This document shows positions 1 to 64,000 of a stretch of 64,000 nucleotides of DNA, one piece after another (within the stretch, counting starts at the first letter, position 1; each line of letters begins with the position of its first letter). The stretch is from Lachnoanaerobaculum sp. ICM7 (GTDB lineage Bacteria; Bacillota; Clostridia; Lachnospirales; Lachnospiraceae). The notes beneath the pieces were generated by a model that saw only the letters and a program-made list of their open reading frames with translations, was not told the origin of the DNA and did no database searches. The stretch spans positions 62,001 to 126,000 of the forward strand of contig NZ_ALJL01000021.1 of the NCBI RefSeq assembly GCF_000287675.1, read 5' to 3'. The translations under genes and the position numbers were made by a program.

Positions 1-1544
1 ATGACACTTGGTTTTTCTCCTCTCTTGATTGCCTTGTCAATCTCAATGGATAGGTCTATGCCATAATCATCATTGACTGTTTTCACTGCATACTTGATAT
101 GGTTGATACTTTCGTATTCTTCTTTGACTTTTTGAGATTGTATATTGAGTTTTAATATTTCACTTTCAAGGCTTTGGATTTCTTTTTTCCAGTCCTTTAT
201 CTTGATAGCCGATAAGCCTGTTATCTTTTCAAGGATTGCCCTTGCTCTTTTATATTTATCTATCTCATCTTTATGGGAATTGTAAAAGCTGTCTTTGAAT
301 AGGGATTTACTGTTCCATTCCTCAAAGACTTGTTTGTTATCCTTGATGATGTCCGCATAGGCAAAGCATTTATTTAAGTTTTCTATTCTTGTGGTTTTCG
401 CCTTAATATCTTGACTAATCTTTTTATTCTTGGATTGTAAGGTACTTATTTTCTCTTGCAATTCGGCTATGGTTTTAAGGTTATTGTCCTTTAGATATAT
501 CCTTGCTTTTGAAAATCTTCTTAGGTCTGCACCTATCTTTTTGTTACTTGCATAGGGGTTTAACTTTCTTGCTTTTTCTCCCTGTAAGTCATAATAAATA
601 CTGATGTACTCATAGAGATTAAAGAGTTCCGCTTTGTTCTCATATTCTTCTTTCTTCTCCTGTTTGTACTGCTCATATTTGTCAAATAAGACTTTGGTAA
701 AGTCATTCAACCAAGAGGTGATTTCTGCAATTCTTTCTCTCACTGCTTTCACAATAGAATTATGCTTTTTGATTTCTCGGTTGATATTTCCTTTCTCGGT
801 TTCCACTCCTTTTCGCTCTAAGGCACCGGCACTTGCTCCTAAATGAATGGTCGGAATTTCTTCTTTTCCTTGTCTTTTATAGGAGCGATGATCCACTCGT
901 TTTTGTTCTCCGGCTGTTTCTAAATATTGATTACAAAGTGTGGAAAAATGTTCTCTCCATTTCTCGGCATTTTCTTTGTTGTTCCAATCAGTGAGGTCGA
1001 TTTTCCTTGTTTTAGGTTTTCCGTTTTTACCTAAAATCTTTTTTCCCTGTTCATCAAGAAGATATTCTTTTTTGCTCTTTGCTCCCCAAGTGCTATCTTG
1101 ATTTAAGGGGCGAACAGTTGTCATTATATGAGCGTGAATATTTCCGTTTCCCTCATCATTTCCTTGATGAATGGCAAGGTCTGCAATCATTCCTTTGGAT
1201 ACAAAATTCTCCTGTATAAACTCCCTGATGAGGTCTTTGTTTTCTTCCAAACTCAACTCTTTGGGTAGGGCAATAATGAAGTTTCTTGCAAGCTGTGCAT
1301 TGATGGCTTTTTCATTTAACTCCACACTGTTCCACAAGATGGAACGGTCTAAAAATTCTTTCGGTGCATTTTCCGGCAAGAAGATTTCTTTATGCTCCAA
1401 GCCTTTTTTGTTGTGATAATCGTGGGTTACTCCGTCCCATTCATTCGTGAGTTTCTCACAAGAAATATAGGCAGCACTTGCGACTGCACTTTTTCCTTTA
1501 CCTCTTGAGATGATGGAAATATTAAAGTGAAAACTGTCTGCCAC
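1..1544 (-). CDS. mobL: MobA/MobL family relaxase (partial, runs off left edge)
   Basis: Relaxase that would nick oriT and pilot the DNA strand during mobilization of the nested element. The N-terminal half is the MobA/MobL nuclease domain: the start MADSFHFNIS, a conserved SAVASAAYIS stretch near residues 19-28, and the HUH metal-binding motif NIHAHIM with histidines at about 137 and 139, followed by TTVRP. From about residue 290 it is rich in Lys and Glu and looks coiled-coil. About 514 residues are visible and the C-terminus is missing. I chose the GTG at 1544 because AAAGGAG lies nine bases upstream; an in-frame TTG at 1553 is the alternative. Mobilization would still need a T4SS and coupling protein from a helper ICE. 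Confidence 0.9.
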   Translation of the reverse strand, partial: MADSFHFNISIISRGKGKSAVASAAYISCEKLTNEWDGVTHDYHNKKGLEHKEIFLPENAPKEFLDRSILWNSVELNEKAINAQLARNFIIALPKELSLEENKDLIREFIQENFVSKGMIADLAIHQGNDEGNGNIHAHIMTTVRPLNQDSTWGAKSKKEYLLDEQGKKILGKNGKPKTRKIDLTDWNNKENAEKWREHFSTLCNQYLETAGEQKRVDHRSYKRQGKEEIPTIHLGASAGALERKGVETEKGNINREIKKHNSIVKAVRERIAEITSWLNDFTKVLFDKYEQYKQEKKEEYENKAELFNLYEYISIYYDLQGEKARKLNPYASNKKIGADLRRFSKARIYLKDNNLKTIAELQEKISTLQSKNKKISQDIKAKTTRIENLNKCFAYADIIKDNKQVFEEWNSKSLFKDSFYNSHKDEIDKYKRARAILEKITGLSAIKIKDWKKEIQSLESEILKLNIQSQKVKEEYESINHIKYAVKTVNDDYGIDLSIEIDKAIKRGEKPSV

Positions 1545-1751
1545 TCTTATCAACTCCTTTCGCTTTTAGATTGTCTTTGTTCTTTTCTTTTGTTGTTTTA
1601 AGTGTCGGTCTTAGCGGTTTTCTTCTCGGATAGTCCATAAAGTGAATGACCGTTTTGAAACGGTACAATAGAAAAAGCCGACTATACTGCAACTGCTTTT
1701 GTTGTTTCAGTATGTCGGCTTGATAAGTAGTATCCGTTTCAAATTTTTAGG

Positions 1752-1790
1752 GTCAAGGGTGAGCGGTAGCGAATGCACTTTACCCTTGAC
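1752..1790. other. Candidate oriT of the mobilizable element
   Basis: A 9-bp perfect inverted repeat (GTCAAGGGT at 1752-1760, ACCCTTGAC at 1782-1790) encloses 21 bases just upstream of the relaxase gene. On the minus strand the loop side reads GGTAAAGTGCATTCGC, which resembles the nick region of IncQ/RSF1010-type oriT sequences (GGTAAGTGCG...), the substrates of MobA relaxases. The position between mobL and the DUF3847 gene fits an oriT. The assignment is inference from position, symmetry and similarity. Confidence 0.5.
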
Positions 1791-1878
1791 GATAAAAAAG
1801 GGAATGGGGGATATGCAATCATCTTTGCTACTCCTCTTTTGCTCCCTGCAAGGGTAAAGGCTCCGCAGGACGCAAGGA

Positions 1879-1934
1879 CACCCTTTAGGGTGTATAATTG
1901 CGCCCTTAGAAAATCTAAGGGAATTGCGATTATA
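1879..1934. repeat. Cluster of palindromes in the 1545-1951 intergenic region
   Basis: The roughly 400 bases between mobL and the DUF3847 gene hold no credible gene. Beside the candidate oriT there is a perfect palindrome ACACCCTTTAGGGTGT (1879-1894) and a hairpin CCCTTAGA/TCTAAGGG (1903-1910 and 1914-1921) nested in a TATAAT/ATTATA pair (1893-1898 and 1929-1934). Such dense symmetry is expected of a relaxosome or regulatory region; which protein binds is unknown. Confidence 0.5.
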
Positions 1935-1951
1935 TGATGTCCTTGCTTTTC

Positions 1952-2224
1952 TTATCTTTTTTGAAATATTCTTTGTAAGATAGCCTTTATTTCTTGATTA
2001 CTTTTCTTGCTTGCTCCCTCAATAAAACTTTCTAAGATTGCTCCTCGTTCTATCAATCTATGGTTTCGCTTTTTGCGTTCTTCAAGGCTCGCTTGCTTTC
2101 TGATTTTCTTTTCCTGATTTTTTAACTGCACCAACTTCTTTTCGTACTTTTCAAGCTCATTTTCTTTGAGTTCAATTTCCGATTTTACTTTTTGTAGTTC
2201 TGTCCTATTATCTTTCATATCCAT
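1952..2224 (-). CDS. DUF3847 family mobilization accessory protein
   Basis: A 90-residue, very charged protein with an N-terminal coiled coil (about 5-50, heptads of Leu, Glu and Lys) and a basic C-terminal part around RKKRNHRLIERGAILES. This arrangement matches the DUF3847 proteins commonly encoded just upstream of MobA/MobL relaxase genes, thought to play a MobC-like relaxosome role. It is transcribed toward mobL across the candidate oriT. A DNA-binding role is inferred from its charge and neighbours; no enzyme motif is present. Confidence 0.75.
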   Translation of the reverse strand: MDMKDNRTELQKVKSEIELKENELEKYEKKLVQLKNQEKKIRKQASLEERKKRNHRLIERGAILESFIEGASKKSNQEIKAILQRIFQKR

Positions 2225-2245
2225 TCCTCGCTTTCATCTTTATGA

Positions 2246-2280
2246 GAAAAGGTTAAGCACATTTCGCACTTAACCTTTTC
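2246..2280 (-). terminator. Hairpin after the sigma-like gene
   Basis: A perfect 12-bp stem (GAAAAGGTTAAG at 2246-2257, CTTAACCTTTTC at 2269-2280) lies directly after the stop of the sigma-like gene. The U-run on the minus-strand transcript is short (CTTTTC), so it may be a weak terminator or attenuator before the DUF3847 and relaxase genes. Confidence 0.5.
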
Positions 2281-2286
2281 GCTTTA

Positions 2287-2703
2287 TTAGATTTTACCCT
2301 CTAAGAGTTTTCTTAATTTCTCTAAAATCTTATTCCTCCTTTTCCCGATTGCCTGATAGCTTCTGTTTTTTCTTTCTCCAATAGACCGTAAACTCTCCTC
2401 TCTGAAAAATATGGCAGTAATGATGTCCCTTTCTTCTTCTGTAAGGGTAGCTAATGCCTTATTCAGTTCTTCAATTTGCATTTTTACTTCTACAATTTTT
2501 TCAATATCCATGCTTTCATCTGCGATGTTATCTATAAAATGACCATCATAATCGAATACAGAAAAGGGAAGTACGTTATACTTCCAATCTTTTCTTTGGA
2601 GATATTTTTCGTGTTCCGTTATTCTCCAGTAAGCTCTGTATATTTCCTCATTTACCTTAACCGCTTTTCCTTTGACATAAAGGAAATATTCTTTTTTATC
2701 CAT
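2287..2703 (-). CDS. Sigma-70-like regulatory protein of mobile element
   Basis: A 138-residue protein whose C-terminal half (about 80-138) resembles sigma-70 region 4: LATLTEEERDIITAIF followed by a helix-turn-helix with SLRSIGERKNRSYQAIGKR. The N-terminal half has no region 2 signature that I can recognise, so it may act as an alternative sigma factor or only as a DNA-binding regulator. Proteins of this type are common in Firmicute mobile elements next to relaxase genes. The ATG at 2703 is preceded by AAAGGAGGATTACACA. It sits between the unknown protein at 2883-3347 and the mobilization genes, and may control the latter; that role is inference. Confidence 0.7.
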   Translation of the reverse strand: MDKKEYFLYVKGKAVKVNEEIYRAYWRITEHEKYLQRKDWKYNVLPFSVFDYDGHFIDNIADESMDIEKIVEVKMQIEELNKALATLTEEERDIITAIFFREESLRSIGERKNRSYQAIGKRRNKILEKLRKLLEGKI

Positions 2704-2756
2704 TGTGTAATCCTCCTTTTTCTGCTCTCTGATTTTGGTTTTTGAGCATAAAAAAG

Positions 2757-2789
2757 GAGGACTTCTACACTTTGGCGTAAACAGTCCTC
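2757..2789 (-). terminator. Terminator after the 2883-3347 gene
   Basis: GAGGACT (2757-2763) and AGTCCTC (2783-2789) form a hairpin; on the minus strand the distal arm is followed by CTTTTTT. It would end transcription of the PadR/HEAT/unknown gene group before the sigma-like gene. Confidence 0.6.
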
Positions 2790-2882
2790 TCGTATCAAAA
2801 AAAGTTTTCTATTAAAATTAACCTGTTATTTTTTATCATTTCAAAATATCATTTTATTTCAACCTCCTTGTAGTTTTCTTAC

Positions 2883-3347
2883 TCAAAATTCTTCAATAAT
2901 TCCTCGATAGCCGTTCGCTTTCTCTATCAAGCTTCCCTTTACACCCATTGTAAAAGCAATATCACTGCTACGAATAGCTAAGAGTTTATCCCCGACTTTT
3001 ATTTCTAACATCTTCATCAAATCATTTGAAAGATATACCGTATTTTCTTTTAGTGAAAGCCAACCGTATTTTCTTCCTTTGTAAGCAATCAACTCTCCCT
3101 CGCTCAAACTTCTGTCTGCTAAACTTGGATTTTCTTCCAAAACATTTTTGAGTGTTGAATGGGAAAGTAAAGGTTCGGTCATTACACTAAACCCTCCTGT
3201 TTGCTTACTTCCTGAAACAATATAAATGTGATTTTCTTCTTTTAGCTTATATTCATCTACCGCCATTCTCGGAAAGATCAGTTCTCCATTTACTCTTATC
3301 CTCGACCAACCAAAAATATATTTTCCCCCCTTAGTCATCTGTGGCAT
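2883..3347 (-). CDS. Unknown protein with AbrB-like C-terminal segment
   Basis: A 154-residue protein of no family I can name. The segment LMKMLEIKVGDKLLAIR (about residues 110-126) resembles the swapped-hairpin motif of AbrB/SpoVT-type proteins, so nucleic acid binding is possible. An upstream extension of the frame to 3434 exists, but the ATG at 3347 has GGAGG nine bases ahead and overlaps the 3' end of the HEAT gene (stop at 3331), which suggests translational coupling. It belongs to a small group with the HEAT gene and PadR inside the nested element and is probably PadR-controlled. Function unknown. Confidence 0.6.
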   Translation of the reverse strand: MPQMTKGGKYIFGWSRIRVNGELIFPRMAVDEYKLKEENHIYIVSGSKQTGGFSVMTEPLLSHSTLKNVLEENPSLADRSLSEGELIAYKGRKYGWLSLKENTVYLSNDLMKMLEIKVGDKLLAIRSSDIAFTMGVKGSLIEKANGYRGIIEEF

Positions 3348-3981
3348 TCTTGAGTTCCTCCAATGCTTTTTTTGTAATTCGTATTGCACCGGCACTATGA
3401 ATACGAACAACAGGGTTTGTATCATTATCTGCAAACCATTGTAATTTTTCTAAATAAGGCTTTACACACTGCGGTTTTCTTTTTCCCATTACTCGAAACA
3501 TTTCCGGAGCTTCTATCCGCACTCTCACTCCTCTATCTTGTATCATTTCACAAAACAGATCCATTCTTTCGCAAAATAATTAAGGAGCGTTGGTTGCAAT
3601 ATTTTCACAAGCCCAAACAAAAGCAAGCCTAACATCATCTACTTGATCTTTTCTCATTTTCATTATTTTATCGAAATAAGGGATAATCAAGTTTTTATCT
3701 GCTCTGCCTATTCTTCCTAAAGCATTAACCGCACGCTCCCTAATTTTTGAATGCTCGTCATCTAAACAAAAGGCAATATCTATAATATATGTTTCTACTT
3801 GCTTCGGATAATTTAATCCCATTTCTCCAAGAAGCCACAAGATTTTTGCTTTTACAATAACAGAATGATTTTCATTGAGTTTATTTGCAACATCATCAAT
3901 CACTTCTCCCCAGTTTTCTTTGGTTTTTGTTATTTCTCTTAATTCCTTCAGGATTTCTTTATCCTCATTTTTATTTGCCAT
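3331..3981 (-). pseudogene. HEAT-repeat protein gene interrupted by one stop codon
   Basis: Two pieces in the same frame make one HEAT-like alpha-helical repeat protein of about 216 residues. The first piece (134 codons from MANKNEDKE) ends at a TAA (3580-3582) after ENIATNAP; reading continues in frame as LFCERMDLFCEM to the stop at 3331. Repeat helices include SKIRERAVNALGRIG and NPVVRIHSAGAIRI. No frameshift is needed, so a single substitution, probably GAA to TAA, explains the break. The downstream piece has an ATG at 3564 but no good ribosome site, so only the N-terminal 133 residues are likely made. It lies three bases after the PadR gene in the same transcript. Role unknown. Confidence 0.75.
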
Positions 3982-3984
3982 TTT

Positions 3985-4509
3985 TTATTCCTTTAAATAC
4001 AATTCTCTAAAGTTCTCAATCCACTTATTCAATGCTTCTGATAATAATACTTGTTGTTTTAGAATAGTCTTGCCCGTAAACGGAATATCCGTCCTCTCTT
4101 CCTTCAATTGTAATACCGCTTTTTGAAATTGACGGATCTGATACTCGATATTTTCTGTCAGTTCCTTTCGTTCAAGCGGAGATACCATTTCCAAATTGAT
4201 GATGACAGCATTAAAATCCAAAAATATATTTACCATTTGAGCAGAAATTTTCTTCATCAGCTCAAGAAAATATTTATTTCCTTTTTCTGTGATATGATAG
4301 ATGGACTTTTCAGGCATATTTCCCTCTTTTGACACATTGCCCTTTATATATCCTTTTTCCTCCAACTGAACAACTTTCTTATAAATGGATGGGGTACTCA
4401 CTTTAATCCATTTAGAAATATTTCGATACTCCACATTTTTTTGTAAATCATAAGCACTCTGTTCTTTTTCTTTAATCATTCCTAAAACAATCAAATCTAT
4501 TGCTGACAT
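3985..4509 (-). CDS. PadR family transcriptional regulator
   Basis: A 174-residue winged-helix regulator. Residues about 1-80 form the PadR domain: LIVLGMIKEKEQSAYDLQK, then the recognition part VSTPSIYKKVVQLEEKGYI and the wing ending YHITEKGNKYF. Residues about 90-174 are a helical dimerization region like that of longer PadR proteins. The ATG has GGAGAAA upstream. A perfect inverted repeat lies upstream of its start, so it probably represses its own transcript together with the HEAT and unknown genes behind it. The inducing ligand cannot be told from sequence. Confidence 0.88.
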   Translation of the reverse strand: MSAIDLIVLGMIKEKEQSAYDLQKNVEYRNISKWIKVSTPSIYKKVVQLEEKGYIKGNVSKEGNMPEKSIYHITEKGNKYFLELMKKISAQMVNIFLDFNAVIINLEMVSPLERKELTENIEYQIRQFQKAVLQLKEERTDIPFTGKTILKQQVLLSEALNKWIENFRELYLKE

Positions 4510-4530
4510 ATTTTCTCCTCCATAAAAAAC

Positions 4531-4562
4531 TACTATAAATTATATCACTATATTTTATAGTA
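4531..4562. promoter_or_regulatory. Likely PadR operator
   Basis: TACTATAAA (4531-4539) and TTTATAGTA (4554-4562) form a perfect 9-bp inverted repeat separated by 14 bases, placed 22 bases ahead of the PadR start and overlapping AT-rich promoter sequence. TACTATA/TATAGTA symmetry is typical of PadR autoregulatory sites. Binding is inferred. Confidence 0.65.
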
Positions 4563-4580
4563 TTCAATAAGAGGAAACAT

Positions 4581-6431
4581 CTATGCAGGATAATTTTTTT
4601 CTATCCTCTTATATTCATTTAGTGGTATTCCGCTTTTTTTCAGCGTTTTGAGTTTCTCCTGTTTGAGTTGCTCCCTTTTCTCTTTGTATCTGTCCTCATA
4701 TTCTTTTTGCTTGCCGTTTGCTTTACGCTTGAGGTAGTTTTGATGAAGCCTGTCTTTTCTTACTCGTTCTTTTTCTTCCTCCTCCCTTAATTTCTGCATT
4801 TCTTCTTCGGACAATTCTTCTTTTGGCGGTTCATAGTTCCCGATAAAGTTGAAGTAGATTTCGACTTTCTGATTGGCGGTTTGACTGCCTTTTCGATCTC
4901 GTTCGTGAATTAAGATTTTTTCTACAAACTCGTTAATGATGGTCGGTGTCAGTTCGTCAAAGTTATCATAGCGTTCAATCAACCGGATAAACTTCTTGGC
5001 TCTGTCGGTTTCTTTTTCGTATCGCTTGATGGCTTTTTCCAACCCATCGATTTCTTTGCTGAGTTCTCTTTGCTCTGTTTCATACTGATTATTTAAGATT
5101 TCATATCGGGTATTCGGTATCTTCTCCAGTATCATATCTTCATATATCCGACACATTAAGCGTTCCAGTTCCTGAAGTCTGTTTTTACTATCTGTGAGCC
5201 TTGTCTTTTTCTTTTCCATTTCCATTTTTTCGCTTTCTTCCATTTCGTTTTGAATGGAATGGAGAAAGGCTTCGTTATCTTCATCAAGGCTTTTCTTAAT
5301 GTCTTGTAGGGTGCTTTGAATGAGCTTTAAGACTACTTCTGCTTTTATCCTGTGAGCGGAGGGACAAAGTGTTCCACAAGGTACTTTTGTGTAGGCACTG
5401 CAAGTATAATAGGGGATATTCTTGTAGTTGCTCGTTCTGTGAACATACATTTTACTGCCACAATCGGCACAATACATCAGTCCTGTAAGGGGGTGGTATT
5501 CGCCCCAACCATCAGGATACCGTTTGACATTTCCTCGTATTCTCTGCACATTATCAAAGGTTTCTTGGTCTATGATTGGCTCGTGGGTGTTTTCAAAGAT
5601 GAACCAGTTATCTTCGGATACATATTTACTTTTCTTGTCTTTGAAATGCTTTCTGGTTTTGAAGTTGACTGTATGCCCTAAATACTCTTGCTTTTTTAAG
5701 ATACTTGCAATCGTGGAACTGCACCAACGATATGGATATTCAAACACTTTGCTTTGATGTAGTCCATATCCCAATTTCTGCTGATGATAGGCGGGTATAT
5801 CTATCTTGTCGGCTTCTAATATCCTTGCAATGGCATAGGGTCCTTTTCCATCCATTGTCAGATGGAATATTCTTCGGACAACTTCTGCCGCTTTTTCATC
5901 GATAATCCACTGATTTTTATCGTCCTTGTCTTTTATATAGCCATAGAGTGGACTGCTTCCTGTATGCTTTCCGCTTTCGCCTTTAGCTTTGAATGTGGAC
6001 TTGATTTTCCTTGAGGTATCTCTCGCATACCACTCGTTCATAATGTTTCGAAATGGAGTAAAATCATCGTCTTTGTAAAAGCTGTCTACATTGTCGTTTA
6101 TGGCAATGAGTCTTACTCCCTTTTGTCTTAATATCTCCATACATTGACCGACTTTGAGGTAATCTCTGCCAAGTCTTGACATATCCTTTACGATGATACA
6201 ACCGATATTTCCTTGATTGACTCCGTTCATCATTGCCATAAATCCCGGTCTGTCAAACTGTGTTCCGCTAATTCCGTCATCGGTAAAATGAATGATGTTG
6301 AATAGATTATTTTTGCTTGCATATTCTTCAAGAATTTTCTTTTGATTGACGATCGAATTGCTCTCGCCTTGTAGTTCATCATCTCGGCTTAACCTTTCAT
6401 ACAAAGCGGTTATTTTCTCATAACTTCTCAT
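4581..6431 (-). CDS. Large serine recombinase, TnpX type (DUF4368)
   Basis: Site-specific recombinase that would excise and insert the nested element. The N-terminal resolvase domain carries the nucleophile region ALYERLSRDDE (Ser near residue 12) and SRLGRDYLKVG. The recombinase domain follows (about 165-300), then a zinc ribbon with CADCGSK and CSAYTKVPCGTLC, a long coiled coil (about 400-500) and a Lys/Glu-rich tail. At 616 residues it fits the Tn4451 TnpX family. I chose the ATG at 6431 because AAAGGAGGTAATC precedes it; an in-frame ATG at 6491 lacks a site. It lies at the element edge and is transcribed away from the virD4 junction. Confidence 0.92.
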   Translation of the reverse strand: MRSYEKITALYERLSRDDELQGESNSIVNQKKILEEYASKNNLFNIIHFTDDGISGTQFDRPGFMAMMNGVNQGNIGCIIVKDMSRLGRDYLKVGQCMEILRQKGVRLIAINDNVDSFYKDDDFTPFRNIMNEWYARDTSRKIKSTFKAKGESGKHTGSSPLYGYIKDKDDKNQWIIDEKAAEVVRRIFHLTMDGKGPYAIARILEADKIDIPAYHQQKLGYGLHQSKVFEYPYRWCSSTIASILKKQEYLGHTVNFKTRKHFKDKKSKYVSEDNWFIFENTHEPIIDQETFDNVQRIRGNVKRYPDGWGEYHPLTGLMYCADCGSKMYVHRTSNYKNIPYYTCSAYTKVPCGTLCPSAHRIKAEVVLKLIQSTLQDIKKSLDEDNEAFLHSIQNEMEESEKMEMEKKKTRLTDSKNRLQELERLMCRIYEDMILEKIPNTRYEILNNQYETEQRELSKEIDGLEKAIKRYEKETDRAKKFIRLIERYDNFDELTPTIINEFVEKILIHERDRKGSQTANQKVEIYFNFIGNYEPPKEELSEEEMQKLREEEEKERVRKDRLHQNYLKRKANGKQKEYEDRYKEKREQLKQEKLKTLKKSGIPLNEYKRIEKNYPA

Positions 6432-6471
6432 GATTACCTCCTTTCGCTCAAATTCTTCAATAAAAAAAGAA

Positions 6472-7521
6472 TTAAGCAAAACATTTTTCACTCAAGTAGT
6501 GATGAAGTGTTCTTCTTAATTCTATTACTCCCGCAGCAAGCTTGTATTTACGGTATTGCTTTACCGCAAAGTGGTTTGGCTTTTCTTTTTCCAGTGCTTC
6601 AAATATATAGTCAACTGCATTTTTAAAGTTTTCATCTTCTTCTCTTACCTCACTGGCATCAATAAAGGCAAGCAATGTTTCGAAGTTTTGCTCTTCCTCT
6701 GGTGCTTCATAGTAAAGATATCCGATCAGTGCGGTGTAATAAAGTCGTTCTGCTTTACACCAAAAATCTTCAGTAGATTTTTCTCCTTCTCCCTTTGTGT
6801 TTGCCATAATCGTCTGTACAAGTTTTAGAATATCTTTCTCACTTCTTAGATATGCAAATGGATTGTAGTGCATGGATTTTTTGAAATTTATAGTATTTAG
6901 CACTTTAATATCATATCCGTTTTTCTCAAGCATCTTTCCACACTCTACAAGAACAGTACCCTTAGGATCTGTTACAACATAGGATGAGTGCATTTGCATA
7001 AGATTGGGCTTTAAAAAAAATCTGGTCTTTCCGCTTCCTGAGCCTCCCACCACAAGTATATTTTTATTCCTTGCATATTTAGGATTTTTAGGTCTACCAT
7101 TCATGGTAAGTCTTTCCGTATCAGTTAAAAGTATGTTGTTTTCAAACTTCTCATCTACATACGGCTCTATATCTTTTGAGTTCCCCCATCTTGCTGATCC
7201 ATACTCTTTACCTTGCCTAAACTTCTTGGCATTTTTTCCTTTGGTATAGACAATTACTTTGATTAGGGCTGCTACTATTATTCCCACCATTATATCTATT
7301 AAATGAATACTTGGAATAAAACTTATTTTGCCAATTTCTAAAATCGCCTTAAAAATCTTATACAAAATATCTCCACCTATATAACTTCTAACATGAGCTG
7401 ATAGGATGTTTCCCGGATAAAATAAAAAGAGATAAGGTAAGTTTTGAATTACAAACTTTTTCTTATCTCTTATATGAAATATATTTTTTATATCTTTCAG
7501 TATTGCTTCTAATATCTTCGT
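6472..7521 (-). pseudogene. VirD4/TraG coupling protein, truncated by inserted element
   Basis: The 5' part of the ICE type IV coupling protein, a membrane ATPase that links the relaxosome to the conjugation channel. Two N-terminal hydrophobic segments are followed by YTKGKNAKKFRQGKEYGSARWG and the Walker A motif GGSGSGKTRFF; the frame then ends after KLAAG with a foreign 18-residue tail at 6472. The Walker B half is absent. Family-like sequence reaches upstream to 7521 (ILEAILKDIKN...), where ACG sits seven bases after GGAGG in place of ATG; a TTG at 7365 is the only later ordinary start nearby. Excision of the inserted element would restore the gene, so it is interrupted rather than decayed. 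Confidence 0.85.
6529..6532. other. Predicted junction between ICE virD4 and nested element
   Basis: VirD4 family sequence runs to KYKLAAG (GCTGCGGGA on the minus strand) and then changes to a short unrelated tail. Tn4451-type serine recombinases cut at a GA or GG dinucleotide, and GGGA (plus-strand TCCC) lies exactly here. The position is inferred from where VirD4 similarity stops. Confidence 0.55.
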
Positions 7522-7535
7522 ATTTACCCCTCCTT

Positions 7536-8021
7536 CTACAAACTCTGTTCTTTAAGCTTTTCTTTGATTTTATCTTTCTTAGGTGCGTTTTTTACCTTTT
7601 CTTTGAATTGATTTAGTTTGACCATTACCGATTCTCTTTTCCTATTCTTTCCGGCAAATTTTTCTACTGCTTCCTTAAACGCCTGCTCCATAACCTTTTC
7701 ATCCTTTGCATGAAAGAAGATGATATTATTTCCTGTAGTAAGATCTTTTTTTATACTGAATTTTACTCCGTTTTTATTTAGCTCTCTTTTCAAGCCCTTA
7801 AAATCAAGGTCATTTAGTTCTAAGGTTTCAACCTTTCCTTTCTTCACCAACTCTTTTACGGTTGTCGGTTTCTTTTCTTCTATAAATTCCTTTAGACTTT
7901 TCCCTTTTTTGGCTGCCATGTTTAACATTTTTTTCATAAGATCTATTATCATTTTTGCTGATTTTATGTTTCCACTTTTTACTATAGCAATAACTTGTCT
8001 GTTTACTTCTTCATTGATCAA
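7536..8021 (-). CDS. PcfB family (DUF3801) conjugation protein
   Basis: A 161-residue protein with the DUF3801/PcfB layout: an N-terminal helical part (MINEEVNRQVIAIVKSGNIK), a central LELNDLDFKGLKRELNKNGV segment, then FFHAKDEKVMEQAFKEAVEKF, and a very basic C-terminal tail from about residue 125. PcfB of pCF10 works with the VirD4-type coupling protein at the membrane in substrate recruitment. Here too the gene lies directly upstream of virD4, 14 bases from its probable start, which supports the call. Confidence 0.85.
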   Translation of the reverse strand: MINEEVNRQVIAIVKSGNIKSAKMIIDLMKKMLNMAAKKGKSLKEFIEEKKPTTVKELVKKGKVETLELNDLDFKGLKRELNKNGVKFSIKKDLTTGNNIIFFHAKDEKVMEQAFKEAVEKFAGKNRKRESVMVKLNQFKEKVKNAPKKDKIKEKLKEQSL

Positions 8022-8109
8022 TATTTCACCTCCTTCATTTATTACAAGAAAAAAAGGTAGTTAGATGTTACTCTAATCACCTCTTTACAGGATTCTTTTA
8101 AGTTTCATT

Positions 8110-8913
8110 TTACTTCAGCTTTTTTACAGTTTCAGCTTCAGATAATATTTTCATCTGCTCAATTGCAATAGAATTCAATTTTTCCAATCTGTCCGACTGT
8201 TTCATCCCTTCATTTATAAATACTGCATTTAGGTTTTCGAGATTAGAAAGGCAAACAAGTTGAGATATATCCGCATAATCTCTGATATTTCCCTTTAAAT
8301 TTGGATTTTCATCTCTCCATTCCTTTGCAGTCATTCCAAACAAAGCCATATTCAAAATATCAGCCTCATTTGCATAAATAAAGTTGATTTTTTCCTTTGG
8401 CAGTTTTTCAGGTATAAGATTATTCTTTATAGCATCAGTATGAATCCTATAATTGATTTTTGCCAAATTTCTTTTTATATCCCAACCGAGCTTCTTTTGT
8501 TCTTCTTCTTTTAAGCGTTCAAATTCTTTTATTAAATACAGCTTAAAGTATGGGGATACCCAAGAAGCAAACTCAAAAGCAATATCTTTATGTGCGTAAG
8601 TTCCTCCGTATCTTCCTGCTTTTGCAACAATACCGATAGAATTGGTTTTTTCTACCCACTGTTTTACCGATAAAACAAAGCGATTCAGTCCGGCTTCATT
8701 TTTAATTCCCTCGAATTCGAGGGAATTAAAATCAGGATTATACATTTCCTCCCAAATACCTAAAAACTCTATTGTATTTTTATTTCTTAGCCACTTCTCG
8801 ATTAAAGCTAAACCGTTTTCAATATTTCTTACCATATCAGTTAAAGAAATATAATCTTTATCATCTATGGCTATAATGCTGATTTCAGATCCTTCAACAT
8901 TTATTTTAGACAC
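8110..8913 (-). CDS. KilA-N domain protein
   Basis: About 267 residues. The first 120 or so hold a KilA-N domain: YISLTDMVRN near the N-terminus, a central VEKTNSIGIVAKAGRYGGTYAH and the closing DIAFEFASWVSPYFKLYLIKEF. The rest is a helical region found behind KilA-N in many Firmicute phage and mobile-element proteins. KilA-N is a presumed nucleic-acid-binding fold; the exact role is unknown. The GTG at 8913 has GAGG seven bases upstream; an in-frame TTG at 8928 is less likely. In the ICE it is inserted between the replication and transfer genes and may be cargo or a phage-interference gene; that is inference. Confidence 0.85.
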   Translation of the reverse strand: MSKINVEGSEISIIAIDDKDYISLTDMVRNIENGLALIEKWLRNKNTIEFLGIWEEMYNPDFNSLEFEGIKNEAGLNRFVLSVKQWVEKTNSIGIVAKAGRYGGTYAHKDIAFEFASWVSPYFKLYLIKEFERLKEEEQKKLGWDIKRNLAKINYRIHTDAIKNNLIPEKLPKEKINFIYANEADILNMALFGMTAKEWRDENPNLKGNIRDYADISQLVCLSNLENLNAVFINEGMKQSDRLEKLNSIAIEQMKILSEAETVKKLK

Positions 8914-9028
8914 AAAATCACCTCTCAATTCTTAAATAAATTATAACTATTATACCTTTTTCCCACTGCAACCATTATGTCGTCATACCTTATAATCTTC
9001 ACTTACCTGCATCATTTTTTTCCTTCCC

Positions 9029-9053
9029 ACTTCTGGACATTATGACCAGAAGT
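9029..9053. promoter_or_regulatory. Inverted repeat between repA and the KilA-N gene
   Basis: ACTTCTGG (9029-9036) and CCAGAAGT (9046-9053) are a perfect 8-bp inverted repeat with nine bases between, about 115 bases ahead of the KilA-N start. It could be an operator for that gene or a replication/partition site. No ligand is known. Confidence 0.4.
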
Positions 9054-9134
9054 TATAAAAAAGCAGATACACAGTTTCTTTATATACCTTGTATTTTATT
9101 CTACACTACAATCAAAAGCAATAACAGCATTACC

Positions 9135-10193
9135 TTAAATAATATCCTTTTTACACCAGCCTCCTCCATACATATCGTGATTTACTTCCTGCTGATAAAA
9201 ATGATTTATTGTAGTGGTTGCATTATAAAGTGCCGTAATCATATATGCCTTAATATTTGTGATTTTAGTGGCTGTATTCTTCATACATTCAATCACATAT
9301 TCCAAATGACTGCCCTCCAGTTTCAAAAATCTTGATTTCACAAGCTCATATGGATATTCTTCTCCGGCTACCCTGATTGTTGGACGCCTCACACAGACTA
9401 CCTCACATATTACTTGAAACAGTTCATCATAGAGTTCTTTTTCTCCATAACTATCATATTGCATGTGATGATTATAACTGATATTTTCTTTGATCAGTTC
9501 TATGCATTTCTGTACATCATCTATCACATCATTCTTCTCTGACCCGGATTGAATGATAGGATTGATATAACTCTCCTCAATATAGTTTAAATCAATTTTA
9601 TTATATTTAGTATAATTAGGGTTCGATTCTCCAACTTCTTGAGTTTCGATTTCCGAACTTCCAAAGGTTTGATTTTCTGACTTCTTGAGGTCTGATTTTC
9701 CGACTTCCTGAAGTCCTGTTTTCTGACTTCTTGAAGTTTGATTTTCCGACTTCCTGAAGTCCGATTTTCCGACTTCAGTGATTTTATCAGTGTTTACTAC
9801 CTCTTTTTTATCTACATTTCCCTCCGACGAAGCAAAATTCTTGACATATATAATATCCGGTTTGCCCAATCCTCTACGAACTTTCTCTACCAGACCAATT
9901 CCCTTGGTATTATCCAGCTCTGCAAGAACCTTAACAGCCTTTTCCTTTCCACATCCCAAATCTTCCATAATACTACTTATGGTATATATTATATATGCTC
10001 TATTATTATCATCGAACCATTTATTTTTTATAGATAAGGACATACGATCAAGCATAAGACCATATAAAAGTTTTGCATCACTTGATAATTTCTTAAATCG
10101 TTCATCCTTAATAAGCAAGCGAGGAACTCTATAGAATGAGAACTGCTCCGCTTCAATCCCATAATAATAATCCAGTTGTAATATTTCACTCAT
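9135..10193 (-). CDS. repA: RepA_N family replication initiator
   Basis: Initiator protein of 352 residues for autonomous (plasmid-like) replication of the excised ICE. The N-terminal winged-helix domain has the family signature YYGIEAEQFSFYRVPRLL (residues 10-27) followed by LSSDAKLLYGLMLDRM and WFDDNNRAYIIYT. The C-terminal domain (about 220-352) is DnaD-like and ends near GGGWCKKDII. Between them, residues 140-193 repeat a 23-residue unit, encoded by seven DNA iterons. In RepA_N plasmids the origin lies within this part of the rep gene. It follows parA and parB in the same direction. Confidence 0.92.
   Translation of the reverse strand: MSEILQLDYYYGIEAEQFSFYRVPRLLIKDERFKKLSSDAKLLYGLMLDRMSLSIKNKWFDDNNRAYIIYTISSIMEDLGCGKEKAVKVLAELDNTKGIGLVEKVRRGLGKPDIIYVKNFASSEGNVDKKEVVNTDKITEVGKSDFRKSENQTSRSQKTGLQEVGKSDLKKSENQTFGSSEIETQEVGESNPNYTKYNKIDLNYIEESYINPIIQSGSEKNDVIDDVQKCIELIKENISYNHHMQYDSYGEKELYDELFQVICEVVCVRRPTIRVAGEEYPYELVKSRFLKLEGSHLEYVIECMKNTATKITNIKAYMITALYNATTTINHFYQQEVNHDMYGGGWCKKDII
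9616..9776 (-). repeat. Seven 23-bp iterons inside repA (likely replication origin)
   Basis: On the minus strand a 23-bp unit beginning GAAGTCGGAAAATC repeats head to tail seven times without gaps (9754-9776, then each 23 bases down to 9616-9638). The first five units are well conserved, the last two degenerate. As 23 is not a multiple of three, the units are read in all three frames, giving a protein repeat of exactly 23 residues (three DNA units each). Conservation at DNA rather than protein level points to binding sites for RepA, as in the in-gene origins of RepA_N plasmids. Confidence 0.85.
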
Positions 10194-10209
10194 TCCCGGC
10201 TCCTCCTTT

Positions 10210-11088
10210 CTACTGATTGTTCTTCCAGTTATCCAATAACTGATAAATAATGTTCTCTATTTCTTTCCTGCTATATGTTACAGGGAAGTAACTGTTTATA
10301 CGCTCTGCTTTTATAACAACCTTTCGTTCCACAGTTTTCTCTTTTTCAAGCAACATACGAACCATCGGAAATGTAAGCTCCCCTTTTTTATCGCTTTCCT
10401 TGAGCATGGCACTCTGCAAAGTTGAAATAATAATATTTGTTTCCTGTATTACAGCCAAAACCCATTGCTGTGCATCCTCTGATAAAAATGATAAATCAAC
10501 TGCCTGCATTATACCTATTTTCTTTATATCCACCATATCAAGCAACTCATCCGCCAAGCGTGAAATCCATATGTATCTCTGAACAGTCTTTGCACTCTCT
10601 CCTGCCGCTTCTCCGAGTTCTCCAAGTGTAAATCCACCTGTTTTACTTCCCTGATGTTTCATTGCATCGTATTTCATTCTGTACGCTTTTGATTTCTCGC
10701 TTGGCAGAATATCTTCTCTTTGAATATTAGAATCTACCATGATAATTGTAGCTTCATCATCTGTATAATCACGAATAAACATCGGCATTGTAGAGAGTCC
10801 AACCATTTCACATGCATATTTTCTACGATGTCCGGCGATAATTTCGTAACCGCCGCCTTTCATCGGTCTTGCAATGCCCGGCATCAATACTCCATACTCT
10901 CTTATACTTTCAATCATTTCTTGCATCTTTTCATCATCCAATACCTTAAACGGATGTTCTTTGAACCCTTGAAGTTCTGTTAATGCAATTTCCTGTACTT
11001 GCTCTATTCCTGACTGTGTCTGCTCAATCCCGAATAAATCATCAAAGCTGTTAAGCTTTACCTTTGTGGCACTTCCTGTCTTATTCAT
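10210..11088 (-). CDS. parB: ParB/RepB/Spo0J-type partition protein
   Basis: Centromere-binding partition protein of 292 residues. The N-terminal ParB/Srx nuclease-like domain includes YEIIAGHRRKYACEMVG (about 110-126), the CTP-binding region of ParB proteins, followed by SNIQREDILPSEKSKAYRMK and a helix-turn-helix (FTLGELGEAAGESAKTVQRY). The C-terminus would dimerize. It overlaps the end of parA by eight bases, so the two are translated together and stabilise the extrachromosomal ICE. Confidence 0.92.
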   Translation of the reverse strand: MNKTGSATKVKLNSFDDLFGIEQTQSGIEQVQEIALTELQGFKEHPFKVLDDEKMQEMIESIREYGVLMPGIARPMKGGGYEIIAGHRRKYACEMVGLSTMPMFIRDYTDDEATIIMVDSNIQREDILPSEKSKAYRMKYDAMKHQGSKTGGFTLGELGEAAGESAKTVQRYIWISRLADELLDMVDIKKIGIMQAVDLSFLSEDAQQWVLAVIQETNIIISTLQSAMLKESDKKGELTFPMVRMLLEKEKTVERKVVIKAERINSYFPVTYSRKEIENIIYQLLDNWKNNQ

Positions 11089-11863
11089 TGCAAAGCACCT
11101 CCTTTGTCAATGACTGATATGCACTTGCCACTTTCCCATTCGGATCGTGCTTGTAGATGCTCACACCTTCCGCAGAAATTTCCGCTGCCCTTACCGACAT
11201 TGGAATACTATTTTCAAATATATGAACTTTGCTACCATAATTTTCAATAAGCAGATTACTGATATCTTTTGCATAATTGGTACGGTTGTCAACCATTGTT
11301 AGCAAAATTCCCTCAATCTCAAGTTTCTGATTAATCTGACGCTTTACTTTCCCTATGGTTTTAATAAGTTGTTCCAAACCTTTTATCGGTAAATATGCCG
11401 CCTGTACAGGAATTAAAATACTATCTGCACAAGTAAAAACATTTATTGTAATCATTCCAAGGGATGGCATACAGTCAATCAAAATATAATCATAATTGTC
11501 TCTCTGCAACTCTATATAGGTTCTCAGTACTGTTTCTCTACTCATCACATTAATAAGTGAAGTTTCCAAACCTGAAAGTTCTATATTTCCGGGTATAAAA
11601 TCAACTCCTTCATCATGGCTTAAAATTCCACAATCTGATCTTATTTCCTCATCATTAATAATGTTTCCCATTATAGTTGCAAGTGTAATTTCCAATCTAT
11701 CCGGCTCCCTAATCCCAAGACTTGCCGTAAGGCTTCCTTGTGCATCTGCATCTATCAACAGAACCTTCTTTCCTTGCCTTGCCAGTCCAATTCCCAAGTT
11801 ACTTGTTGTTGTGGTTTTTCCAACTCCACCTTTTTGATTTGCAATAGCTATAACTCTACACAT
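11081..11863 (-). CDS. parA: ParA family partition ATPase
   Basis: A 260-residue ParA/Soj-type ATPase that drives segregation together with ParB. The deviant Walker A motif IANQKGGVGKTTTTSN is at residues 7-22, Walker A' around YDYILIDCMPSLGMI, and the C-terminal part has the family pattern ending KVASAYQSLTKEVL. There is no N-terminal DNA-binding extension, so it is a small type Ib-like ParA. The ATG at 11863 follows AGGAGA. It opens the parA-parB-repA group. Confidence 0.94.
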   Translation of the reverse strand: MCRVIAIANQKGGVGKTTTTSNLGIGLARQGKKVLLIDADAQGSLTASLGIREPDRLEITLATIMGNIINDEEIRSDCGILSHDEGVDFIPGNIELSGLETSLINVMSRETVLRTYIELQRDNYDYILIDCMPSLGMITINVFTCADSILIPVQAAYLPIKGLEQLIKTIGKVKRQINQKLEIEGILLTMVDNRTNYAKDISNLLIENYGSKVHIFENSIPMSVRAAEISAEGVSIYKHDPNGKVASAYQSLTKEVLCNE

Positions 11864-11891
11864 GATATAATTCTCCTATTGTTCTACTATT

Positions 11892-12071
11892 TTAGTTGTC
11901 TTTTTTCAAATTTACTTTCTGCACTTGTGCATAAGCCCTGTAATATTTTCTTGTTCCCTTATTGCTATAAAGCTCTGATATCTCCAGAACTTCTATTTTA
12001 TTATCACTGCTTAATATTTTTTGAAACCATGCAATATCACTCTTTGTTCCCATCAATCTGATTTTCAGCAT
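11892..12071 (-). CDS. DUF3970 family small protein
   Basis: A 59-residue protein starting MLKIRLMGTKSDIAWF and ending YRAYAQVQKVNLKKDN, matching the small DUF3970 proteins found in the ParA region of Tn1549-like ICEs. The ATG at 12071 has GGAGG eight bases upstream; a longer frame up to 12164 has no site and overlaps the preceding gene. Function unknown. Confidence 0.75.
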   Translation of the reverse strand: MLKIRLMGTKSDIAWFQKILSSDNKIEVLEISELYSNKGTRKYYRAYAQVQKVNLKKDN

Positions 12072-12093
12072 TAGTTTGCACCTCCAATAAAGC

Positions 12094-12543
12094 TTATATC
12101 TCACAATTATAATTAGCGTAGTCAGGATAGCGAATCTGTATCGCTTGCCAAAAGAATGGTGCATAAGTACAACAAAACAAATCTTCTACTGTATACTTCA
12201 TACACTCATCCATCTGTTCTTCCGGTTCTTTATAATCATCTACACTCGGTGTAGTGTTACAATAAAGGTTAAACGCCAGTCTCACTACCTTCATACTGCT
12301 ACCGGTTTGCCACCCTTCACGCAAACACTCGGTCTTTATATCACCGGCCTTAAAATCATAAATACTGTTAATATTTCTTCTCGTATCAGGGCTGATACCC
12401 AGACAATAGCAAAGTGCCTTATGGTAGGCATCTTGTTCCCTTACTTCTTTTAGTTTTTCATAGTAGAATTTTTCATGTGCTTCATTGATAAATATAATTT
12501 CCCATTTATCTGTGTTTTTTGCCCTTAACGCTGTACTGTTCAT
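12094..12543 (-). CDS. DUF6075 family protein
   Basis: A 149-residue acidic protein starting MNSTALRAKNTDKW with conserved-looking stretches FINEAHEKFYYEKL, YHKALCYCLGISPDTRR and a Cys/aromatic-rich end (CCTYAPFFWQAI). It matches the DUF6075 proteins that commonly lie at the ParA end of Tn1549-type ICEs. The ATG at 12543 has AAGGAGG a few bases upstream; the frame continues to 12582 without a better site. It is the outermost ICE gene seen. No function can be assigned. Confidence 0.72.
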   Translation of the reverse strand: MNSTALRAKNTDKWEIIFINEAHEKFYYEKLKEVREQDAYHKALCYCLGISPDTRRNINSIYDFKAGDIKTECLREGWQTGSSMKVVRLAFNLYCNTTPSVDDYKEPEEQMDECMKYTVEDLFCCTYAPFFWQAIQIRYPDYANYNCEI

Positions 12544-12613
12544 ATTGAACCTCCTTATAGATATAAAAAAGGGAACAAACACCTATAAAAAGTGCTTATT
12601 CCCAAACATTAAA

Positions 12614-12642
12614 CAAGGGAAAGCAATAAATGCTTTCCCTTG
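12614..12642. terminator. Perfect 12-bp hairpin near the ICE end
   Basis: CAAGGGAAAGCA (12614-12625) and TGCTTTCCCTTG (12631-12642) pair fully around a five-base loop. No long T-run follows on either strand, so it may be a terminator that insulates the ICE from ppdK transcription, or an end-structure of the element. Confidence 0.5.
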
Positions 12643-12776
12643 CAGAACTTTATATATAGACTTTTACTTCAATATCTTTAAATCTGTTTGCCTTTGTGTA
12701 CTCAGGATGTTCAGCCATAAATGCCTGCACATCCGCTCGCCTCACCGTTAAGCTGCAAAAATAAATATATTGCTGC

Positions 12777-15410
12777 CTAATTCCTCTTTTCCGCAATCGC
12801 TGCCTGTGCTGCTGCAAGTCTTGCAATCGGCACTCTGAATGGTGAACATGACACATAGTCAAGACCGATCTTGTGGCAGAACTCAACTGATGAAGGATCT
12901 CCACCGTGCTCTCCACAGATACCTACGTGGATCTCAGGTCTTGTCTGCTTTCCAAGCTCGATAGCCATCTTCATAAGCTTGCCTACACCAACCTGGTCAA
13001 GCTTAGCAAACGGATCGTTCTCGAAGATCTTTCTGTCATAGTAAGCATTGAGGAACTTACCTGCATCATCTCTTGAGAAACCGAATGTCATCTGTGTAAG
13101 GTCATTTGTACCGAAGCAGAAGAATTCAGCCTGCTTAGCGATCTCATCAGCTGTAAGACATGCTCTTGGGATCTCAATCATTGTACCAACTTCATACTTG
13201 ATGTTTGAGCCTGCTGCCGCAATCTCCTCATCTGCTGTCTTAACAACGATATCCTTAACGTACTTAAGCTCCTTAGAGTCAGATGAAAGCGGAATCATGA
13301 TTTCAGGCTTAAGGTTCCAATCAGGATGAGCCTTAGCTACATTGATAGCCGCTCTGATAACAGCCTTTGTCTGCATTACAGCAATCTCAGGGTATGTTAC
13401 TGCAAGACGAAGTCCTCTGTGTCCCATCATTGGGTTGAACTCATGAAGTGAAGCGATGATAGCCTTAATCTGTGCTACGCTCTTGCCCTGAGTCTTTGCA
13501 AGCTTCTCAATCTCAGACTCCTCTGTAGGAACGAACTCATGAAGTGGCGGATCAAGGAATCTGATTGTAACAGGATTACCCTCAAGTGCCTCGTAAAGCT
13601 TCTCGAAATCTCCCTGCTGTACAGGTAAAATCTTATCAAGAGCTTTCTCTCTCTCTTCTACTGTATCTGAACAGATCATCTCTCTGAATGCGTCAATTCT
13701 ATCGCCCTCAAAGAACATATGCTCTGTACGGCAAAGACCGATACCCTCTGCACCAAGCTCTCTTGCTTTTCTTGCATCCTCAGGTGTATCTGCATTTGTA
13801 CGAACTTTAAGTCTTCTATACTTATCAGCCCATCCCATGATTCTTCCGAACTCACCTGCAATCTGAGCTTCCTGAGTTGGGATAGCACCGTCATAAACAT
13901 TTCCTGTTGTACCGTCGAATGAGATAACATCTCCCTCGTGGAATGTCTTTCCGCCGAGCTCGAACTTCTTGTTCTCCTCATCCATAATGATCTCTGAAAG
14001 ACCTGATACGCAACAAGTACCCATACCACGAGCAACAACGGCTGCGTGTGATGTCATACCGCCACGAACTGTAAGAATACCCTGTGAAGCCTTCATACCC
14101 TCGATATCCTCAGGTGATGTCTCAAGTCTTACAAGAACAACCTTCTTACCTGCTTCAGCCCATGCCTTAGCATCATCAGCTGTAAATACGATCTGTCCGC
14201 TTGCAGCACCCGGTGAAGCAGCAAGACCCTTACCGATAGGTGTAGCCTTCTTAACAGCCTCTGTATCAAATGTCGGGTGAAGAAGTGTATCAAGGTTTCT
14301 TGGCTCTATCATAGAAACAGCCTTAGCCTCATCAATCATTCCCTCATCTACAAGGTCACAAGCGATCTTAAGTGCAGCAAATGCTGTTCTCTTACCGTTT
14401 CTTGTCTGCAACATGTAAAGCTTTCTATCCTCGATAGTAAACTCCATATCCTGCATATCTCTGTAATGATCCTCAAGCTTATGGCAGATCTCAACGAACT
14501 CGTTATAAACGTCAGGCATTACTTCCTTCAACTGATCGATGTGCTGTGGTGTACGAACACCTGCAACAACGTCCTCACCCTGAGCGTTCATAAGGAACTC
14601 ACCCATGAGCTTCTTCTCACCTGTAGCAGGATCTCTTGTAAATGCAACACCTGTACCTGATGTATCACCCATGTTACCGAATGCCATCATCTGTACGTTA
14701 ACTGCCGTACCCCATGAATATGGAATATCATTGTCACGACGATATACATTTGCACGTGGGTTATCCCATGAACGGAATACGGCCTTAACGGCAGCCATAA
14801 GCTGTTCCTTCGGATCTGAAGGGAAATCCGAACCGATTTTTGACTTATACTCAGCCTTGAACTGATTTGCAAGTTCCTTCAAATCTTCAGCTGTAAGGTC
14901 AACGTCCTGTGTAACTCCCTTTTTCTCTTTCATCTGGTCGATAAGAACCTCAAAATACTTCTTACCGACTTCCATAACTACGTCTGAGAACATCTGGATA
15001 AATCTTCTGTAGCAGTCATAAGCCCATCTTGGGTTACCTGACTTTGCAGCTAGAACCTCTACAACCTCTTCGTTAAGACCGAGGTTAAGAATTGTATCCA
15101 TCATACCCGGCATAGATGCTCTTGCACCTGAACGAACTGAAACTAAGAGTGGATTTTCCTTATCACCGAATTTCTTTCCTGTGATCTCTTCCATCTTAGT
15201 AATATTCTCCATGATTTGACCCATGATCTCATCATTTATCTTCTCGCCGTCCTCGTAGTACTGAGTACATGCCTCTGTTGTGATTGTGAATCCCTGAGGT
15301 ACAGGTAAACCGAGATTTGTCATCTCTGCAAGGTTTGCACCCTTACCACCCAAAAGATTTCTCATTGTTGCGTTACCTTCTGTAAAAAGGTATACCCACT
15401 TATTTGCCAT
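12777..15410 (-). CDS. ppdK: Pyruvate, phosphate dikinase
   Basis: Interconverts pyruvate, ATP and phosphate with PEP, AMP and pyrophosphate; in anaerobic Firmicutes it gives a PPi-linked glycolytic/gluconeogenic step in the cytosol. At 877 residues it is full length. The N-terminal nucleotide-binding domain starts FTEGNATMRNLLGGKGANL; the swivelling domain carries the phosphorylated His in GGMTSHAAVVARG (about residue 455); the C-terminal barrel has GTNDLTQMTFGFSRDD and the catalytic Cys in GICGEHGG (about 831). The start follows GGAGGTTTTTACGT. It is transcribed alone from a clear promoter and its 3' end borders the ICE. The downstream PEP carboxykinase and flavodiiron genes fit the same metabolism. 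Confidence 0.98.
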   Translation of the reverse strand: MANKWVYLFTEGNATMRNLLGGKGANLAEMTNLGLPVPQGFTITTEACTQYYEDGEKINDEIMGQIMENITKMEEITGKKFGDKENPLLVSVRSGARASMPGMMDTILNLGLNEEVVEVLAAKSGNPRWAYDCYRRFIQMFSDVVMEVGKKYFEVLIDQMKEKKGVTQDVDLTAEDLKELANQFKAEYKSKIGSDFPSDPKEQLMAAVKAVFRSWDNPRANVYRRDNDIPYSWGTAVNVQMMAFGNMGDTSGTGVAFTRDPATGEKKLMGEFLMNAQGEDVVAGVRTPQHIDQLKEVMPDVYNEFVEICHKLEDHYRDMQDMEFTIEDRKLYMLQTRNGKRTAFAALKIACDLVDEGMIDEAKAVSMIEPRNLDTLLHPTFDTEAVKKATPIGKGLAASPGAASGQIVFTADDAKAWAEAGKKVVLVRLETSPEDIEGMKASQGILTVRGGMTSHAAVVARGMGTCCVSGLSEIIMDEENKKFELGGKTFHEGDVISFDGTTGNVYDGAIPTQEAQIAGEFGRIMGWADKYRRLKVRTNADTPEDARKARELGAEGIGLCRTEHMFFEGDRIDAFREMICSDTVEEREKALDKILPVQQGDFEKLYEALEGNPVTIRFLDPPLHEFVPTEESEIEKLAKTQGKSVAQIKAIIASLHEFNPMMGHRGLRLAVTYPEIAVMQTKAVIRAAINVAKAHPDWNLKPEIMIPLSSDSKELKYVKDIVVKTADEEIAAAGSNIKYEVGTMIEIPRACLTADEIAKQAEFFCFGTNDLTQMTFGFSRDDAGKFLNAYYDRKIFENDPFAKLDQVGVGKLMKMAIELGKQTRPEIHVGICGEHGGDPSSVEFCHKIGLDYVSCSPFRVPIARLAAAQAAIAEKRN

Positions 15411-15454
15411 ACGTAAAAACCTCCATATGTATTTTCCTGTATTTTCCGTCCACC

Positions 15455-15482
15455 ATTATACCATATTCATATAATATAGCAA
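15455..15482 (-). promoter_or_regulatory. ppdK promoter
   Basis: On the minus strand TTGCTA (15477-15482) and a consensus TATAAT (15455-15460) are separated by 16 bases, about 45 bases ahead of the ppdK start. The rest of the 15411-15792 intergenic region is AT-rich with the divergent promoter of the flavodiiron gene and nothing else I can recognise. Confidence 0.75.
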
Positions 15483-15679
15483 AGCATAAAAAAGAAAATT
15501 ATTTACCTTTTACATTGATTTTTTGATATTTTCTTACTAAAAAGATGATAATGGTGATTTTTAACAAAATCTTGTATACAATATTCCGCCTGTTTTCGTC
15601 AAAATTTGTTTTTACAGTCATTAAATTCACAAAACCCACAGCAAAATAAAACTTTATAAAATTGTATTATATAAAAATC

Positions 15680-15707
15680 TTGCAAATATAAACTTTTGCA
15701 TTATACT
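15680..15707 (+). promoter_or_regulatory. Promoter of the flavodiiron protein gene
   Basis: TTGCAA (15680-15685), 16 bases, TATACT (15702-15707), about 85 bases ahead of the start at 15793. The long leader has no obvious riboswitch fold. Confidence 0.55.
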
Positions 15708-15792
15708 ATTAGATGTAAAACAGTAAGAATAAGTTATTTAATAATATAGTAGCTTCGGCTGCTTTATCTATGCAAATGTATATGGAGGAATT

Positions 15793-17004
15793 ATGCATCA
15801 GGAACAATGTATTAAGGACAATTTATATTATGTAGGTGGAAGTGACAGAAGGCAGAGACTTTTTGAGAATGCCTATCCTATTCCGAACGGAATGGCTTAC
15901 AACTCATATGTTATATTGGATGAAAAAACTGTACTCTTTGACTCTGTTGACAGATCTGTAGAGGGAGTATTCTTTGAGAACTTAAAGGCAACACTTGGTG
16001 ACAGACCCCTTGACTACGTAGTAATAACACATATGGAGCCTGATCATGCTGCTACTTTGGGCGACCTTTTAAATATGCACCCTGAAATGATGATAGTAGG
16101 TAATGCGAAGATCAAGACAATGATCGGTCAGTTCTTTGACTTTTCTTTGGATCACAGATTCCTGGAAGTAAAAGAAGGCGACACATTAAGCACAGGTGAG
16201 CATACATTTAGATTTTATTTTGCCCCTATGGTTCACTGGCCTGAGGTAATGATGGTGTATGATGAGAAATCAAAAGCACTCTTCTCTTCAGATGCTTTCG
16301 GTTGCTTCGGCGCACTCTCAGGAAATATATTCGCAGATGAATTAAATTACGAATGTGAGTGGTATCCTGAATCCAGAAGATATTATGCAAATATTGTAGG
16401 AAAGTTCGGATTACAGGTATTAAATATCTTAAAGAAGCTTGCCGATTTGGATATAGAGCTTATCTGTTCACTTCACGGTCCTATTTATAGAAGAAAAGAA
16501 GATATACTTGCATGTTTCAAAAAGTATCAGACCTGGGGTTCATACTCTCCTGAGGATGATGAGGTGGTTATCTTCTCAGGTTCCGTTTACGGACATACAG
16601 AAGAATTTTCAACATTACTTGCCACTCTGGTAGCACAAAGAGGTATCAGAAATACAAAGGTTCTTGATATATCATCAATTGATGTATCTTACCTCCTTTC
16701 AGAAGCTTTCAGAGCAAAGGTACTTGTATTTGCATCATCTTCTTACAATGGCGGACTTTTCACTCCTATGGAAAACTTCCTTATGGACTTGGTTGCACAT
16801 AACTTCCAGAACAGAGATGTTTTCGTGGTTGAAAACGGTTCATGGGCTCTTACAGCAGGCAAGAGTATGCGTGAGATTATAGGTCAGTTAAAGAAGGTAA
16901 ATATTGCCGAAGAAACAATCAGTATCAAATCTCTTCTTACAAAGGAGCAGTATGCTGATACGGTAGCAATGGCTGACAAGATCGTTGAATGCTTAAAGAA
17001 ATAA
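15793..17004 (+). CDS. fprA: A-type flavodiiron protein (O2/NO reductase)
   Basis: Reduces O2 to water or NO to N2O and protects strict anaerobes. The N-terminal metallo-beta-lactamase domain holds the diiron ligands: H80, E82, D84 and H85 in HMEPDH, H148 in MVHWP, D167 in SSDAFG and H228 in SLHGP. From about residue 257 a flavodoxin domain (VVIFSGSVYGHTEEFS) binds FMN. There is no rubredoxin domain, so electrons must come from a separate rubredoxin or reductase. Length 403 is normal for the class. ATG at 15793 follows TGGAGG. It is a single-gene unit ended by a terminator. Confidence 0.95.
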   Translation: MHQEQCIKDNLYYVGGSDRRQRLFENAYPIPNGMAYNSYVILDEKTVLFDSVDRSVEGVFFENLKATLGDRPLDYVVITHMEPDHAATLGDLLNMHPEMMIVGNAKIKTMIGQFFDFSLDHRFLEVKEGDTLSTGEHTFRFYFAPMVHWPEVMMVYDEKSKALFSSDAFGCFGALSGNIFADELNYECEWYPESRRYYANIVGKFGLQVLNILKKLADLDIELICSLHGPIYRRKEDILACFKKYQTWGSYSPEDDEVVIFSGSVYGHTEEFSTLLATLVAQRGIRNTKVLDISSIDVSYLLSEAFRAKVLVFASSSYNGGLFTPMENFLMDLVAHNFQNRDVFVVENGSWALTAGKSMREIIGQLKKVNIAEETISIKSLLTKEQYADTVAMADKIVECLKK

Positions 17005-17016
17005 AATGTTTTTATA

Positions 17017-17050
17017 TGTATACCTGTATTTATGCGGGTATACATTTTTT
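17017..17050 (+). terminator. Terminator after the flavodiiron gene
   Basis: TGTATACC (17017-17024) pairs with GGTATACA (17037-17044), followed by a T-run (TTTTTT). Confidence 0.75.
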
Positions 17051-17111
17051 ATTGATTTTTTTATAACCCGGTAGTAAGCTTGTAACTTGATTTAATTTAC
17101 AAGGAGTTTTT

Positions 17112-17810
17112 ATGGTTTATAAAAAGATAAAAGCCGCTTTCTTTGCGGCATTTCCAAATACAATCCCTATTTTGGCCGGATTTTTATTCTTAGGTATTGC
17201 CTATGGCATATATATGAATCAATCCGGTTTTAAATTTTACTATCCGATGTTTATGAGTTTTATCATATTTGCAGGCTCTGTGGAGTTTGCTACCGTTTCG
17301 TGGTTGCTTGGGAGCTTTGATCCTGTAAATATCTTCTTCCTTACTCTTATGATAAATGCAAGGCATTTATTCTACGGGCTTTCGATGCTTGAAAAATATA
17401 ATATTCCGGGATGGAAGAAACTTTATTTAATTTACGGCATGTGTGATGAGTCCTTCTCAATTAATGCCACGGTAGATGTTCCAAAAGAAATTGATAAGGG
17501 CTGGTTTATGTTCTTTGTAACCATGTTAAACCAGATATATTGGGTAGCAGGTGCTACTATAGGCGGAATATTCGGAAGCTTTATCCCCTTTGATACCAAA
17601 GGAATAGAATTTGTTATGACTGCACTCTTTGTGGTTATATTCCTTGAAAATTGGCTTAAAGAAAAGGATCACAGCGCCTCTGTTATCGGACTTTTTATTT
17701 CATTTATATGTCTTATAATTTTTAAGGGTACAAATTTTATCATTCCTTCAATGATTATAATACTTAGTGTACTTACATTACTTAGAGGGAGATTGGAAAA
17801 ACATGAGTAA
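17112..17810 (+). CDS. azlC: AzlC-type branched-chain amino acid exporter, large subunit
   Basis: Membrane protein of 232 residues, large subunit of the two-part AzlCD exporter for branched-chain amino acids. Typical AzlC features are the N-terminal FPNTIPILAGFLFLGIAYG, the PMFMSFIIFAGSVEFATV segment, the motif MINARHLFYGLSM and YGMCDESFS. About six to seven hydrophobic segments are visible. AAGGAG lies just ahead of the ATG. Its last codons overlap the azlD start. Confidence 0.93.
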   Translation: MVYKKIKAAFFAAFPNTIPILAGFLFLGIAYGIYMNQSGFKFYYPMFMSFIIFAGSVEFATVSWLLGSFDPVNIFFLTLMINARHLFYGLSMLEKYNIPGWKKLYLIYGMCDESFSINATVDVPKEIDKGWFMFFVTMLNQIYWVAGATIGGIFGSFIPFDTKGIEFVMTALFVVIFLENWLKEKDHSASVIGLFISFICLIIFKGTNFIIPSMIIILSVLTLLRGRLEKHE

Positions 17811-18132
17811 AATACAACAGCTTATAATAATATTGATAGTGGCATTTGCCACAATGATAACCAGATTTTTACCCTTTATAGTTTTTCCGGCAAACAAGGA
17901 AACTCCTTCATATATAAAGTATCTCGGCAAGGTTTTGCCGGCAGCGGTACTTGGACTTTTAGTGGTATATTCTCTTAAAGATGTATCAATATTTAATGAG
18001 TTCCATGCTTTGCCTGAAGCCATAATCATTGCGGTTATTGTAATATTACATTTTTGGAAAAGGCAGATGATACTTTCTATTTCAGCAGGTACAATACTTT
18101 ATATGTTTCTTATACAATTTATTTTCAAATAA
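17803..18132 (+). CDS. azlD: AzlD-type branched-chain amino acid exporter, small subunit
   Basis: A 109-residue protein with four hydrophobic segments, partner of AzlC. Family marks are the early FATMITRFLPFIVF and the KVLPAAVLGLLVVYSL segment. The ATG at 17803 overlaps the azlC stop by eight bases and has GGAGA upstream; a longer frame from 17767 lacks a site. The overlap implies coupled translation of the two subunits. Confidence 0.92.
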   Translation: MSKIQQLIIILIVAFATMITRFLPFIVFPANKETPSYIKYLGKVLPAAVLGLLVVYSLKDVSIFNEFHALPEAIIIAVIVILHFWKRQMILSISAGTILYMFLIQFIFK

Positions 18133-18195
18133 ATTGCTTGCAATTATTTATTAATTAATATATCTTTATTATAGATTACGCATTTAAGGAGATTT

Positions 18196-19470
18196 ATGAA
18201 AGAGATTGCAAAAAAGGTGAAAGCGGACAGTTTTATTCTTATGGCAAGCAGCAATGAGATGAGAAACAACTGTCTTCAAAATATTATAAATAATTTAAAT
18301 AAAAACAGAGAACATATTCTCTTGGAAAATCAAAAGGATATTGAAAATGCAAAGGCTGAAAATATATCCTCTTCCATACTTTCAAGACTTTTGTTTGATG
18401 AACATAAGATGGATACTGTTATAGCAGGTATCAATGACCTTATAATGATGGAAGATCCTATAGGAAAGATTACATTAAAAAGAGAGCTTGATGCAGGACT
18501 TACACTTACCAGAACAACAACTCCGATAGGTGTTATAGGAGTTATCTTTGAGGCAAGACCTGATGCCCTTGTTCAGATTGCTTCTTTATGTATAAAGAGC
18601 GGAAATGCAGCCATACTTAAAGGCGGCAGTGAAGCAAAGCTTACAAACAGAGCACTTTTTGAAAGTATAAAAGAAGCCGTTTTAGAAGCCGGATTGCCTG
18701 AAAATATACTTATACAGCTTGAAGCCAGAAGTGATGTTGGCGAGTTACTTGGCTGCAGTGAATATGTGGACTTACTTATACCGAGAGGTTCAAACTCTTT
18801 TGTAAAATATATTATGGACAATACAAGTATTCCTGTTATGGGACATGCCGACGGTGTATGTCATACATATGTGGATGAGGACTTTGACCTTGAAAAATCT
18901 GTAAAAATTTTGATAGATGCAAAGACTCAATACCCTTCCGCATGTAATACTACAGAGACTTTGTTGGTTCATGAAAGGGCGGTTTCAAAGCTTTTACCGG
19001 AACTTAATAAAGCATTTGTGGCGGCAGGCATTAAGGTATATGCCGACAATGATGTTTTGTCATATTTTGATAATGCAAATCTTGCAAATGATGAGTCTTT
19101 CCATACGGAATATCTTGAAAAGACTATCAATGTAAAGTCTGTAAAGAGTATTGATGAAGCAATTGTTCATATAAATACATACGGCTCACATCATACAGAT
19201 GCCATACTTACAAATATAGATGCCAATGCAGATTATTTTATGAGCAGGGTTGATTCTGCAAATGTATATAAGAACTGTTCCACAAGATTTGCCGACGGAT
19301 TCAGATACGGTTTCGGAGCCGAGGTGGGTATCAGTACCGGAAAGCTTCATGCCAGAGGTCCTGTAGGTCTTGAAGGTCTTTGTACTTACAAATACAAGCT
19401 CTATGGAAACGGCGATATAGTTGCAGACTATGCAAACGGAAATAAAGAATTTCATTTTAGAGAATTATAA
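18196..19470 (+). CDS. proA: Glutamate-5-semialdehyde (gamma-glutamyl phosphate) reductase
   Basis: Second step of proline biosynthesis: NADPH-dependent reduction of gamma-glutamyl phosphate. The protein (424 residues) is an aldehyde dehydrogenase-fold enzyme with IGVIGVIFEARPDALVQIA (about 111-129), the NADP-binding KSGNAAILKGGSEA, the catalytic Cys250 in YPSACNTTETLL and the C-terminal STGKLHARGPVGLEGL. AAGGAG precedes the ATG. No proB is adjacent, so it is encoded elsewhere or lies outside this window. The gene ends at a convergent terminator. Confidence 0.96.
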   Translation: MKEIAKKVKADSFILMASSNEMRNNCLQNIINNLNKNREHILLENQKDIENAKAENISSSILSRLLFDEHKMDTVIAGINDLIMMEDPIGKITLKRELDAGLTLTRTTTPIGVIGVIFEARPDALVQIASLCIKSGNAAILKGGSEAKLTNRALFESIKEAVLEAGLPENILIQLEARSDVGELLGCSEYVDLLIPRGSNSFVKYIMDNTSIPVMGHADGVCHTYVDEDFDLEKSVKILIDAKTQYPSACNTTETLLVHERAVSKLLPELNKAFVAAGIKVYADNDVLSYFDNANLANDESFHTEYLEKTINVKSVKSIDEAIVHINTYGSHHTDAILTNIDANADYFMSRVDSANVYKNCSTRFADGFRYGFGAEVGISTGKLHARGPVGLEGLCTYKYKLYGNGDIVADYANGNKEFHFREL

Positions 19471-19472
19471 AA

Positions 19473-19491
19473 GGAAGGGTAATCCCCTTCC
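19473..19491. terminator. Convergent terminator between proA and the cell-wall-binding gene
   Basis: GGAAGGG (19473-19479) pairs with CCCTTCC (19485-19491), with CTCTTTTAT after it on the plus strand and TTTTATAATTC on the minus strand, so it can serve both genes. Confidence 0.7.
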
Positions 19492-19501
19492 TCTTTTATA
19501 C

Positions 19502-20698
19502 TTATCTTACCCATGCACCGTTTGCGCCGAGTCTGAATGAATCAACTGTTGTATTTGTAGCCATATATCCTGAGCCCGGATAGAAATAGTACCAGTTTCC
19601 GCTGATCTGTGTCCATCCCTCACACATAGCACCGTTGCTGTCAAGGTAGTAATACTTTCCGTCACTGCTGTGAAGCCATGTATTGCTGAGCATCTTACCT
19701 CTTGGAACCTCCGCATTCATATAATACCACTTACCGTTTGACTGCTGCCAACCTGTTGTCATATGTCCGTAGGAATTCATATAATAATACTCTCCTTCGA
19801 CCTTCTGCCAACCTGTAAGCATTCTGCCTGCATCATCAAAAAGATACCATTTATCTGCTATATATTCCCATCCGTTTGTCTTAAGACTTCCGTCAGGGAA
19901 TCTGAAATACCATGTATCTCCGGATTTATTCCAGCCTACTCCGCTTCCTACCTGAGTTGTTACATTGTTATTTCCTGTTGATACATTTGAAGCATCCAGA
20001 TAGAATTCATCTGAAGTAATCCACTCGGAATGTCTTCCATAGTCCTTGTCTCCATGTGAAACAGTTCTGATTCTGAACTTATATGTACCCTTTTGAGTCA
20101 TATCGTTTCTGAAATTATAATTGCTGCCCTTGTAGTTTTCAACTCTTGTGACCTGTGTACTTCCACGCAACAGTATAAGTTCATAGTATCCTGAAGTCTC
20201 AGAGGGTTCATCCCATTTGGCAATACCTATACCGCTGTCCTTCCACTCTACATCCTCAGGAGCTTCATAAGTTCCCTTTAACGGATTTAACTTGATATTT
20301 ACTACCAAATCACCGTTTTTCTTGGATGAAGAAAGAAACTTTCCACCGTTCACAGATATGTTTGAAGATGAATATGTACCCTTAAATGAATAGTCACTGT
20401 TTGCTTCCAAAGTTATTTTCATCTTTACTTCATCACCTATGTTCAGGCTGCTTCTTCCGCTTGTAATCTCGGCATCCGCTATATTGAATCTGTCGGATGT
20501 GGTATATACATTTATATCTCCGCCTGAGCTACTTCCGTAGTTTATACTTAGATTATCTGTACGATCTCCTATGCTCAAATCCGAATTTACTTTTATCGTG
20601 ACTGAGCTAATAGTTTTATTTGCAGCATAAGCAGGTTTTGATAAAAGTGAACATAATAAAATAGTTCCGAAAATAGCTATTTTTTTAGCTAACCTCAT
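19502..20698 (-). CDS. Secreted cell-wall-binding repeat protein (paralog of 59815-60858)
   Basis: A 398-residue exported surface protein. Signal peptide of about 25 residues (basic MRLAKKIAIFG, hydrophobic core, cleavage after KPAYA). Residues about 30-150 form a Ser/Thr/Asn-rich beta domain, about 150-235 a fibronectin-like segment (YELILLRGSTQVTRVENYKG, GTYKFRIRTVSHGDKD), and from about 255 to the end there are roughly six choline-binding/glucan-binding-type repeats with GW and WYY patterns such as TGWQKVEGEYYYMNSYGHM. These anchor proteins to teichoic acid or glycan. AAGGAGG precedes the ATG. The same architecture recurs in the gene at 59815. Ligand unknown. Confidence 0.85.
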   Translation of the reverse strand: MRLAKKIAIFGTILLCSLLSKPAYAANKTISSVTIKVNSDLSIGDRTDNLSINYGSSSGGDINVYTTSDRFNIADAEITSGRSSLNIGDEVKMKITLEANSDYSFKGTYSSSNISVNGGKFLSSSKKNGDLVVNIKLNPLKGTYEAPEDVEWKDSGIGIAKWDEPSETSGYYELILLRGSTQVTRVENYKGSNYNFRNDMTQKGTYKFRIRTVSHGDKDYGRHSEWITSDEFYLDASNVSTGNNNVTTQVGSGVGWNKSGDTWYFRFPDGSLKTNGWEYIADKWYLFDDAGRMLTGWQKVEGEYYYMNSYGHMTTGWQQSNGKWYYMNAEVPRGKMLSNTWLHSSDGKYYYLDSNGAMCEGWTQISGNWYYFYPGSGYMATNTTVDSFRLGANGAWVR

Positions 20699-20819
20699 AT
20701 ATTCCTCCTTATATTTTTTATATCATATCATCCGATACAAATATATTTATAATATAAGTATATGTAATTTGAGTGTATATGTACAGTTAAAATTTTCTTA
20801 CTTATTCATATCTTTTGAC

Positions 20820-21392
20820 TCAAATTTTATTCAGAATATATTCAATCAAATGTTGCTTAAAATAAACTTCGAGTACAATATCTGATAAAAAGGTAAACAA
20901 CTCAACATTTTCGTCTTTTTTGTCAAAACCATTTACTCTCTTTTTTGCATACTCAAGTCTTTTTTTCAAATCATCTACAATCTCGTTTTTTTTGTCATCC
21001 TCTATGTGAATCAACATATCATAGAGCTGCGAAAGGGACTCATCTCCCTTTCCGAAATCATTGTATATACTTAAGTCACAGAGCCTTTTAATATCCGCAA
21101 AGGAAAGTACATTCTTGTAAAAATATATAAGTATAAGAAGCATCACATGATTCTTGGTATATTTTTTCTTATCGGAAGGCGGCAAAAGCTTGTTCTTCGT
21201 ATAATTATTGATCATGGTTTTTGTAAGAAGCTTATCATCCTCCTCTCGTTTGAAACTCTCAAGCTTCTCATCAATAAAACTTGTCATCTGATCCATATAC
21301 AAAGAAATATCAGGAATATCTTCCGATTTTACAATATCCAAGCCCTCAAAATGCTTTATCATATCATTGATAATCTCTTTATTAGTTTTCAT
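20820..21392 (-). CDS. DUF1836 family putative DNA-binding protein
   Basis: A 190-residue protein with the DUF1836 core: LTKTMINNYTKNKLLPPSDKKKYTKNHVM (about 58-86, written in part), a MerR-like helix-turn-helix, then LLILIYFYKNVLSFADIKRL. The family is widespread in Clostridia as presumed regulators. I start it at the ATG at 21392 (MKTNKEIIND), although its ribosome site is weak; the frame reaches 21437 through a hydrophobic stretch that looks non-coding. It stands alone between the surface protein and the phosphoglycerate mutase gene. Confidence 0.8.
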   Translation of the reverse strand: MKTNKEIINDMIKHFEGLDIVKSEDIPDISLYMDQMTSFIDEKLESFKREEDDKLLTKTMINNYTKNKLLPPSDKKKYTKNHVMLLILIYFYKNVLSFADIKRLCDLSIYNDFGKGDESLSQLYDMLIHIEDDKKNEIVDDLKKRLEYAKKRVNGFDKKDENVELFTFLSDIVLEVYFKQHLIEYILNKI

Positions 21393-21437
21393 AACATCAG
21401 TATATAGTATTAAAAACCATATATCAAGTAAAATCAA

Positions 21438-21458
21438 AGAGTCGCCATAAGCGACTCT
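21438..21458 (-). terminator. Terminator after apgM
   Basis: AGAGTCGC (21438-21445) and GCGACTCT (21451-21458) form an 8-bp stem; the minus-strand transcript continues TTTGATTTTA. Confidence 0.7.
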
Positions 21459-21463
21459 ATAGC

Positions 21464-22666
21464 TTACAATTTATTATTGATAAACTTCTCTAAAAGTGTA
21501 TATCCTTCCTCTATAAATATTCCGGATTCTTTTGCATTCTTTTCTGTATAGTTTATTGCAACATTCGCCTCATTATTTGATCTGTATATCTTAAAAGGAA
21601 CAGGGTCTGAAGAATGAGTCTTGGTCTCAATAGGTGTTGGATGATCCGGCATTATAAGCATTGCAAAATCTTCATTTGCTTCTCTAAGTGCCTCACAAAG
21701 AGGTCCTACAACTTTCTCATCAATTCTTTCCACCGCTAATATCTTACCTTCAGTATCTCCATGATGTCCGCACTCATCCGGTCCTTCAAGATGAATATAT
21801 AAGAAATCATTTCCGTCCTCAAGCAAGGTCTTTTTAGCAGCTGCAAGTTTCCCCTCATAATTGGTATCCACAGTACCTGTTGCACCTTCTACATCAATGC
21901 TCTCCATTCCTGCGCTGATACCGATACCCTTTATAAGATCCACAGCTGAGATAACAGCACCTTTAAGATCGTTTTTCTTTTCAAAGTTTTCTACATTAGG
22001 TTTTGTACCCTCTCCCCAAAGCCATATGGAGTTTGCAGGATTCTTACCCTCCGCCTTTCTCTTTAAGTTCACAGGATGATCCTTTAAAATACTGTAGCTT
22101 CTTTCCATAAGAGATAAAATCTTATCATTTTTCGGCAAGTATTCACCTATTACTCTGTCGGATATATCATGTGGAGGTGTAAGATCAAGTCCGGTCTTTC
22201 CGTTGTCCCATATCAAACAATGTCTGTATGATATTCCGGGATAAAACTTGAATTCATCATCTCCAAGCTCTCTTTCCACCGCTTCAATAAGCTCTCTTGC
22301 CTCCTCACTGGATATCTCACCTGCAGAATAGTCAAACATCGTTCTTTTTTTCGGGTCCTCATCATCTGATAGAGTAACAAGATTACATCTTATTGCAACA
22401 TCTGTTTCTTTCATGTTTATGCCGATGCTTACAGCTTCAAGCGGTGATCTACCCGTATAGCACTTAAGAGGATCATATCCCATTACTGCAAGGTTTGCCA
22501 CATCACTTCCCGGCTTTAGCTCCTTCGGCACTGTTCTTGCCATACCGAGCACACCCTTAAGCCCGTCAATATGTGGCTTTTTAGCTACATCAAGTATTGT
22601 CTTATTGCCAAGTTCAGGAATATCTTTATCCGCCATTCCGTCTCCAAGTATAACTATGTATTTCAT
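21464..22666 (-). CDS. apgM: Cofactor-independent phosphoglycerate mutase (archaeal type)
   Basis: Interconverts 3- and 2-phosphoglycerate, or acts as a related phosphonomutase-type enzyme; 400 residues, alkaline phosphatase superfamily. Metal and nucleophile motifs are visible: ILGDGMADKDIPELG at the start, GSDVANLAVMGYDP with the catalytic Ser (about 55), HLEGPDECGHHGD and MPDHPTPIETKTHSSDPVP near the end. I use the ATG at 22666, with AAGGTGG five bases upstream, not the GTG at 22675. It lies downstream of the amino acid ABC transporter genes (17-base gap) and may be cotranscribed with them. Confidence 0.92.
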   Translation of the reverse strand: MKYIVILGDGMADKDIPELGNKTILDVAKKPHIDGLKGVLGMARTVPKELKPGSDVANLAVMGYDPLKCYTGRSPLEAVSIGINMKETDVAIRCNLVTLSDDEDPKKRTMFDYSAGEISSEEARELIEAVERELGDDEFKFYPGISYRHCLIWDNGKTGLDLTPPHDISDRVIGEYLPKNDKILSLMERSYSILKDHPVNLKRKAEGKNPANSIWLWGEGTKPNVENFEKKNDLKGAVISAVDLIKGIGISAGMESIDVEGATGTVDTNYEGKLAAAKKTLLEDGNDFLYIHLEGPDECGHHGDTEGKILAVERIDEKVVGPLCEALREANEDFAMLIMPDHPTPIETKTHSSDPVPFKIYRSNNEANVAINYTEKNAKESGIFIEEGYTLLEKFINNKL

Positions 22667-22683
22667 ATTATCCACCTTTTTGT

Positions 22684-23439
22684 TTATTTGCTTAATGCAC
22701 CTATAAAGTTCTTCATTCTTTCATTAGTTGATGCAAAGACTTCCTCAGGAGTTCCCGACTCAACTATCACTCCGTCAGACATAAATATTACCTTGTCGGA
22801 TATTTCTTTAGCAAACGCCATCTCATGTGTAACAATGACCATGGCAATTTTTAAATCGGACAAAGATTTTATTACTCTGAGAACTTCTCCCGTAAGCTCC
22901 GGATCGAGTGCGGATGTCGGCTCATCGAAGAAAAGTATCTTCGGATTTAGCGCCAATGCTCTGGCAATAGCGACTCTTTGAGACTGACCGCCTGAAAGCT
23001 GATAAGGATATGCTTCGGCTCTGTCCTCAAGCCCCATCTTCTTTAGCAGAGAAAAGGCTTCTTCTTTCACTTCTTCCTTATCCCTTTTTTGTACTCTTAT
23101 CGGTGCATCACAGATATTTTGCAATACATTCATATGTGGGAAGAGATTGAAGTTTTGGAATACAAGGCCGAAGCATTCAGAAATTTCTTTCAATTTACTC
23201 TGGCTCTCATAAACCGCCTTACCGCCTACACTTTTACAAACCGAGTTTCCGTTATAGCTAAGTTCTCCGTCATCCATTTCTTCCAATAATGTAGCACAGC
23301 GCAAAAGTGTGGATTTGCCTGAACCTGACGGACCTATAATACTCAAAATTTCACCTTCTTTTACTTCCAGTGATATATCCTTTAAAATTTCCACACCGCC
23401 AAAGGATTTCTTTACTGATTTCATACTTAATAATGACAT
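22684..23439 (-). CDS. Polar amino acid ABC transporter, ATP-binding protein
   Basis: GlnQ/HisP-type ATPase of about 251 residues. Walker [16 protein letters not shown] (about 34-48), Q-loop [12 protein letters not shown], signature [17 protein letters not shown], Walker [15 protein letters not shown] and the H-loop VTHEM are all present. The GTG at 23445 is in frame but the ATG at 23439 has a better site (TAGGTGATT overlapping the permease stop). It completes an importer with the permease at 23446 and the binding protein at 24252. Confidence 0.95.
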
Positions 23440-23445
23440 AATCAC

Positions 23446-24096
23446 CTACTTGTAATATTCTAATTTCTTCTCTATTGCTTCCATTACAAACGCTACTATT
23501 AAATTAAATATATAATAGAACAATGCGGCGCACACAAAGGGTAACATACTTGTTGTACTGCTTGCGAGTGCCTTTGCCATTGTAAACATCTCGGCCACGC
23601 TTATTGTAAAGGCCAAAGATGTATCCTTTACCAAAGTTATTACCTCATTTGTTATAGACGGTAAAATTCTCTTTATTACCTGTGGCAGTATTATAACAAA
23701 GAAAGTCTGAGATTTACTATATCCCAATATCTTTGCGGCTTCGTACTGTCCGCTTGGCATGGACTGAATTCCGCTCCTGTATATCTCTGCAAAATATGCC
23801 GCATAATTTACCACAAAACCTATTATGGTAGCAACTATTCTGTAATTTCCCGATGTGGACACTCCGAAAATATAATATGGTCCGAAGTATACAACCATCA
23901 GCTGTAACATAAGCGGTGTACCGCGCATTATTGAAATATATATCTTGCACAGATATGAAATAAACTTTATTTTACTCAATCTGCCGAAGGCAACCAACAA
24001 TCCCAGCGGAAGTGAAAGTAACAGTGTGACAAAAAATATCTGTATACTGACCAACATTCCGGGTACAAGCTTTAATGCAATATCAAGAATATTCAT
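23446..24096 (-). CDS. Polar amino acid ABC transporter, permease
   Basis: HisM/GlnP-type permease, 216 residues with about five membrane segments. Family marks are SIMRGTPLMLQLMVVYFG (about 58-75), and the EAA loop EAAKILGYSKSQTFFVIILPQ (written in part; about 118-138). A single permease gene suggests a homodimer. GGAG lies seven bases ahead of the ATG. It is separated from the binding-protein gene by a terminator-like hairpin. Confidence 0.93.
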   Translation of the reverse strand: MNILDIALKLVPGMLVSIQIFFVTLLLSLPLGLLVAFGRLSKIKFISYLCKIYISIMRGTPLMLQLMVVYFGPYYIFGVSTSGNYRIVATIIGFVVNYAAYFAEIYRSGIQSMPSGQYEAAKILGYSKSQTFFVIILPQVIKRILPSITNEVITLVKDTSLAFTISVAEMFTMAKALASSTTSMLPFVCAALFYYIFNLIVAFVMEAIEKKLEYYK

Positions 24097-24220
24097 AAAA
24101 TCTCCAATCAGTGTAAATATCTTACTATTATATCCTTTATTTTACAATCCTACCATAAGTTATTTCTTAAAGCTTTGCAGAATTGCAAAATAAAAGTCTT
24201 ATATCTATAAGAAAAAGAAA

Positions 24221-24244
24221 ACGCCGGCATATATCTGTCGGCGT
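24221..24244 (-). terminator. Attenuating terminator after the amino acid binding-protein gene
   Basis: ACGCCGGCA (24221-24229) pairs with TGTCGGCGT (24236-24244), one G-T pair; the minus-strand transcript runs on TTTTCTTTTTC. Partial read-through here would make binding protein in excess over permease and ATPase, a common arrangement. Confidence 0.7.
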
Positions 24245-24251
24245 CTTAATT

Positions 24252-25097
24252 TTACTCTAAAGTTGTAACATCCTTACCAAACCATTTTTCTGAAATAGTT
24301 TTCATTGTTCCGTCCGCTTTCATATCTTCAAGTGCTTTTTGTACTTCATTTTTTAAAGTTTCATTTCCAAGCTTAAATCCGACACCGTATTCCTCACTTG
24401 AAAGAGGTGTATCAAGTACTGTAAATCCGTTTCCGCCTCTCTTTGTAATCTGATAGTTTGCTACTACACTGTCCATTGCAATGGCATCCACACCACCCAT
24501 CTCAAGATCCATAAAACCTGTATTATAATCCGCTACAGTCTGTAATTTACCGAAAGTATTTGCAAGTTCGGTGTTTTCCTTCAATGCCGCCTCTGCTGAT
24601 GAATCTGTCTGAACCTCTACAGTCTTTCCTGCAAGATCCTCTATTGAATCAATACTTGAATCTGATTTTACAACAAATACCTGATCGTTTTTCATATATG
24701 GCTTTGACCATGTGTACTTATCTTCTCTACCCTGAATACTGAAGCCGTTCCAGATACAGTCAATATTTCCCGATGTAAGCTCCATATCCTTTGCATCCCA
24801 TGATATAGGCTGATATTTGATCTCCTTGCCCATTCTCTTTGCAACCTCTGCGGCAAGCTCAAGGTCAAATCCTGTGAACTCTCCGTCGTCTCCTACAAAG
24901 CCCATAGGTGGAAAGTCCTGATCAAATCCAACTGTAAAAGTAGTCTTATTTTCTGATGCCGCTGTGGTGGTCTCATCCGCCTTGCTCTCCACTGCGCTTG
25001 TATCGGCTGATGCTGAAGTGCTCTCTGCAGTCTTTGCTGATGAACAACCTGCTAACATAATTGTTGCTAAGATTCCAAGTAAATAAATTTTTTTCAT
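24252..25097 (-). CDS. Polar amino acid ABC transporter, substrate-binding lipoprotein
   Basis: A 281-residue lipoprotein: hydrophobic leader and lipobox LAGC with the modified Cys at about 18, then an acidic Ser/Thr/Ala linker to about residue 50. The mature part is a type 2 periplasmic-binding fold (SBP_bac_3): TVGFDQDFPPMGFVGDDGEFTG, GFDLELAAEVAKRMG, then NIDCIWNGFSIQGRED and the C-terminal KWFGKDV. Such proteins bind cystine, glutamine or similar polar amino acids; the exact ligand cannot be read from sequence. It is the first gene of the transporter operon. Confidence 0.93.
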   Translation of the reverse strand: MKKIYLLGILATIMLAGCSSAKTAESTSASADTSAVESKADETTTAASENKTTFTVGFDQDFPPMGFVGDDGEFTGFDLELAAEVAKRMGKEIKYQPISWDAKDMELTSGNIDCIWNGFSIQGREDKYTWSKPYMKNDQVFVVKSDSSIDSIEDLAGKTVEVQTDSSAEAALKENTELANTFGKLQTVADYNTGFMDLEMGGVDAIAMDSVVANYQITKRGGNGFTVLDTPLSSEEYGVGFKLGNETLKNEVQKALEDMKADGTMKTISEKWFGKDVTTLE

Positions 25098-25148
25098 AAA
25101 TACACCTCATAACTTTCTTTGACTTTCTTTTTCTCTTTATAGTTCATT

Positions 25149-25205
25149 ATGGTAGCATACTAAAGTATATCTGTCAACACTTTATTTTACTACCATGATA
25201 AAGTG
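25149..25205 (-). promoter_or_regulatory. Promoter and operator-like repeats of the amino acid transporter
   Basis: On the minus strand TTGACA (25172-25177), 17 bases, TACCAT (25149-25154). The spacer holds a palindrome ATACTAAAGTAT (25157-25168). Further repeats flank it: ATGGTAG/CTACCAT (25149-25155, 25190-25196) and CACTTTAT/ATAAAGTG (25179-25186, 25198-25205). Such overlapping symmetry around a consensus -35 suggests repressor control by a regulator that I cannot identify. Confidence 0.6.
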
Positions 25206-25355
25206 TAATTATCAATACATTATCTCTCTACTATAGTATAGAAATATTTTATACTTATATAAAAAGAGCCGCTATACCAATCAAATTCTATAATATATAT
25301 TGATCATCTGCTCAACTCATATTATAGACTTTTGTATAACAGCTCTTGTAAAAAT

Positions 25356-26324
25356 TTATTTATCGTAAGAATTGTCTTTTAAATGTACTTCCAACTGATT
25401 GTAAGGAATCTCTATTCCGTTTTTATCAAATTTAACCTTAATTTCTTCTATAAGGCCCCATTTGACGGTCCAATAATCATCAGTCTTACACCAGGCTCTT
25501 CCACCAAGGATTACGGCAGATGATGCCAAATCGCTAACATATGTTAAAATCTCTTTATTTTTTAATATCAGCCCGTTTTCATCAATGGCGTCTTTTATAA
25601 GCTTCTTTGCCTTTCTGATATCGGAATCATATGACACACCTACTTGAATATCTATTCTCCTGGTATCATTTGCAGTAACATTTGTTATAACATCGTTTGC
25701 AAGCGCACCGTTGGGTATGGATATTCTCTTATTATCGGCCGTCAAAAGTATTGTATATATTACTCCTATTGTATCTACAATACCCTCGGCCTTCGGTGTA
25801 ATTATATAATCACCTCTGACAAAAGGCCTGCTGACAAGTATTATCATTCCACCTGCAAAGTTGCTTAAGCTTCCCTGCCATGCAAGTCCTATCGCAACAC
25901 CTGCAGAACCAAGTATCGCTACCACACTGCCCTGATTTACTCCCAGTCTCCCGGCCAGTCCAAGTACTACCATGGCGTACAGTAATACTTTCAGCGTAGA
26001 CAGAAGAAACTTTCTTACAGTCAAATCAACATTTATCTTTTTCAGAAACTTTTCAAGCATTCGTGATAAAAATTTTATCACCTGACCGGCAATAATAAAT
26101 GTAATTATCACTATTACAATATTATAGGCTATTGCCAATAATACCGGAGAAAGCTCTTTTAAAGTCTGCATCATAACACTTGGTTTAAGCTTTTCTATAT
26201 CCTGTGCTACAGACTCGGCAACTTCACTTTCAGAAATACTCGGTAAACTTGAACTTATTTCACCGGTCATATAAATTCCGGTAAAGCTTTTTAATATATT
26301 ATAAAAATCCACTATTTCGCCCAC
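25356..26324 (-). CDS. mscS: Small-conductance mechanosensitive channel (MscS family)
   Basis: Inner-membrane osmotic safety valve. About 322 residues with three hydrophobic segments (about 55-155), then the MscS pore/beta region: ILGSAGVAIGLAWQGSLSNF, GGMIILVSRPFVRGDYI and RRIDIQVGVSYDSDI, and the alpha-beta C-terminus ending near YNQLEVHLKD. The frame starts with a GTG at 26324, overlapping the glgB end by 13 bases; a second GTG at 26309 is possible. There is no strong ribosome site, so translation is probably coupled to glgB. Confidence 0.92.
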   Translation of the reverse strand: MGEIVDFYNILKSFTGIYMTGEISSSLPSISESEVAESVAQDIEKLKPSVMMQTLKELSPVLLAIAYNIVIVIITFIIAGQVIKFLSRMLEKFLKKINVDLTVRKFLLSTLKVLLYAMVVLGLAGRLGVNQGSVVAILGSAGVAIGLAWQGSLSNFAGGMIILVSRPFVRGDYIITPKAEGIVDTIGVIYTILLTADNKRISIPNGALANDVITNVTANDTRRIDIQVGVSYDSDIRKAKKLIKDAIDENGLILKNKEILTYVSDLASSAVILGGRAWCKTDDYWTVKWGLIEEIKVKFDKNGIEIPYNQLEVHLKDNSYDK

Positions 26325-28555
26325 TTAAATACTATTGTAGCCATTGGAGGAACCTTTATCTTAAGTGAATTTTCTCTGCCGTCCACTTTTTTCTTAACAG
26401 ATTTCTTCGCTCTCTTATTTCCGACTCCGCTTCCGCCATACTTCTTATCATCTGAATTGAAGATCTCGGTATATGTTCCCTTATATGGAACACCGATTTC
26501 TCTTTCATAAACAACCGGTGTGAAATTGCATACCACAACCAATGTGTCTTCCTCATTCTCGGTCTTTCTAAGGAATACAACCGTACTCTCATCCTTTGAT
26601 GTACAGTTTATCCACTCGAATCCGTCAGGATTATAATCAAGCTTATACAGTGCAGGATAATCCAGATACAGTTTATTCAAAGCCTTTGAATACTTTTGCA
26701 TCTTACTGTGAATATCGTAATCTAGCAGATTCCACTCAAGTGATACATTTTCATTCCACTCATTCATCTGACCGAATTCCTGTCCCATAAAAAGAAGCTT
26801 CTTTCCCGGATGAGTCATCATATATCCGTATGCCGCTCTTAAGTTTGCAAACTTTTCTTCCTGAGTTGCTCCCGGCATCTTTCCTGCAAGAGTAGCCTTA
26901 CCGTGAACCACCTCATCATGACTTAAAACAAGAATAAAGTTCTCACTGTAGTGATAGAAAAGTGAGAATGTCAAAGCATTATAATCTCCGCTTCTAAAAT
27001 ATGGGTCAAGCTTCATAAACTCAAGGAAGTCATTCATCCAACCCATATTCCACTTATAGTCAAATCCAAGTCCGCCTTCATTTAAATCACCGCTTACTTT
27101 AGGCCATGCTGTAGACTCCTCGGCTATCAAAAGGCTTGAAGGATTTTTCTTTTTGTAAATTGAATTCAGATGCTTTAAGAACTCTATAGCATCCAGATTT
27201 TCATTGCCGCCATATATATTTGCAACCCACTCTCCCGAGTTCTTACCGTAGTCAAGATAGAGCATCGAAGCTACCGCATCCATTCTTATACCGTCAACAT
27301 GGTATTTATCAGCCCAGAAAAGTGCATTTGAGATAAGGAAGTTGCTTACCTGAGGTCTTGCATAATTATATATCAATGTACCCCAATGCGGATGTGCTCC
27401 CTGTCTGGGATCTGCATGCTCATACAAATGACTACCGTCAAAACATGCAAGGCCGTGCAAATCTCTTGGGAAATGAGCAGGTACCCAATCAAGTATTACT
27501 CCGATTCCCTTCTTATGTAAATAGTTTATAAAGTACATGAAATCATCCGGTGTACCGTATCTGCTTGTAGGACTGTAATATCCTGTCACCTGATAGCCCC
27601 AACTTGCATCAAGCGGATGCTCCATTACAGGCATAATCTCCACATGAGTATAATTCATCTTCTTTACGTAAACAGAAAGTTTATGTGCTATCTCACGATA
27701 ATTATAGAATACAGAGCCGTTTACTTCCTCACCGTTCTCATCATACTGCATTTCTTTTCTTATCCATGAACCAAGGTGTAATTCATAGATATTCATTGCT
27801 GCAGATTCATTCATCTTTGTAGATTGGATATTTTCTCTGTCTTTCATCCAAGCCTCATCACTCCATTCAAAGCCTGAAATATCCGCAACTATACTTGCAG
27901 TATTCGGTCTAAGCTCTGAATAAAATGCATAAGGATCAGACTTTAACATAGGCTCTCCCTTTTTTGTCTTTATTTCAAATTTATAAAGACTGCCTACACT
28001 TACTCCCGGTATAAATATTTCAAAAACCCCGAAATCACCGAGTCTCTCCATCTGATGTCTTCTGCCGTCCCAAAGGTTAAAGTCACCTACAACAGATACT
28101 CTCATAGCTTCAGGTGCCCACACCGAGAAGTTTACACCCTCCACTCCTGAGATTGTCATAGGCTTTGCACCCATTTTTTCATAGATTTCATAGTTGATTC
28201 CTGCATCAAATTTTGATAAATCTTCCTCGGAGTATATACTGTCAAAGGAATACGGATCTGATATGGTCTGTTCTGCTTCATTATCATATTTAACTATAAA
28301 TTTATATTTAAACTCCTGCTTTCTTCCCACAAAGCATGCAAAAAATCCGGCTTCATCCATGCATTGCATTGCAACAGGATTTTTGTTCCCGTCAATCAAC
28401 AACGCCATCTCTTTTGCACTTGGTATAAAAGCCTGAACCAAAAAACCGCCATCCACTCTATGTGAACCGAGAATCTTTTTTGGTCTGTCACATTCTGAAT
28501 AAGTGATCTCCTCTATCGCTGCCCAATCCATCAAATCATATAAATTCTTATCCAT
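26312..28555 (-). CDS. glgB: 1,4-alpha-glucan branching enzyme
   Basis: Makes alpha-1,6 branches in glycogen. The 747-residue protein has two N-terminal CBM48-type beta domains (about 25-110 and 125-225, the second with VNFSVWAPEAMRVSVVGDFN), a GH13 catalytic barrel with DWVPAHFPRD, the nucleophile Asp in DGIRMDAVASMLYLDY, the acid Glu in LLIAEEST and LSHDEVVHGK, and a C-terminal all-beta domain. ATG at 28555 follows GGAAGGGTTAGGCT. No other glycogen gene is adjacent. The 3' end overlaps the MscS gene. Confidence 0.97.
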   Translation of the reverse strand: MDKNLYDLMDWAAIEEITYSECDRPKKILGSHRVDGGFLVQAFIPSAKEMALLIDGNKNPVAMQCMDEAGFFACFVGRKQEFKYKFIVKYDNEAEQTISDPYSFDSIYSEEDLSKFDAGINYEIYEKMGAKPMTISGVEGVNFSVWAPEAMRVSVVGDFNLWDGRRHQMERLGDFGVFEIFIPGVSVGSLYKFEIKTKKGEPMLKSDPYAFYSELRPNTASIVADISGFEWSDEAWMKDRENIQSTKMNESAAMNIYELHLGSWIRKEMQYDENGEEVNGSVFYNYREIAHKLSVYVKKMNYTHVEIMPVMEHPLDASWGYQVTGYYSPTSRYGTPDDFMYFINYLHKKGIGVILDWVPAHFPRDLHGLACFDGSHLYEHADPRQGAHPHWGTLIYNYARPQVSNFLISNALFWADKYHVDGIRMDAVASMLYLDYGKNSGEWVANIYGGNENLDAIEFLKHLNSIYKKKNPSSLLIAEESTAWPKVSGDLNEGGLGFDYKWNMGWMNDFLEFMKLDPYFRSGDYNALTFSLFYHYSENFILVLSHDEVVHGKATLAGKMPGATQEEKFANLRAAYGYMMTHPGKKLLFMGQEFGQMNEWNENVSLEWNLLDYDIHSKMQKYSKALNKLYLDYPALYKLDYNPDGFEWINCTSKDESTVVFLRKTENEEDTLVVVCNFTPVVYEREIGVPYKGTYTEIFNSDDKKYGGSGVGNKRAKKSVKKKVDGRENSLKIKVPPMATIVFKWAK

Positions 28556-28917
28556 AGCCTAACCCTTCCTTCTAACATTATGAGTAACAGTTCAGATAAT
28601 ATACTGCCTACTTATCCGCTCCATAACATTTATATAGATTATACTATTCTTTTGCAAAACATGAAAGTAAATGTTATAAACTACACTGTTTAAATATGAC
28701 TATTATTACTTATTATTTTTATACATCATTATACTTTTTTACTTCTATTATTATACCATAAAACAAAACACAAGATGTTTAAAGTATTCCAAAATATGTT
28801 TATTATTATTTTCATAATTATTTTATCATTTGGTTGTATTATAAATTCAATTATCGTAAAATAGTATGAGTTCAAATAAAGAAAAAATTGTGAGAGAAAA
28901 TTAGATTGGAGAAGATG
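28556..28917. other. Intergenic region between glgB and lepB
   Basis: About 360 very AT-rich bases with no credible gene. On the minus strand a TATAAT (28638-28643) about 85 bases ahead of glgB is the likely -10 of its promoter, with only a weak -35. The lepB promoter must also lie here but no convincing pair stands out in the A/T background. Confidence 0.5.
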
Positions 28918-29457
28918 ATGAATAACAATTCAGATTTTGACGTTGTAAAAGAAATTTTCAGTTGGATTTCTATAATAGTGGTAGCTGCTGTGATAGCGCT
29001 TGTTTTAAACCTTTTTATTATAGCAAATTCGAGAGTTCCGTCTGCGTCTATGGAAAATACTATAATGACAGGGGACAGAGTTGTCGGATTCAGACTCACT
29101 TATCTTTTCCAGGAACCGAAGCGTGGGGATATCATAATATTTAAATTCCCTGATGATGAGAGTCTATACTATGTAAAGAGAATTATCGGTGAGCCGGGAG
29201 ATATTGTAGATATCAAGGACGGCAAAGTGTATTTGAACAATTCCGAAACTCCGCTTGAAGAAGATTATATAAAGGAGCCTATGATACCCGAGGCCGATAT
29301 GCATTTTGAAGTACCTGACGGAGCTTACTTTTGTTTAGGTGATAACCGAAACAATTCTGCAGACTCCAGAAGATGGGTACACCCATATGTATATAAAGAG
29401 AAAATAATTGCAAAGGTAATCTTCCGCTACTTCCCGGGATTTAAGATGTTGAAGTAA
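28918..29457 (+). CDS. lepB: Signal peptidase I
   Basis: Membrane-bound protease that removes signal peptides of exported proteins. About 179 residues: one N-terminal membrane segment (IIVVAAVIALVLNLFIIA), the catalytic Ser in VPSASMENTI, the catalytic Lys in YYVKRIIGEPGD and the box E motif CLGDNRNNSADSR. The protein is the short Gram-positive type. Possible starts are TTG 28906, ATG 28915 and ATG 28918; GGAG at 28908-28911 suits the last best. Confidence 0.95.
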   Translation: MNNNSDFDVVKEIFSWISIIVVAAVIALVLNLFIIANSRVPSASMENTIMTGDRVVGFRLTYLFQEPKRGDIIIFKFPDDESLYYVKRIIGEPGDIVDIKDGKVYLNNSETPLEEDYIKEPMIPEADMHFEVPDGAYFCLGDNRNNSADSRRWVHPYVYKEKIIAKVIFRYFPGFKMLK

Positions 29458-29471
29458 TATGAATTGAATTT

Positions 29472-29508
29472 AAAAAACAGGCATATCAATGATATATGCC
29501 TGTTTTTT
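29472..29508. terminator. Bidirectional terminator between lepB and the DUF711 gene
   Basis: A perfect 15-bp stem (29472-29486 with 29494-29508) with core ACAGGCATAT/ATATGCCTGT, ending in six T on the plus strand and six T on the minus strand. Confidence 0.85.
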
Positions 29509-29518
29509 GATATTAAAT

Positions 29519-30883
29519 TTAGTTTTTAAAACTATGTATAGGTGCAGGTATTCTGCCGCCTCTGTTTACAAATTTCTCACATGAGAAGCTGTTTACAGGC
29601 ATTATAGGCGCATAGCCTAAAAGTCCTCCAAACTCTACCACTTCTCCCTCTCCTTTACCGATAACAGGTATAAGTCTTACTGCGGTAGTCTTTTGATTTA
29701 TCATACCGATAGCGGCCTCATCCGCAATAATACCTGCTATTGTCTCTTCCGAAGTATCTCCGGGTATAGCAATCATATCAAGACCTACAGAGCATACGCA
29801 GGTCATTGCTTCAAGCTTTTCCAGAGTCAAAGCTCCGGCATTCACCGCATCTATCATACCCTGATCCTCCGATACAGGAATAAATGCGCCTGAAAGTCCT
29901 CCTACATATGAAGATGCCATAACACCTCCCTTTTTCACCTGATCGTTTAAAAGTGCAAGTGCCGCTGTAGTTCCCGGTGCACCTACTCTTTCAAGTCCGA
30001 TTTCTTCAAGTATTTCAGCTACGGAATCTCCTACGGAAGGTGTCGGTGCCAATGAAAGATCTATTATTCCGAAAGGAATACCAAGTCTTTTTGACGCTTC
30101 TCTTGCCACAAGCTGTCCGACTCTTGTAATCTTAAATGCTGTCTTTTTTATAGTCTCACAAAGCACCTCAAAGTTTTCGCCTTCGGCTCTCTTTAAAGCC
30201 GCACGCACAACTCCCGGTCCGCTGACACCTACATTTATAATGGCATCCGCCTCTGTAACACCATGGAATGCACCTGCCATAAAAGGATTGTCATCAGGAG
30301 CATTGCAAAATACTACAAGCTTTGCACAACCGATAGAATCTCTGTCCGCTGTCATAATTGCGGTATCTTTTACTATTTTACCCATAAGCCTTACCGCATC
30401 CATATTAAGTCCGGTCTTTGTGGAGCCTAAGTTTACGGAACTGCAAATAAAGTCCGTCTCATTCATTGCCTGTGGTATTGACTCAATAAGAAGTCTGTCC
30501 GCCTCAGTTATTCCCTTTGAAACTATGGCTGAATATCCGCCTAAAAAGTTTACACCGAGGTCCTTTGCAGCCTTATCAAGTGTCTTTGCTATCTGTACAA
30601 AGTCTTCTTTTGTCTTGCAGGCGCTTCCACCCACCAAGGCGATAGGTGTGACCGATATTCTCTTGTTTACAATAGGTACACCGAAGTCCTTTGATATTTC
30701 GTCACCTACTCTTACAAGGTCCTTTGCGGTATTTGTTATCTTATCATATATATTTTTACAAAGCTTATTTAGGTCCGTGTCTATACAGTCAAGTAAGCTT
30801 ATTCCAATAGTAATAGTTCTGACATCCAACAGATCCTTGTCAATCATGTCGTTAGTCTCTATTACTTCAAACATATTCAGCAT
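29519..30883 (-). CDS. DUF711 (UPF0210) family protein
   Basis: A 454-residue cytosolic protein of the DUF711 family, which resembles pyruvate formate-lyase/ribonucleotide reductase folds but lacks a known reaction. Recognisable stretches are [54 protein letters not shown] and the C-terminal [17 protein letters not shown]. The ATG at 30883 follows AGGAGGAAAT. It is always linked to the small ACT protein gene that lies eight bases upstream here, which points to an amino-acid- or nucleotide-sensing function; this is inference. Confidence 0.88.
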
Positions 30884-30891
30884 ATTTCCTC

Positions 30892-31164
30892 CTAGAGTCT
30901 GTGCATGGATTCAAAAATTTCTTCTTTCTGAGCTTTTATCTTTACTCCGATTTCTTCCCCGAGGGCATCCAAATCCTCAACAACTTTTGTGAATTTTTCA
31001 GTGGCATTTTCCATATCTGTAATCATCATCATATTGAAATATCCGCTTACTATTGTCTGTGATATGTCTAATATATTTATTTTATTGTCTGCAAGATATG
31101 TACATACTCTTGCTATAATACCTACTGTATCCTTGCCTACCACAGTTATTATAACCTTGTTCAT
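30892..31164 (-). CDS. ACT domain protein (UPF0237)
   Basis: A 90-residue protein that is essentially one ACT domain: [22 protein letters not shown], then [19 protein letters not shown]. Ligand-binding ACT proteins of this family pair with DUF711 proteins throughout Firmicutes. The ATG at 31164 has GGAG six bases upstream; in-frame upstream starts overlap the previous gene. It is cotranscribed with the DUF711 gene. Confidence 0.9.
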
Positions 31165-31184
31165 AAAATTCTCCATTCCTAACA

Positions 31185-31979
31185 CTACACATAGCAAATT
31201 TCAGATAAAGCATCTCTTTTTGCCACTTCTATATCAAAATCCTTAGGATTGTAAGGTCTCTCATCCGCAAAAATTTCATATCTTACACTTTCAAGAGCCA
31301 GCTCCGGAAGATTGTTCTTATCTGAAAGATGTCCCAAAAAGATTTTCTTGATATTTTCATTTAAGATCTCGCATATAAGCTTTCCCGAATTTTCATTTGA
31401 AAGATGTCCTCTTTCACTTAATATCCTTCTCTTAAGCTCATAGGGATAGGGACCTGTTTCAAGCATTCTGATATCATGATTTGCTTCAATAAGTAATGCA
31501 TCCAGATTTGAAAGATTATCCACAATATCCTTTGTATATCTTCCAAGGTCCGTAGCTACCGCAATTTTTTTATTTCCGCACTCCACCCTGTATCCGAATG
31601 GCTCATTTGCATCATGGTCTATATCAAATGCCAAAACTTCCAAATCTCCAAGACTTGTATATTTTTTTGATTGTATTATATGAAAATAATCTTTAATTTT
31701 AGCGTATTTATCTCTGTCTTTTAAATATCTGAGCGTACCTTCCGAAGCGTAAACCGGAATTTCATTTTTTCTTACGAAGACTTCAAGACCTGATATATGG
31801 TCGCTATGTTCATGTGTCAAAAATATTCCTGAAATATCTTTTCCGCAAAGCCCCAATTCATTCAGTCTAGTCTCTATTTTTTTATTTGAAATACCGGCAT
31901 CCACCAGAATATGTGTGTTCTCACTGCCTATATAAGTGGAATTTCCGTCACTTCCGCTTGCCAAGCTAACCAGTCTCAA
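31185..31979 (-). CDS. Metallo-beta-lactamase fold hydrolase, WalJ/YycJ type
   Basis: A 264-residue MBL-fold protein. The first strands carry SLASGSDGNSTYI and the metal motif LTHEHSDHISGL (about 54-65), further ligands are in IDHDANEPFGYR, ATDLGRY and FLGHLSDKNN. This matches YycJ/WalJ, a presumed exonuclease-like hydrolase of Firmicutes with a role in DNA repair or cell-wall control. The start is the TTG at 31979 with GAGGTGA four bases upstream, overlapping the coaE stop region. It is part of the polA-coaE transcript. Confidence 0.85.
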   Translation of the reverse strand: MRLVSLASGSDGNSTYIGSENTHILVDAGISNKKIETRLNELGLCGKDISGIFLTHEHSDHISGLEVFVRKNEIPVYASEGTLRYLKDRDKYAKIKDYFHIIQSKKYTSLGDLEVLAFDIDHDANEPFGYRVECGNKKIAVATDLGRYTKDIVDNLSNLDALLIEANHDIRMLETGPYPYELKRRILSERGHLSNENSGKLICEILNENIKKIFLGHLSDKNNLPELALESVRYEIFADERPYNPKDFDIEVAKRDALSEICYV

Positions 31980-31983
31980 AGTA

Positions 31984-32544
31984 TCACCTCAAAGCCTCTC
32001 TAATGTTTTTCTCCAAATCAGACCTGGATCCGTTATTTTGTATAATTTTATCCGCAATAGACTCAAACTCCGACTCTTTCGGCTGCTTTGCGATTATCTG
32101 CTCAATTCTCTCTTTTTCAAGCCCTCGTGATAATACAAGTCTGTCTATCCTGATTTCAATATCTGTATGCAGATACCAAATCTCATCATAGATGTCTTTA
32201 TTATCAGGCATAAGTGCCTGCTCCACCACATTCAATCTGTTCTCTAAAAGTCGGTTTTTGATTTCTTCATATACCAAAGGATGTATTATACTGTTTACCA
32301 GCTTTAATTTTTCTTTATCATAGTAAAGTATATCACCTAATTTTTTTCTATCAATGTTTTTTTTATCATCCAGTATAATATCCCCAAAAACAGACCTAAG
32401 GGCAGTGTAACCTGCCCTGTCTTTTTCATATAAAAAATGTGCCACCTTATCGGCTTCTATGATATTTGCAAAATGCTCTTCTCTAAGTATATTTAAGGCT
32501 TCACTTTTTCCGGAGCCTATACCTCCCAAAAGCAAAATATTCAT
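31984..32544 (-). CDS. coaE: Dephospho-CoA kinase
   Basis: Last step of coenzyme A synthesis. The 186-residue P-loop kinase has Walker A LLGGIGSGKSEAL (residues 4-16), the EADKVAHFLYEK segment with the catalytic Asp, and the lid region RLVLSRGLEKERIEQIIAKQ. Its ATG overlaps the polA stop by one base; the polA-coaE pair is a common Firmicute arrangement. Confidence 0.93.
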   Translation of the reverse strand: MNILLLGGIGSGKSEALNILREEHFANIIEADKVAHFLYEKDRAGYTALRSVFGDIILDDKKNIDRKKLGDILYYDKEKLKLVNSIIHPLVYEEIKNRLLENRLNVVEQALMPDNKDIYDEIWYLHTDIEIRIDRLVLSRGLEKERIEQIIAKQPKESEFESIADKIIQNNGSRSDLEKNIREALR

Positions 32545-35186
32545 TATTTTGCCTCCAGCCAGGTTTTTCCTATATGAGCATCCACTTCAAGCGGAACTTT
32601 AAGGCTTACCGCCTCTTTCATAGCCTTTTCTACAAGTTCTGAAACTTTTGCCGCCTCATCTTCTTTTACTTCCACCAAAAGCTCATCGTGGATTTGTAAT
32701 ACAATTCTTGCATCAAACCCGCTCTTTTCCAGTGCCTCATCCACTTTCAGCATGGATATTTTCATAATATCCGCAGCACTTCCCTGTATAGGCGAATTCA
32801 TTGCAACTCTGTCACCGAATGATCTGGTCATAAAGTTTGAACTCTTTATCTCAGGTATCGGTCTGATTCTGCCAAACATTGTCTTTACATAGCCTTTTTC
32901 TTTGGCATCCGCCACCTGTTTGTCCAAAAACTTCTTTACACCGCCATATATCTTAAAATAATTGTTTATATAATCCAGTGCTTCTTTTCTGGATATACTT
33001 AAATCTTCCGAAAGTCCGAATGCGGAAATACCGTAAACCACTCCGAAGTTTACAGCCTTTGCATTTCTTCTAAGCTCCGGTGTCACCTCTTCAAGCGGCA
33101 CATGGAAAACCTGTGATGCCGTAGCAGCGTGAATATCCGCTGCCGAGTGATAGCTTTCTATAAGTTTTTCATCACCTGAAAGTGAAGCCAAAACTCTAAG
33201 CTCTATTTGTGAGTAGTCGGCGTCCACAAATACATAGCCTTCCTTCGGTACAAATATATCTCTTATCTTACTTCCCATCTCGGTTCTTACCGGAATATTT
33301 TGCAGGTTCGGATCTGTCGATGAAATACGTCCTGTAGCGGTAATTGTCTGATTGAAGGTACCATGTATTCTGCCGTCTTCTCTTATATATCCCGCAAGTC
33401 CTGTAGCATAGGTCGAATTAAGCTTTGTAAGCTGACGGTATTCAAGTATATCTCTTATTATTTCATGCTCAGGCGCAAGCTTTTCAAGTACATCCGCCGC
33501 AGTGGAGTAACCTGTCTTTGTCTTTTTTCCGCCTGAAAGCTTGAGCTTTTCAAAAAGTATCTCTCCCAGCTGTTTTGGAGAATTTATATTAAAGCTTTCT
33601 CCGGCTTTTGTTATTATGCTTTCTTCAAGCTTTGCTATTTTTTCAAGCAATGTATCTGCATATTTTTTCAGCCTTTCTTCATCCACTCTTACTCCGGTGT
33701 TTTCCATCTTCGCAAGTGAATATATCAGAGGCATTTCCACATTTTCATAAAGCTCTGTAAGTTCCAAACTTTCAAGCTTTGCTAAAATATTTTCTCCGGA
33801 ATGAAGTGCCACATAGCTTTCTGTTGCAAAATAATTTATTGCCTTTTCATCGTTAAATCTCAAGACTTCATTGAGCTTGGCCTTGCCTATCATCTCACTC
33901 TTTGAAGAGCAGGCACTTCCCATATAATCTCTTGCAATATCCTCTACAAAATAGCTGTCTTTTAAAGGATTGATAAGATATGCCGCCACTGAAATATCAT
34001 AGAAGTTCTTTGCAGCCTTCATATCTTTTACAAGCTTTATAAGAGGCTTTAATGAAAGTACATACTTTCTTGCATCCAAACGGATAATCTCCTCAAGTAT
34101 GTCCGCAATATTTTCTATATCCTTTATGATATAGGATTTATTTTCCAAGGTAATTGATATGGCATAAAGCGAATTTACATGATAGCTCTTTATAGCTGTC
34201 TCTTCCAGGCATACGGAAATACCGAATTCTTTTGAATCTTTCAGCTCATTGTAAAGGCTCTCCCATGCATCATGTTTGTCAATTACAGTTGTATCAAGTT
34301 CTATACCGGCTTCTATCTCTACATTTTCATATCTTTTAAGGAAGGATTTAAACTCAAGTTTATTTATCCATTCAAGACTCTCCTTGGTATAGAGATTTCC
34401 AACTTCCATATCCGAAATATCGGTTTCTATTGGAGCGTCGGTCACTATAGTAACAAGCATCTTTGAAAATTTTGCATCCTCTATATGCTCACTAAGTGCT
34501 TTTGAAGCTCTTGGCGGCTTTAATTCATCCACATGCTCAATTGCATTTTCTATGGAATGATATTCCTGTATGATTTTTGTAGCCGTTTTTTCTCCTATGG
34601 AAGGGACTCCGGGCACATTATCGGAGGTATCTCCCATAAGAGCCTTTACATCTATAAATTCCTTCGGTGTAACTCCATATTCATTCATTACATCCTCAGG
34701 AAGGTAATCATGAATTGTTGTAACACCCTTTGAAGTCTTTGGAATCCTTATCTTTATATGTTTATCGGACAGCTGCAAAAGATCTCTGTCACCTGATATT
34801 ACACTTACAAAAACTTCATCGCTTTGATATCTCTTTGCGATGGTTCCTATAATATCATCAGCCTCATACCCTTCCTTGGTAAGTATAGGTATATTCATGG
34901 ATGAAAGCACATCCTTTATAAGCGGAACCTGCTCTCTGAGTTCATCAGGCATTGACTTTCTTGTGCCTTTATATTCCGCATATGCCTTATGTCTAAATGT
35001 CGGGGCAGACAAGTCAAAAGCGACTGCTATATAATCAGCCGCCTCCTCGTCCAAAATCTTGAACATGATATTTAAAAAACCGTAAACCGCATTTGTATGT
35101 AATCCTTGTGAGTTTGAAAGCTCAGGAACTCCGTAAAATGCTCTGTTTAAAATACTATGTCCGTCTATCAGAACTAATTTCTTCAT
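32544..35186 (-). CDS. polA: DNA polymerase I
   Basis: Repair and Okazaki-fragment polymerase, 880 residues. Residues about 1-270 form the 5'-3' exonuclease (VFVSVISGDRDLLQL, ALMGDTSDNVPGVPSIGEKT). About 300-480 is the 3'-5' exonuclease fold but the D-x-E catalytic motif is replaced (FGISVCLEETAIKS), so proofreading is probably lost. The polymerase domain has motif A VDADYSQIELRVLASLSGD, motif B RRNAKAVNFGVVYGISAFG and motif C QIHDELLVEV. The start follows GGAGATAT. Confidence 0.97.
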   Translation of the reverse strand: MKKLVLIDGHSILNRAFYGVPELSNSQGLHTNAVYGFLNIMFKILDEEAADYIAVAFDLSAPTFRHKAYAEYKGTRKSMPDELREQVPLIKDVLSSMNIPILTKEGYEADDIIGTIAKRYQSDEVFVSVISGDRDLLQLSDKHIKIRIPKTSKGVTTIHDYLPEDVMNEYGVTPKEFIDVKALMGDTSDNVPGVPSIGEKTATKIIQEYHSIENAIEHVDELKPPRASKALSEHIEDAKFSKMLVTIVTDAPIETDISDMEVGNLYTKESLEWINKLEFKSFLKRYENVEIEAGIELDTTVIDKHDAWESLYNELKDSKEFGISVCLEETAIKSYHVNSLYAISITLENKSYIIKDIENIADILEEIIRLDARKYVLSLKPLIKLVKDMKAAKNFYDISVAAYLINPLKDSYFVEDIARDYMGSACSSKSEMIGKAKLNEVLRFNDEKAINYFATESYVALHSGENILAKLESLELTELYENVEMPLIYSLAKMENTGVRVDEERLKKYADTLLEKIAKLEESIITKAGESFNINSPKQLGEILFEKLKLSGGKKTKTGYSTAADVLEKLAPEHEIIRDILEYRQLTKLNSTYATGLAGYIREDGRIHGTFNQTITATGRISSTDPNLQNIPVRTEMGSKIRDIFVPKEGYVFVDADYSQIELRVLASLSGDEKLIESYHSAADIHAATASQVFHVPLEEVTPELRRNAKAVNFGVVYGISAFGLSEDLSISRKEALDYINNYFKIYGGVKKFLDKQVADAKEKGYVKTMFGRIRPIPEIKSSNFMTRSFGDRVAMNSPIQGSAADIMKISMLKVDEALEKSGFDARIVLQIHDELLVEVKEDEAAKVSELVEKAMKEAVSLKVPLEVDAHIGKTWLEAK

Positions 35187-35196
35187 ATATCTCCTA

Positions 35197-35532
35197 CTAA
35201 AAGAACCAAATTCGTAATTGCATCATGGCAATAATAAACACTCCGAAAAACATCAGTGTATTTATGGAATACTTAAGCACCCTACCTATGAATAATATAA
35301 AAATCTTCTGGTAGGCCTCTCTTATATGGCTGTTTAGAGCTGCAGTCAGATTGTAATCGATATCTTCGCCATCCGACTTATCCAGGCCCACATCAACAAT
35401 ATAATAGATTTCCAGCTCATCCATACATGCTTTGCAACCCCTTACATGTTGCAAAAAATCTCTTGTTTCTTCCATTGAAAGCTCATCATGTATAAAGGGT
35501 ATGATGAGCTTTCTGGCTTCTCTGCAAGTCAT
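35197..35532 (-). CDS. Zinc-finger (zf-HC2-like) single-pass membrane protein
   Basis: A 111-residue protein with an N-terminal anti-sigma-type zinc-finger motif: Cys3 and the HVRGCKACMDE part (H, C, C, about residues 29-37), an acidic middle and one C-terminal membrane segment (INTLMFFGVFIIAMMQL). This is the layout of small anti-sigma-like proteins, but no sigma factor gene is adjacent, so the partner is unknown. The ATG is one base after the mgsA stop and AAGGA lies within the mgsA end. Confidence 0.7.
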   Translation of the reverse strand: MTCREARKLIIPFIHDELSMEETRDFLQHVRGCKACMDELEIYYIVDVGLDKSDGEDIDYNLTAALNSHIREAYQKIFILFIGRVLKYSINTLMFFGVFIIAMMQLRIWFF

Positions 35533-35533
35533 T

Positions 35534-36010
35534 TTATGACATTTCCTTAACCCTTTGTGAAACGTTCTCTTTGAAGTTTATAACATCATGATCGTATTCG
35601 GTATCCATAAGTGATGATGTTATTATAAAGTCCGCACTGGATTTGTTTATAGCCATAGGTACATCATATACCTGAACTATACGAAGCAGTGCCTTCACAT
35701 CAGGGTCATGAGGTGCCGCAGTAAGCGGATCGGTAAAGAATATAACAAAGTCAATCTTTCCCTCCACTATTCTTGCACCTATCTGCTGGTCTCCACCAAG
35801 GGGACCTGAATTGTATCCCTTTACTGTAAGACCTGTTTTTTCGGTTATAAGTCTGGCTGTAGTACCTGTTCCGTATAATTTATGCTTAGCCAAAACATCC
35901 TTATGTTCTTCACACCAGTTTATAATATCAGGCTTTTTGCCGTCATGTGCAATCAATGCAATATTTTTCTCTTTTGGTATCGTAAGTGTTACTTTATCTA
36001 TATTATTCAT
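35534..36010 (-). CDS. mgsA: Methylglyoxal synthase
   Basis: Converts dihydroxyacetone phosphate to methylglyoxal and phosphate, a bypass of lower glycolysis. About 158 residues; IALIAHDGKKPDIINW, the phosphate-binding YGTGTTARLI, GPLGGDQQIGARI and FTDPLTAAPHDPD are family motifs, the last two with the catalytic Asp residues. The ATG at 36010 has GGAGATATT upstream; the frame extends to 36043 without a site. Preceded by the SPFH gene in the same direction. Confidence 0.95.
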   Translation of the reverse strand: MNNIDKVTLTIPKEKNIALIAHDGKKPDIINWCEEHKDVLAKHKLYGTGTTARLITEKTGLTVKGYNSGPLGGDQQIGARIVEGKIDFVIFFTDPLTAAPHDPDVKALLRIVQVYDVPMAINKSSADFIITSSLMDTEYDHDVINFKENVSQRVKEMS

Positions 36011-36024
36011 AATATCTCCATTCT

Positions 36025-37299
36025 TTAGAACGGTTTTCCACACTCAGGACAGAATTTCGGCGGATTGCTCGGATCGTTTGGAGTATATCCGCAAGCTGAG
36101 CAATGAATTGAAGCCGCCACAGGCTTCGGCTCTCCGCATTCGGAGCAAAACTTTCCGGTATTGTTTCCATGTCCGTGACTGCAGGTCCATGTGGTTGCCG
36201 CCTGCTGAGTACTGCCCTGCTGAGATACTCCGTTTTGCTGCATGGTATTTGCCTGCCCGGCCTGATTCATCTGCTGCCTGGCCTTATCATCTGCAGCCAT
36301 CTGATAGAGCTGATTTGCATTTATTCCACCCATCTGGGCTGCCATATTCATGCCTGCAAATCCCATCATTGCACCGCCTGAATTTTTTGCCGCATCTCTC
36401 ATAGCATCAGCCTGAGCCAAAGTAAGATTTGCGGCTGCCATAGATGCATTCTGTAAAACAGCTGCTCTTTGCATCTGCTTTATATCTTTTTCATCTTCCG
36501 GTGGAATGGATATTCCACTTATTGCAAATGAAACGATTTCAATTCCCAGTCTGTCTCCCCATTTGCTTGACATTATACTGTTAAGTTCATCTGCAAGTTC
36601 CATAGCATGGTTTGGAATATCACTGTATCTTGATCCTATTCCTGAAAGTCTTCCAAATGCCGGCTGAAGTGAATTCAAAAGATCCGCATTCATCTGGTCT
36701 AACATAGGTCCTTCAAGTCTATAATCACCGTCTACATTTCCTGATACATTTTGATAAAAAAGCAGAGGGTCTACAACTTTAAAAGAGTAACTGCCATGAC
36801 ATCTGATTTTTGTCTCATAATCAAATCCGATATTTGAATCAACTATTCTATATGGTATCGGTGTTGAAGTCCCGAATTTAAATCCCGGTATCTCTTTTGT
36901 ATTGATGTAATAGACTCTGCTGTCTCCTGTAGCACCACCGCCAAATACAAGTCTGTTCTTAAACTGTTCCCAGGTTCTTTTAACTGTCTCTTTCAGATTA
37001 CCTGCAAAAATCGTAGGCTCTTCAGTGTTACTGTAAACATATTTTCCGGTTTCCGCACAGACATCCTTTACTCTTCCGTTTTCAACGACTATCATACACT
37101 GTCCGTCTGCCACTGCAATAATAGAACCGTCAGTAATAACATTATTCGTGGATTTATTATTTGAACCTCTTTGGTCCACTCTTTTTTTACCTTTTGTTAC
37201 AATTATATCCCCTTCCAGCGAATCTTCATAGAAATAGTCTCTCCATGAATCTGCCAGTACGCCTCCTGCGGCACCGCTTATAGCTGAAATAAGTCCCAT
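36025..37299 (-). CDS. SPFH domain protein with C-terminal zinc ribbons
   Basis: A 424-residue protein of the YdjI/virion-core-protein-like SPFH group. Residues about 60-290 form the SPFH/Band 7 domain (SYSFKVVDPLLFYQNVSGN, LGIEIVSFAISGISIP), about 270-320 an Ala/Met-rich helical stretch, about 330-370 a Gln-rich linker, and the end carries two zinc ribbons (CSHGH...CSECGEP and CSACGY...CPECGKPF). There is no signal peptide. In Bacillus the relatives take part in membrane-stress responses with PspA-like proteins; none is adjacent here. AGGAGG precedes the ATG. Confidence 0.87.
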   Translation of the reverse strand: MGLISAISGAAGGVLADSWRDYFYEDSLEGDIIVTKGKKRVDQRGSNNKSTNNVITDGSIIAVADGQCMIVVENGRVKDVCAETGKYVYSNTEEPTIFAGNLKETVKRTWEQFKNRLVFGGGATGDSRVYYINTKEIPGFKFGTSTPIPYRIVDSNIGFDYETKIRCHGSYSFKVVDPLLFYQNVSGNVDGDYRLEGPMLDQMNADLLNSLQPAFGRLSGIGSRYSDIPNHAMELADELNSIMSSKWGDRLGIEIVSFAISGISIPPEDEKDIKQMQRAAVLQNASMAAANLTLAQADAMRDAAKNSGGAMMGFAGMNMAAQMGGINANQLYQMAADDKARQQMNQAGQANTMQQNGVSQQGSTQQAATTWTCSHGHGNNTGKFCSECGEPKPVAASIHCSACGYTPNDPSNPPKFCPECGKPF

Positions 37300-37491
37300 A
37301 GATTCTAACCTCCTGTTACGCTTAGTCTTTGAAGCAATAATAATGTAATTATATCAATTTTTTACAATCAATACCAGTAAATCAATTCTTAAATATTTAT
37401 AATCAAATAAAATTCACATACAACAGTAAAAAGAGGGTGTACAAATCTAAAAATTAGTATAAAATATAAGAAAAAGAAAAAGGAGATTCAC

Positions 37492-37860
37492 ATGAAAGTA
37501 ATCGATACAAAAAATGCACCGGGTGCAATAGGACCATATTCACAGGGATTTATCACAAACGGACTTGTTTTCACATCAGGACAGATTCCTGTAAATCCTG
37601 CTAACGGTGAGGTTCCTGAGGGAATCACAGCACAGACAGAGCAGAGCTGCAAGAATGTAGCCGCTATCTTGGAGGCTGCAGGTTCAGGAATGGACAAAGT
37701 TGTAAAGACAACATGTTTCCTTGCAGATATTGCTGATTTCGCTGCATTCAATGAAGTATATGCAAAGTATTTCACATCAAAGCCTGCAAGAAGCTGCTTC
37801 GCTGTAAGAGATCTTCCAAAGGGAGTTCTTTGCGAAATCGAGTGCATCGCTGAGGCATAA
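37492..37860 (+). CDS. ridA: RidA family enamine/imine deaminase
   Basis: Hydrolyses reactive 2-aminoacrylate and related imines made by PLP enzymes such as threonine dehydratase. The 122-residue protein has GAIGPYSQGFITNGLVFTSG near the N-terminus (written in part as GAIGPYSQG), the active-site Arg in ARSCFAVRDLPKG (about residue 103) and the C-terminal CEIECIAEA. AAAGGAG lies eight bases ahead of the ATG. A single-gene unit ended by a terminator. Confidence 0.95.
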   Translation: MKVIDTKNAPGAIGPYSQGFITNGLVFTSGQIPVNPANGEVPEGITAQTEQSCKNVAAILEAAGSGMDKVVKTTCFLADIADFAAFNEVYAKYFTSKPARSCFAVRDLPKGVLCEIECIAEA

Positions 37861-37880
37861 AATAAAATATTTTAATTATA

Positions 37881-37914
37881 AATCGGCTCTTTCTTGTGAA
37901 GAGTCGATTTTTTT
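37881..37914 (+). terminator. Terminator after ridA
   Basis: AATCGGCTCTT pairs with AAGAGTCGATT (one G-T pair), followed by seven T. Confidence 0.8.
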
Positions 37915-37956
37915 ATAAATTTTATCTCCTTTTTTGCGAATAATTCTCACTAAATA

Positions 37957-37986
37957 TTGTCTTTTATACAGCTTATATTGTATAAT
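37957..37986 (+). promoter_or_regulatory. Promoter of the DUF4145/SH3 protein gene
   Basis: TTGTCT (37957-37962), 18 bases, TATAAT (37981-37986), about 75 bases ahead of the start at 38064. Confidence 0.6.
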
Positions 37987-38063
37987 AAAGCTAGGTTTCT
38001 GTGAGCTTTGTATTTGAACTTTTATTCACAGATATATAATCGATTTTATAGGAGGTTTACCTG

Positions 38064-38945
38064 ATGGCAAACTCAACCAACAATACTGCATGGCAGCAGA
38101 TTCAAAACGGAGTTTATGATACCCAAAAGCTTTTGGCGGCTCAAGAGTATAACTTGTCAATGATTAAGGCAAAACAGACTTTGGAAATCATAATAAAGCA
38201 ACTCAGCGGTCGTGATGATGACGATGAGCAGAGTATTACCGATATTATAGATTCTTTGTATACAAGTAATGTTATTTCATATGACTCATTTGAACATTAT
38301 CATAAAATTCGTTCTATAGGAAATAAAGCGATACTTGAAAATAATAACGAGGAGTTTAATGCAACTTTTGCTTGTCAATTGCTCTCGGAGGAAGTACAGA
38401 CATTTATAAATGAGTACTCTCCAAGAAAAACCCGTGTATCACCCGTGGTTACACCTATTAGAAATGACAGTTCTCAAAAAAGAGCAAGCAGTACAGGTAC
38501 TGAGGGTTCTCAAAGAAGAAGAGTTGTAAAAAAATCTTCAAAGAACAAGAAAAAGCCTACAGTTAACACTGCAGACTTGACCAAGGTAATCATAGGATTT
38601 GTAATACTTATTGTTTTGATTCTTTTATTTAGATCACTTGTTCCTTCAAAGAAGAAAACCAATACAACAAATACTACAACTACTACAGCCGTTTCATCAG
38701 ACAGTACCGATACTTCAGAAACAAGTGCGGAGACTGCACCTGAGACTGCTGCAAGTGTTAAGTATGTTACAACAGCAAGGTTACATGTTCGTTCTTCACC
38801 AAGCCTTGACGGAGACATACTTGCAACTTTAAATGTAGGTGTAAGTGTAGATTATGCAGGAGAACATGATTCAACATGGTCTATTATCAATTATAACGGC
38901 GGACAGGCTTATGTAGCTACAGCTTATATTAAGCCGGCACAATAA
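38064..38945 (+). CDS. Membrane protein with HEPN/DUF4145-like and SH3 domains
   Basis: A 293-residue single-pass protein. Residues about 1-115 are helical and resemble DUF4145 (HEPN-like) domains: AAQEYNLSMIKAKQTLEII, FEHYHKIRSIGNKAI. A basic Ser/Lys linker leads to one membrane helix (about 176-192, VIIGFVILIVLILLF), followed by a Thr/Ser-rich stalk and an extracellular bacterial SH3 domain (LHVRSSPSLDGDILATL, YVATAYIKPAQ). The layout suggests the helical part is cytosolic and SH3 binds cell wall. ATAGGAGG precedes the ATG. Function unknown. Confidence 0.75.
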   Translation: MANSTNNTAWQQIQNGVYDTQKLLAAQEYNLSMIKAKQTLEIIIKQLSGRDDDDEQSITDIIDSLYTSNVISYDSFEHYHKIRSIGNKAILENNNEEFNATFACQLLSEEVQTFINEYSPRKTRVSPVVTPIRNDSSQKRASSTGTEGSQRRRVVKKSSKNKKKPTVNTADLTKVIIGFVILIVLILLFRSLVPSKKKTNTTNTTTTTAVSSDSTDTSETSAETAPETAASVKYVTTARLHVRSSPSLDGDILATLNVGVSVDYAGEHDSTWSIINYNGGQAYVATAYIKPAQ

Positions 38946-38977
38946 AACATTTATACTTAAATATAATATTTTAAAAT

Positions 38978-39009
38978 GAGGGTGCGACTTAAAGCTAAGT
39001 TACACCCTC
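38978..39009. terminator. Convergent terminator between the SH3 gene and moaC
   Basis: GAGGGTG...ACTT (38978-38990) pairs with AAGT...CACCCTC (38997-39009) with two mismatches. T-rich sequence follows on the plus strand, and on the minus strand after the A/T-rich lower stem. Confidence 0.65.
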
Positions 39010-39017
39010 ACTCTTTA

Positions 39018-39482
39018 TTAAAAATAAAAGTCTCCGCTTTTTCCTCCGGTTTTCTCTAAAAGATGAATATCGCTTATACGCATTCTCTTATCAATAGCTT
39101 TACACATATCATATACGGTAAGCAGTGCAATATTTACCCCCATCAATGCTTCCATCTCCACACCTGTTTTACCGGTAGTCTTTGATTTTGAAAATACTAT
39201 TATATCATTTCCTTCAATTTCAAAGGTTATCTTTGAACTTGTAAGATTTATATTATGACACATGGGAATAAGCTCTGAAGTTCTTTTTTGTCCCATAATG
39301 CCTGCAACCTGAGCCACCGTAAGTACATCACCTTTTTTTATCTTTTTACCCATCACCGCCTGCATGGCTTCATCACAAAGAGTAATTCTTCCTGTTGCAA
39401 TCGCAACTCTGTTTGTAATATCTTTATCTGAAACATCTACCATTACCGCATTTTTGTTATCATCAAAATGTGTAAATTCCAT
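39018..39482 (-). CDS. moaC: Cyclic pyranopterin monophosphate synthase (MoaC)
   Basis: Second enzyme of molybdenum cofactor synthesis, acting after MoaA. The 154-residue protein carries family motifs [31 protein letters not shown] and [19 protein letters not shown], with the catalytic Lys/His/Asp residues in that last part and in MCKAIDK. GGAGAAGAT precedes the ATG. It is the last gene of the molybdenum cofactor run, 12 bases after modC. Confidence 0.96.
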
Positions 39483-39494
39483 ATCTTCTCCATT

Positions 39495-40526
39495 CTATTT
39501 CAATAATAATATATTTTCTTCATATATCTGTAGGAATTTGGGCAATCCCCTGCTGTCAATCTTTTCTTTTATATCCTTTTGTACGAGCCAGGTAATGTCT
39601 GAACTTCCGTTTGTATACAGATAATAATTATCCTCAAATGGCAGCTTTGCCCTACTCTTTAATTTAAACTCTATCAGATTATTACCGGTCTCTTCCCATA
39701 CAGGCACGAACTCATGAGCTCTGATGCCTATGGCATTTATATCCTTTGGCAGCTCTTTTAAAAACTTAAACTTTATTCCCCAATCTATAGCCTCTATAGT
39801 ATTATCTGAAATATACCTTATATCGGAAATATTTTTACAACCTGTAAGTATTGCCGTTATTTTTGTCTCAGGGTATTTAAATATTTTCTTTGTATTTCCA
39901 AGATTTGAAATTTTACCGGAATCAATTACCATCATACTGTCACAAAGTCTGTATACCTCATCTCTTGAGTGAGAAACAAATATTGCACTGCCTTCAAAGT
40001 CTTCCAAAATCTGTGCTATTTCTTCCTGTATATGATCTCTAAGATAAATATCAAGTGCAGAAAATGCCTCATCAAACAGTAATGCTTTCGGCTTTCTGAT
40101 AAGTATCCTTGCCATTGCAACTCTTGCCGCCTGACCTCCGCTTATCTTATTCGGTTTCGAATCCTTTATCTTTGTGAGTTCAAACTTCTCAAGATACTTA
40201 TCTGCATCAGCTCTCTCAGACTTACTGAGACCTATAACTATATTTTCATATACTGTAAGATTTGGGAAGAGTGCGTAGTTTTGAAAGCAATATCCTATAT
40301 GTCTGTCCTTAGGTTTTATATCTATTTTTTTCTCAGAATCAAAAAGCAGTCGATCATCAAGTTTTATATAGCCTATATCAGGTTTTTCAATACCGGCAAG
40401 CATTTTTAAAATCATACTTTTTCCGGCTCCTGAACCACCAAGTATTCCTATTCTGTTTCTGTTCAGCTTACATTCTATATCCAAAGTAAAATTATTAAGT
40501 TTCTTTTTTATATTTAATTCAAGCAT
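39495..40526 (-). CDS. modC: Molybdate ABC transporter, ATP-binding protein
   Basis: ATPase of the molybdate (or tungstate) importer; 343 residues. Walker A GILGGSGAGKSMIL (about 28-41), Q-loop YCFQNYALFPNLTV, signature KISGGQAARVAMARIL, Walker B LLFDEAFSALD. The C-terminal 130 residues replace a clear MOP/TOBE domain by a divergent beta-rich part (IGIRAHEFVPVWEE) as in many Firmicute ModC. The start overlaps the modB end region, AGAGG site. Confidence 0.93.
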   Translation of the reverse strand: MLELNIKKKLNNFTLDIECKLNRNRIGILGGSGAGKSMILKMLAGIEKPDIGYIKLDDRLLFDSEKKIDIKPKDRHIGYCFQNYALFPNLTVYENIVIGLSKSERADADKYLEKFELTKIKDSKPNKISGGQAARVAMARILIRKPKALLFDEAFSALDIYLRDHIQEEIAQILEDFEGSAIFVSHSRDEVYRLCDSMMVIDSGKISNLGNTKKIFKYPETKITAILTGCKNISDIRYISDNTIEAIDWGIKFKFLKELPKDINAIGIRAHEFVPVWEETGNNLIEFKLKSRAKLPFEDNYYLYTNGSSDITWLVQKDIKEKIDSRGLPKFLQIYEENILLLK

Positions 40527-40527
40527 A

Positions 40528-41196
40528 CTACCTCTGTATATACTCCATCAAAAGCATTATTAAAAATGCGATAAACAGTACAATACCTACCCATATTCCG
40601 GCTTCAAGATAACTCTGATTTTGTACAAGATAAGCTATCTGCTGTGATATTGTGGAGGTTTTTCCCGATATATTACCGGCAAGCATGGATGTAGCACCAT
40701 ACTCCCCTATCGCTCTTGCAAAGCTTAAAATCGCACCCGAAAAAAGTGACGGTGATGTTATAGGACATACCACTTTAAAGAAGATCTGAAACTCCGACAG
40801 CCCCAAAGTTCTGCCTGCATATATAAGATTCTTATCCAGCTGTAAAAAAGCCGACTTGGCATTTTTATACATTAGCGGAAAAGCTATAATGAATGCCGCC
40901 AGTACACAACCTATAAAGCTTTGTACTATTTTTATATGAAAATTACTGTATAAAAAGATGCCTACCGGTCTTCTTCGGCTAAATATAAGAAGCAGGAAAA
41001 ATCCCACTACTGTAGGCGGAAGTACCATGGGCAATGTAAGTATGCTGTCAAATATCGCCATTATCCTTTTGTTCATGTAAAGACTGACATAGGCAAGTCC
41101 CACACCCAGAAAAAAACATATTATTGTAGAAAGAAGCCCTATTTTTAGAGTTATAAAAAAAGGGCTCCAGTCTAAATGTGCTAAAACATTATTCAT
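40528..41196 (-). CDS. modB: Molybdate ABC transporter, permease
   Basis: Permease of 222 residues with about five membrane segments. ModB marks: LTLPMVLPPTVVGFFLLLIF and the EAA-like AGRTLGLSEFQIFFKVVCP, then AIGEYGATSMLAGNI. I start it at the ATG at 41196, which overlaps the modA stop by eight bases; the frame reaches 41211. No separate ribosome site, so translation is coupled to modA. Confidence 0.93.
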   Translation of the reverse strand: MNNVLAHLDWSPFFITLKIGLLSTIICFFLGVGLAYVSLYMNKRIMAIFDSILTLPMVLPPTVVGFFLLLIFSRRRPVGIFLYSNFHIKIVQSFIGCVLAAFIIAFPLMYKNAKSAFLQLDKNLIYAGRTLGLSEFQIFFKVVCPITSPSLFSGAILSFARAIGEYGATSMLAGNISGKTSTISQQIAYLVQNQSYLEAGIWVGIVLFIAFLIMLLMEYIQR

Positions 41197-42094
41197 ATAA
41201 ATATTTTTCAAATACTTTCTTTACATCATCTGACTTTAAGTAATCATAGAACTTGTCGGCTTCGGCACTTATCTTCTCATCAGCTTCGTCATTGTTTACT
41301 CTTGCTATAGGATATGTAATTTTTCCGGTGAGGCTCTCATCTATCTTTTCAATGATCTGAACATCATCTTTTCCATAAGTATCTGTAACATATACAAATC
41401 CTACTTCACCAAATCCCTCTACAACAGATAAAAGTGTTTTTGTAACATTAGAGTTTTCAATCACTTCAAGTCCAAGCTTTTCCTGAAGCTCGGCACCTGT
41501 GCTTTCCTTGCTGATACCAAGGTCAGGATAAGCCTTTGAAAGCGCCTCTCTTGCATATGCACCTGCAGGAACGCCGGTTTCACCGATTGATATTGACTTG
41601 GCATCCTTTATATTGGCAATGCCTGTAACCTTGGTCTCTGAGTTCTTAGGAGCAACTATACAAAGCTTATTGTGAAGCAGATCAACATCTGTACCTTCTT
41701 TGATAAATCCGCCTTCTTTTAACTTCTCCATCTGCTTCTTTCCGGCACTGAAGAAAATATCACATGCAAACCCTTCTTCAATCTGAGTCTGAAGTTTACC
41801 TGATGAATCTGTATTTAAAGCAATCTTTACATCAGGATTAGCCTTATTGTACTCTGTAATGATTTCTTCCATTGCAGATTTTAATGATGCTGCCGCAAAT
41901 ACATTGATTGCTGATGCATCTGCTGTGTTCTCGGCTTTTGTTGTTTCTTCACTTGCCTTAGTCTCTTCTGCTTTTGACTCTGCTGTTGTTGTGGTTTCAG
42001 GCGCTGTGGTTTCTGCGGCCTTTTGTCCGCCACAACCTACTAATGTCAATGCTGCAACTACACTAAACACCTTACAAATATTCTTTAATCTCAT
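41189..42094 (-). CDS. modA: Molybdate-binding lipoprotein ModA
   Basis: Extracellular solute-binding protein for molybdate or tungstate; 301 residues. Leader with lipobox LVGC (Cys about 21), then a Thr/Glu/Ala-rich linker to about 60. The mature fold starts INVFAAASLKSAMEEIITEY; NTDSSGKLQTQIEEGFACDIFFSAG and IGETGVPAGAYAREAL (written in part) are typical oxyanion-binding segments, and VGFVYVTDTYGKDDVQII closes the second lobe. GGGAGACAGTT precedes the ATG; the gene lies 19 bases after the MOSC-MogA gene in the same run. Confidence 0.95.
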   Translation of the reverse strand: MRLKNICKVFSVVAALTLVGCGGQKAAETTAPETTTTAESKAEETKASEETTKAENTADASAINVFAAASLKSAMEEIITEYNKANPDVKIALNTDSSGKLQTQIEEGFACDIFFSAGKKQMEKLKEGGFIKEGTDVDLLHNKLCIVAPKNSETKVTGIANIKDAKSISIGETGVPAGAYAREALSKAYPDLGISKESTGAELQEKLGLEVIENSNVTKTLLSVVEGFGEVGFVYVTDTYGKDDVQIIEKIDESLTGKITYPIARVNNDEADEKISAEADKFYDYLKSDDVKKVFEKYLYE

Positions 42095-42113
42095 AACTGT
42101 CTCCCTTTTATCT

Positions 42114-43043
42114 TTAATTTGTCTCTCTACCGCTTAATATTCCAAGTCCATGCTTTAGCGGTGTCATTATATATTCAATATTCTCTTTACAAGCCTTCGG
42201 ACTGCCCGGTAAATTTATTATCAGAGTATTTCCTCTTATACCTGCAGTTTGGCGACTTAACATAGCCTTCGGTGTGATTGTAAGAGAATAGGCTCTAAGC
42301 GCCTCTCCTATACCGGGTACTTCTCTTTCCACAACCTGCTTTGTTGCTTCCGGAGTAACATCTCTTTTTGAAAATCCTGTACCACCTGTAGTAAATACTA
42401 AATCCACCTGTCTTTGATCACTGAAATACAACAGTTTTTTTGCTATTTGGCCTTTCTCATCCGGAACTATAATATAATCAACTACCTCCATTCCGGCAGC
42501 TTCCACCAATTCCTTTATCACAGGACCTGATTTATCCTCATATTCCCCCTTTGAAGCTCTGTCAGAAACGGTAATTATACCCACTCTGTACGGACCTTCT
42601 TCTTTTTCAATAACTTTTATACTCTCTCCCTTTTGTACAACTCCCCCCTTTAATACTTCCGCAAATATGCCTTCTCTTGGCATAATGCAGTCCCCCATTT
42701 TTTTATATATATTGCAGTGACTGTGACATTCCTTGCCTATCTGTGTAACTTTTAGCTTTGCCTCTCCTATTTCAAGTACAGTTCCCACAGGCAGACTTCT
42801 AAGGTCTACGCCACCCACAATTATATTCTCACCAAATGCTCCGAAATCTACTTCGGCGCCTTTTTTTCTGAAAGCATCTATTTTTTCAAATGCCAATAAA
42901 CTGACCTGTCTATGCCATTTTCCCGCATGTGCATCTCCCTCGATGCCCCAATCTTCTTTTAATACAATTTTTTCTACTTCTTTTTTCTCAGTGCCTTTTT
43001 TCTCACTGATACATACTGCTAAAACTTCTATATTATTTTCCAT
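42114..43043 (-). CDS. MOSC-MogA fusion, molybdenum cofactor protein
   Basis: A 309-residue two-domain protein. Residues 1-146 are a MOSC domain (LKEDWGIEGDAHAGKWHRQV, FGAFGENIIVGGVDL, and the conserved Cys pair CHSHC at 106-110) as in sulfur-handling molybdoenzyme proteins. Residues 151-309 are MoaB/MogA (RVGIITVSDRASKGEYED, TTGGTGFSKRDVTPEAT, NLPGSPKACKENI), which adenylates molybdopterin before metal insertion. The fusion links adenylation with a possible sulfuration or metal-insertion step. It overlaps the moaA stop by one base. Confidence 0.9.
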   Translation of the reverse strand: MENNIEVLAVCISEKKGTEKKEVEKIVLKEDWGIEGDAHAGKWHRQVSLLAFEKIDAFRKKGAEVDFGAFGENIIVGGVDLRSLPVGTVLEIGEAKLKVTQIGKECHSHCNIYKKMGDCIMPREGIFAEVLKGGVVQKGESIKVIEKEEGPYRVGIITVSDRASKGEYEDKSGPVIKELVEAAGMEVVDYIIVPDEKGQIAKKLLYFSDQRQVDLVFTTGGTGFSKRDVTPEATKQVVEREVPGIGEALRAYSLTITPKAMLSRQTAGIRGNTLIINLPGSPKACKENIEYIMTPLKHGLGILSGRETN

Positions 43044-44014
43044 TACCCACCTATTTCTACCATATCTTTCATTTCACTGATCTTTGACAAGTCTTCAAAA
43101 GCATGAGCTTCGGGCTTTCCTGCTATACATTCTCTGATTTTTTCTTTTAATATATTATGCTTTTTTTCGAATCCGATTTCAGTATTTTTTAAAATATCCT
43201 TTACATCAATATTTGATTCATAACAAAGACATGGTTTTAGTTTTCCTGTAGATGTAAATCTTATTCTGTTACAATTGTCGCAAAATTTTCCGTGCATTGC
43301 GCTGATAAAGCCTATAGCTCCGGTAAATCCTTCAAGTTTTATGTATTTTGCAGGACCGTTACCATACTTTTTATTATCCTCGGCAACATTGTATCTTTCT
43401 TTTATTCTTTCAAGGATCTCTACATTGCTCATCCCGATTGATTCCTTGCCATGCCCTATAGGCATCATCTCTATAAATCTGATATTTAATTTATCATTCT
43501 TTGCAAGCTCTATAATATCAAAGAGCTCATCATCATTTACACCCTTTTGTATTACTGTATTTATCTTTGTACTTATTCCTGCATTTATAGCTTCTTTTAT
43601 ACCTGACATTACATCATTTAATGCATCAACACCGGCAATTTTTTTAAATTTCTCTTTCTTAAGAGTGTCCAGACTTATATTTACACTTGAAAGTCCCGCT
43701 TTCTTTAAATCCTTAGCGAGCTTTTCAAGGTAAAACCCGTTTGTTGTCATTGTAATGTCTTTTATATTATCCAAGGTATGAAGCTTTTTTATAAAATCAA
43801 CTATACCGTCTCTTATAAGAGGCTCACCACCTGTGATCTTATACTTTGTAATACCGCATTCGCTTGCCGCAAATGCCACTTCATATATTTCATCCAGGCT
43901 TAGAGTCTCTTCCACTTTTTTTGTTTCAGGCATACAGTATGTGCATCTGAAATTGCATCTGTTGGTAACGGAGATTCTCATATAGTCAATTTTTCTATTG
44001 TAACAATCTCTCAT
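43043..44014 (-). CDS. moaA: GTP 3',8-cyclase (MoaA)
   Basis: Radical SAM enzyme starting molybdenum cofactor synthesis from GTP. The 323-residue protein has the SAM cluster motif CNFRCTYCMP (Cys at about 18, 22, 25), the GGEPLIRDGI stretch, and the second cluster motif FCDNCNRIRFTSTGKLKPC near the C-terminus. It lacks the usual C-terminal double glycine but ends in VEIGG, which does supply it. No strong ribosome site is visible before the ATG, which lies eight bases after the xdhC-like gene. Confidence 0.96.
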   Translation of the reverse strand: MRDCYNRKIDYMRISVTNRCNFRCTYCMPETKKVEETLSLDEIYEVAFAASECGITKYKITGGEPLIRDGIVDFIKKLHTLDNIKDITMTTNGFYLEKLAKDLKKAGLSSVNISLDTLKKEKFKKIAGVDALNDVMSGIKEAINAGISTKINTVIQKGVNDDELFDIIELAKNDKLNIRFIEMMPIGHGKESIGMSNVEILERIKERYNVAEDNKKYGNGPAKYIKLEGFTGAIGFISAMHGKFCDNCNRIRFTSTGKLKPCLCYESNIDVKDILKNTEIGFEKKHNILKEKIRECIAGKPEAHAFEDLSKISEMKDMVEIGG

Positions 44015-44022
44015 ATTTAATC

Positions 44023-45051
44023 TTAAACAAGTTCAAGAAGTACTTCTATTCTTCCGCCGCAAACCATACCTTCAATGCTCGCTTCATCATCTGTAAGATC
44101 AACATTTAATAAATATGGTTGCATATCATCTTCTTTCTTAAGTATATCTTCTACCTTGACCATAATGTCATGTTCGGCCTTTCCTCCGCCGATAGTTCCG
44201 ACAAAGCTGCCGTCTTTTAAAAACAATGCCTTAGCTCCGACACCTCTTGGCGCTGAACCTTTTTTTCCTACTATAGTAGCCATGACCATTCTTTCGGCAC
44301 TGCTCTCTATCTTCTCAAGCATTCCGTCTATATAGCCGACATTTTTATTTTTTGCATTTTTTACAGATATTATCTCGGCAAAAATTGAAATAGCTATTTC
44401 TACAGGAGTCTCTGAATTTATATCAAGTCCTATCGGACTATAGATTTCATCAATCTTCTTTTCATCATAACCCTCACTTCTGATGGCATCAAGTACAAAG
44501 CCGACTCTTCTCTTTGCACCCATAAGTCCTACATAGGCATATGGTTTCTTAAGGATTTCTCTGATACATTCTTTATCCCACTGATGTCCTCTTGTAACTA
44601 CTACAAAATATGTATCATAGTCGGATTCAAATTTTGAAAGTGCCGATGAAAAATCCTCACAACAAACTCTGTCTGCACCTGCATTCTTTGCTTTGGCTGC
44701 AAATTCTTCTCTATCCTCTACAACTACCATCTCAAAGCCAAGCATCTGACCTATCTTAATCATAGCAATACTTGTATGACCGGCACCGCAAATTACAATC
44801 TTGCTTGTATTACATATATGCTCTACATATACTCTGTTACCGGCTATCTCTACCATACCGGATTTATTTATTTCCTTTATCTGTTCAAGATTTTCCTTGA
44901 AAAAGCTTGTATCCTTACTTATCCATACAAGCTCTCCCTCTCTTATTACAGCCTTACTGCCATAATCTTTATCACCCAATGATGTAAATACAAATGTTCT
45001 TAATCCGTTTTTCTTTGACTCAGCTATAACTTTGTATAATTCCTTGTCCAT
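44023..45051 (-). CDS. XdhC/CoxI family molybdenum hydroxylase maturation protein, domains in reverse order
   Basis: Binds and sulfurates or delivers molybdenum cofactor to xanthine dehydrogenase-type enzymes. The Rossmann XdhC_C domain comes first (about 84-230: IVICGAGHTSIAMIKIGQM, VVTRGHQWDKECI, YVGLMGAKRRVGFVLDAI, IYSPIGLDINSETPVEIAI), whereas the XdhC_CoxI domain (about 250-342: ATIVGKKGSAPRGVGAKAL, GTIGGGKAEHDI, VCGGRIEVLLE) is at the C-terminus, the reverse of textbook XdhC. Such proteins belong to selenium-dependent molybdenum hydroxylase loci. GGAGCGAGGAT precedes the ATG. Confidence 0.9.
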   Translation of the reverse strand: MDKELYKVIAESKKNGLRTFVFTSLGDKDYGSKAVIREGELVWISKDTSFFKENLEQIKEINKSGMVEIAGNRVYVEHICNTSKIVICGAGHTSIAMIKIGQMLGFEMVVVEDREEFAAKAKNAGADRVCCEDFSSALSKFESDYDTYFVVVTRGHQWDKECIREILKKPYAYVGLMGAKRRVGFVLDAIRSEGYDEKKIDEIYSPIGLDINSETPVEIAISIFAEIISVKNAKNKNVGYIDGMLEKIESSAERMVMATIVGKKGSAPRGVGAKALFLKDGSFVGTIGGGKAEHDIMVKVEDILKKEDDMQPYLLNVDLTDDEASIEGMVCGGRIEVLLELV

Positions 45052-45071
45052 ATCCTCGCTCCTTTAAAAAA

Positions 45072-46103
45072 TTATGACACACCAAATGAACAATTCGGGA
45101 ATATGCATACCGGACAATGCATGCAATATCCGCCTACTCCCAAACAGTCAATATCAGACTTTTCCACCTTTTCCCCTGCCATAATTCTTGGCAATACAAT
45201 ATCAAATATTGTTTTCTTCTCATACATTACGCAGCCCGGAAGTCCCATAAAGGTTACATTTTCATTTTCACCGCCGTAAGCAAGCATAAACATGGCACCC
45301 GGAAGTACAGGTGCACCATAAGTAATAACCCTGCTTGCATTCTGTCCTATAGCATAAGGTGTCTTATCATCAGGATCCACACTCATTCCGCCTGTACAAA
45401 GTACAATATCCACTCCTGTAGCCATGACCTTTTTTATGCACTCTATTTCCATTTCCACGTCATCACTGCTTATCTCATGTGCTATAACTTCAGCACCGTA
45501 TTCTTTCATTTTGTTTATAACAACAGGTGTAAAGGTATCCTTTATTCTTCCGTAGTAAACTTCATTACCTGTAGTCACTATTCCGACTTTCATTTGTTTA
45601 TATGGTAAAAGTTCAAATAGTGGCTTATCTCCCACAATTTCCTTTGCCTTTTCCATTTTTTCTTTTTCTATAATAAGCGGTATGACTCTCATACCTGCAA
45701 GATGCTGACCGGCCTTTACAGGGAAGTTATCATGTATACTCGCAATCATCATCTCACCAAGTGAATTGAGCTTGTTGATTCTTTCCTTATCTATCTTTAA
45801 GAGTCCGTCACATTCTGCAATCAACTCGACCTTACCCTCTTTTATATCCGGATCTCTTGTAAGATGTTCATTCTTACACATATCATAAAGCATAAGTGCC
45901 GCATCATTTTCATGCAGCATATTTTCATTTACTTCCCAGATATAGATATGATCCTTACCAACTGAAAGCAGTACCTCCACATCTTCTTCTCTTATTATAT
46001 GTCCCTTTCTGAACACAGGACCTTTTTTCTCACCTTTTATGATCTGCGTTATATCATGACAGAGCATATGCCCTACGGCATCTTTTGTATCAATAAGTCG
46101 CAT
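45072..46103 (-). CDS. Molybdopterin-binding protein of molybdenum hydroxylase locus
   Basis: A 343-residue MoeA/CinA-like protein. After an N-terminal part that starts MRLIDTKDAVGHML (related to MoeA domains, with GPVFRKGHIIREEDVEVLL), residues about 160-310 form the molybdopterin-binding fold: QMKVGIVTTGNEVYYG, VDIVLCTGGMSVDPDD, FMGLPGCVMYEKKTIF. The last 30 residues hold a Cys cluster (GYCMHCPVCIFPNCSFG) that may bind metal or an iron-sulfur cluster. The ATG at 46103 has AGAAGGGGAAAT upstream; the frame reaches 46139. Probably acts in cofactor insertion into the hydroxylase. Confidence 0.85.
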   Translation of the reverse strand: MRLIDTKDAVGHMLCHDITQIIKGEKKGPVFRKGHIIREEDVEVLLSVGKDHIYIWEVNENMLHENDAALMLYDMCKNEHLTRDPDIKEGKVELIAECDGLLKIDKERINKLNSLGEMMIASIHDNFPVKAGQHLAGMRVIPLIIEKEKMEKAKEIVGDKPLFELLPYKQMKVGIVTTGNEVYYGRIKDTFTPVVINKMKEYGAEVIAHEISSDDVEMEIECIKKVMATGVDIVLCTGGMSVDPDDKTPYAIGQNASRVITYGAPVLPGAMFMLAYGGENENVTFMGLPGCVMYEKKTIFDIVLPRIMAGEKVEKSDIDCLGVGGYCMHCPVCIFPNCSFGVS

Positions 46104-46122
46104 ATTTCCCCTTCTATATTCC

Positions 46123-46147
46123 GTAACGGTTTGAGCCAATCCGCTAC
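46123..46147 (-). promoter_or_regulatory. Leader hairpin before the molybdopterin-binding gene
   Basis: GTAACGG (46123-46129) and CCGCTAC (46141-46147) pair with one G-T pair just upstream of the gene, and a minus-strand TATAAT (46171-46176) lies ahead of it. This may be a secondary promoter with a structured leader. It is too short for a full molybdenum cofactor riboswitch. Confidence 0.35.
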
Positions 46148-46194
46148 ACCATTTTTTTCTATATTAGAGCATTATACTATAAAATCAATAAAAG

Positions 46195-46231
46195 CGCCAT
46201 GATTTATTTAAATACAGAATAAATCATGGCG
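46195..46231 (-). terminator. Terminator after hydA
   Basis: A perfect 14-bp stem (46195-46208 with 46218-46231; CGCCATGATT...AATCATGGCG) followed on the minus strand by CTTTTATTGATTTTAT. It separates the purine genes from the cofactor genes, so the latter may have their own promoter or depend on read-through. Confidence 0.75.
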
Positions 46232-46247
46232 TCTAAAAAACTAATTA

Positions 46248-47639
46248 TTATAAAAATTTCTGATACGGCTTTCTTGCTAAGAACTTACCTTCAGGAGTAT
46301 CTTTGATTTTGGTATTGTCAACTATTTCGCTACCTCTTAAGAATACTGTGTCGATATGTCCGCTCAGAACCTTACCCTCAAGCGGTGCATAGTCACATTT
46401 TGAAACCTGAGCAGCGGCAGTAATCTTAGTCTGCGCATTAGGATCTAATATGACGATATCGGCATCAAAGCCTTCCTCTATGAATCCCTTTCTGTCATAA
46501 AGTCCATAGAGTTTTGCAGGGTTTTCACAAAGTACTTCACACATCTTTTCTACACTGATTCTGCCCGCAGCAACGCCTTCGGAATACATTACAATACCTC
46601 TTGTCTCTACACCCGGCATTCCTCCCGGAATCTTTCTGAAATCTTCCATTCCAAGTTTCTTTTGCTCATATGTGAAAGAACAGTGATCTGTTGCTACAGT
46701 TTGAATTTCTCCGTCCGCAATAGCCTTCCAAAGCTCATCAATATCGGACTGTTCTCTAAGTGGTGGCGCTATAACATACTTGGCTCCTTCAAATCCGGGT
46801 AACTCATACAGACTGTTGGTCATCGTAAGATACTGTGGACAGGTCTCCGCATATACCTTCTGTCCTCTTTCTCTTGCAGCCCTTATCTCATCAAGTCCTT
46901 CCTTACAGGTCAGATGGACATCAATTATATCGCTCCCTGCAACCTCGGCAAGATGAAGTATTCTGTTAATAGCCTCCGCCTCCGCAGCTGCCGGTCTGGT
47001 CTTATAATGAGATGAAACCTTGTTCTGTAATCCCGCTTCCACAAATTCCTGTTGAAGTGCAAATATAAGTCCGGCATTCTCACAATGTACTCCTGTAATA
47101 GCTCCTACTTCCTTAAGTCTTTGCAGTACTTCAAAAGCCTCATTGTCATGCAGGAGAATATCATATGTCAGATAGATTTTAAAAGTGGTAACGCCTCTGT
47201 CCATCATATCCTGACACTGGCGTTTAGCCTCTTCATTCCAATCACTGATTGACATATGTATTCCATAGTCACAGAATACTCCATCTTTAGCCTTCTCAAG
47301 CCAATTGTCCATGCCCTCATTAAGAGTTTCTCCCTTGTACTGGGTTCCGAAATCGATAATAGTTGTAGTTCCACCGCTTATCGCCGCTCTTGTTCCTGAA
47401 TAGAAGTCATCACATGTCACTGTGCCTGCCACATGCAATTCAAAATGTGTATGTGCATCAATAAATCCCGGGAATATAAGCTTACCGGAAGCATCTACTA
47501 CCTTTGTACCTTCATCAAGCTTGGCTACCTCACCGTTTTTAAATACTTTGCTTATTTTCTCATCTTCAATGAGTATATCGGCAACAAAGCTTTCTTTGGA
47601 ATTTACTATTTTTCCACCCTTAATAAAAACTCTCTTCAT
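46248..47639 (-). CDS. hydA: Dihydropyrimidinase/hydantoinase-like amidohydrolase
   Basis: Cyclic amide hydrolase of 463 residues, D-hydantoinase/dihydropyrimidinase family. Metal ligands: HTH at 63-65 (FIDAHTHFELHV), the carboxylated Lys in TTFKIYLTYD (about 155), His in GVHCENAG and VHLTCKEG, and Asp in VATDHCSF. In loci with ssnA and ygfK this enzyme belongs to anaerobic purine/hydantoin breakdown; the natural substrate is inferred. AGGAGATAAT precedes the ATG. A hairpin lies between it and ygfK. Confidence 0.93.
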   Translation of the reverse strand: MKRVFIKGGKIVNSKESFVADILIEDEKISKVFKNGEVAKLDEGTKVVDASGKLIFPGFIDAHTHFELHVAGTVTCDDFYSGTRAAISGGTTTIIDFGTQYKGETLNEGMDNWLEKAKDGVFCDYGIHMSISDWNEEAKRQCQDMMDRGVTTFKIYLTYDILLHDNEAFEVLQRLKEVGAITGVHCENAGLIFALQQEFVEAGLQNKVSSHYKTRPAAAEAEAINRILHLAEVAGSDIIDVHLTCKEGLDEIRAARERGQKVYAETCPQYLTMTNSLYELPGFEGAKYVIAPPLREQSDIDELWKAIADGEIQTVATDHCSFTYEQKKLGMEDFRKIPGGMPGVETRGIVMYSEGVAAGRISVEKMCEVLCENPAKLYGLYDRKGFIEEGFDADIVILDPNAQTKITAAAQVSKCDYAPLEGKVLSGHIDTVFLRGSEIVDNTKIKDTPEGKFLARKPYQKFL

Positions 47640-47660
47640 ATTATCTCCTTACATAGCAAA

Positions 47661-47686
47661 ATATGCCACTTTTTAGGGTGGCATAT
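47661..47686 (-). terminator. Hairpin between ygfK and hydA
   Basis: ATATGCCAC (47661-47669) pairs with GTGGCATAT (47678-47686); the minus-strand transcript continues ATTTTGC. The U-run is short, so it may attenuate rather than stop. Confidence 0.55.
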
Positions 47687-47718
47687 CTTAACTATATCAT
47701 ATTTTATCTCAGTCTATA

Positions 47719-50703
47719 TTATAGGAGCAAATACTCATATTCATTATAGATAGTGTCGATAAGTTCAGCATATCTATAATTGAGCTTGTCATTGCTCTCG
47801 CCTATTCTATATACAAGATTTTGTCCGTCAATTCTTACCTTAACATCCTTGCTTCCCTTAACGATTACAAAACCGTCATTCTCTGAATCAAGCATGTCTT
47901 CTTCACTTGCGAATAATGTAAGCTTATCCTTGTATGGTGCAGAAGCGTATGGACAGAATGTCTCACAGTTACCGCACTCATTGCACATATAATCCACATG
48001 AACTATCTGATGGCTACCCTTTACATTAACATATACATTAGCTCTGTTTGGACAAACCTCTGTACAATTCTCACAAATATAGTCACAAGCTAAACATCTG
48101 TTGTCAGCCTTCTTCTCCTCTACCTCTTCAAGGATTCCTCTGTATGAGTATACCTTCTCGTCAGTAGTATCGGAAATCTTAAGCTCACCGATTGCATGAT
48201 TTACGATAGCCTCGCAAACCTTCTTACTGTCAGCAATAGCTTTTACGATAACAGATGCGCCCTTAGCGCCGTCACCTGCAGCATATACTCCCTTAACATT
48301 TGTCTCAAGAGTAACAGGATCGAGTACCGGAAGATTCTTCTTGTCGATCTCAATACCGTTGCTTGTGTAGAAGTCACCTCTTACACTCTCACCGATAGAT
48401 GCGATAAGTGTATCACATGGTAATTCAACAAGTTCGTCTGTCTCCTTAACACCTCTTCTACCGCTTGCATCAGGCTCACCAAGTACATTCTTAGCACATA
48501 CAAGCTTTCCGCCCTTGAATGATTTTGGAGAAACAAGTGTAACGAACTCTACGCCGTCCTCAATTGCCTCGTTAAGTTCTTCCTCATCAGCCGGCATATA
48601 TCTTGCATTTCTTCTGTATGCAAGGTATACATTCTTAACACCCGGAACTCTCTTAGCCGCTCTTGCAACGTCCATAGCTGTGTTTCCACCACCTACAACG
48701 ATAACATTCTCGCCAAGATCCATCTTTCCTTCAGTCTTTTTGAAGTCCTCTAAGAAGTGAAGTGCATTGATTGCCTTTCCTTCTTCAAGCTCAAGTGGAA
48801 GCTCCTTATGTGCACCGATTGCAAGAATAACCCTATCAAAGCCTTCAGCCTTAAGTGCATTTATATCATCAATTCTCTTGTTTGTAACAAACTTTGCTCC
48901 GTAAGCCTTTGCAAGCTCTACGTCTCTCTGGATATCATCAGCAGGAATTCTGAATCCCGGAATGATGTTTGCAACAACACCACCCATGGTATCTCTCTCA
49001 TCAAATACAGTAACATCCACACCTTCTCTTGCAAGGAAGAATGCAGCTGCGATACCTGCAGGACCACCACCTACTACAGCAACCTTTAAGTTCTTCTTAT
49101 CAGCGCTCTTTAAAGTAGGTACAACCTTTTCAAATGCGTTCTGTGCCGCAATAAGCTTATTTCTTCTGATCTGCACATCTTCTTCATAGTGATTTCTTGT
49201 ACAAGCACTCTGACATGTATGTGTACAGATATGACCTGTCATGAATGGAAGCGGGTTCTTCTCTAAGATGACATTAAGAGCATCCTCATACTTTCCTTCA
49301 TTAACAAGGATTCCGTAAGTTGTAATATCCTGATTGATAGGACATCTGTTTACACAAGGTGCCATGTAGCAATCAAGATAAGGAACCTTCTTATCAGCCT
49401 TTCTGTTTGGAAGCGGCTTAACAGGCTTAACGTGATGCTTATCACTTCTAACATCTGAAACAAGCTTCTCAAGAGCCTCTACATCAATTCCTGACCAAGC
49501 CTTAATCTCAGGCTTTTCAAGCTTTTCTGACATCTCAATAAATCTCTGATATCCGCCCGGTTTCAAGATAGTAGTAGCCACTGTTACAGGCCAGATTCCA
49601 CTACCGACAACCTTATCTATATTGAAGTAATCACAACCACCTGAATATGCAATTCTAAGCTTACCGTTAAAGCTTCTTGAAAGATTTCTCGCAACAAGAA
49701 GTGAAAGTGGATAAAGTGACTTTCCTGACATATACATTTCCTGTGACGGAAGTTCATTGTTCTTTACATCAACCGGGAATGTATTTGTAATCTTAACACC
49801 GAACTCAAGGTTCTTTGAAGAAGCGAGTGCCATAAGTCTCTCTAACATAGGAACTGCATCCGAGTACTGTAAATCCTCTTTAAAGTGAAGATCTGTAAAC
49901 GCAATGTAGTCATATCCCATGCTGTCAAGCATCTCTCTTGCAACTTCATATCCAAGAAGAGTAGGGTTACATTTTACAAATGTATTTAATCCCTTTTCTG
50001 TAATAAGGTATGATGCAATAGCCTCGATCTCCTGTGGAGGACATCCATGCAATGTAGATACTGTTACGGAATTTACAATATCAGGAGTGATAGCATCAAG
50101 ATCAGCCTTTGTAAACTTCTTGAACTTGCTTAAATTCTTCTCAAGATATTCCTTACACTCTTTGTATATAGGTGTTTCTGAAGCATCCATCATTCCGTTG
50201 ATGAAATTATCAACCTTAGGAAGCTTAATACCTGCAAGGTCATATCCTACTGAAATATTGAACTGGAAGCCGTCGCTACCGCCAAGATCCCATTCTTTTG
50301 AAATAACCTTAAGTGCAAACCAACCCTTGATATACTCATCAAAAGCCTCCTGAACTGTAAGCTCTGTAGACCACTCACAGTTGTAGCACTCATCCTCAGC
50401 TGTAATACATGGCTTGGCAACGCAAGCTGCAAGCTCTCTACCGTCCATCTTCTGAACTGTCTTAAGCTCGAAGAATCTTGCACCTGCATAATATCCTGCG
50501 ATAATATTCTGTGCGAGCTGTGTATGAGGACCTGCTGCAGGACCTATCTGTGTCTCCAATTTTCTTCCGAAAATAGTGTAAAATTTATTCTTATCAGCCT
50601 TATAAGCCTTCTTTACTCCGTAACAAGAGCCTTCTTTTTCCATCTCCTCAAGGAGTCTTCCCATGATCCTATCAAAAGGAATGGGTGTCATTATATCGCC
50701 CAT
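47719..50703 (-). CDS. ygfK: YgfK, putative selenate reductase-type iron-sulfur flavoprotein
   Basis: A 994-residue oxidoreductase subunit. Residues about 1-430 are a dihydroorotate dehydrogenase-like domain (PIPFDRIMGRLLEE, TVSTLHGCPPQEIEAI, GVKITNTFPVD). About 440-510 holds iron-sulfur ligands (CYMAPCVNRCPINQDI, CTHTCQSACTRN). About 535-860 is a GltD-like FAD/NAD(P)H domain (VAVVGGGPAGIAAAFFLA, VIVVGGGNTAMDVARAAKR). The end has two 4Fe-4S motifs (CLACDYICENCTEVCP, CNECGNCETFCP). In E. coli it is annotated as selenate reductase subunit, and recent work on gut bacteria links it to anaerobic purine use. It overlaps the ssnA stop by one base. Confidence 0.95.
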   Translation of the reverse strand: MGDIMTPIPFDRIMGRLLEEMEKEGSCYGVKKAYKADKNKFYTIFGRKLETQIGPAAGPHTQLAQNIIAGYYAGARFFELKTVQKMDGRELAACVAKPCITAEDECYNCEWSTELTVQEAFDEYIKGWFALKVISKEWDLGGSDGFQFNISVGYDLAGIKLPKVDNFINGMMDASETPIYKECKEYLEKNLSKFKKFTKADLDAITPDIVNSVTVSTLHGCPPQEIEAIASYLITEKGLNTFVKCNPTLLGYEVAREMLDSMGYDYIAFTDLHFKEDLQYSDAVPMLERLMALASSKNLEFGVKITNTFPVDVKNNELPSQEMYMSGKSLYPLSLLVARNLSRSFNGKLRIAYSGGCDYFNIDKVVGSGIWPVTVATTILKPGGYQRFIEMSEKLEKPEIKAWSGIDVEALEKLVSDVRSDKHHVKPVKPLPNRKADKKVPYLDCYMAPCVNRCPINQDITTYGILVNEGKYEDALNVILEKNPLPFMTGHICTHTCQSACTRNHYEEDVQIRRNKLIAAQNAFEKVVPTLKSADKKNLKVAVVGGGPAGIAAAFFLAREGVDVTVFDERDTMGGVVANIIPGFRIPADDIQRDVELAKAYGAKFVTNKRIDDINALKAEGFDRVILAIGAHKELPLELEEGKAINALHFLEDFKKTEGKMDLGENVIVVGGGNTAMDVARAAKRVPGVKNVYLAYRRNARYMPADEEELNEAIEDGVEFVTLVSPKSFKGGKLVCAKNVLGEPDASGRRGVKETDELVELPCDTLIASIGESVRGDFYTSNGIEIDKKNLPVLDPVTLETNVKGVYAAGDGAKGASVIVKAIADSKKVCEAIVNHAIGELKISDTTDEKVYSYRGILEEVEEKKADNRCLACDYICENCTEVCPNRANVYVNVKGSHQIVHVDYMCNECGNCETFCPYASAPYKDKLTLFASEEDMLDSENDGFVIVKGSKDVKVRIDGQNLVYRIGESNDKLNYRYAELIDTIYNEYEYLLL

Positions 50704-52046
50704 TATGCATTTCCCCTTCCATTGATCTTATTTGCAAGTCTCATAGCACCTTCTCTTACCTTAGCAAGTACTTCTTTTTCATCAATGTGAAGAAGCTCTC
50801 TATCTTTCATCAAGATATTTCCGTTTGCAATTGTAGTTCTGACATCCTTTCCGCATACTCCGAACAATAGATGACTGTTGATATTTGAATCGTTCATAGG
50901 TGTATTCGGTGTATAATCAACAACGATAACATCCGCTGCTGCACCGGGCTTTAATACTCCAAGCGGCTTCTTAAAGTATCTGTTTGCAATATTTGCATTG
51001 TACTCAAAGAGCATCTTCGGAACTTCGCTCCAAGCTGCACTAGGATCGCATAAATGGTGCTTATGAAGTACATTTGCAACCTTCCATGACTCTAAAACGT
51101 CATGTGTATAGCCGTCACTTCCGAGTCCGCATACGATTCCTCTGTGAACAAGTTCCATTGTTGGAGGGCATCCGCATGCATTACCCATGTTTGACTCCGG
51201 GTTATGTACTACGCATGTATTTGTATGCTTAATCAAATCCATCTCGTGTGGATTAATATAAATACAGTGTGCAAGTAATGACTTATCGCCAAGAACTTTC
51301 CAATCATATAATCTGTCAACAATTCTTTGGTTGTGTACTTTTAAGCATGAATATAAATCTTCAATACCTTCAGCCACGTGGATATGACATCCGATATCTT
51401 CCGGCTTTCTTGACATAGCATATTCCATTGACTTGTCAGAAATTGTGAAGCTTGCGTGCATTCCCATCATACCTGCAATCATGTCTGAATCGTCTTTTTT
51501 TGCATGATTTGCAAAATCAACGTTTTCCTTAACAGCCGCCTTCATCTTGTCTTCGCCATCACGATCAGATATCTCATAGCAAAGACAGCTTCTAACACCT
51601 GTCTCTCTCGCAGCCTTTTCAATAGCAAAAAGACTTCCCTCGATCTCACCGAAGCTTGCATGATGATCAAAAATAGTTGTAACACCATTCTTGATGCAGT
51701 CAATATAAGTAGTCATAGCAGAAAGATATGTGAGCTCGTTGTCTAAATTTCTGTCCATGGTCCACCAGAAGCCGTCCAGGATCTCCAAGAATCCGTTTGG
51801 GTTGTAACCGTTGATGCTCATGCCTCTTGCCATTGCAGAATAAATATGCTCGTGTGTGTTGATGAATGCCGGCATTATGAGCCCGCCCTTTGCATCCACA
51901 AAAGTTGCATCCGCATATTTTTCCTTCAAATCACGGTAGTTTCCAACCTCTAAAACTGTGTTGCCATCCAGTACTACAGACCCATCCTCAATCAATGGCT
52001 GTTCCTGATTTCCAGTAACTACCCTTCCATTACCAATTAGTAGCAT
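50703..52046 (-). CDS. ssnA: SsnA aminohydrolase
   Basis: Amidohydrolase of 447 residues, guanine deaminase/chlorohydrolase group. Metal motifs: NTHEHIYSAMARG (HxH), GCHIHVAEGIEDL, LAHCIYINPHEM and GLGSDGYTHDV. The end has the typical FGVCGKDVRTTIANGNILMKD (written in part). It is found next to ygfK and hydA in purine degradation/selenium-dependent hydroxylase loci; the precise substrate is not settled. AGAGGAGATTTACA precedes the ATG. First gene of the run, from a good promoter. Confidence 0.95.
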   Translation of the reverse strand: MLLIGNGRVVTGNQEQPLIEDGSVVLDGNTVLEVGNYRDLKEKYADATFVDAKGGLIMPAFINTHEHIYSAMARGMSINGYNPNGFLEILDGFWWTMDRNLDNELTYLSAMTTYIDCIKNGVTTIFDHHASFGEIEGSLFAIEKAARETGVRSCLCYEISDRDGEDKMKAAVKENVDFANHAKKDDSDMIAGMMGMHASFTISDKSMEYAMSRKPEDIGCHIHVAEGIEDLYSCLKVHNQRIVDRLYDWKVLGDKSLLAHCIYINPHEMDLIKHTNTCVVHNPESNMGNACGCPPTMELVHRGIVCGLGSDGYTHDVLESWKVANVLHKHHLCDPSAAWSEVPKMLFEYNANIANRYFKKPLGVLKPGAAADVIVVDYTPNTPMNDSNINSHLLFGVCGKDVRTTIANGNILMKDRELLHIDEKEVLAKVREGAMRLANKINGRGNA

Positions 52047-52106
52047 TGTAAATCTCCTCTCTGAATTATGCAGTTTTAATTACAAAAACCTAATAATGTA
52101 GCTTGT

Positions 52107-52135
52107 ATTTTAACATTTTTCTATAACCTTTTCAA
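52107..52135 (-). promoter_or_regulatory. Promoter of the ssnA-ygfK-hydA run
   Basis: On the minus strand TTGAAA (52130-52135), 17 bases, TAAAAT (52107-52112), about 60 bases ahead of the ssnA start. Confidence 0.65.
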
Positions 52136-52236
52136 TACTTATCTAATTATATTTTATTATTTCTAAAATATTTTAAGACAAACAGGAATGTATTAAAAAA
52201 TATACACAAAATTCATATTTATTCTATTTTTTCCAC

Positions 52237-52265
52237 TTGACATTTATCTTTCGTTTTGATATCAT
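52237..52265 (+). promoter_or_regulatory. Promoter of tRNA-Gly
   Basis: Consensus TTGACA (52237-52242), 17 bases, TATCAT (52260-52265), giving a start about 10 bases ahead of the mature tRNA. Confidence 0.75.
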
Positions 52266-52281
52266 GACAAAGTAATTTTTT

Positions 52282-52352
52282 GCAGGTGTGGTTCAATGGT
52301 AGAACATCAGCCTTCCAAGCTGAATACGTGGGTTCGATTCCCATCACCTGCT
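52282..52352 (+). tRNA. tRNA-Gly (anticodon UCC)
   Basis: Acceptor arms GCAGGTG (52282-52288) and CACCTGC (52345-52351) pair fully. The D arm has GGTTCAATGGTAGAAC, the anticodon loop CTTCCAAG reads TCC (Gly, GGA codons), and the T arm has GGGTTCGATTCCC. No CCA is encoded. A run of seven T follows and may terminate transcription. Confidence 0.97.
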
Positions 52353-52448
52353 TTTTTTGTGCTTTTCTTTAGGCACTTACTCTCTTTACATAATTGTAAA
52401 ACATAAGTACAATATATTTGTACAATTCCTATAGAAAGGGGTGATACC

Positions 52449-53126
52449 TTGAGAATTGAAAGGATTAGTACCAACCAGATAAGATGTACACTGTCAAATG
52501 TGGATTTGGAAAACAGAAATTTAAATGTAGTTGAATTGGCCTACGGCAGTGACAATGCCAAGGCATTGTTTCAGGAAATGCTAAGCAAAGCCTCTTATGA
52601 GGTAGGATTTGATGCGGATGACTCTCCTCTGATGATAGAGGCGGTTCCTCTCTCAAATGAAAGCATTATTATATATGTAACAAAAGTTGACGATCCGGAC
52701 GAGCTTGATACGCGTTTTGCAAAGTTCTCTCCTACTATGGCTGATGATGTGTTTGCTTCTTTTGATATGAAGTTTAACAATCTTCTTGAGGGTGCGCTTG
52801 ATCTTGATGACGATAACGCTGGCGAATCTCAAAAAGAGCCGTATTTAAGGGCATATTCATTTGAAACTTTAGATGAACTTATAGAGGCTGCCAAAGCTGT
52901 TAAAACCTATTCCGGCGAAAACACTCTTTATAAGGATGAAGTAAATAAAAGATTTATTCTTGTTCTTAAAAAGAACGAGAATAAAAAGGATTTCGCCTCG
53001 GCCGCAAATATTCTTTCCGAATACGGTGTGAAGCTTTCCGCTACCACATTCAGTGAAGACTATTATAAAGAACATTTTAAGGTGATGGTCAGGGAAAATG
53101 CCATTTCACAGATATCAAAAATATAA
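52449..53126 (+). CDS. mecA: MecA adaptor protein for Clp protease
   Basis: Adaptor that brings target proteins to ClpC; 225 residues. The N-terminal target-binding domain starts MRIERISTNQIRCTLSNVDL; a low-similarity acidic linker (about 110-130, LDLDDDNAGESQ) leads to the C-terminal Clp-binding domain (YSFETLDELIEAAKAV, YKDEVNKRFILVL, LSEYGVKLSATTFSEDYYKEH). The start is a TTG with AAAGGGGTGATACC upstream. Substrates in this organism are unknown. Confidence 0.9.
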   Translation: MRIERISTNQIRCTLSNVDLENRNLNVVELAYGSDNAKALFQEMLSKASYEVGFDADDSPLMIEAVPLSNESIIIYVTKVDDPDELDTRFAKFSPTMADDVFASFDMKFNNLLEGALDLDDDNAGESQKEPYLRAYSFETLDELIEAAKAVKTYSGENTLYKDEVNKRFILVLKKNENKKDFASAANILSEYGVKLSATTFSEDYYKEHFKVMVRENAISQISKI

Positions 53127-53141
53127 TATTTTAATTATTTT

Positions 53142-53166
53142 AAAGCACTGCCTTATTCAGTGCTTT
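53142..53166 (+). terminator. Terminator after mecA
   Basis: AAAGCACTG (53142-53150) pairs with CAGTGCTTT (53158-53166), followed by T-rich sequence. Confidence 0.85.
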
Positions 53167-53247
53167 TTTATTTCGTATTTTTTTTAACAAAGTTCAAAAT
53201 ATTATTGCTTTTTTCCAAATTGTTATGTATATTTTAATAAGGTTAAT

Positions 53248-53265
53248 TGTACTTGAAAGAGTACA
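53248..53265. promoter_or_regulatory. Operator-like inverted repeat upstream of pckA
   Basis: TGTACT (53248-53253) and AGTACA (53260-53265) with a six-base spacer lie about 90 bases ahead of pckA near likely promoter sequence. It could be a regulator site for gluconeogenic control; the regulator is unknown. Confidence 0.4.
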
Positions 53266-53355
53266 TAACTTTATATTTTGTATCAAGGGGAAAAATACCT
53301 TTTCACCCGGGTTTCATGATAACAAAATAAATGAATTATAGAAAAGAGGATTATT

Positions 53356-54963
53356 ATGGCAAATATTGACTTAACTCAGTATGGTATCACAGGCACTACA
53401 GAGATAGTACACAATCCATCTTATGATGAATTATTTGCAGCTGAGACAGATTCTGCATTATCAGGCTATGAAAAGGGACAGGTTAGTGAGCTTGGTGCCG
53501 TTAACGTATTAACAGGTATCTATACAGGTCGTTCCCCTAAAGATAAATTTATAGTTATGGATGAAAATTCAAAAGATACAGTTTGGTGGACATCAGCAGA
53601 TTATGCAAATGACAACCATCCGCTTTCAGAGGATTCCTGGAAAGTCTTAAAGGACCTTGCAAAGAATGAGCTTTCAAACAAGAAGCTTTATGTAGTAGAT
53701 GCTTTCTGTGGTGCAAACAAGGACACAAGAATGTCAGTTCGTTTCATCGTGGAAGTTGCTTGGCAGGCACATTTCGTTACAAATATGTTTATTCAGCCAA
53801 CTGCTGAGGAACTTGAGAACTTCAAGCCTGACTTCGTAGTTTACAATGCATCAAAGGCAAAGGTAGCCAACTACAAAGAGCTTGGTCTCAATTCAGAAAC
53901 AGCTGTTGCTTTCAATATCACAAGCCGTGAGCAGGTTATTCTTAACACATGGTACGGCGGTGAGATGAAGAAGGGTATGTTCTCAATGATGAACTACTAT
54001 CTTCCGCTTAAGGGAATTGCTTCAATGCACTGTTCAGCAAATACAGATATGAACGGTGAGAATACAGCTATCTTCTTCGGTCTTTCAGGAACAGGTAAGA
54101 CAACTCTTTCAACAGATCCTAAGAGACTTCTTATCGGTGATGATGAGCACGGTTGGGATGACAACGGTGTATTCAACTATGAGGGCGGATGCTATGCTAA
54201 GGTTATCAACCTTGACAAGGAATCTGAGCCTGATATCTACAATGCTATCAGAAGAGATGCTCTTTTAGAGAATGTTACTCTTGATGAGAACGGCAAGATC
54301 GACTTTAATGACGGAAGTAAGACAGAGAACACAAGAGTTTCATATCCTATCGACCATATCGAGAATATAGTTAAACCTATATCACACGGTCCTGCTGCAG
54401 AGAATGTAATCTTCCTTTCAGCAGATGCATTCGGAGTACTTCCTCCTGTATCAATCCTTACACCTGAGCAGACACAGTACTACTTCCTCAGCGGATTTAC
54501 AGCTAAGCTTGCAGGTACAGAGCGTGGTATTACAGAGCCTACACCTACATTCTCAGCTTGCTTCGGACAGGCATTCCTTGAGCTTCATCCGACAAAGTAT
54601 GCCGAAGAGCTTGTAAAGAGAATGGAAAAGAACGGTTCAAAGGCTTATCTTGTAAATACAGGATGGAACGGAACAGGAAAGAGAATTTCTATCAAAGACA
54701 CTCGTGGTATCATCGACGGAATCCTTAGCGGTGCTATCAAGAATGCTCCTACAAAGAAGATTCCTTACTTTGATTTCGAGGTTCCTACAGAGCTTGAAGG
54801 CGTTGATACAAAGATTCTTGACCCAAGAGATACATATGCAAATGTTAATGATTGGGAAATCAAGGCAAAGGATCTTGCTTCAAGATTCGCAAAGAACTTC
54901 AAGAAGTATGAGACAAATGAGGCAGGTAAGGCTTTAGTAGCTGCCGGCCCAAAGGTAGACTAA
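53356..54963 (+). CDS. pckA: Phosphoenolpyruvate carboxykinase (ATP)
   Basis: Interconverts oxaloacetate and ATP with PEP, CO2 and ADP; 535 residues. Kinase-1a P-loop [14 protein letters not shown] (about 240-253), kinase-2 [11 protein letters not shown], the oxaloacetate-binding [10 protein letters not shown] near residue 57 and [20 protein letters not shown] are visible. AAGAGGA precedes the ATG. In anaerobes it often works in the CO2-fixing direction; together with ppdK it controls the PEP node. Single-gene unit with terminator. Confidence 0.97.
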
Positions 54964-54983
54964 TAATATATTTATAAATATTT

Positions 54984-55009
54984 TGCCTGTGACTATCTTG
55001 TCACAGGCA
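54984..55009. terminator. Terminator after pckA
   Basis: TGCCTGTGAC (54984-54993) pairs with GTCACAGGCA (55000-55009), followed by TTTTGCATTTT on the plus strand. Confidence 0.85.
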
Positions 55010-55082
55010 TTTTGCATTTTAATATTATCTTTTCACAAATTTATATGCTCTTACACCAAATTTTGTTTTCTGAAATATCAGA

Positions 55083-56852
55083 TCAAATAATTTCCACCAT
55101 CATCCTTACTGCCGCTTTCCCCGCAATATGCTTATCTTCACTTGCAGAGCTTACAAGTACCGAATCGTCAAAATCATCGATATCCTTTACCACAAATTCA
55201 TCTCCTAAAGCAATCTTTTTTTCTTCCAGGTATTCAATCAAATCCCTGTCATCTTCAACTTTATGAAGGCGACATGAAATACCCTTTGATACCTCCGAAA
55301 GCTTTTTTAATTTATCGGTCTCCGGATGATTTTCGTATATTTCATTTCCGTGTGGGCAGTGCATAGGTTTATTTAGAAATTCATTCAGTCTGTCCTTTAG
55401 TCCGTTTGAAGTGACATACTCCAAAGCTTTTGCATCCTCATGGACATCCTGCCATGAATAACCCAGATATTCCACCAGAAACAATTCCCACAATCTATGC
55501 TTTGTCAGCAATGCTCTGGCCCTCATTTTACCTGTTTCCGTCAAAAGAATCGACTTGTTCTCAGTATATACTTCACCCTCTTCTACCAGTTTTTTTAACA
55601 TCTCACTTACAGATGCAGCCTTTACTCCCAAAATCTCCGAGATCTTTTTATTTGTTGCAATTTCCTTTTTCTCAATAAGCTCATAAATTGCTGAAATATA
55701 ATCATCTCTACCGGTGTCTATCTTAGCCATATCATTTTCCCTTACTCTGAGTCCGTAATGTTTTCTTATATCATCACTTAACTTTTTACCCGTTTCAGTC
55801 AGGGAATATACACCTCTTTCTTTTGCACGATAAACATATCCCTTTTTTATCAGCTTGTCCAAAACATATTTGAGCTTACTGTCAGACCAGGCAATATGCT
55901 CTCTGATTGTACTGTATCCCAATTCACCAAGAGCATTTTTCTTTCCTGTATGATTATCTATATGTAAAATCAAAAGTTCCCTACTGAAACGATTTTTGTT
56001 TTTAATGTATCTTATAATCTTAGTAATGATTCCACCGGGATATACTGCAATGGTTATCATAAATGTTAAACCTGAAACCAAAGCACACATTCCCGACATG
56101 GATACATTAAATTTTACAGCAAGAAAATAACCAATGCAAGAATTAACTACTGCATATACAGCCGCCAAAAATATTGTTATTTTAAGGTCCTTTGAAATCA
56201 GATATGCACTTGCAGCCGGTGAAATAAAAAAGGATATTGTAAGTATCGCACCTACCGACTCAAACGCAGAAACTGCAGTAAATGAAACCAAAGCCATAAA
56301 AACATAATAAAGACCTGCCCCTGCAATACCGGCCACTCCGGCATATACAGGATCAAATGAACTTATTTTCAGTTTTCTAAAAAAGACCGCTATAAATACT
56401 GTATTTATCAAAAGCACAAAAACCATCTGTACCAAAGCCTTTGGAAGGCTTAATCCAAGGAAATTTATTCTATGAAGCGGAGCCAGTATAATTTCTCCAA
56501 TCAAAACCATCTCAGTATCCAGATGTACATTTCTTGCATATCTTGTAATAAGTATAACGGCTATCGAAAAAAACAGCGGAAAAATTATACCTACAGAAGC
56601 ATCTTCCGTCACTCTTTTACTTTTTATCAGTAACTCTATACAAACAGTCGTTAAAACACCGAAAAGACTTGCTCCTATTATTAATAAAACACTCCCTATA
56701 TCTTTAGTAACAAAATATCCTATAACTATTCCAAGAAGGACGGAATGTGAGATTGCATCAGAAACCATTGAAAGTCTTCTTAACACTAAAAACACTCCCA
56801 AAACAGCACAGGCAAGCGAGGTTATTATAAGAATATACAAAGATTCAATCAT
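55083..56852 (-). CDS. Metal ABC permease fused to DtxR-family repressor (YtgCR-like)
   Basis: A 589-residue fusion. Residues about 1-275 are an MntB/ZnuB/YtgC-type permease with about eight membrane helices (ACAVLGVFLVLRRLSMVSDA, ISHSVLLGIVIGYF). Residues 289-360 form an extra winged helix (KYVLDKLIKKGYVYRAKERG). Residues 375-589 are a complete DtxR/MntR-type repressor: helix-turn-helix (NKKISEILGVKAASVSEML), metal/dimer domain (ALLTKHRLWELFLVEYLG, KPMHCPHGNEIY) and an SH3/FeoA-like end. The only known parallel I can name is Chlamydia YtgCR. An internal ATG at 55730 with AAGGGA upstream could also make free repressor. The start overlaps the other permease gene by four bases. Confidence 0.93.
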   Translation of the reverse strand: MIESLYILIITSLACAVLGVFLVLRRLSMVSDAISHSVLLGIVIGYFVTKDIGSVLLIIGASLFGVLTTVCIELLIKSKRVTEDASVGIIFPLFFSIAVILITRYARNVHLDTEMVLIGEIILAPLHRINFLGLSLPKALVQMVFVLLINTVFIAVFFRKLKISSFDPVYAGVAGIAGAGLYYVFMALVSFTAVSAFESVGAILTISFFISPAASAYLISKDLKITIFLAAVYAVVNSCIGYFLAVKFNVSMSGMCALVSGLTFMITIAVYPGGIITKIIRYIKNKNRFSRELLILHIDNHTGKKNALGELGYSTIREHIAWSDSKLKYVLDKLIKKGYVYRAKERGVYSLTETGKKLSDDIRKHYGLRVRENDMAKIDTGRDDYISAIYELIEKKEIATNKKISEILGVKAASVSEMLKKLVEEGEVYTENKSILLTETGKMRARALLTKHRLWELFLVEYLGYSWQDVHEDAKALEYVTSNGLKDRLNEFLNKPMHCPHGNEIYENHPETDKLKKLSEVSKGISCRLHKVEDDRDLIEYLEEKKIALGDEFVVKDIDDFDDSVLVSSASEDKHIAGKAAVRMMVEII

Positions 56853-57736
56853 TTACCTACCCTCATCTTCCTAATATTTAAAAGCATTCTCACAATACCT
56901 CTCGGTGCAAACAATACAGAAAAGAGAGCAATGACAGACATAATAAGTATAATGCTTGGTCCTGTGGAAAATCCCTTCACCGCACTGCTTATAAAAGTAC
57001 CTAAAAAGGCAGATACGGCTCCTGTTACCGCCGCAATCACTAAGACTTTCTCATAACTGTTACTCCATTGCAAACCTGTAACCGCAGGTGTTATAAGCAT
57101 ACTGCTTATAAGAATGGCACCCACCGCCTTTAGACCTGCCGCAATCAAAATCATGGTTATTATCATTATAAGAAGAGAGGTAAGCCTTGAATTTATCCCT
57201 ATTGTATACGCATAAACCATATCAAAAACATATACCTTTATCTCTTTGTAAAAGACTATAAATAGGGCAAGAGATATGACAGATACAGCGAGTATTATAT
57301 AAACATCTTCTCTTAGTATATATGCCGCCTGTCCGAATATATAGCTTGCAAGCCCCGACTGCGAAGCGCCCTGATATTTCGGATTACCCTGTATATAACT
57401 TTTTAATACCATACCCATACCGAACATTGCAGATAAAATGACAGCCATTGCGGTGTCCGCTTCTATCTTTGAGCCTTCCGAAATAATCTGTATCAGTAAA
57501 AAAGCGACTATGCCTGCCACTATTGCACCGAGCATTAAAATAAGAGAACTTTTTCTTCCGGATATCATAAATGCTAAAATTATTCCGGGAAGTGATGCAT
57601 GACCTACAGCATCACCTATCAGACTCTGCCCCTTTAAAATACTTATAGTTCCGACTATACCTGTTGCCATGGCAAGCAGCATTGTTCCTATCGCAACCAC
57701 AATAAACGAATACTGTGTAATAATACTTATATTCAT
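56849..57736 (-). CDS. Metal (Mn/Zn/Fe) ABC transporter, permease
   Basis: A 295-residue permease of the ABC-3 (MntB/ZnuB/TroC) family with about eight hydrophobic segments. Typical stretches: GIVGTISILKGQSLIGDAVG, HASLPGIILAFMISG and GAILISSMLITPAVTGLQW. It would pair with the permease half of the downstream fusion protein to form the heterodimeric channel. The ATG has GGGGAG upstream; its stop overlaps the fusion start as ATGA. Confidence 0.94.
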   Translation of the reverse strand: MNISIITQYSFIVVAIGTMLLAMATGIVGTISILKGQSLIGDAVGHASLPGIILAFMISGRKSSLILMLGAIVAGIVAFLLIQIISEGSKIEADTAMAVILSAMFGMGMVLKSYIQGNPKYQGASQSGLASYIFGQAAYILREDVYIILAVSVISLALFIVFYKEIKVYVFDMVYAYTIGINSRLTSLLIMIITMILIAAGLKAVGAILISSMLITPAVTGLQWSNSYEKVLVIAAVTGAVSAFLGTFISSAVKGFSTGPSIILIMSVIALFSVLFAPRGIVRMLLNIRKMRVGK

Positions 57737-57739
57737 AGC

Positions 57740-58450
57740 CTACTCCCCATATGTCGCATCTATATTCTCTTTCACAAAGGTTTCCTCAGTCCTTCCGCTT
57801 GCTATAAGCTGCTTATTAACCATAATTACATGATCGAAATATTCGCATAGGGTGTTTAAATCATGGTGTACCGCTATAATGGTCTTTCCCTCTTTTTTAA
57901 ACTCCCTCATTGTTTCTATAATTATATTCTCTGTTTTCTTATCAACTCCTGCAAGCGGTTCATCCATAAAGTAAATAAGGGCATTCTGAGCAATTGCCCT
58001 TGCTATGAATACCCTTTGTTTTTGTCCCCCTGAAAGTTCTGAAATCTGTCTGGATGCAAAATCTTCCATTTTCATTTTTTTCAATGCTTCCAAAGCTTTT
58101 TCCTTTTCAGAAGCATTTACTCTTTTAAATAAGCCAAGTCCCGCATATCTTCCCATTGTCACCACATCAATTACCGTGGTGGGAAAATTCCAGTTTACCG
58201 TGGTGGTCTGAGGTATATAAGCAATCTGCTTATATACCTCCTTGTAAGACTTACCCATAATACTTACTTTACCTGAAATAGGCTTCATAAGCCCCAGTAT
58301 TCCCTTCATTAATGTGGATTTACCGGCGCCGTTTGGCCCTATTATTGCAGTAATACTTCCCTCATATATATCAAGATCCATATCCCATATTACAGGAATA
58401 TCCGTATATGCCATTGTAAAGTCTTCCAAATGTATCAATACTTTTTCCAT
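57740..58450 (-). CDS. Metal (Mn/Zn/Fe) ABC transporter, ATP-binding protein
   Basis: ATPase of 236 residues. Walker A IIGPNGAGKSTLMKG, Q-loop YIPQTTTVNWNFPTTV, typical of the zinc/manganese group, signature ELSGGQKQRVFIARAI and Walker B ALIYFMDEPLAGVD are present. The ATG at 58450 has GAGG six bases upstream; the frame extends to a TTG at 58462. It lies between the binding-protein gene and the first permease. Confidence 0.95.
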   Translation of the reverse strand: MEKVLIHLEDFTMAYTDIPVIWDMDLDIYEGSITAIIGPNGAGKSTLMKGILGLMKPISGKVSIMGKSYKEVYKQIAYIPQTTTVNWNFPTTVIDVVTMGRYAGLGLFKRVNASEKEKALEALKKMKMEDFASRQISELSGGQKQRVFIARAIAQNALIYFMDEPLAGVDKKTENIIIETMREFKKEGKTIIAVHHDLNTLCEYFDHVIMVNKQLIASGRTEETFVKENIDATYGE

Positions 58451-58467
58451 ATCTAACCTCAAAGGTA

Positions 58468-59463
58468 CTATTTTAAATTGTCGGTAATAAGTTTTACATT
58501 ATGCTTATACATATCAATATATGTATCGCCATCTTCACCCTTTGGTGCCAAAGAATCTGAAAACAACTCATTTCCTTCACCGCTTACGATCTTTACATCC
58601 GCTCCCTTTGCGGCTGCACCTTCTCTTAACTTTTCCATACGTGCAGGATCTGTTGTAGATTCTGCAAATATAGCTTTTATTTTATGTTCCACTATAAAAT
58701 CTATAGTTTCTTGTATATCCTGATTTGCCACCTCCGATTCGGTGCTTACACCTTGAGGTGCTTTTACTTCTATGTCATATGCTCTTGAGAAATAATTAAA
58801 TGCATCATGAGGTGTAATCAAATATCTGCTCTCCTTAGGTATTGAAGAAATATTCTCCTTTACATACTCATCAAGCTTTGTAAGTTCCTCCAAATACTTT
58901 GTCTTATTCTCTTCATACTTATCCTTATATTCAGGGTTCAAATTTTCAAGTGATTCACCTGCAGCTTCTACAGCCATCTTATAAAGTCCTATATCAAACC
59001 AGAAATGCGGATCTGTAATAACTTGTCCGTCTTCATCCATTGTTCCTATACGATCTTTCGGAAAATTTCTGCTCACAGCCTCGCCTTTAGCTTCAAGTGC
59101 CTCCACCATTTTACCTTCAAAATGAAGTCCATGATAAAGTGTAAGATCTGAAGAACTAAGTTTTGTATAGTCCTCAGGCTTTGCAACATATAAATGCGGA
59201 TCCTCTCCGGCAGGTATTATAAGCTCTACATTAACAGTATCACCTGCAAGTTGTTCTACCATATCCTGTAAAAATGAAGTTGTAACAACCACATTCTTCT
59301 TATTCATGGTATCACTGCTTGCTTTTGATGTTTCCTCCATTGACTTTGACTCTGTATTTTGTGCAGTAGCATTAGTATCTGAAGTTTTCCCTCCTGCACA
59401 TGCACAAAGTGATAAAGCCATTCCTGCGGCTGCAATAAGTATACTCAAATTTCTTTTAAACAT
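58468..59463 (-). CDS. Metal-binding lipoprotein of ABC transporter (ZnuA/TroA type)
   Basis: Substrate-binding protein (cluster 9) for Mn, Zn or Fe; 331 residues. Leader with lipobox LCAC (Cys about 22), Ser/Thr-rich linker, then VVVTTSFLQDMVEQLAGD. Metal ligands: His in AGEDPHLYVAKPEDY (about 111), His in TDPHFWFDIGL, His in YLITPHDAFNYFSRAYDI, and Asp near the C-terminal end. There is no His-rich loop as in many ZnuA, so Mn or Fe is as likely as Zn. First gene of the operon, AGGAGG site, under a DtxR-type box. Confidence 0.94.
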   Translation of the reverse strand: MFKRNLSILIAAAGMALSLCACAGGKTSDTNATAQNTESKSMEETSKASSDTMNKKNVVVTTSFLQDMVEQLAGDTVNVELIIPAGEDPHLYVAKPEDYTKLSSSDLTLYHGLHFEGKMVEALEAKGEAVSRNFPKDRIGTMDEDGQVITDPHFWFDIGLYKMAVEAAGESLENLNPEYKDKYEENKTKYLEELTKLDEYVKENISSIPKESRYLITPHDAFNYFSRAYDIEVKAPQGVSTESEVANQDIQETIDFIVEHKIKAIFAESTTDPARMEKLREGAAAKGADVKIVSGEGNELFSDSLAPKGEDGDTYIDMYKHNVKLITDNLK

Positions 59464-59504
59464 ATTATCCCCTCCTAATGAATTAGGTTATTTTATTTTT
59501 ATAA

Positions 59505-59558
59505 TTAGGTTTACCTAACTATATTTTTATTTATACCTTATTTCATTCAAGAAATCAA
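59505..59558 (-). promoter_or_regulatory. Metal transporter promoter with DtxR-type operator
   Basis: On the minus strand TTGATT (59553-59558), 17 bases, TATAAA (59530-59535). Just behind, over the expected transcription start, lies the palindrome TTAGGTTTACCTAA (59505-59518), the form of DtxR/TroR/MntR-type boxes. A further half-site TTAGGT (59483-59488) follows at 22 bases, about two helical turns. The site would let the repressor fused to the permease of this same operon shut off transcription when metal is high. Confidence 0.8.
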
Positions 59559-59725
59559 GTACAATGCAGAGTATTTTATAAATTAAATTCTTCACGTGAA
59601 TACAGATAATTACAATAAAATACCTTTTCGTAAATAATATTCCGTTATTCTTTAAAATTTATTCTGTTATTTTCGCCGAAATTCAAAATTAGTTACAATA
59701 TAGTAAGATAAACTTAAGTCTAAAG

Positions 59726-59763
59726 GACTATATTTTCTACTAAAAATACTTTAGAATATAGTC
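59726..59763. promoter_or_regulatory. Inverted repeat upstream of the second cell-wall-binding gene
   Basis: GACTATATT (59726-59734) and AATATAGTC (59755-59763) are a perfect 9-bp repeat with 20 bases between, in the AT-rich 59559-59814 region that holds no gene. A second small palindrome GCAGGATAACCTGC (59786-59799) lies in the leader next to the ribosome site. They may be operator and leader hairpin. Confidence 0.45.
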
Positions 59764-59814
59764 ATAACATTAAAAGATTTATTTCGCAGGATAACCTGCA
59801 GAATGGAGGAAAAT

Positions 59815-60858
59815 ATGATAAGAAACCATATTAAAAAAGTGGCTTCAGTTGTTTTAACGGCTTCCATGATTCTTGGAATGACCGGTGTGGCTTTTGCCAG
59901 AAACACAAAGACAGTTGTACAGAATGTAAGGATCAATATAAATTACGATCTTGCACCGGGTATGAATGCCGGAAACATTGATGTAGACAGTGACAGTGCA
60001 GGAGTTGACGATGTAAAAGTCTCTTCTATTACAAACACCGACTTCGGTAAGAAACCTAAGGTTACTATCAAGGTAAAGCCTGATGAGGACTATACATTTA
60101 AGGGAACTCCTTCAGGTAATATTACACTTAATGATGCTACAGGTAAGGGCGCTACAATCTCTAAAGTTTCTACAACAAGCGGAAATATGTCAATCACAGT
60201 AACTCTTCCAAAGACAAGCGCAGGTGATAGCGGTGCATTGGAAGTAAACGATATTTCATGGGGTGATGATGACAGTCCTGTAGTTACATGGGAAAGTGCA
60301 AATTACGCAAAGCAGTATGAAGTAAAGCTTTATCGTAACAATTCAATCAAGGACAATATCACAACATCAGGAACAAGCTATGACTTCCGCAGCAAGATCC
60401 GTGAGTACGGTAAGGGAAGCTATACTGTAAAGATTCGTGCAGCTGCAAGCAACGGTACTAAGGGTAACTGGACAGAGTCAGATGAGTTTGATGTAGATGA
60501 AGATATTTTAGCAAGCCTTGGCGGACAGTCAAGTTCAAATAACGGAAGTTCTACAGGACCTAACGGTTCAAGTGCAGGTAATACAGGCGCTTGGTTAAAG
60601 GACAATGTAGGCTGGTGGTATATCAATGCCGACAGAACATATACAACAAACAACTGGCAGCAGATAGGCGGCAACTGGTACTATTTTGATAACAGAGGTT
60701 ATATGGTGACCGGTTGGCTTAAGAGCCCATATTCAGGTAAGTGGTATTGGCTCAGCACAGAGGGTGGAAGCAATCTTGGTAAGATGCTTACAAATCAGTG
60801 GGTTGATAACAATCGCTACTATGTAGACGGAAGCGGTGTTTGGACACAGAGCAGATAA
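59815..60858 (+). CDS. Secreted cell-wall-binding repeat protein (paralog of 19502-20698)
   Basis: A 347-residue exported protein. Signal peptide MIRNHIKKVASVVLTASM... cleaved after about VAFA. Residues about 30-135 are a beta domain (VRININYDLAPGMNAG, DEDYTFKGTPSGNI), about 145-225 a fibronectin-like part (YEVKLYRNNSIKDN, YTVKIRAAASN), then a Ser/Asn/Gly linker and about four choline-binding-type repeats (NNWQQIGGNWYYFDNRGYM, TGWLKSPYSGKWYWL). The ATG at 59815 has GGAGG five bases upstream; the in-frame ATG at 59803 overlaps that site. The shared plan with the protein at 19502 marks a family of surface proteins in this genome. Confidence 0.86.
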   Translation: MIRNHIKKVASVVLTASMILGMTGVAFARNTKTVVQNVRININYDLAPGMNAGNIDVDSDSAGVDDVKVSSITNTDFGKKPKVTIKVKPDEDYTFKGTPSGNITLNDATGKGATISKVSTTSGNMSITVTLPKTSAGDSGALEVNDISWGDDDSPVVTWESANYAKQYEVKLYRNNSIKDNITTSGTSYDFRSKIREYGKGSYTVKIRAAASNGTKGNWTESDEFDVDEDILASLGGQSSSNNGSSTGPNGSSAGNTGAWLKDNVGWWYINADRTYTTNNWQQIGGNWYYFDNRGYMVTGWLKSPYSGKWYWLSTEGGSNLGKMLTNQWVDNNRYYVDGSGVWTQSR

Positions 60859-60864
60859 AATTTT

Positions 60865-60888
60865 GAGGATGTCGCATGCGACATCCTC
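60865..60888. terminator. Terminator after the second cell-wall-binding gene
   Basis: A perfect 24-bp palindrome (stem GAGGATGTCGCA, no extra loop) followed by TTTTTAT on the plus strand. Confidence 0.85.
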
Positions 60889-60955
60889 TTTTTATAGTTA
60901 TTTAATCAGGTGAACATTAGTTATCTAATATATCTTTTCAAATACACCCCAATAT

Positions 60956-61504
60956 TTAATCCAACACCAATAACATGGATATAAGTTCCTGCCATCCGGT
61001 ATAACGAGAACAAAATCCTCTCGGATTACAACCAATTTCCTTGAATCCAAATTTTTTATAAAGTGCAATCGCATTTTTATTTTCAGCAACCACTTCAAGT
61101 TCCAATTGTCTATAGCCGGCAGTTTTTGCGCATTCAATACATGCCTTTGTTAATGCAGTGCCTATGCCTTTTCCATGATATGCTTTTTCAATACTTATCC
61201 CGAACTCTGCACGATGCTTTACCTTGTCTTTTGAGCCAACCGAAGAAATTCCGGCTAAACCGATAATTCTATCATCAACAAGTGCACAAATTTGTATCTC
61301 ACAGGAGCTGTTTTCTTTATCTTCAAGGAATTCCTCTTTTTCCTCAACACTAAAATTTATTTCATCCGGATAAGAAAGGAGGAAGTCTGTTTCCTCACGG
61401 ATAATCTTTGTATTCTCAAGCACACTCTTAGCGTCGTCCATTGTAGCATTTCTTATAATACAAAGCATATTGTTTGCAAGTCTTATTTTTTTATAATATT
61501 TCAA
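60956..61504 (-). CDS. GNAT family N-acetyltransferase
   Basis: About 182 residues with a GNAT fold: AEFGISIEKAYHGKGIGTAL holds the acetyl-CoA-binding motif (about 107-126), followed by LELEVVAENKNAIALYKKFGF and a short C-terminal strand. The substrate (amine or protein N-terminus) is unknown. The start is probably the TTG at 61504, with AGAGGAG eight bases upstream; the frame extends to 61525. It stands alone. Confidence 0.85.
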   Translation of the reverse strand: MKYYKKIRLANNMLCIIRNATMDDAKSVLENTKIIREETDFLLSYPDEINFSVEEKEEFLEDKENSSCEIQICALVDDRIIGLAGISSVGSKDKVKHRAEFGISIEKAYHGKGIGTALTKACIECAKTAGYRQLELEVVAENKNAIALYKKFGFKEIGCNPRGFCSRYTGWQELISMLLVLD

Positions 61505-61655
61505 CTCATCATCTCCTCTAAACAACTATACTTTTATATGTATACCTATTAACGGCATTATTAATTGTTGTAATAATCGAATTATATCACAACTTTAATG
61601 TTTTATATCGCATTTTGTGTTTTTATTATATCTGTTTTTAACCTTGTAATAAAAA

Positions 61656-61714
61656 AGAATTAAGAAAAAGCATCTCTCACTATAAAATAATGATTAAATA
61701 CTTTTCTTAATTCT
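61656..61714 (-). terminator. Terminator of the cupin-hemerythrin operon
   Basis: AGAATTAAGAAAA (61656-61668) pairs with TTTTCTTAATTCT (61702-61714) around 33 bases; the minus-strand transcript ends TTTTTTATT. The loop is large, but the stem is perfect. Confidence 0.6.
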
Positions 61715-61725
61715 ATTTATATTTA

Positions 61726-62289
61726 TTATCTTGCAGGGTATTTTGCTCTGAAGCCTTCAAACCACTCAAGGTATTTAGCCACATTTGCTTTATTCTCAGG
61801 ATCTTCATCAAACTCTTTAGTTTCTGCATCTACTCTCTCTTTGTCCTCAGCTGATAAAGCTCTCTCGGCAAATGTATATACTACCTCATCCTCTTTTCCT
61901 ATATGTCTGTTAAGAAGTGTAGCATATCCGGCAGCATTTGTAATTATATCGAGCTTATTTAATGTGGACGGATCTTTTTCATATCTGTCGGCAGCTTCTA
62001 AAAGCTCATTCATATGAAGTCTTCCAAGGTCATGCTCTACAAGCATACCGTTTCTGATAAGTTTATCTGCTACAGGACCCAGCTTTTCAAGCATTATTTT
62101 GAAAAGGATCTTCTCTTCCTTTCCGTGATGAAGGTGGTCCGCATATGTCTTACCGAAAGCCACACATTCTTTTACGAGATTTGCATCTACTTCATCTCCC
62201 TCTATGATTGAGCAGCACATAGACTTCATGCTCTTGCAAAACTCTACTATATTCTTGTGTTCATCTACTAAAATTTCTATTCCGTACAT
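61726..62289 (-). CDS. Hemerythrin-like diiron protein
   Basis: A 187-residue four-helix protein with hemerythrin-type diiron ligands: His11, the HLHHGKEE cluster (His52, His55, Glu58), His86, His92 and the HIGKEDE motif (His129, Glu132). Such proteins bind O2 or NO or store iron and are common in anaerobes. GGGAG precedes the ATG. It is the third gene of an operon with a cupin and an unknown protein, two bases after the latter. Confidence 0.9.
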   Translation of the reverse strand: MYGIEILVDEHKNIVEFCKSMKSMCCSIIEGDEVDANLVKECVAFGKTYADHLHHGKEEKILFKIMLEKLGPVADKLIRNGMLVEHDLGRLHMNELLEAADRYEKDPSTLNKLDIITNAAGYATLLNRHIGKEDEVVYTFAERALSAEDKERVDAETKEFDEDPENKANVAKYLEWFEGFRAKYPAR

Positions 62290-62290
62290 A

Positions 62291-62899
62291 TTACTCCCTT
62301 ACTAACTTATATGAGCCGTTTCCCAACGCATAGTATGTCAGACCGCTACCGTCAAACACGCCTTCAATCATGGCATTTCTTATTTCATAAAACAGTGCTA
62401 CATTTGCACCTACTTCGTCCCAGTACTGCTTGTGAATATCTACAGTTTCCTGCCACATAAGCTCATCACTGTCCTCATTTACAATCATATTTACACCGTC
62501 ACATGGCATTCCACTTACAAATATATTCTCATAATACTCAAACCCGTCAACAGGTGAAGCTCCGCTTCCGATAGCATTTTCCTTTCCAAAAGCTCTTGCA
62601 CTCTCACAGATAATACCGATTGCATCTGCATTACCTTCTGTAAGATTTTTTGCGACATATGCAAGTCTTCTCTCTACTATTGCTATCTTATCCTGTAACC
62701 AACCATGTATATTGGTCGGATCTATTATATTTCCGAGATCACCCTCAGGAAGTGAACCGAACTTCTCATCTATATCAGCAAGAGCTGATACATTCAAGCC
62801 CTTATCCTTTGCTGTTGCTATTAAAACATTTGTTAAATCGTTTTGTATTTTTATCTTTCTAAAAAGCCAATGATGTATTGGACCCAGTATTGCACTCAT
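62291..62899 (-). CDS. Unknown conserved-looking protein next to hemerythrin
   Basis: A 202-residue cytosolic protein starting MSAILGPIHHWLFRKIKIQ. No family that I can name. It is predicted helical in the first 110 residues, with a second half containing FEYYENIFVSGMPCDGVNMIV and SDELMWQETVDIHKQYWDEVG, then a short C-terminal VFDGSGLTYYALGNGSYKLV. His/Glu/Cys residues (HH near 9-10, C near 131) could bind metal or cofactor. AGGA lies ahead of the ATG. Its place between a cupin and a hemerythrin suggests a role in oxygen or metal sensing; this is inference. Confidence 0.6.
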   Translation of the reverse strand: MSAILGPIHHWLFRKIKIQNDLTNVLIATAKDKGLNVSALADIDEKFGSLPEGDLGNIIDPTNIHGWLQDKIAIVERRLAYVAKNLTEGNADAIGIICESARAFGKENAIGSGASPVDGFEYYENIFVSGMPCDGVNMIVNEDSDELMWQETVDIHKQYWDEVGANVALFYEIRNAMIEGVFDGSGLTYYALGNGSYKLVRE

Positions 62900-62932
62900 A
62901 TCTTTATTCCTTTACTTAATTTTTTTAATTTT

Positions 62933-63277
62933 TTATCTTTCTAACGGGAAAACTACAGTAAGCTGCATCTTAAAGCTCTCAATTGCATGAACTGAATGAG
63001 GCTTTCTTGCCGGCATCACTACGCTCTCTCCCGCATTTAATACATATTCTTTTCCGTCTACGATAAACTTTCCTGTCCCTTCAAGCACTGTAACCAAAGC
63101 ATCTCCGTCTGACTCATGAGTTGAAATCTCCTCACCCTTTGAGAATGCGAAAACTGTAATGCTGACATACTTGTTCTGTGCCAAGGTCTTTGAAACCACC
63201 TGTCCGTCTGTTGCCTGAACCAAATCAGCCAACTTTAAAACTTCTTCATGATTTATATTCTTTAAAAACTTATCCAT
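62933..63277 (-). CDS. Cupin domain protein
   Basis: A 114-residue single-cupin protein. The metal-binding cupin motifs are ISTHESDGDALVTVLEGTG (His about 53, Glu/Asp) and PARKPHSVHAI (His about 92 or 95), and the last strand is KMQLTVVFPLE. Such small cupins may sense or handle metals or small molecules. AAAGGAG precedes the ATG. First gene of the operon with the unknown and hemerythrin genes. Confidence 0.88.
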   Translation of the reverse strand: MDKFLKNINHEEVLKLADLVQATDGQVVSKTLAQNKYVSITVFAFSKGEEISTHESDGDALVTVLEGTGKFIVDGKEYVLNAGESVVMPARKPHSVHAIESFKMQLTVVFPLER

Positions 63278-63405
63278 ATTTTTTCTCCTTTATGGTAAAA
63301 AGCTTTAACCTTCATTACTCTTTTAGTATAGTATGTTTTTATATATTTTTCTGTAACAATTGTTAATTTTATAAATTTGTTTTGCACAATTTTTTTGTAT
63401 TAAAA

Positions 63406-63433
63406 AACCTGCTTCAGTTTCCTGAAACAGGTT
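63406..63433 (-). terminator. Terminator after pcp
   Basis: AACCTGCTTCAG (63406-63417) pairs with CTGAAACAGGTT (63422-63433), one mismatch; the minus-strand transcript ends in TTTTTT. Confidence 0.8.
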
Positions 63434-63445
63434 ATATTAAACTTA

Positions 63446-64000
63446 TTAAAACTCTTTACCGCCGTTTACATTTATATCTGCATCAAAGTTTTTATCAATA
63501 GCGGCTATAGCGGCTTCAAGTCCTCTCTTTATGTCCTCAAGTGCCATATAAGGAGCCACCGGTGTTCTTCTCGCTACCTGTGCAGGTATAAACGGAACAT
63601 GTGTAAATCCACCCTTTATATGAGGATATTTCTTTGCTAATGTATAGAGAACACCATACATCAAATGATTACAAACGAAGGTTCCTGCTGTATTTGATAC
63701 AGCTGCCGGAAGGTTTGCTTCTCTTATTGCCTCTACCATGGCCTTTATAGGAAGTGTTGTAAAGTAAGCATTCTCTCCGTCTTCAAAAATCTTTATATCT
63801 ATAGGCTGATTGCCCTCATTGTCCTTTATTCTGGCATCATCCACATTTATAGCAACCCTCTCAGGTGTTATTTCAAATCTTCCACCCGCCTGTCCTATAC
63901 AAAGAACTACATCAGGTTTTTCTTCCTCAATAGCCTTTGCTACTGTATCTATTGACTTTCTAAAGACAGTAGGTACTTCCAGCTTTACGATATCAAATCT
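63446..64000 (-). CDS. pcp: Pyroglutamyl-peptidase I (partial, runs off right edge)
   Basis: Cysteine peptidase removing N-terminal pyroglutamate. About 185 residues are visible, the N-terminus missing. Family motifs are [20 protein letters not shown] with the catalytic Glu (written in part), the nucleophile Cys in [16 protein letters not shown] and the catalytic His in [13 protein letters not shown]. The open frame continues to the window edge, beyond the internal ATG at 63844. C-terminal end complete, followed by a terminator. Confidence 0.95.

Follow-up and report, generated by a model that had tools for sequence, protein, structure and literature searches.

An operator-like box in the leader of a metal ABC operon that ends in a permease-repressor fusion in Lachnoanaerobaculum

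Results

Organization of the metal ABC operon

We analyzed a window of 64,000 nucleotides from the genome of Lachnoanaerobaculum sp. ICM7 (2.78 Mb, 38 contigs). The features discussed below are listed in Table 1. The locus brings together a binding protein, an ATPase and two ABC-3 permeases, the gene content of tro/mnt-type ABC operons. The nearest solved sequences of the lipoprotein include 3mfq (E 3e-112) and the TroA structure 1toa, and the best NCBIfam matches of the ATPase are Mn/Fe ABC ATPases, below the cut-offs of these families. Based on the binding protein, the matches of the ATPase and the type of repressor, the imported metal is most likely manganese or ferrous iron. No Nramp-type manganese importer was found in the genome.

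Table 1. Coordinates of the features of the operon, its leader and the free repressor gene (window positions unless a contig is given)
Feature	Position	Strand	Remarks
-35 hexamer TTGATT	59553..59558	-	17 bp to the -10 hexamer
-10 hexamer TATAAA	59530..59535	-	
Operator box TTAGGTAAACCTAA (TTAGG-N4-CCTAA)	59505..59518	-	Exact match
Putative half-site AACCTAA	59483..59489	-	22 bp between the plus-strand starts of half-site and box
Shine-Dalgarno sequence AGGAGGGG of the first gene	59469..59476	-	
Metal-binding lipoprotein (TroA/MntC type, ZnuA family)	58468..59463	-	PF01297, E 8e-73
ABC ATPase (TroB/MntB type)	57740..58462	-	PF00005; start uncertain, first in-frame start TTG
First permease (TroC-like by position and size)	56849..57736	-	PF00950, E 2e-59
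Fused permease, winged helix and DtxR-family repressor	55083..56852	-	589 aa; last gene of the operon
Winged-helix extension of the permease (residues about 290-366)	55755..55985	-	Weak Pfam winged-helix matches
Ribosome-site-like stretch before Met375	55731..55748	-	GTAAGGGAAAATGAT, then ATG
Repressor domain from Met375, SloR/ScaR type	55086..55730	-	Matches to sequences of solved structures
Free short DtxR	C16:238256		Beside a P-type ATPase gene, divergent from feoA-feoA-feoB

The last gene encodes a permease domain (PF00950, residues 2-269) followed by the two domains of a DtxR-family repressor, PF01325 (Fe_dep_repress, residues 383-433) and PF02742 (Fe_dep_repr_C, residues 438-506), both above their cut-offs. 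A FeoA segment at residues 517-586 fell just below the Pfam cut-off. A structure model built from 16 sequences (mean pLDDT 74, pTM 0.47) resolved permease, winged-helix and repressor modules, with the winged-helix segment modelled as helix-helix-strand-strand and a low-confidence linker at residues 370-380. A C-terminal winged helix on a TroD-like permease was also observed with tblastn in some relatives whose repressor is a separate protein.

Among solved structures, the repressor domain is closest in sequence to SloR (5cvi, E 1e-33), and ScaR ranks third (3hrs, E 3e-28). The ligands of site 1 in SloR are H76, E80, C123 and H125 (PMC9253540), and the published ligand lists include D160 in the ScaR set (PMC9253540, PMC4805248). 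All site-1 ligands of SloR and MtsR are kept in the fused domain (H452, E456, C499 and H501), together with D534 of the ScaR set. Site 2 of SloR (D7, E99, E102 and H103) is retained only in part: D384 and E478 are kept, whereas E99 is replaced by K475 and H103 by Y479. The fusion of Johnsonella retains the site-2 histidine. Since site 2 of MtsR is described as different from that of SloR (PMC9253540), these changes weaken the likeness to SloR itself but not the assignment to the wider type.

Distribution of the fusion

We detected the full-length fusion in six of 145 genomes (G000 to G005), which are all six of the sampled Lachnoanaerobaculum, and it was also present in Johnsonella. A wider set of 391 genomes, in which as many as three candidates per genome were scored, showed no additional full-length fusion. 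When homologous loci were considered (the best 80 of 468 confirmed named loci with related permeases), the fusion was found in four, namely three Lachnoanaerobaculum records and Johnsonella. The permease itself is often extended, with stop-to-stop frames of 365-390 aa in 67 of these 80 loci. In the other relatives that we read, the repressor, where found, is encoded by a separate gene that often adjoins the permease gene, and at the three junctions inspected (G424, G265 and G472) the repressor begins at the stop of the permease. The fusion is intact in seven genomes, which rules out a sequencing error.

Several candidates for additional fusions were rejected. An apparent frame of 509 aa in G490 proved to be two genes separated by a stop codon, and the long frames of L126, L145 and L150 arise because the stop-to-stop frame reaches upstream of the permease. 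Among the matches listed by searches of titles and abstract openings in the open-access literature, only the chlamydial permease-DtxR fusions were relevant, and no work on regulation was found for Lachnoanaerobaculum and manganese.

The operator box and promoter in the leader

On the minus strand, the leader of the operon reads TTGATT, 17 bp, TATAAA, 11 bp, the box, 41 bp that contain the Shine-Dalgarno sequence, and the ATG at 59463. The preliminary description of this DNA had placed a palindrome just behind the predicted -10 hexamer, and the 14-mer TTAGGTTTACCTAA is indeed found there, exactly, at 59505-59518. If transcription starts about 7 nt past the -10 hexamer, the box would lie at roughly +5 to +18. 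We compared the leaders of the six Lachnoanaerobaculum genomes and of Johnsonella: CTTGATT is found at -35 in all seven, and TATAA is kept at -10 in the six Lachnoanaerobaculum leaders, while Johnsonella presents TTATATAT instead. The tro promoter was omitted by our promoter scanner, which accepts only -10 hexamers that end in T.

Under a first-order Markov model, a window of 64,000 nt is expected to contain about 0.001 exact copies of the 14-mer and 0.07 copies of TTAGGN4CCTAA, and chance alone does not account for where the box lies. When up to three mismatches to the 14-mer were allowed, we found no excess in the window (nine matches versus 9.5 in shuffled sequences). A search of positions 58300-60300 against Rfam identified no family at cut-off, so that a riboswitch in the leader was rejected; a sub-threshold snoRNA match was located elsewhere (E 0.31). 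The upstream region of a divergent gene adjoins the tro leader and contains no perfect box. This gene (59803-60858, plus strand) encodes a secreted protein whose C-terminus resembles, by eye, choline-binding-type repeats.

Conservation and recurrence of the box

TTAGG-N4-CCTAA was found in all seven leaders at a distance from the -35 hexamer that is constant within 1 bp. The arms are invariant while the four central nucleotides take six forms among the seven leaders (TAAA, TAAG twice, TTGA, TTAT, TTAA and CAAG on the transcribed strand). These leaders represent about three independent lineages, since four of them are closely related, with fused genes that are 92-99% identical at the DNA level.

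The box was also searched before the first gene of the best 80 of the 468 homologous loci, 79 of which were scorable. The box was perfect in 26 loci, mismatched at one position in 12, at two in 16 and at three or more in 25; 53 of the 79 operons therefore present no perfect box, and 41 present none within one mismatch. Loci of the fused type contributed four of the 26 perfect boxes, and 22 of 75 loci had a perfect box once they were removed. Background windows from the same loci yielded two perfect boxes out of 2798 and 20 within one mismatch, and the reversed pattern was never perfect in the same upstream segments (0/75; 3/75 within one mismatch). After clustering at 70% permease identity with the fused loci removed, 8 of 28 clusters had a perfect box and 15 had one within one mismatch. 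The box precedes the binding-protein gene when the repressor gene is last in the operon, and it precedes the repressor gene when this gene comes first, as seen for nine of the 14 repressor-first loci, which carry a perfect box (from the same best 80 of 468).

On raw counts, a perfect box was strongly associated with the presence of a troR-like gene at the same locus (24/46 versus 2/29 without such a gene; Fisher p 5e-5). This significance was lost when relatives were collapsed to one locus per 70%-identity cluster and the fused loci were removed (6/15 with a troR-like gene nearby versus 2/13 without; p 0.22). The box family is secure, and its tie to a nearby repressor is only suggestive. TTAGG-N4-CCTAA constitutes a testable consensus for tro/mnt operons in part of the Bacillota and at one Chloroflexota locus (L193). 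Among the matches listed when six forms of the 14-mer were searched in the open-access literature, only unrelated work on DNA walkers was found.

The half-site and other copies of the box in the genome

The preliminary description had also proposed a half-site 22 bases from the box. AACCTAA is present at this spacing, but its role as part of the operator was not established: it is exact in only four of the seven leaders, reads AACCTAT in Johnsonella and TACCTTT in the two most divergent congeners, and the core ACCT is shared by all seven, with the same spacing throughout. The half-site pairs weakly with the Shine-Dalgarno sequence (-3.2 kcal/mol) and may instead act through this pairing.

The expectation that further copies of the box would define a regulon was not borne out. 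The genome contains three perfect copies of TTAGGN4CCTAA, against 3.0 expected by extrapolation from the composition of the window and ten copies of the reversed pattern. Judged by letters and place, the tro copy alone recurs in all six Lachnoanaerobaculum genomes (the between-genome comparison of places was made for this copy). Of the other two perfect copies, one (C9:9162) is located downstream of a flavodoxin-like gene, and the second (C28:78670) precedes a frame of 136 aa by 30 nt. Because the number of copies is that expected by chance, the box most likely serves the tro operon alone.

A free DtxR and an iron-type motif

All six Lachnoanaerobaculum genomes that we searched also encode a free short DtxR. 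G002 has two such genes besides the fusion; the other four congeners and the genome of the window have one each. Among its neighbors, the P-type ATPase and FeoA were named by eye and FeoB by PF07664. The feo intergenic region (L090, positions 11199-11491, within G000:C16:230000-246000) contains GTTAGTGTATGCTAAC and two similar sites. The corresponding pattern GTTAGN6CTAAC occurs at 16 sites in the genome of the window versus two for the reversed pattern, and each of the six Lachnoanaerobaculum genomes contains 15-19 sites versus 1-3. Among the other Lachnospiraceae listed, it was commoner than the control in 24 of 31.

We scanned 9 of the 21 flagged frames near these sites with Pfam. Sites were found upstream of the Feo locus, of a FecCD permease, of a FeoB-associated/HMA gene and of a DUF3793 gene that is followed by a flavodoxin-like gene. 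More sites precede pyruvate-formate-lyase-like, CstA and hemerythrin-PAS genes, and others precede methyltransferase, AstE/AspA-type and cell-wall-repeat-like genes with no obvious tie to iron. GTTAG-N6-CTAAC apparently marks an iron regulon of Lachnospiraceae, which would be a separate one, and the position of the free short DtxR suggests that this protein is perhaps its regulator. In the genome of the window and in G005, pairs of sites 144-145 bp apart also occur before large genes (L226, 1546/1691; L237, 1534/1678; L238, 1536/1681), and the genes of L226 and L238 appear cell-wall-repeat-like by eye.

The tro box resembles this motif: it matches GTTAGN6CTAAC exactly in two of the six genomes (G004 and G005) and departs from the pattern at a single position in the other four, including that of the window. 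The tro box nevertheless carries an inner G and C that are present in 7/7 tro leaders versus 0/16 exact iron-type sites in the genome of the window, and the flanking C of the iron-type motif is missing in five of the seven tro leaders. Of the 24 perfect tro boxes found outside the two genera, 12 carry G at -1 and 10 carry C at +1.

A possible internal start of the repressor

The ribosome-site-like stretch within the fused gene precedes Met375, which falls in the linker, where the separate repressors of relatives start. When in-frame ATGs were ranked by their pairing as Shine-Dalgarno sites, Met375 came first of 13 here and first of 18 in Johnsonella; in the four congeners other than G002 its ranks were 2/14, 3/12, 3/13 and 4/12. 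The longest run of identity with G005 is 46 nt and extends from the GGG to past the ATG of Met375. Striking as this identity is, selection on the RNA at the internal start was not retained as an explanation: the longest run of same codons was 13 codons, with a permutation p of 0.20 for G005 and likewise for G004, for which the first 13-codon run (the one given among ties) ends at codon 111.

Met375 is presumably the leftover start codon of an ancestral repressor gene, and internal initiation at this codon appears plausible. We prefer a freed repressor, released through an internal start at Met375 or through cleavage, over a membrane-tethered one; cleavage as in YtgCR and a tethered repressor are also possible candidates. 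The low-confidence linker of the model fits release by any route. It is conceivable, although on balance doubtful, that one gene yields both the full permease-repressor and a second protein, a free repressor made from Met375 through the ribosome site of the ancestral troR. If true, translation of the operon itself would set the dose of the repressor, and the membrane-bound copy would perhaps sense metal at the importer; such a system would be a non-proteolytic, independently arisen counterpart of the chlamydial YtgCR.

Discussion

With an operator-type box where transcription of the metal operon is predicted to begin, and a repressor domain fused to a permease of that same operon, an autoregulatory loop is the natural reading of this locus. 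We infer, with a probability of roughly 0.65, that the box is the operator of a tro/mnt-type operon that is autorepressed by the fused DtxR-family domain. When metal is plentiful in the cytoplasm, the C-terminal domain would bind it at the SloR/ScaR-type site 1, dimerize and occupy TTAGG-N4-CCTAA at about +5 to +18. This occupancy would block RNA polymerase, and the domain would let go as metal falls. Two published systems act in a comparable manner: TroR of Treponema denticola is reported to repress the tro promoter in a reporter system (PMC2628430), and YtgR, the C-terminal part of a permease fusion, is reported to repress its own ytg operon (PMC6504234, PMC5599777). The preliminary description had proposed such feedback control. 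Its core stands, with a DtxR-family-type operator at the predicted start of transcription and a repressor domain fused to its own permease, but neither the half-site nor a regulon defined by the box came through.

Another candidate regulator is the free short DtxR encoded next to feoAB. It might control the operon as part of the iron regulon, the fused domain being no regulator or only a modulator. This protein is encoded in all six Lachnoanaerobaculum genomes, the iron-type motif is over-represented in the same six and precedes FecCD, Feo, FeoB-associated/HMA and DUF3793 genes, and the tro box is an exact GTTAGN6CTAAC in G004 and G005. We nevertheless consider control by the free DtxR unlikely: the inner G and C separate all seven tro leaders from all 16 exact iron-type sites in the genome of the window, the flanking C is absent from five of these leaders, and in other families, too, the box with inner GG/CC precedes tro operons that have a repressor gene nearby. 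Moreover, the free DtxR is assigned to the iron-type motif itself from its position. It is also conceivable that both regulators share the box through overlapping half-sites, the fused domain sensing manganese and the free DtxR sensing iron. The TTAG/CTAA common to both motifs and the G at -1 (12/24) and C at +1 (10/24) of tro boxes outside the two genera would fit such dual control, which we regard as less probable still, since similar half-sites are expected anyway within one protein family.

Finally, the palindrome could be a chance match in AT-rich DNA or could act in RNA rather than DNA. The absence of a genome-wide excess (three copies with 3.0 expected, and ten reversed) is what a chance match would give. 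The position of the box, the conservation of its arms around a variable center and its recurrence before homologous operons rule out a chance palindrome and oppose an action in RNA as well, for which Rfam also offered no family at cut-off. We judge these two explanations together to be very improbable; of all the readings, we favor autorepression through the fused domain.

To our knowledge, YtgCR is the only permease-repressor fusion that has been studied. It belongs to an obligate intracellular pathogen, in which experimental manipulation is difficult. As in YtgABCD/YtgCR of Chlamydia trachomatis, an ABC-3 permease and DtxR domains are encoded here in one frame. We took the chlamydial layout from published papers, whose description sets YtgCR apart: the repressor follows the TroC-like YtgC and ytgD is separate, whereas the last, TroD-like permease is fused here, with an extra winged helix. 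From this published layout, the likeness between the two fusions appears to be convergent. YtgR is reported to be a cleavage product (PMC7755916, PMC6504234, PMC5599777); in the fusion described here, what is presumably an old start codon survives in the gene with a ribosome-site-like stretch before it.

The TroABCDR system of Treponema presents the same gene order as published, with a binding protein, an ATPase, two permeases and a repressor, and its TroD of 366-367 aa has a size that fits a permease with an extra domain (PMC2628430). Its operator and sigma70-type promoter are described upstream of troA, as here (PMC2628430). The treponemal repressor, however, is a separate gene whereas ours is fused, and the 18-bp treponemal operator, given as TTTTGATATATCAAAA in the T. 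denticola oligonucleotides (PMC2628430), differs from the box, which shows no such 18-bp dyad. The streptococcal repressors SloR, ScaR and MtsR resemble the fused domain in that SloR and ScaR are among its three closest solved sequences and the site-1 ligands are conserved. They differ from it in being free proteins, and two of the four site-2 ligands of SloR are changed in the fusion. The DtxR and IdeR operators of Actinobacteria are 19-bp palindromes with TTAGG and CCTAA arms set at a wider spacing. The arms of the box are alike, but they lie 4 bp apart and do not form the 19-bp palindrome.

Judged from its sequence, the box is a genuine operator-like element. The operon that it precedes is of a known kind, but includes a permease-repressor fusion that is uncommon and that would resemble YtgCR in principle while involving the other permease. 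A second fusion, on another permease and in Lachnospiraceae, offers a new case in which to study the path of a transporter-bound repressor to DNA, and it makes it possible to ask whether importer and sensor are coupled.
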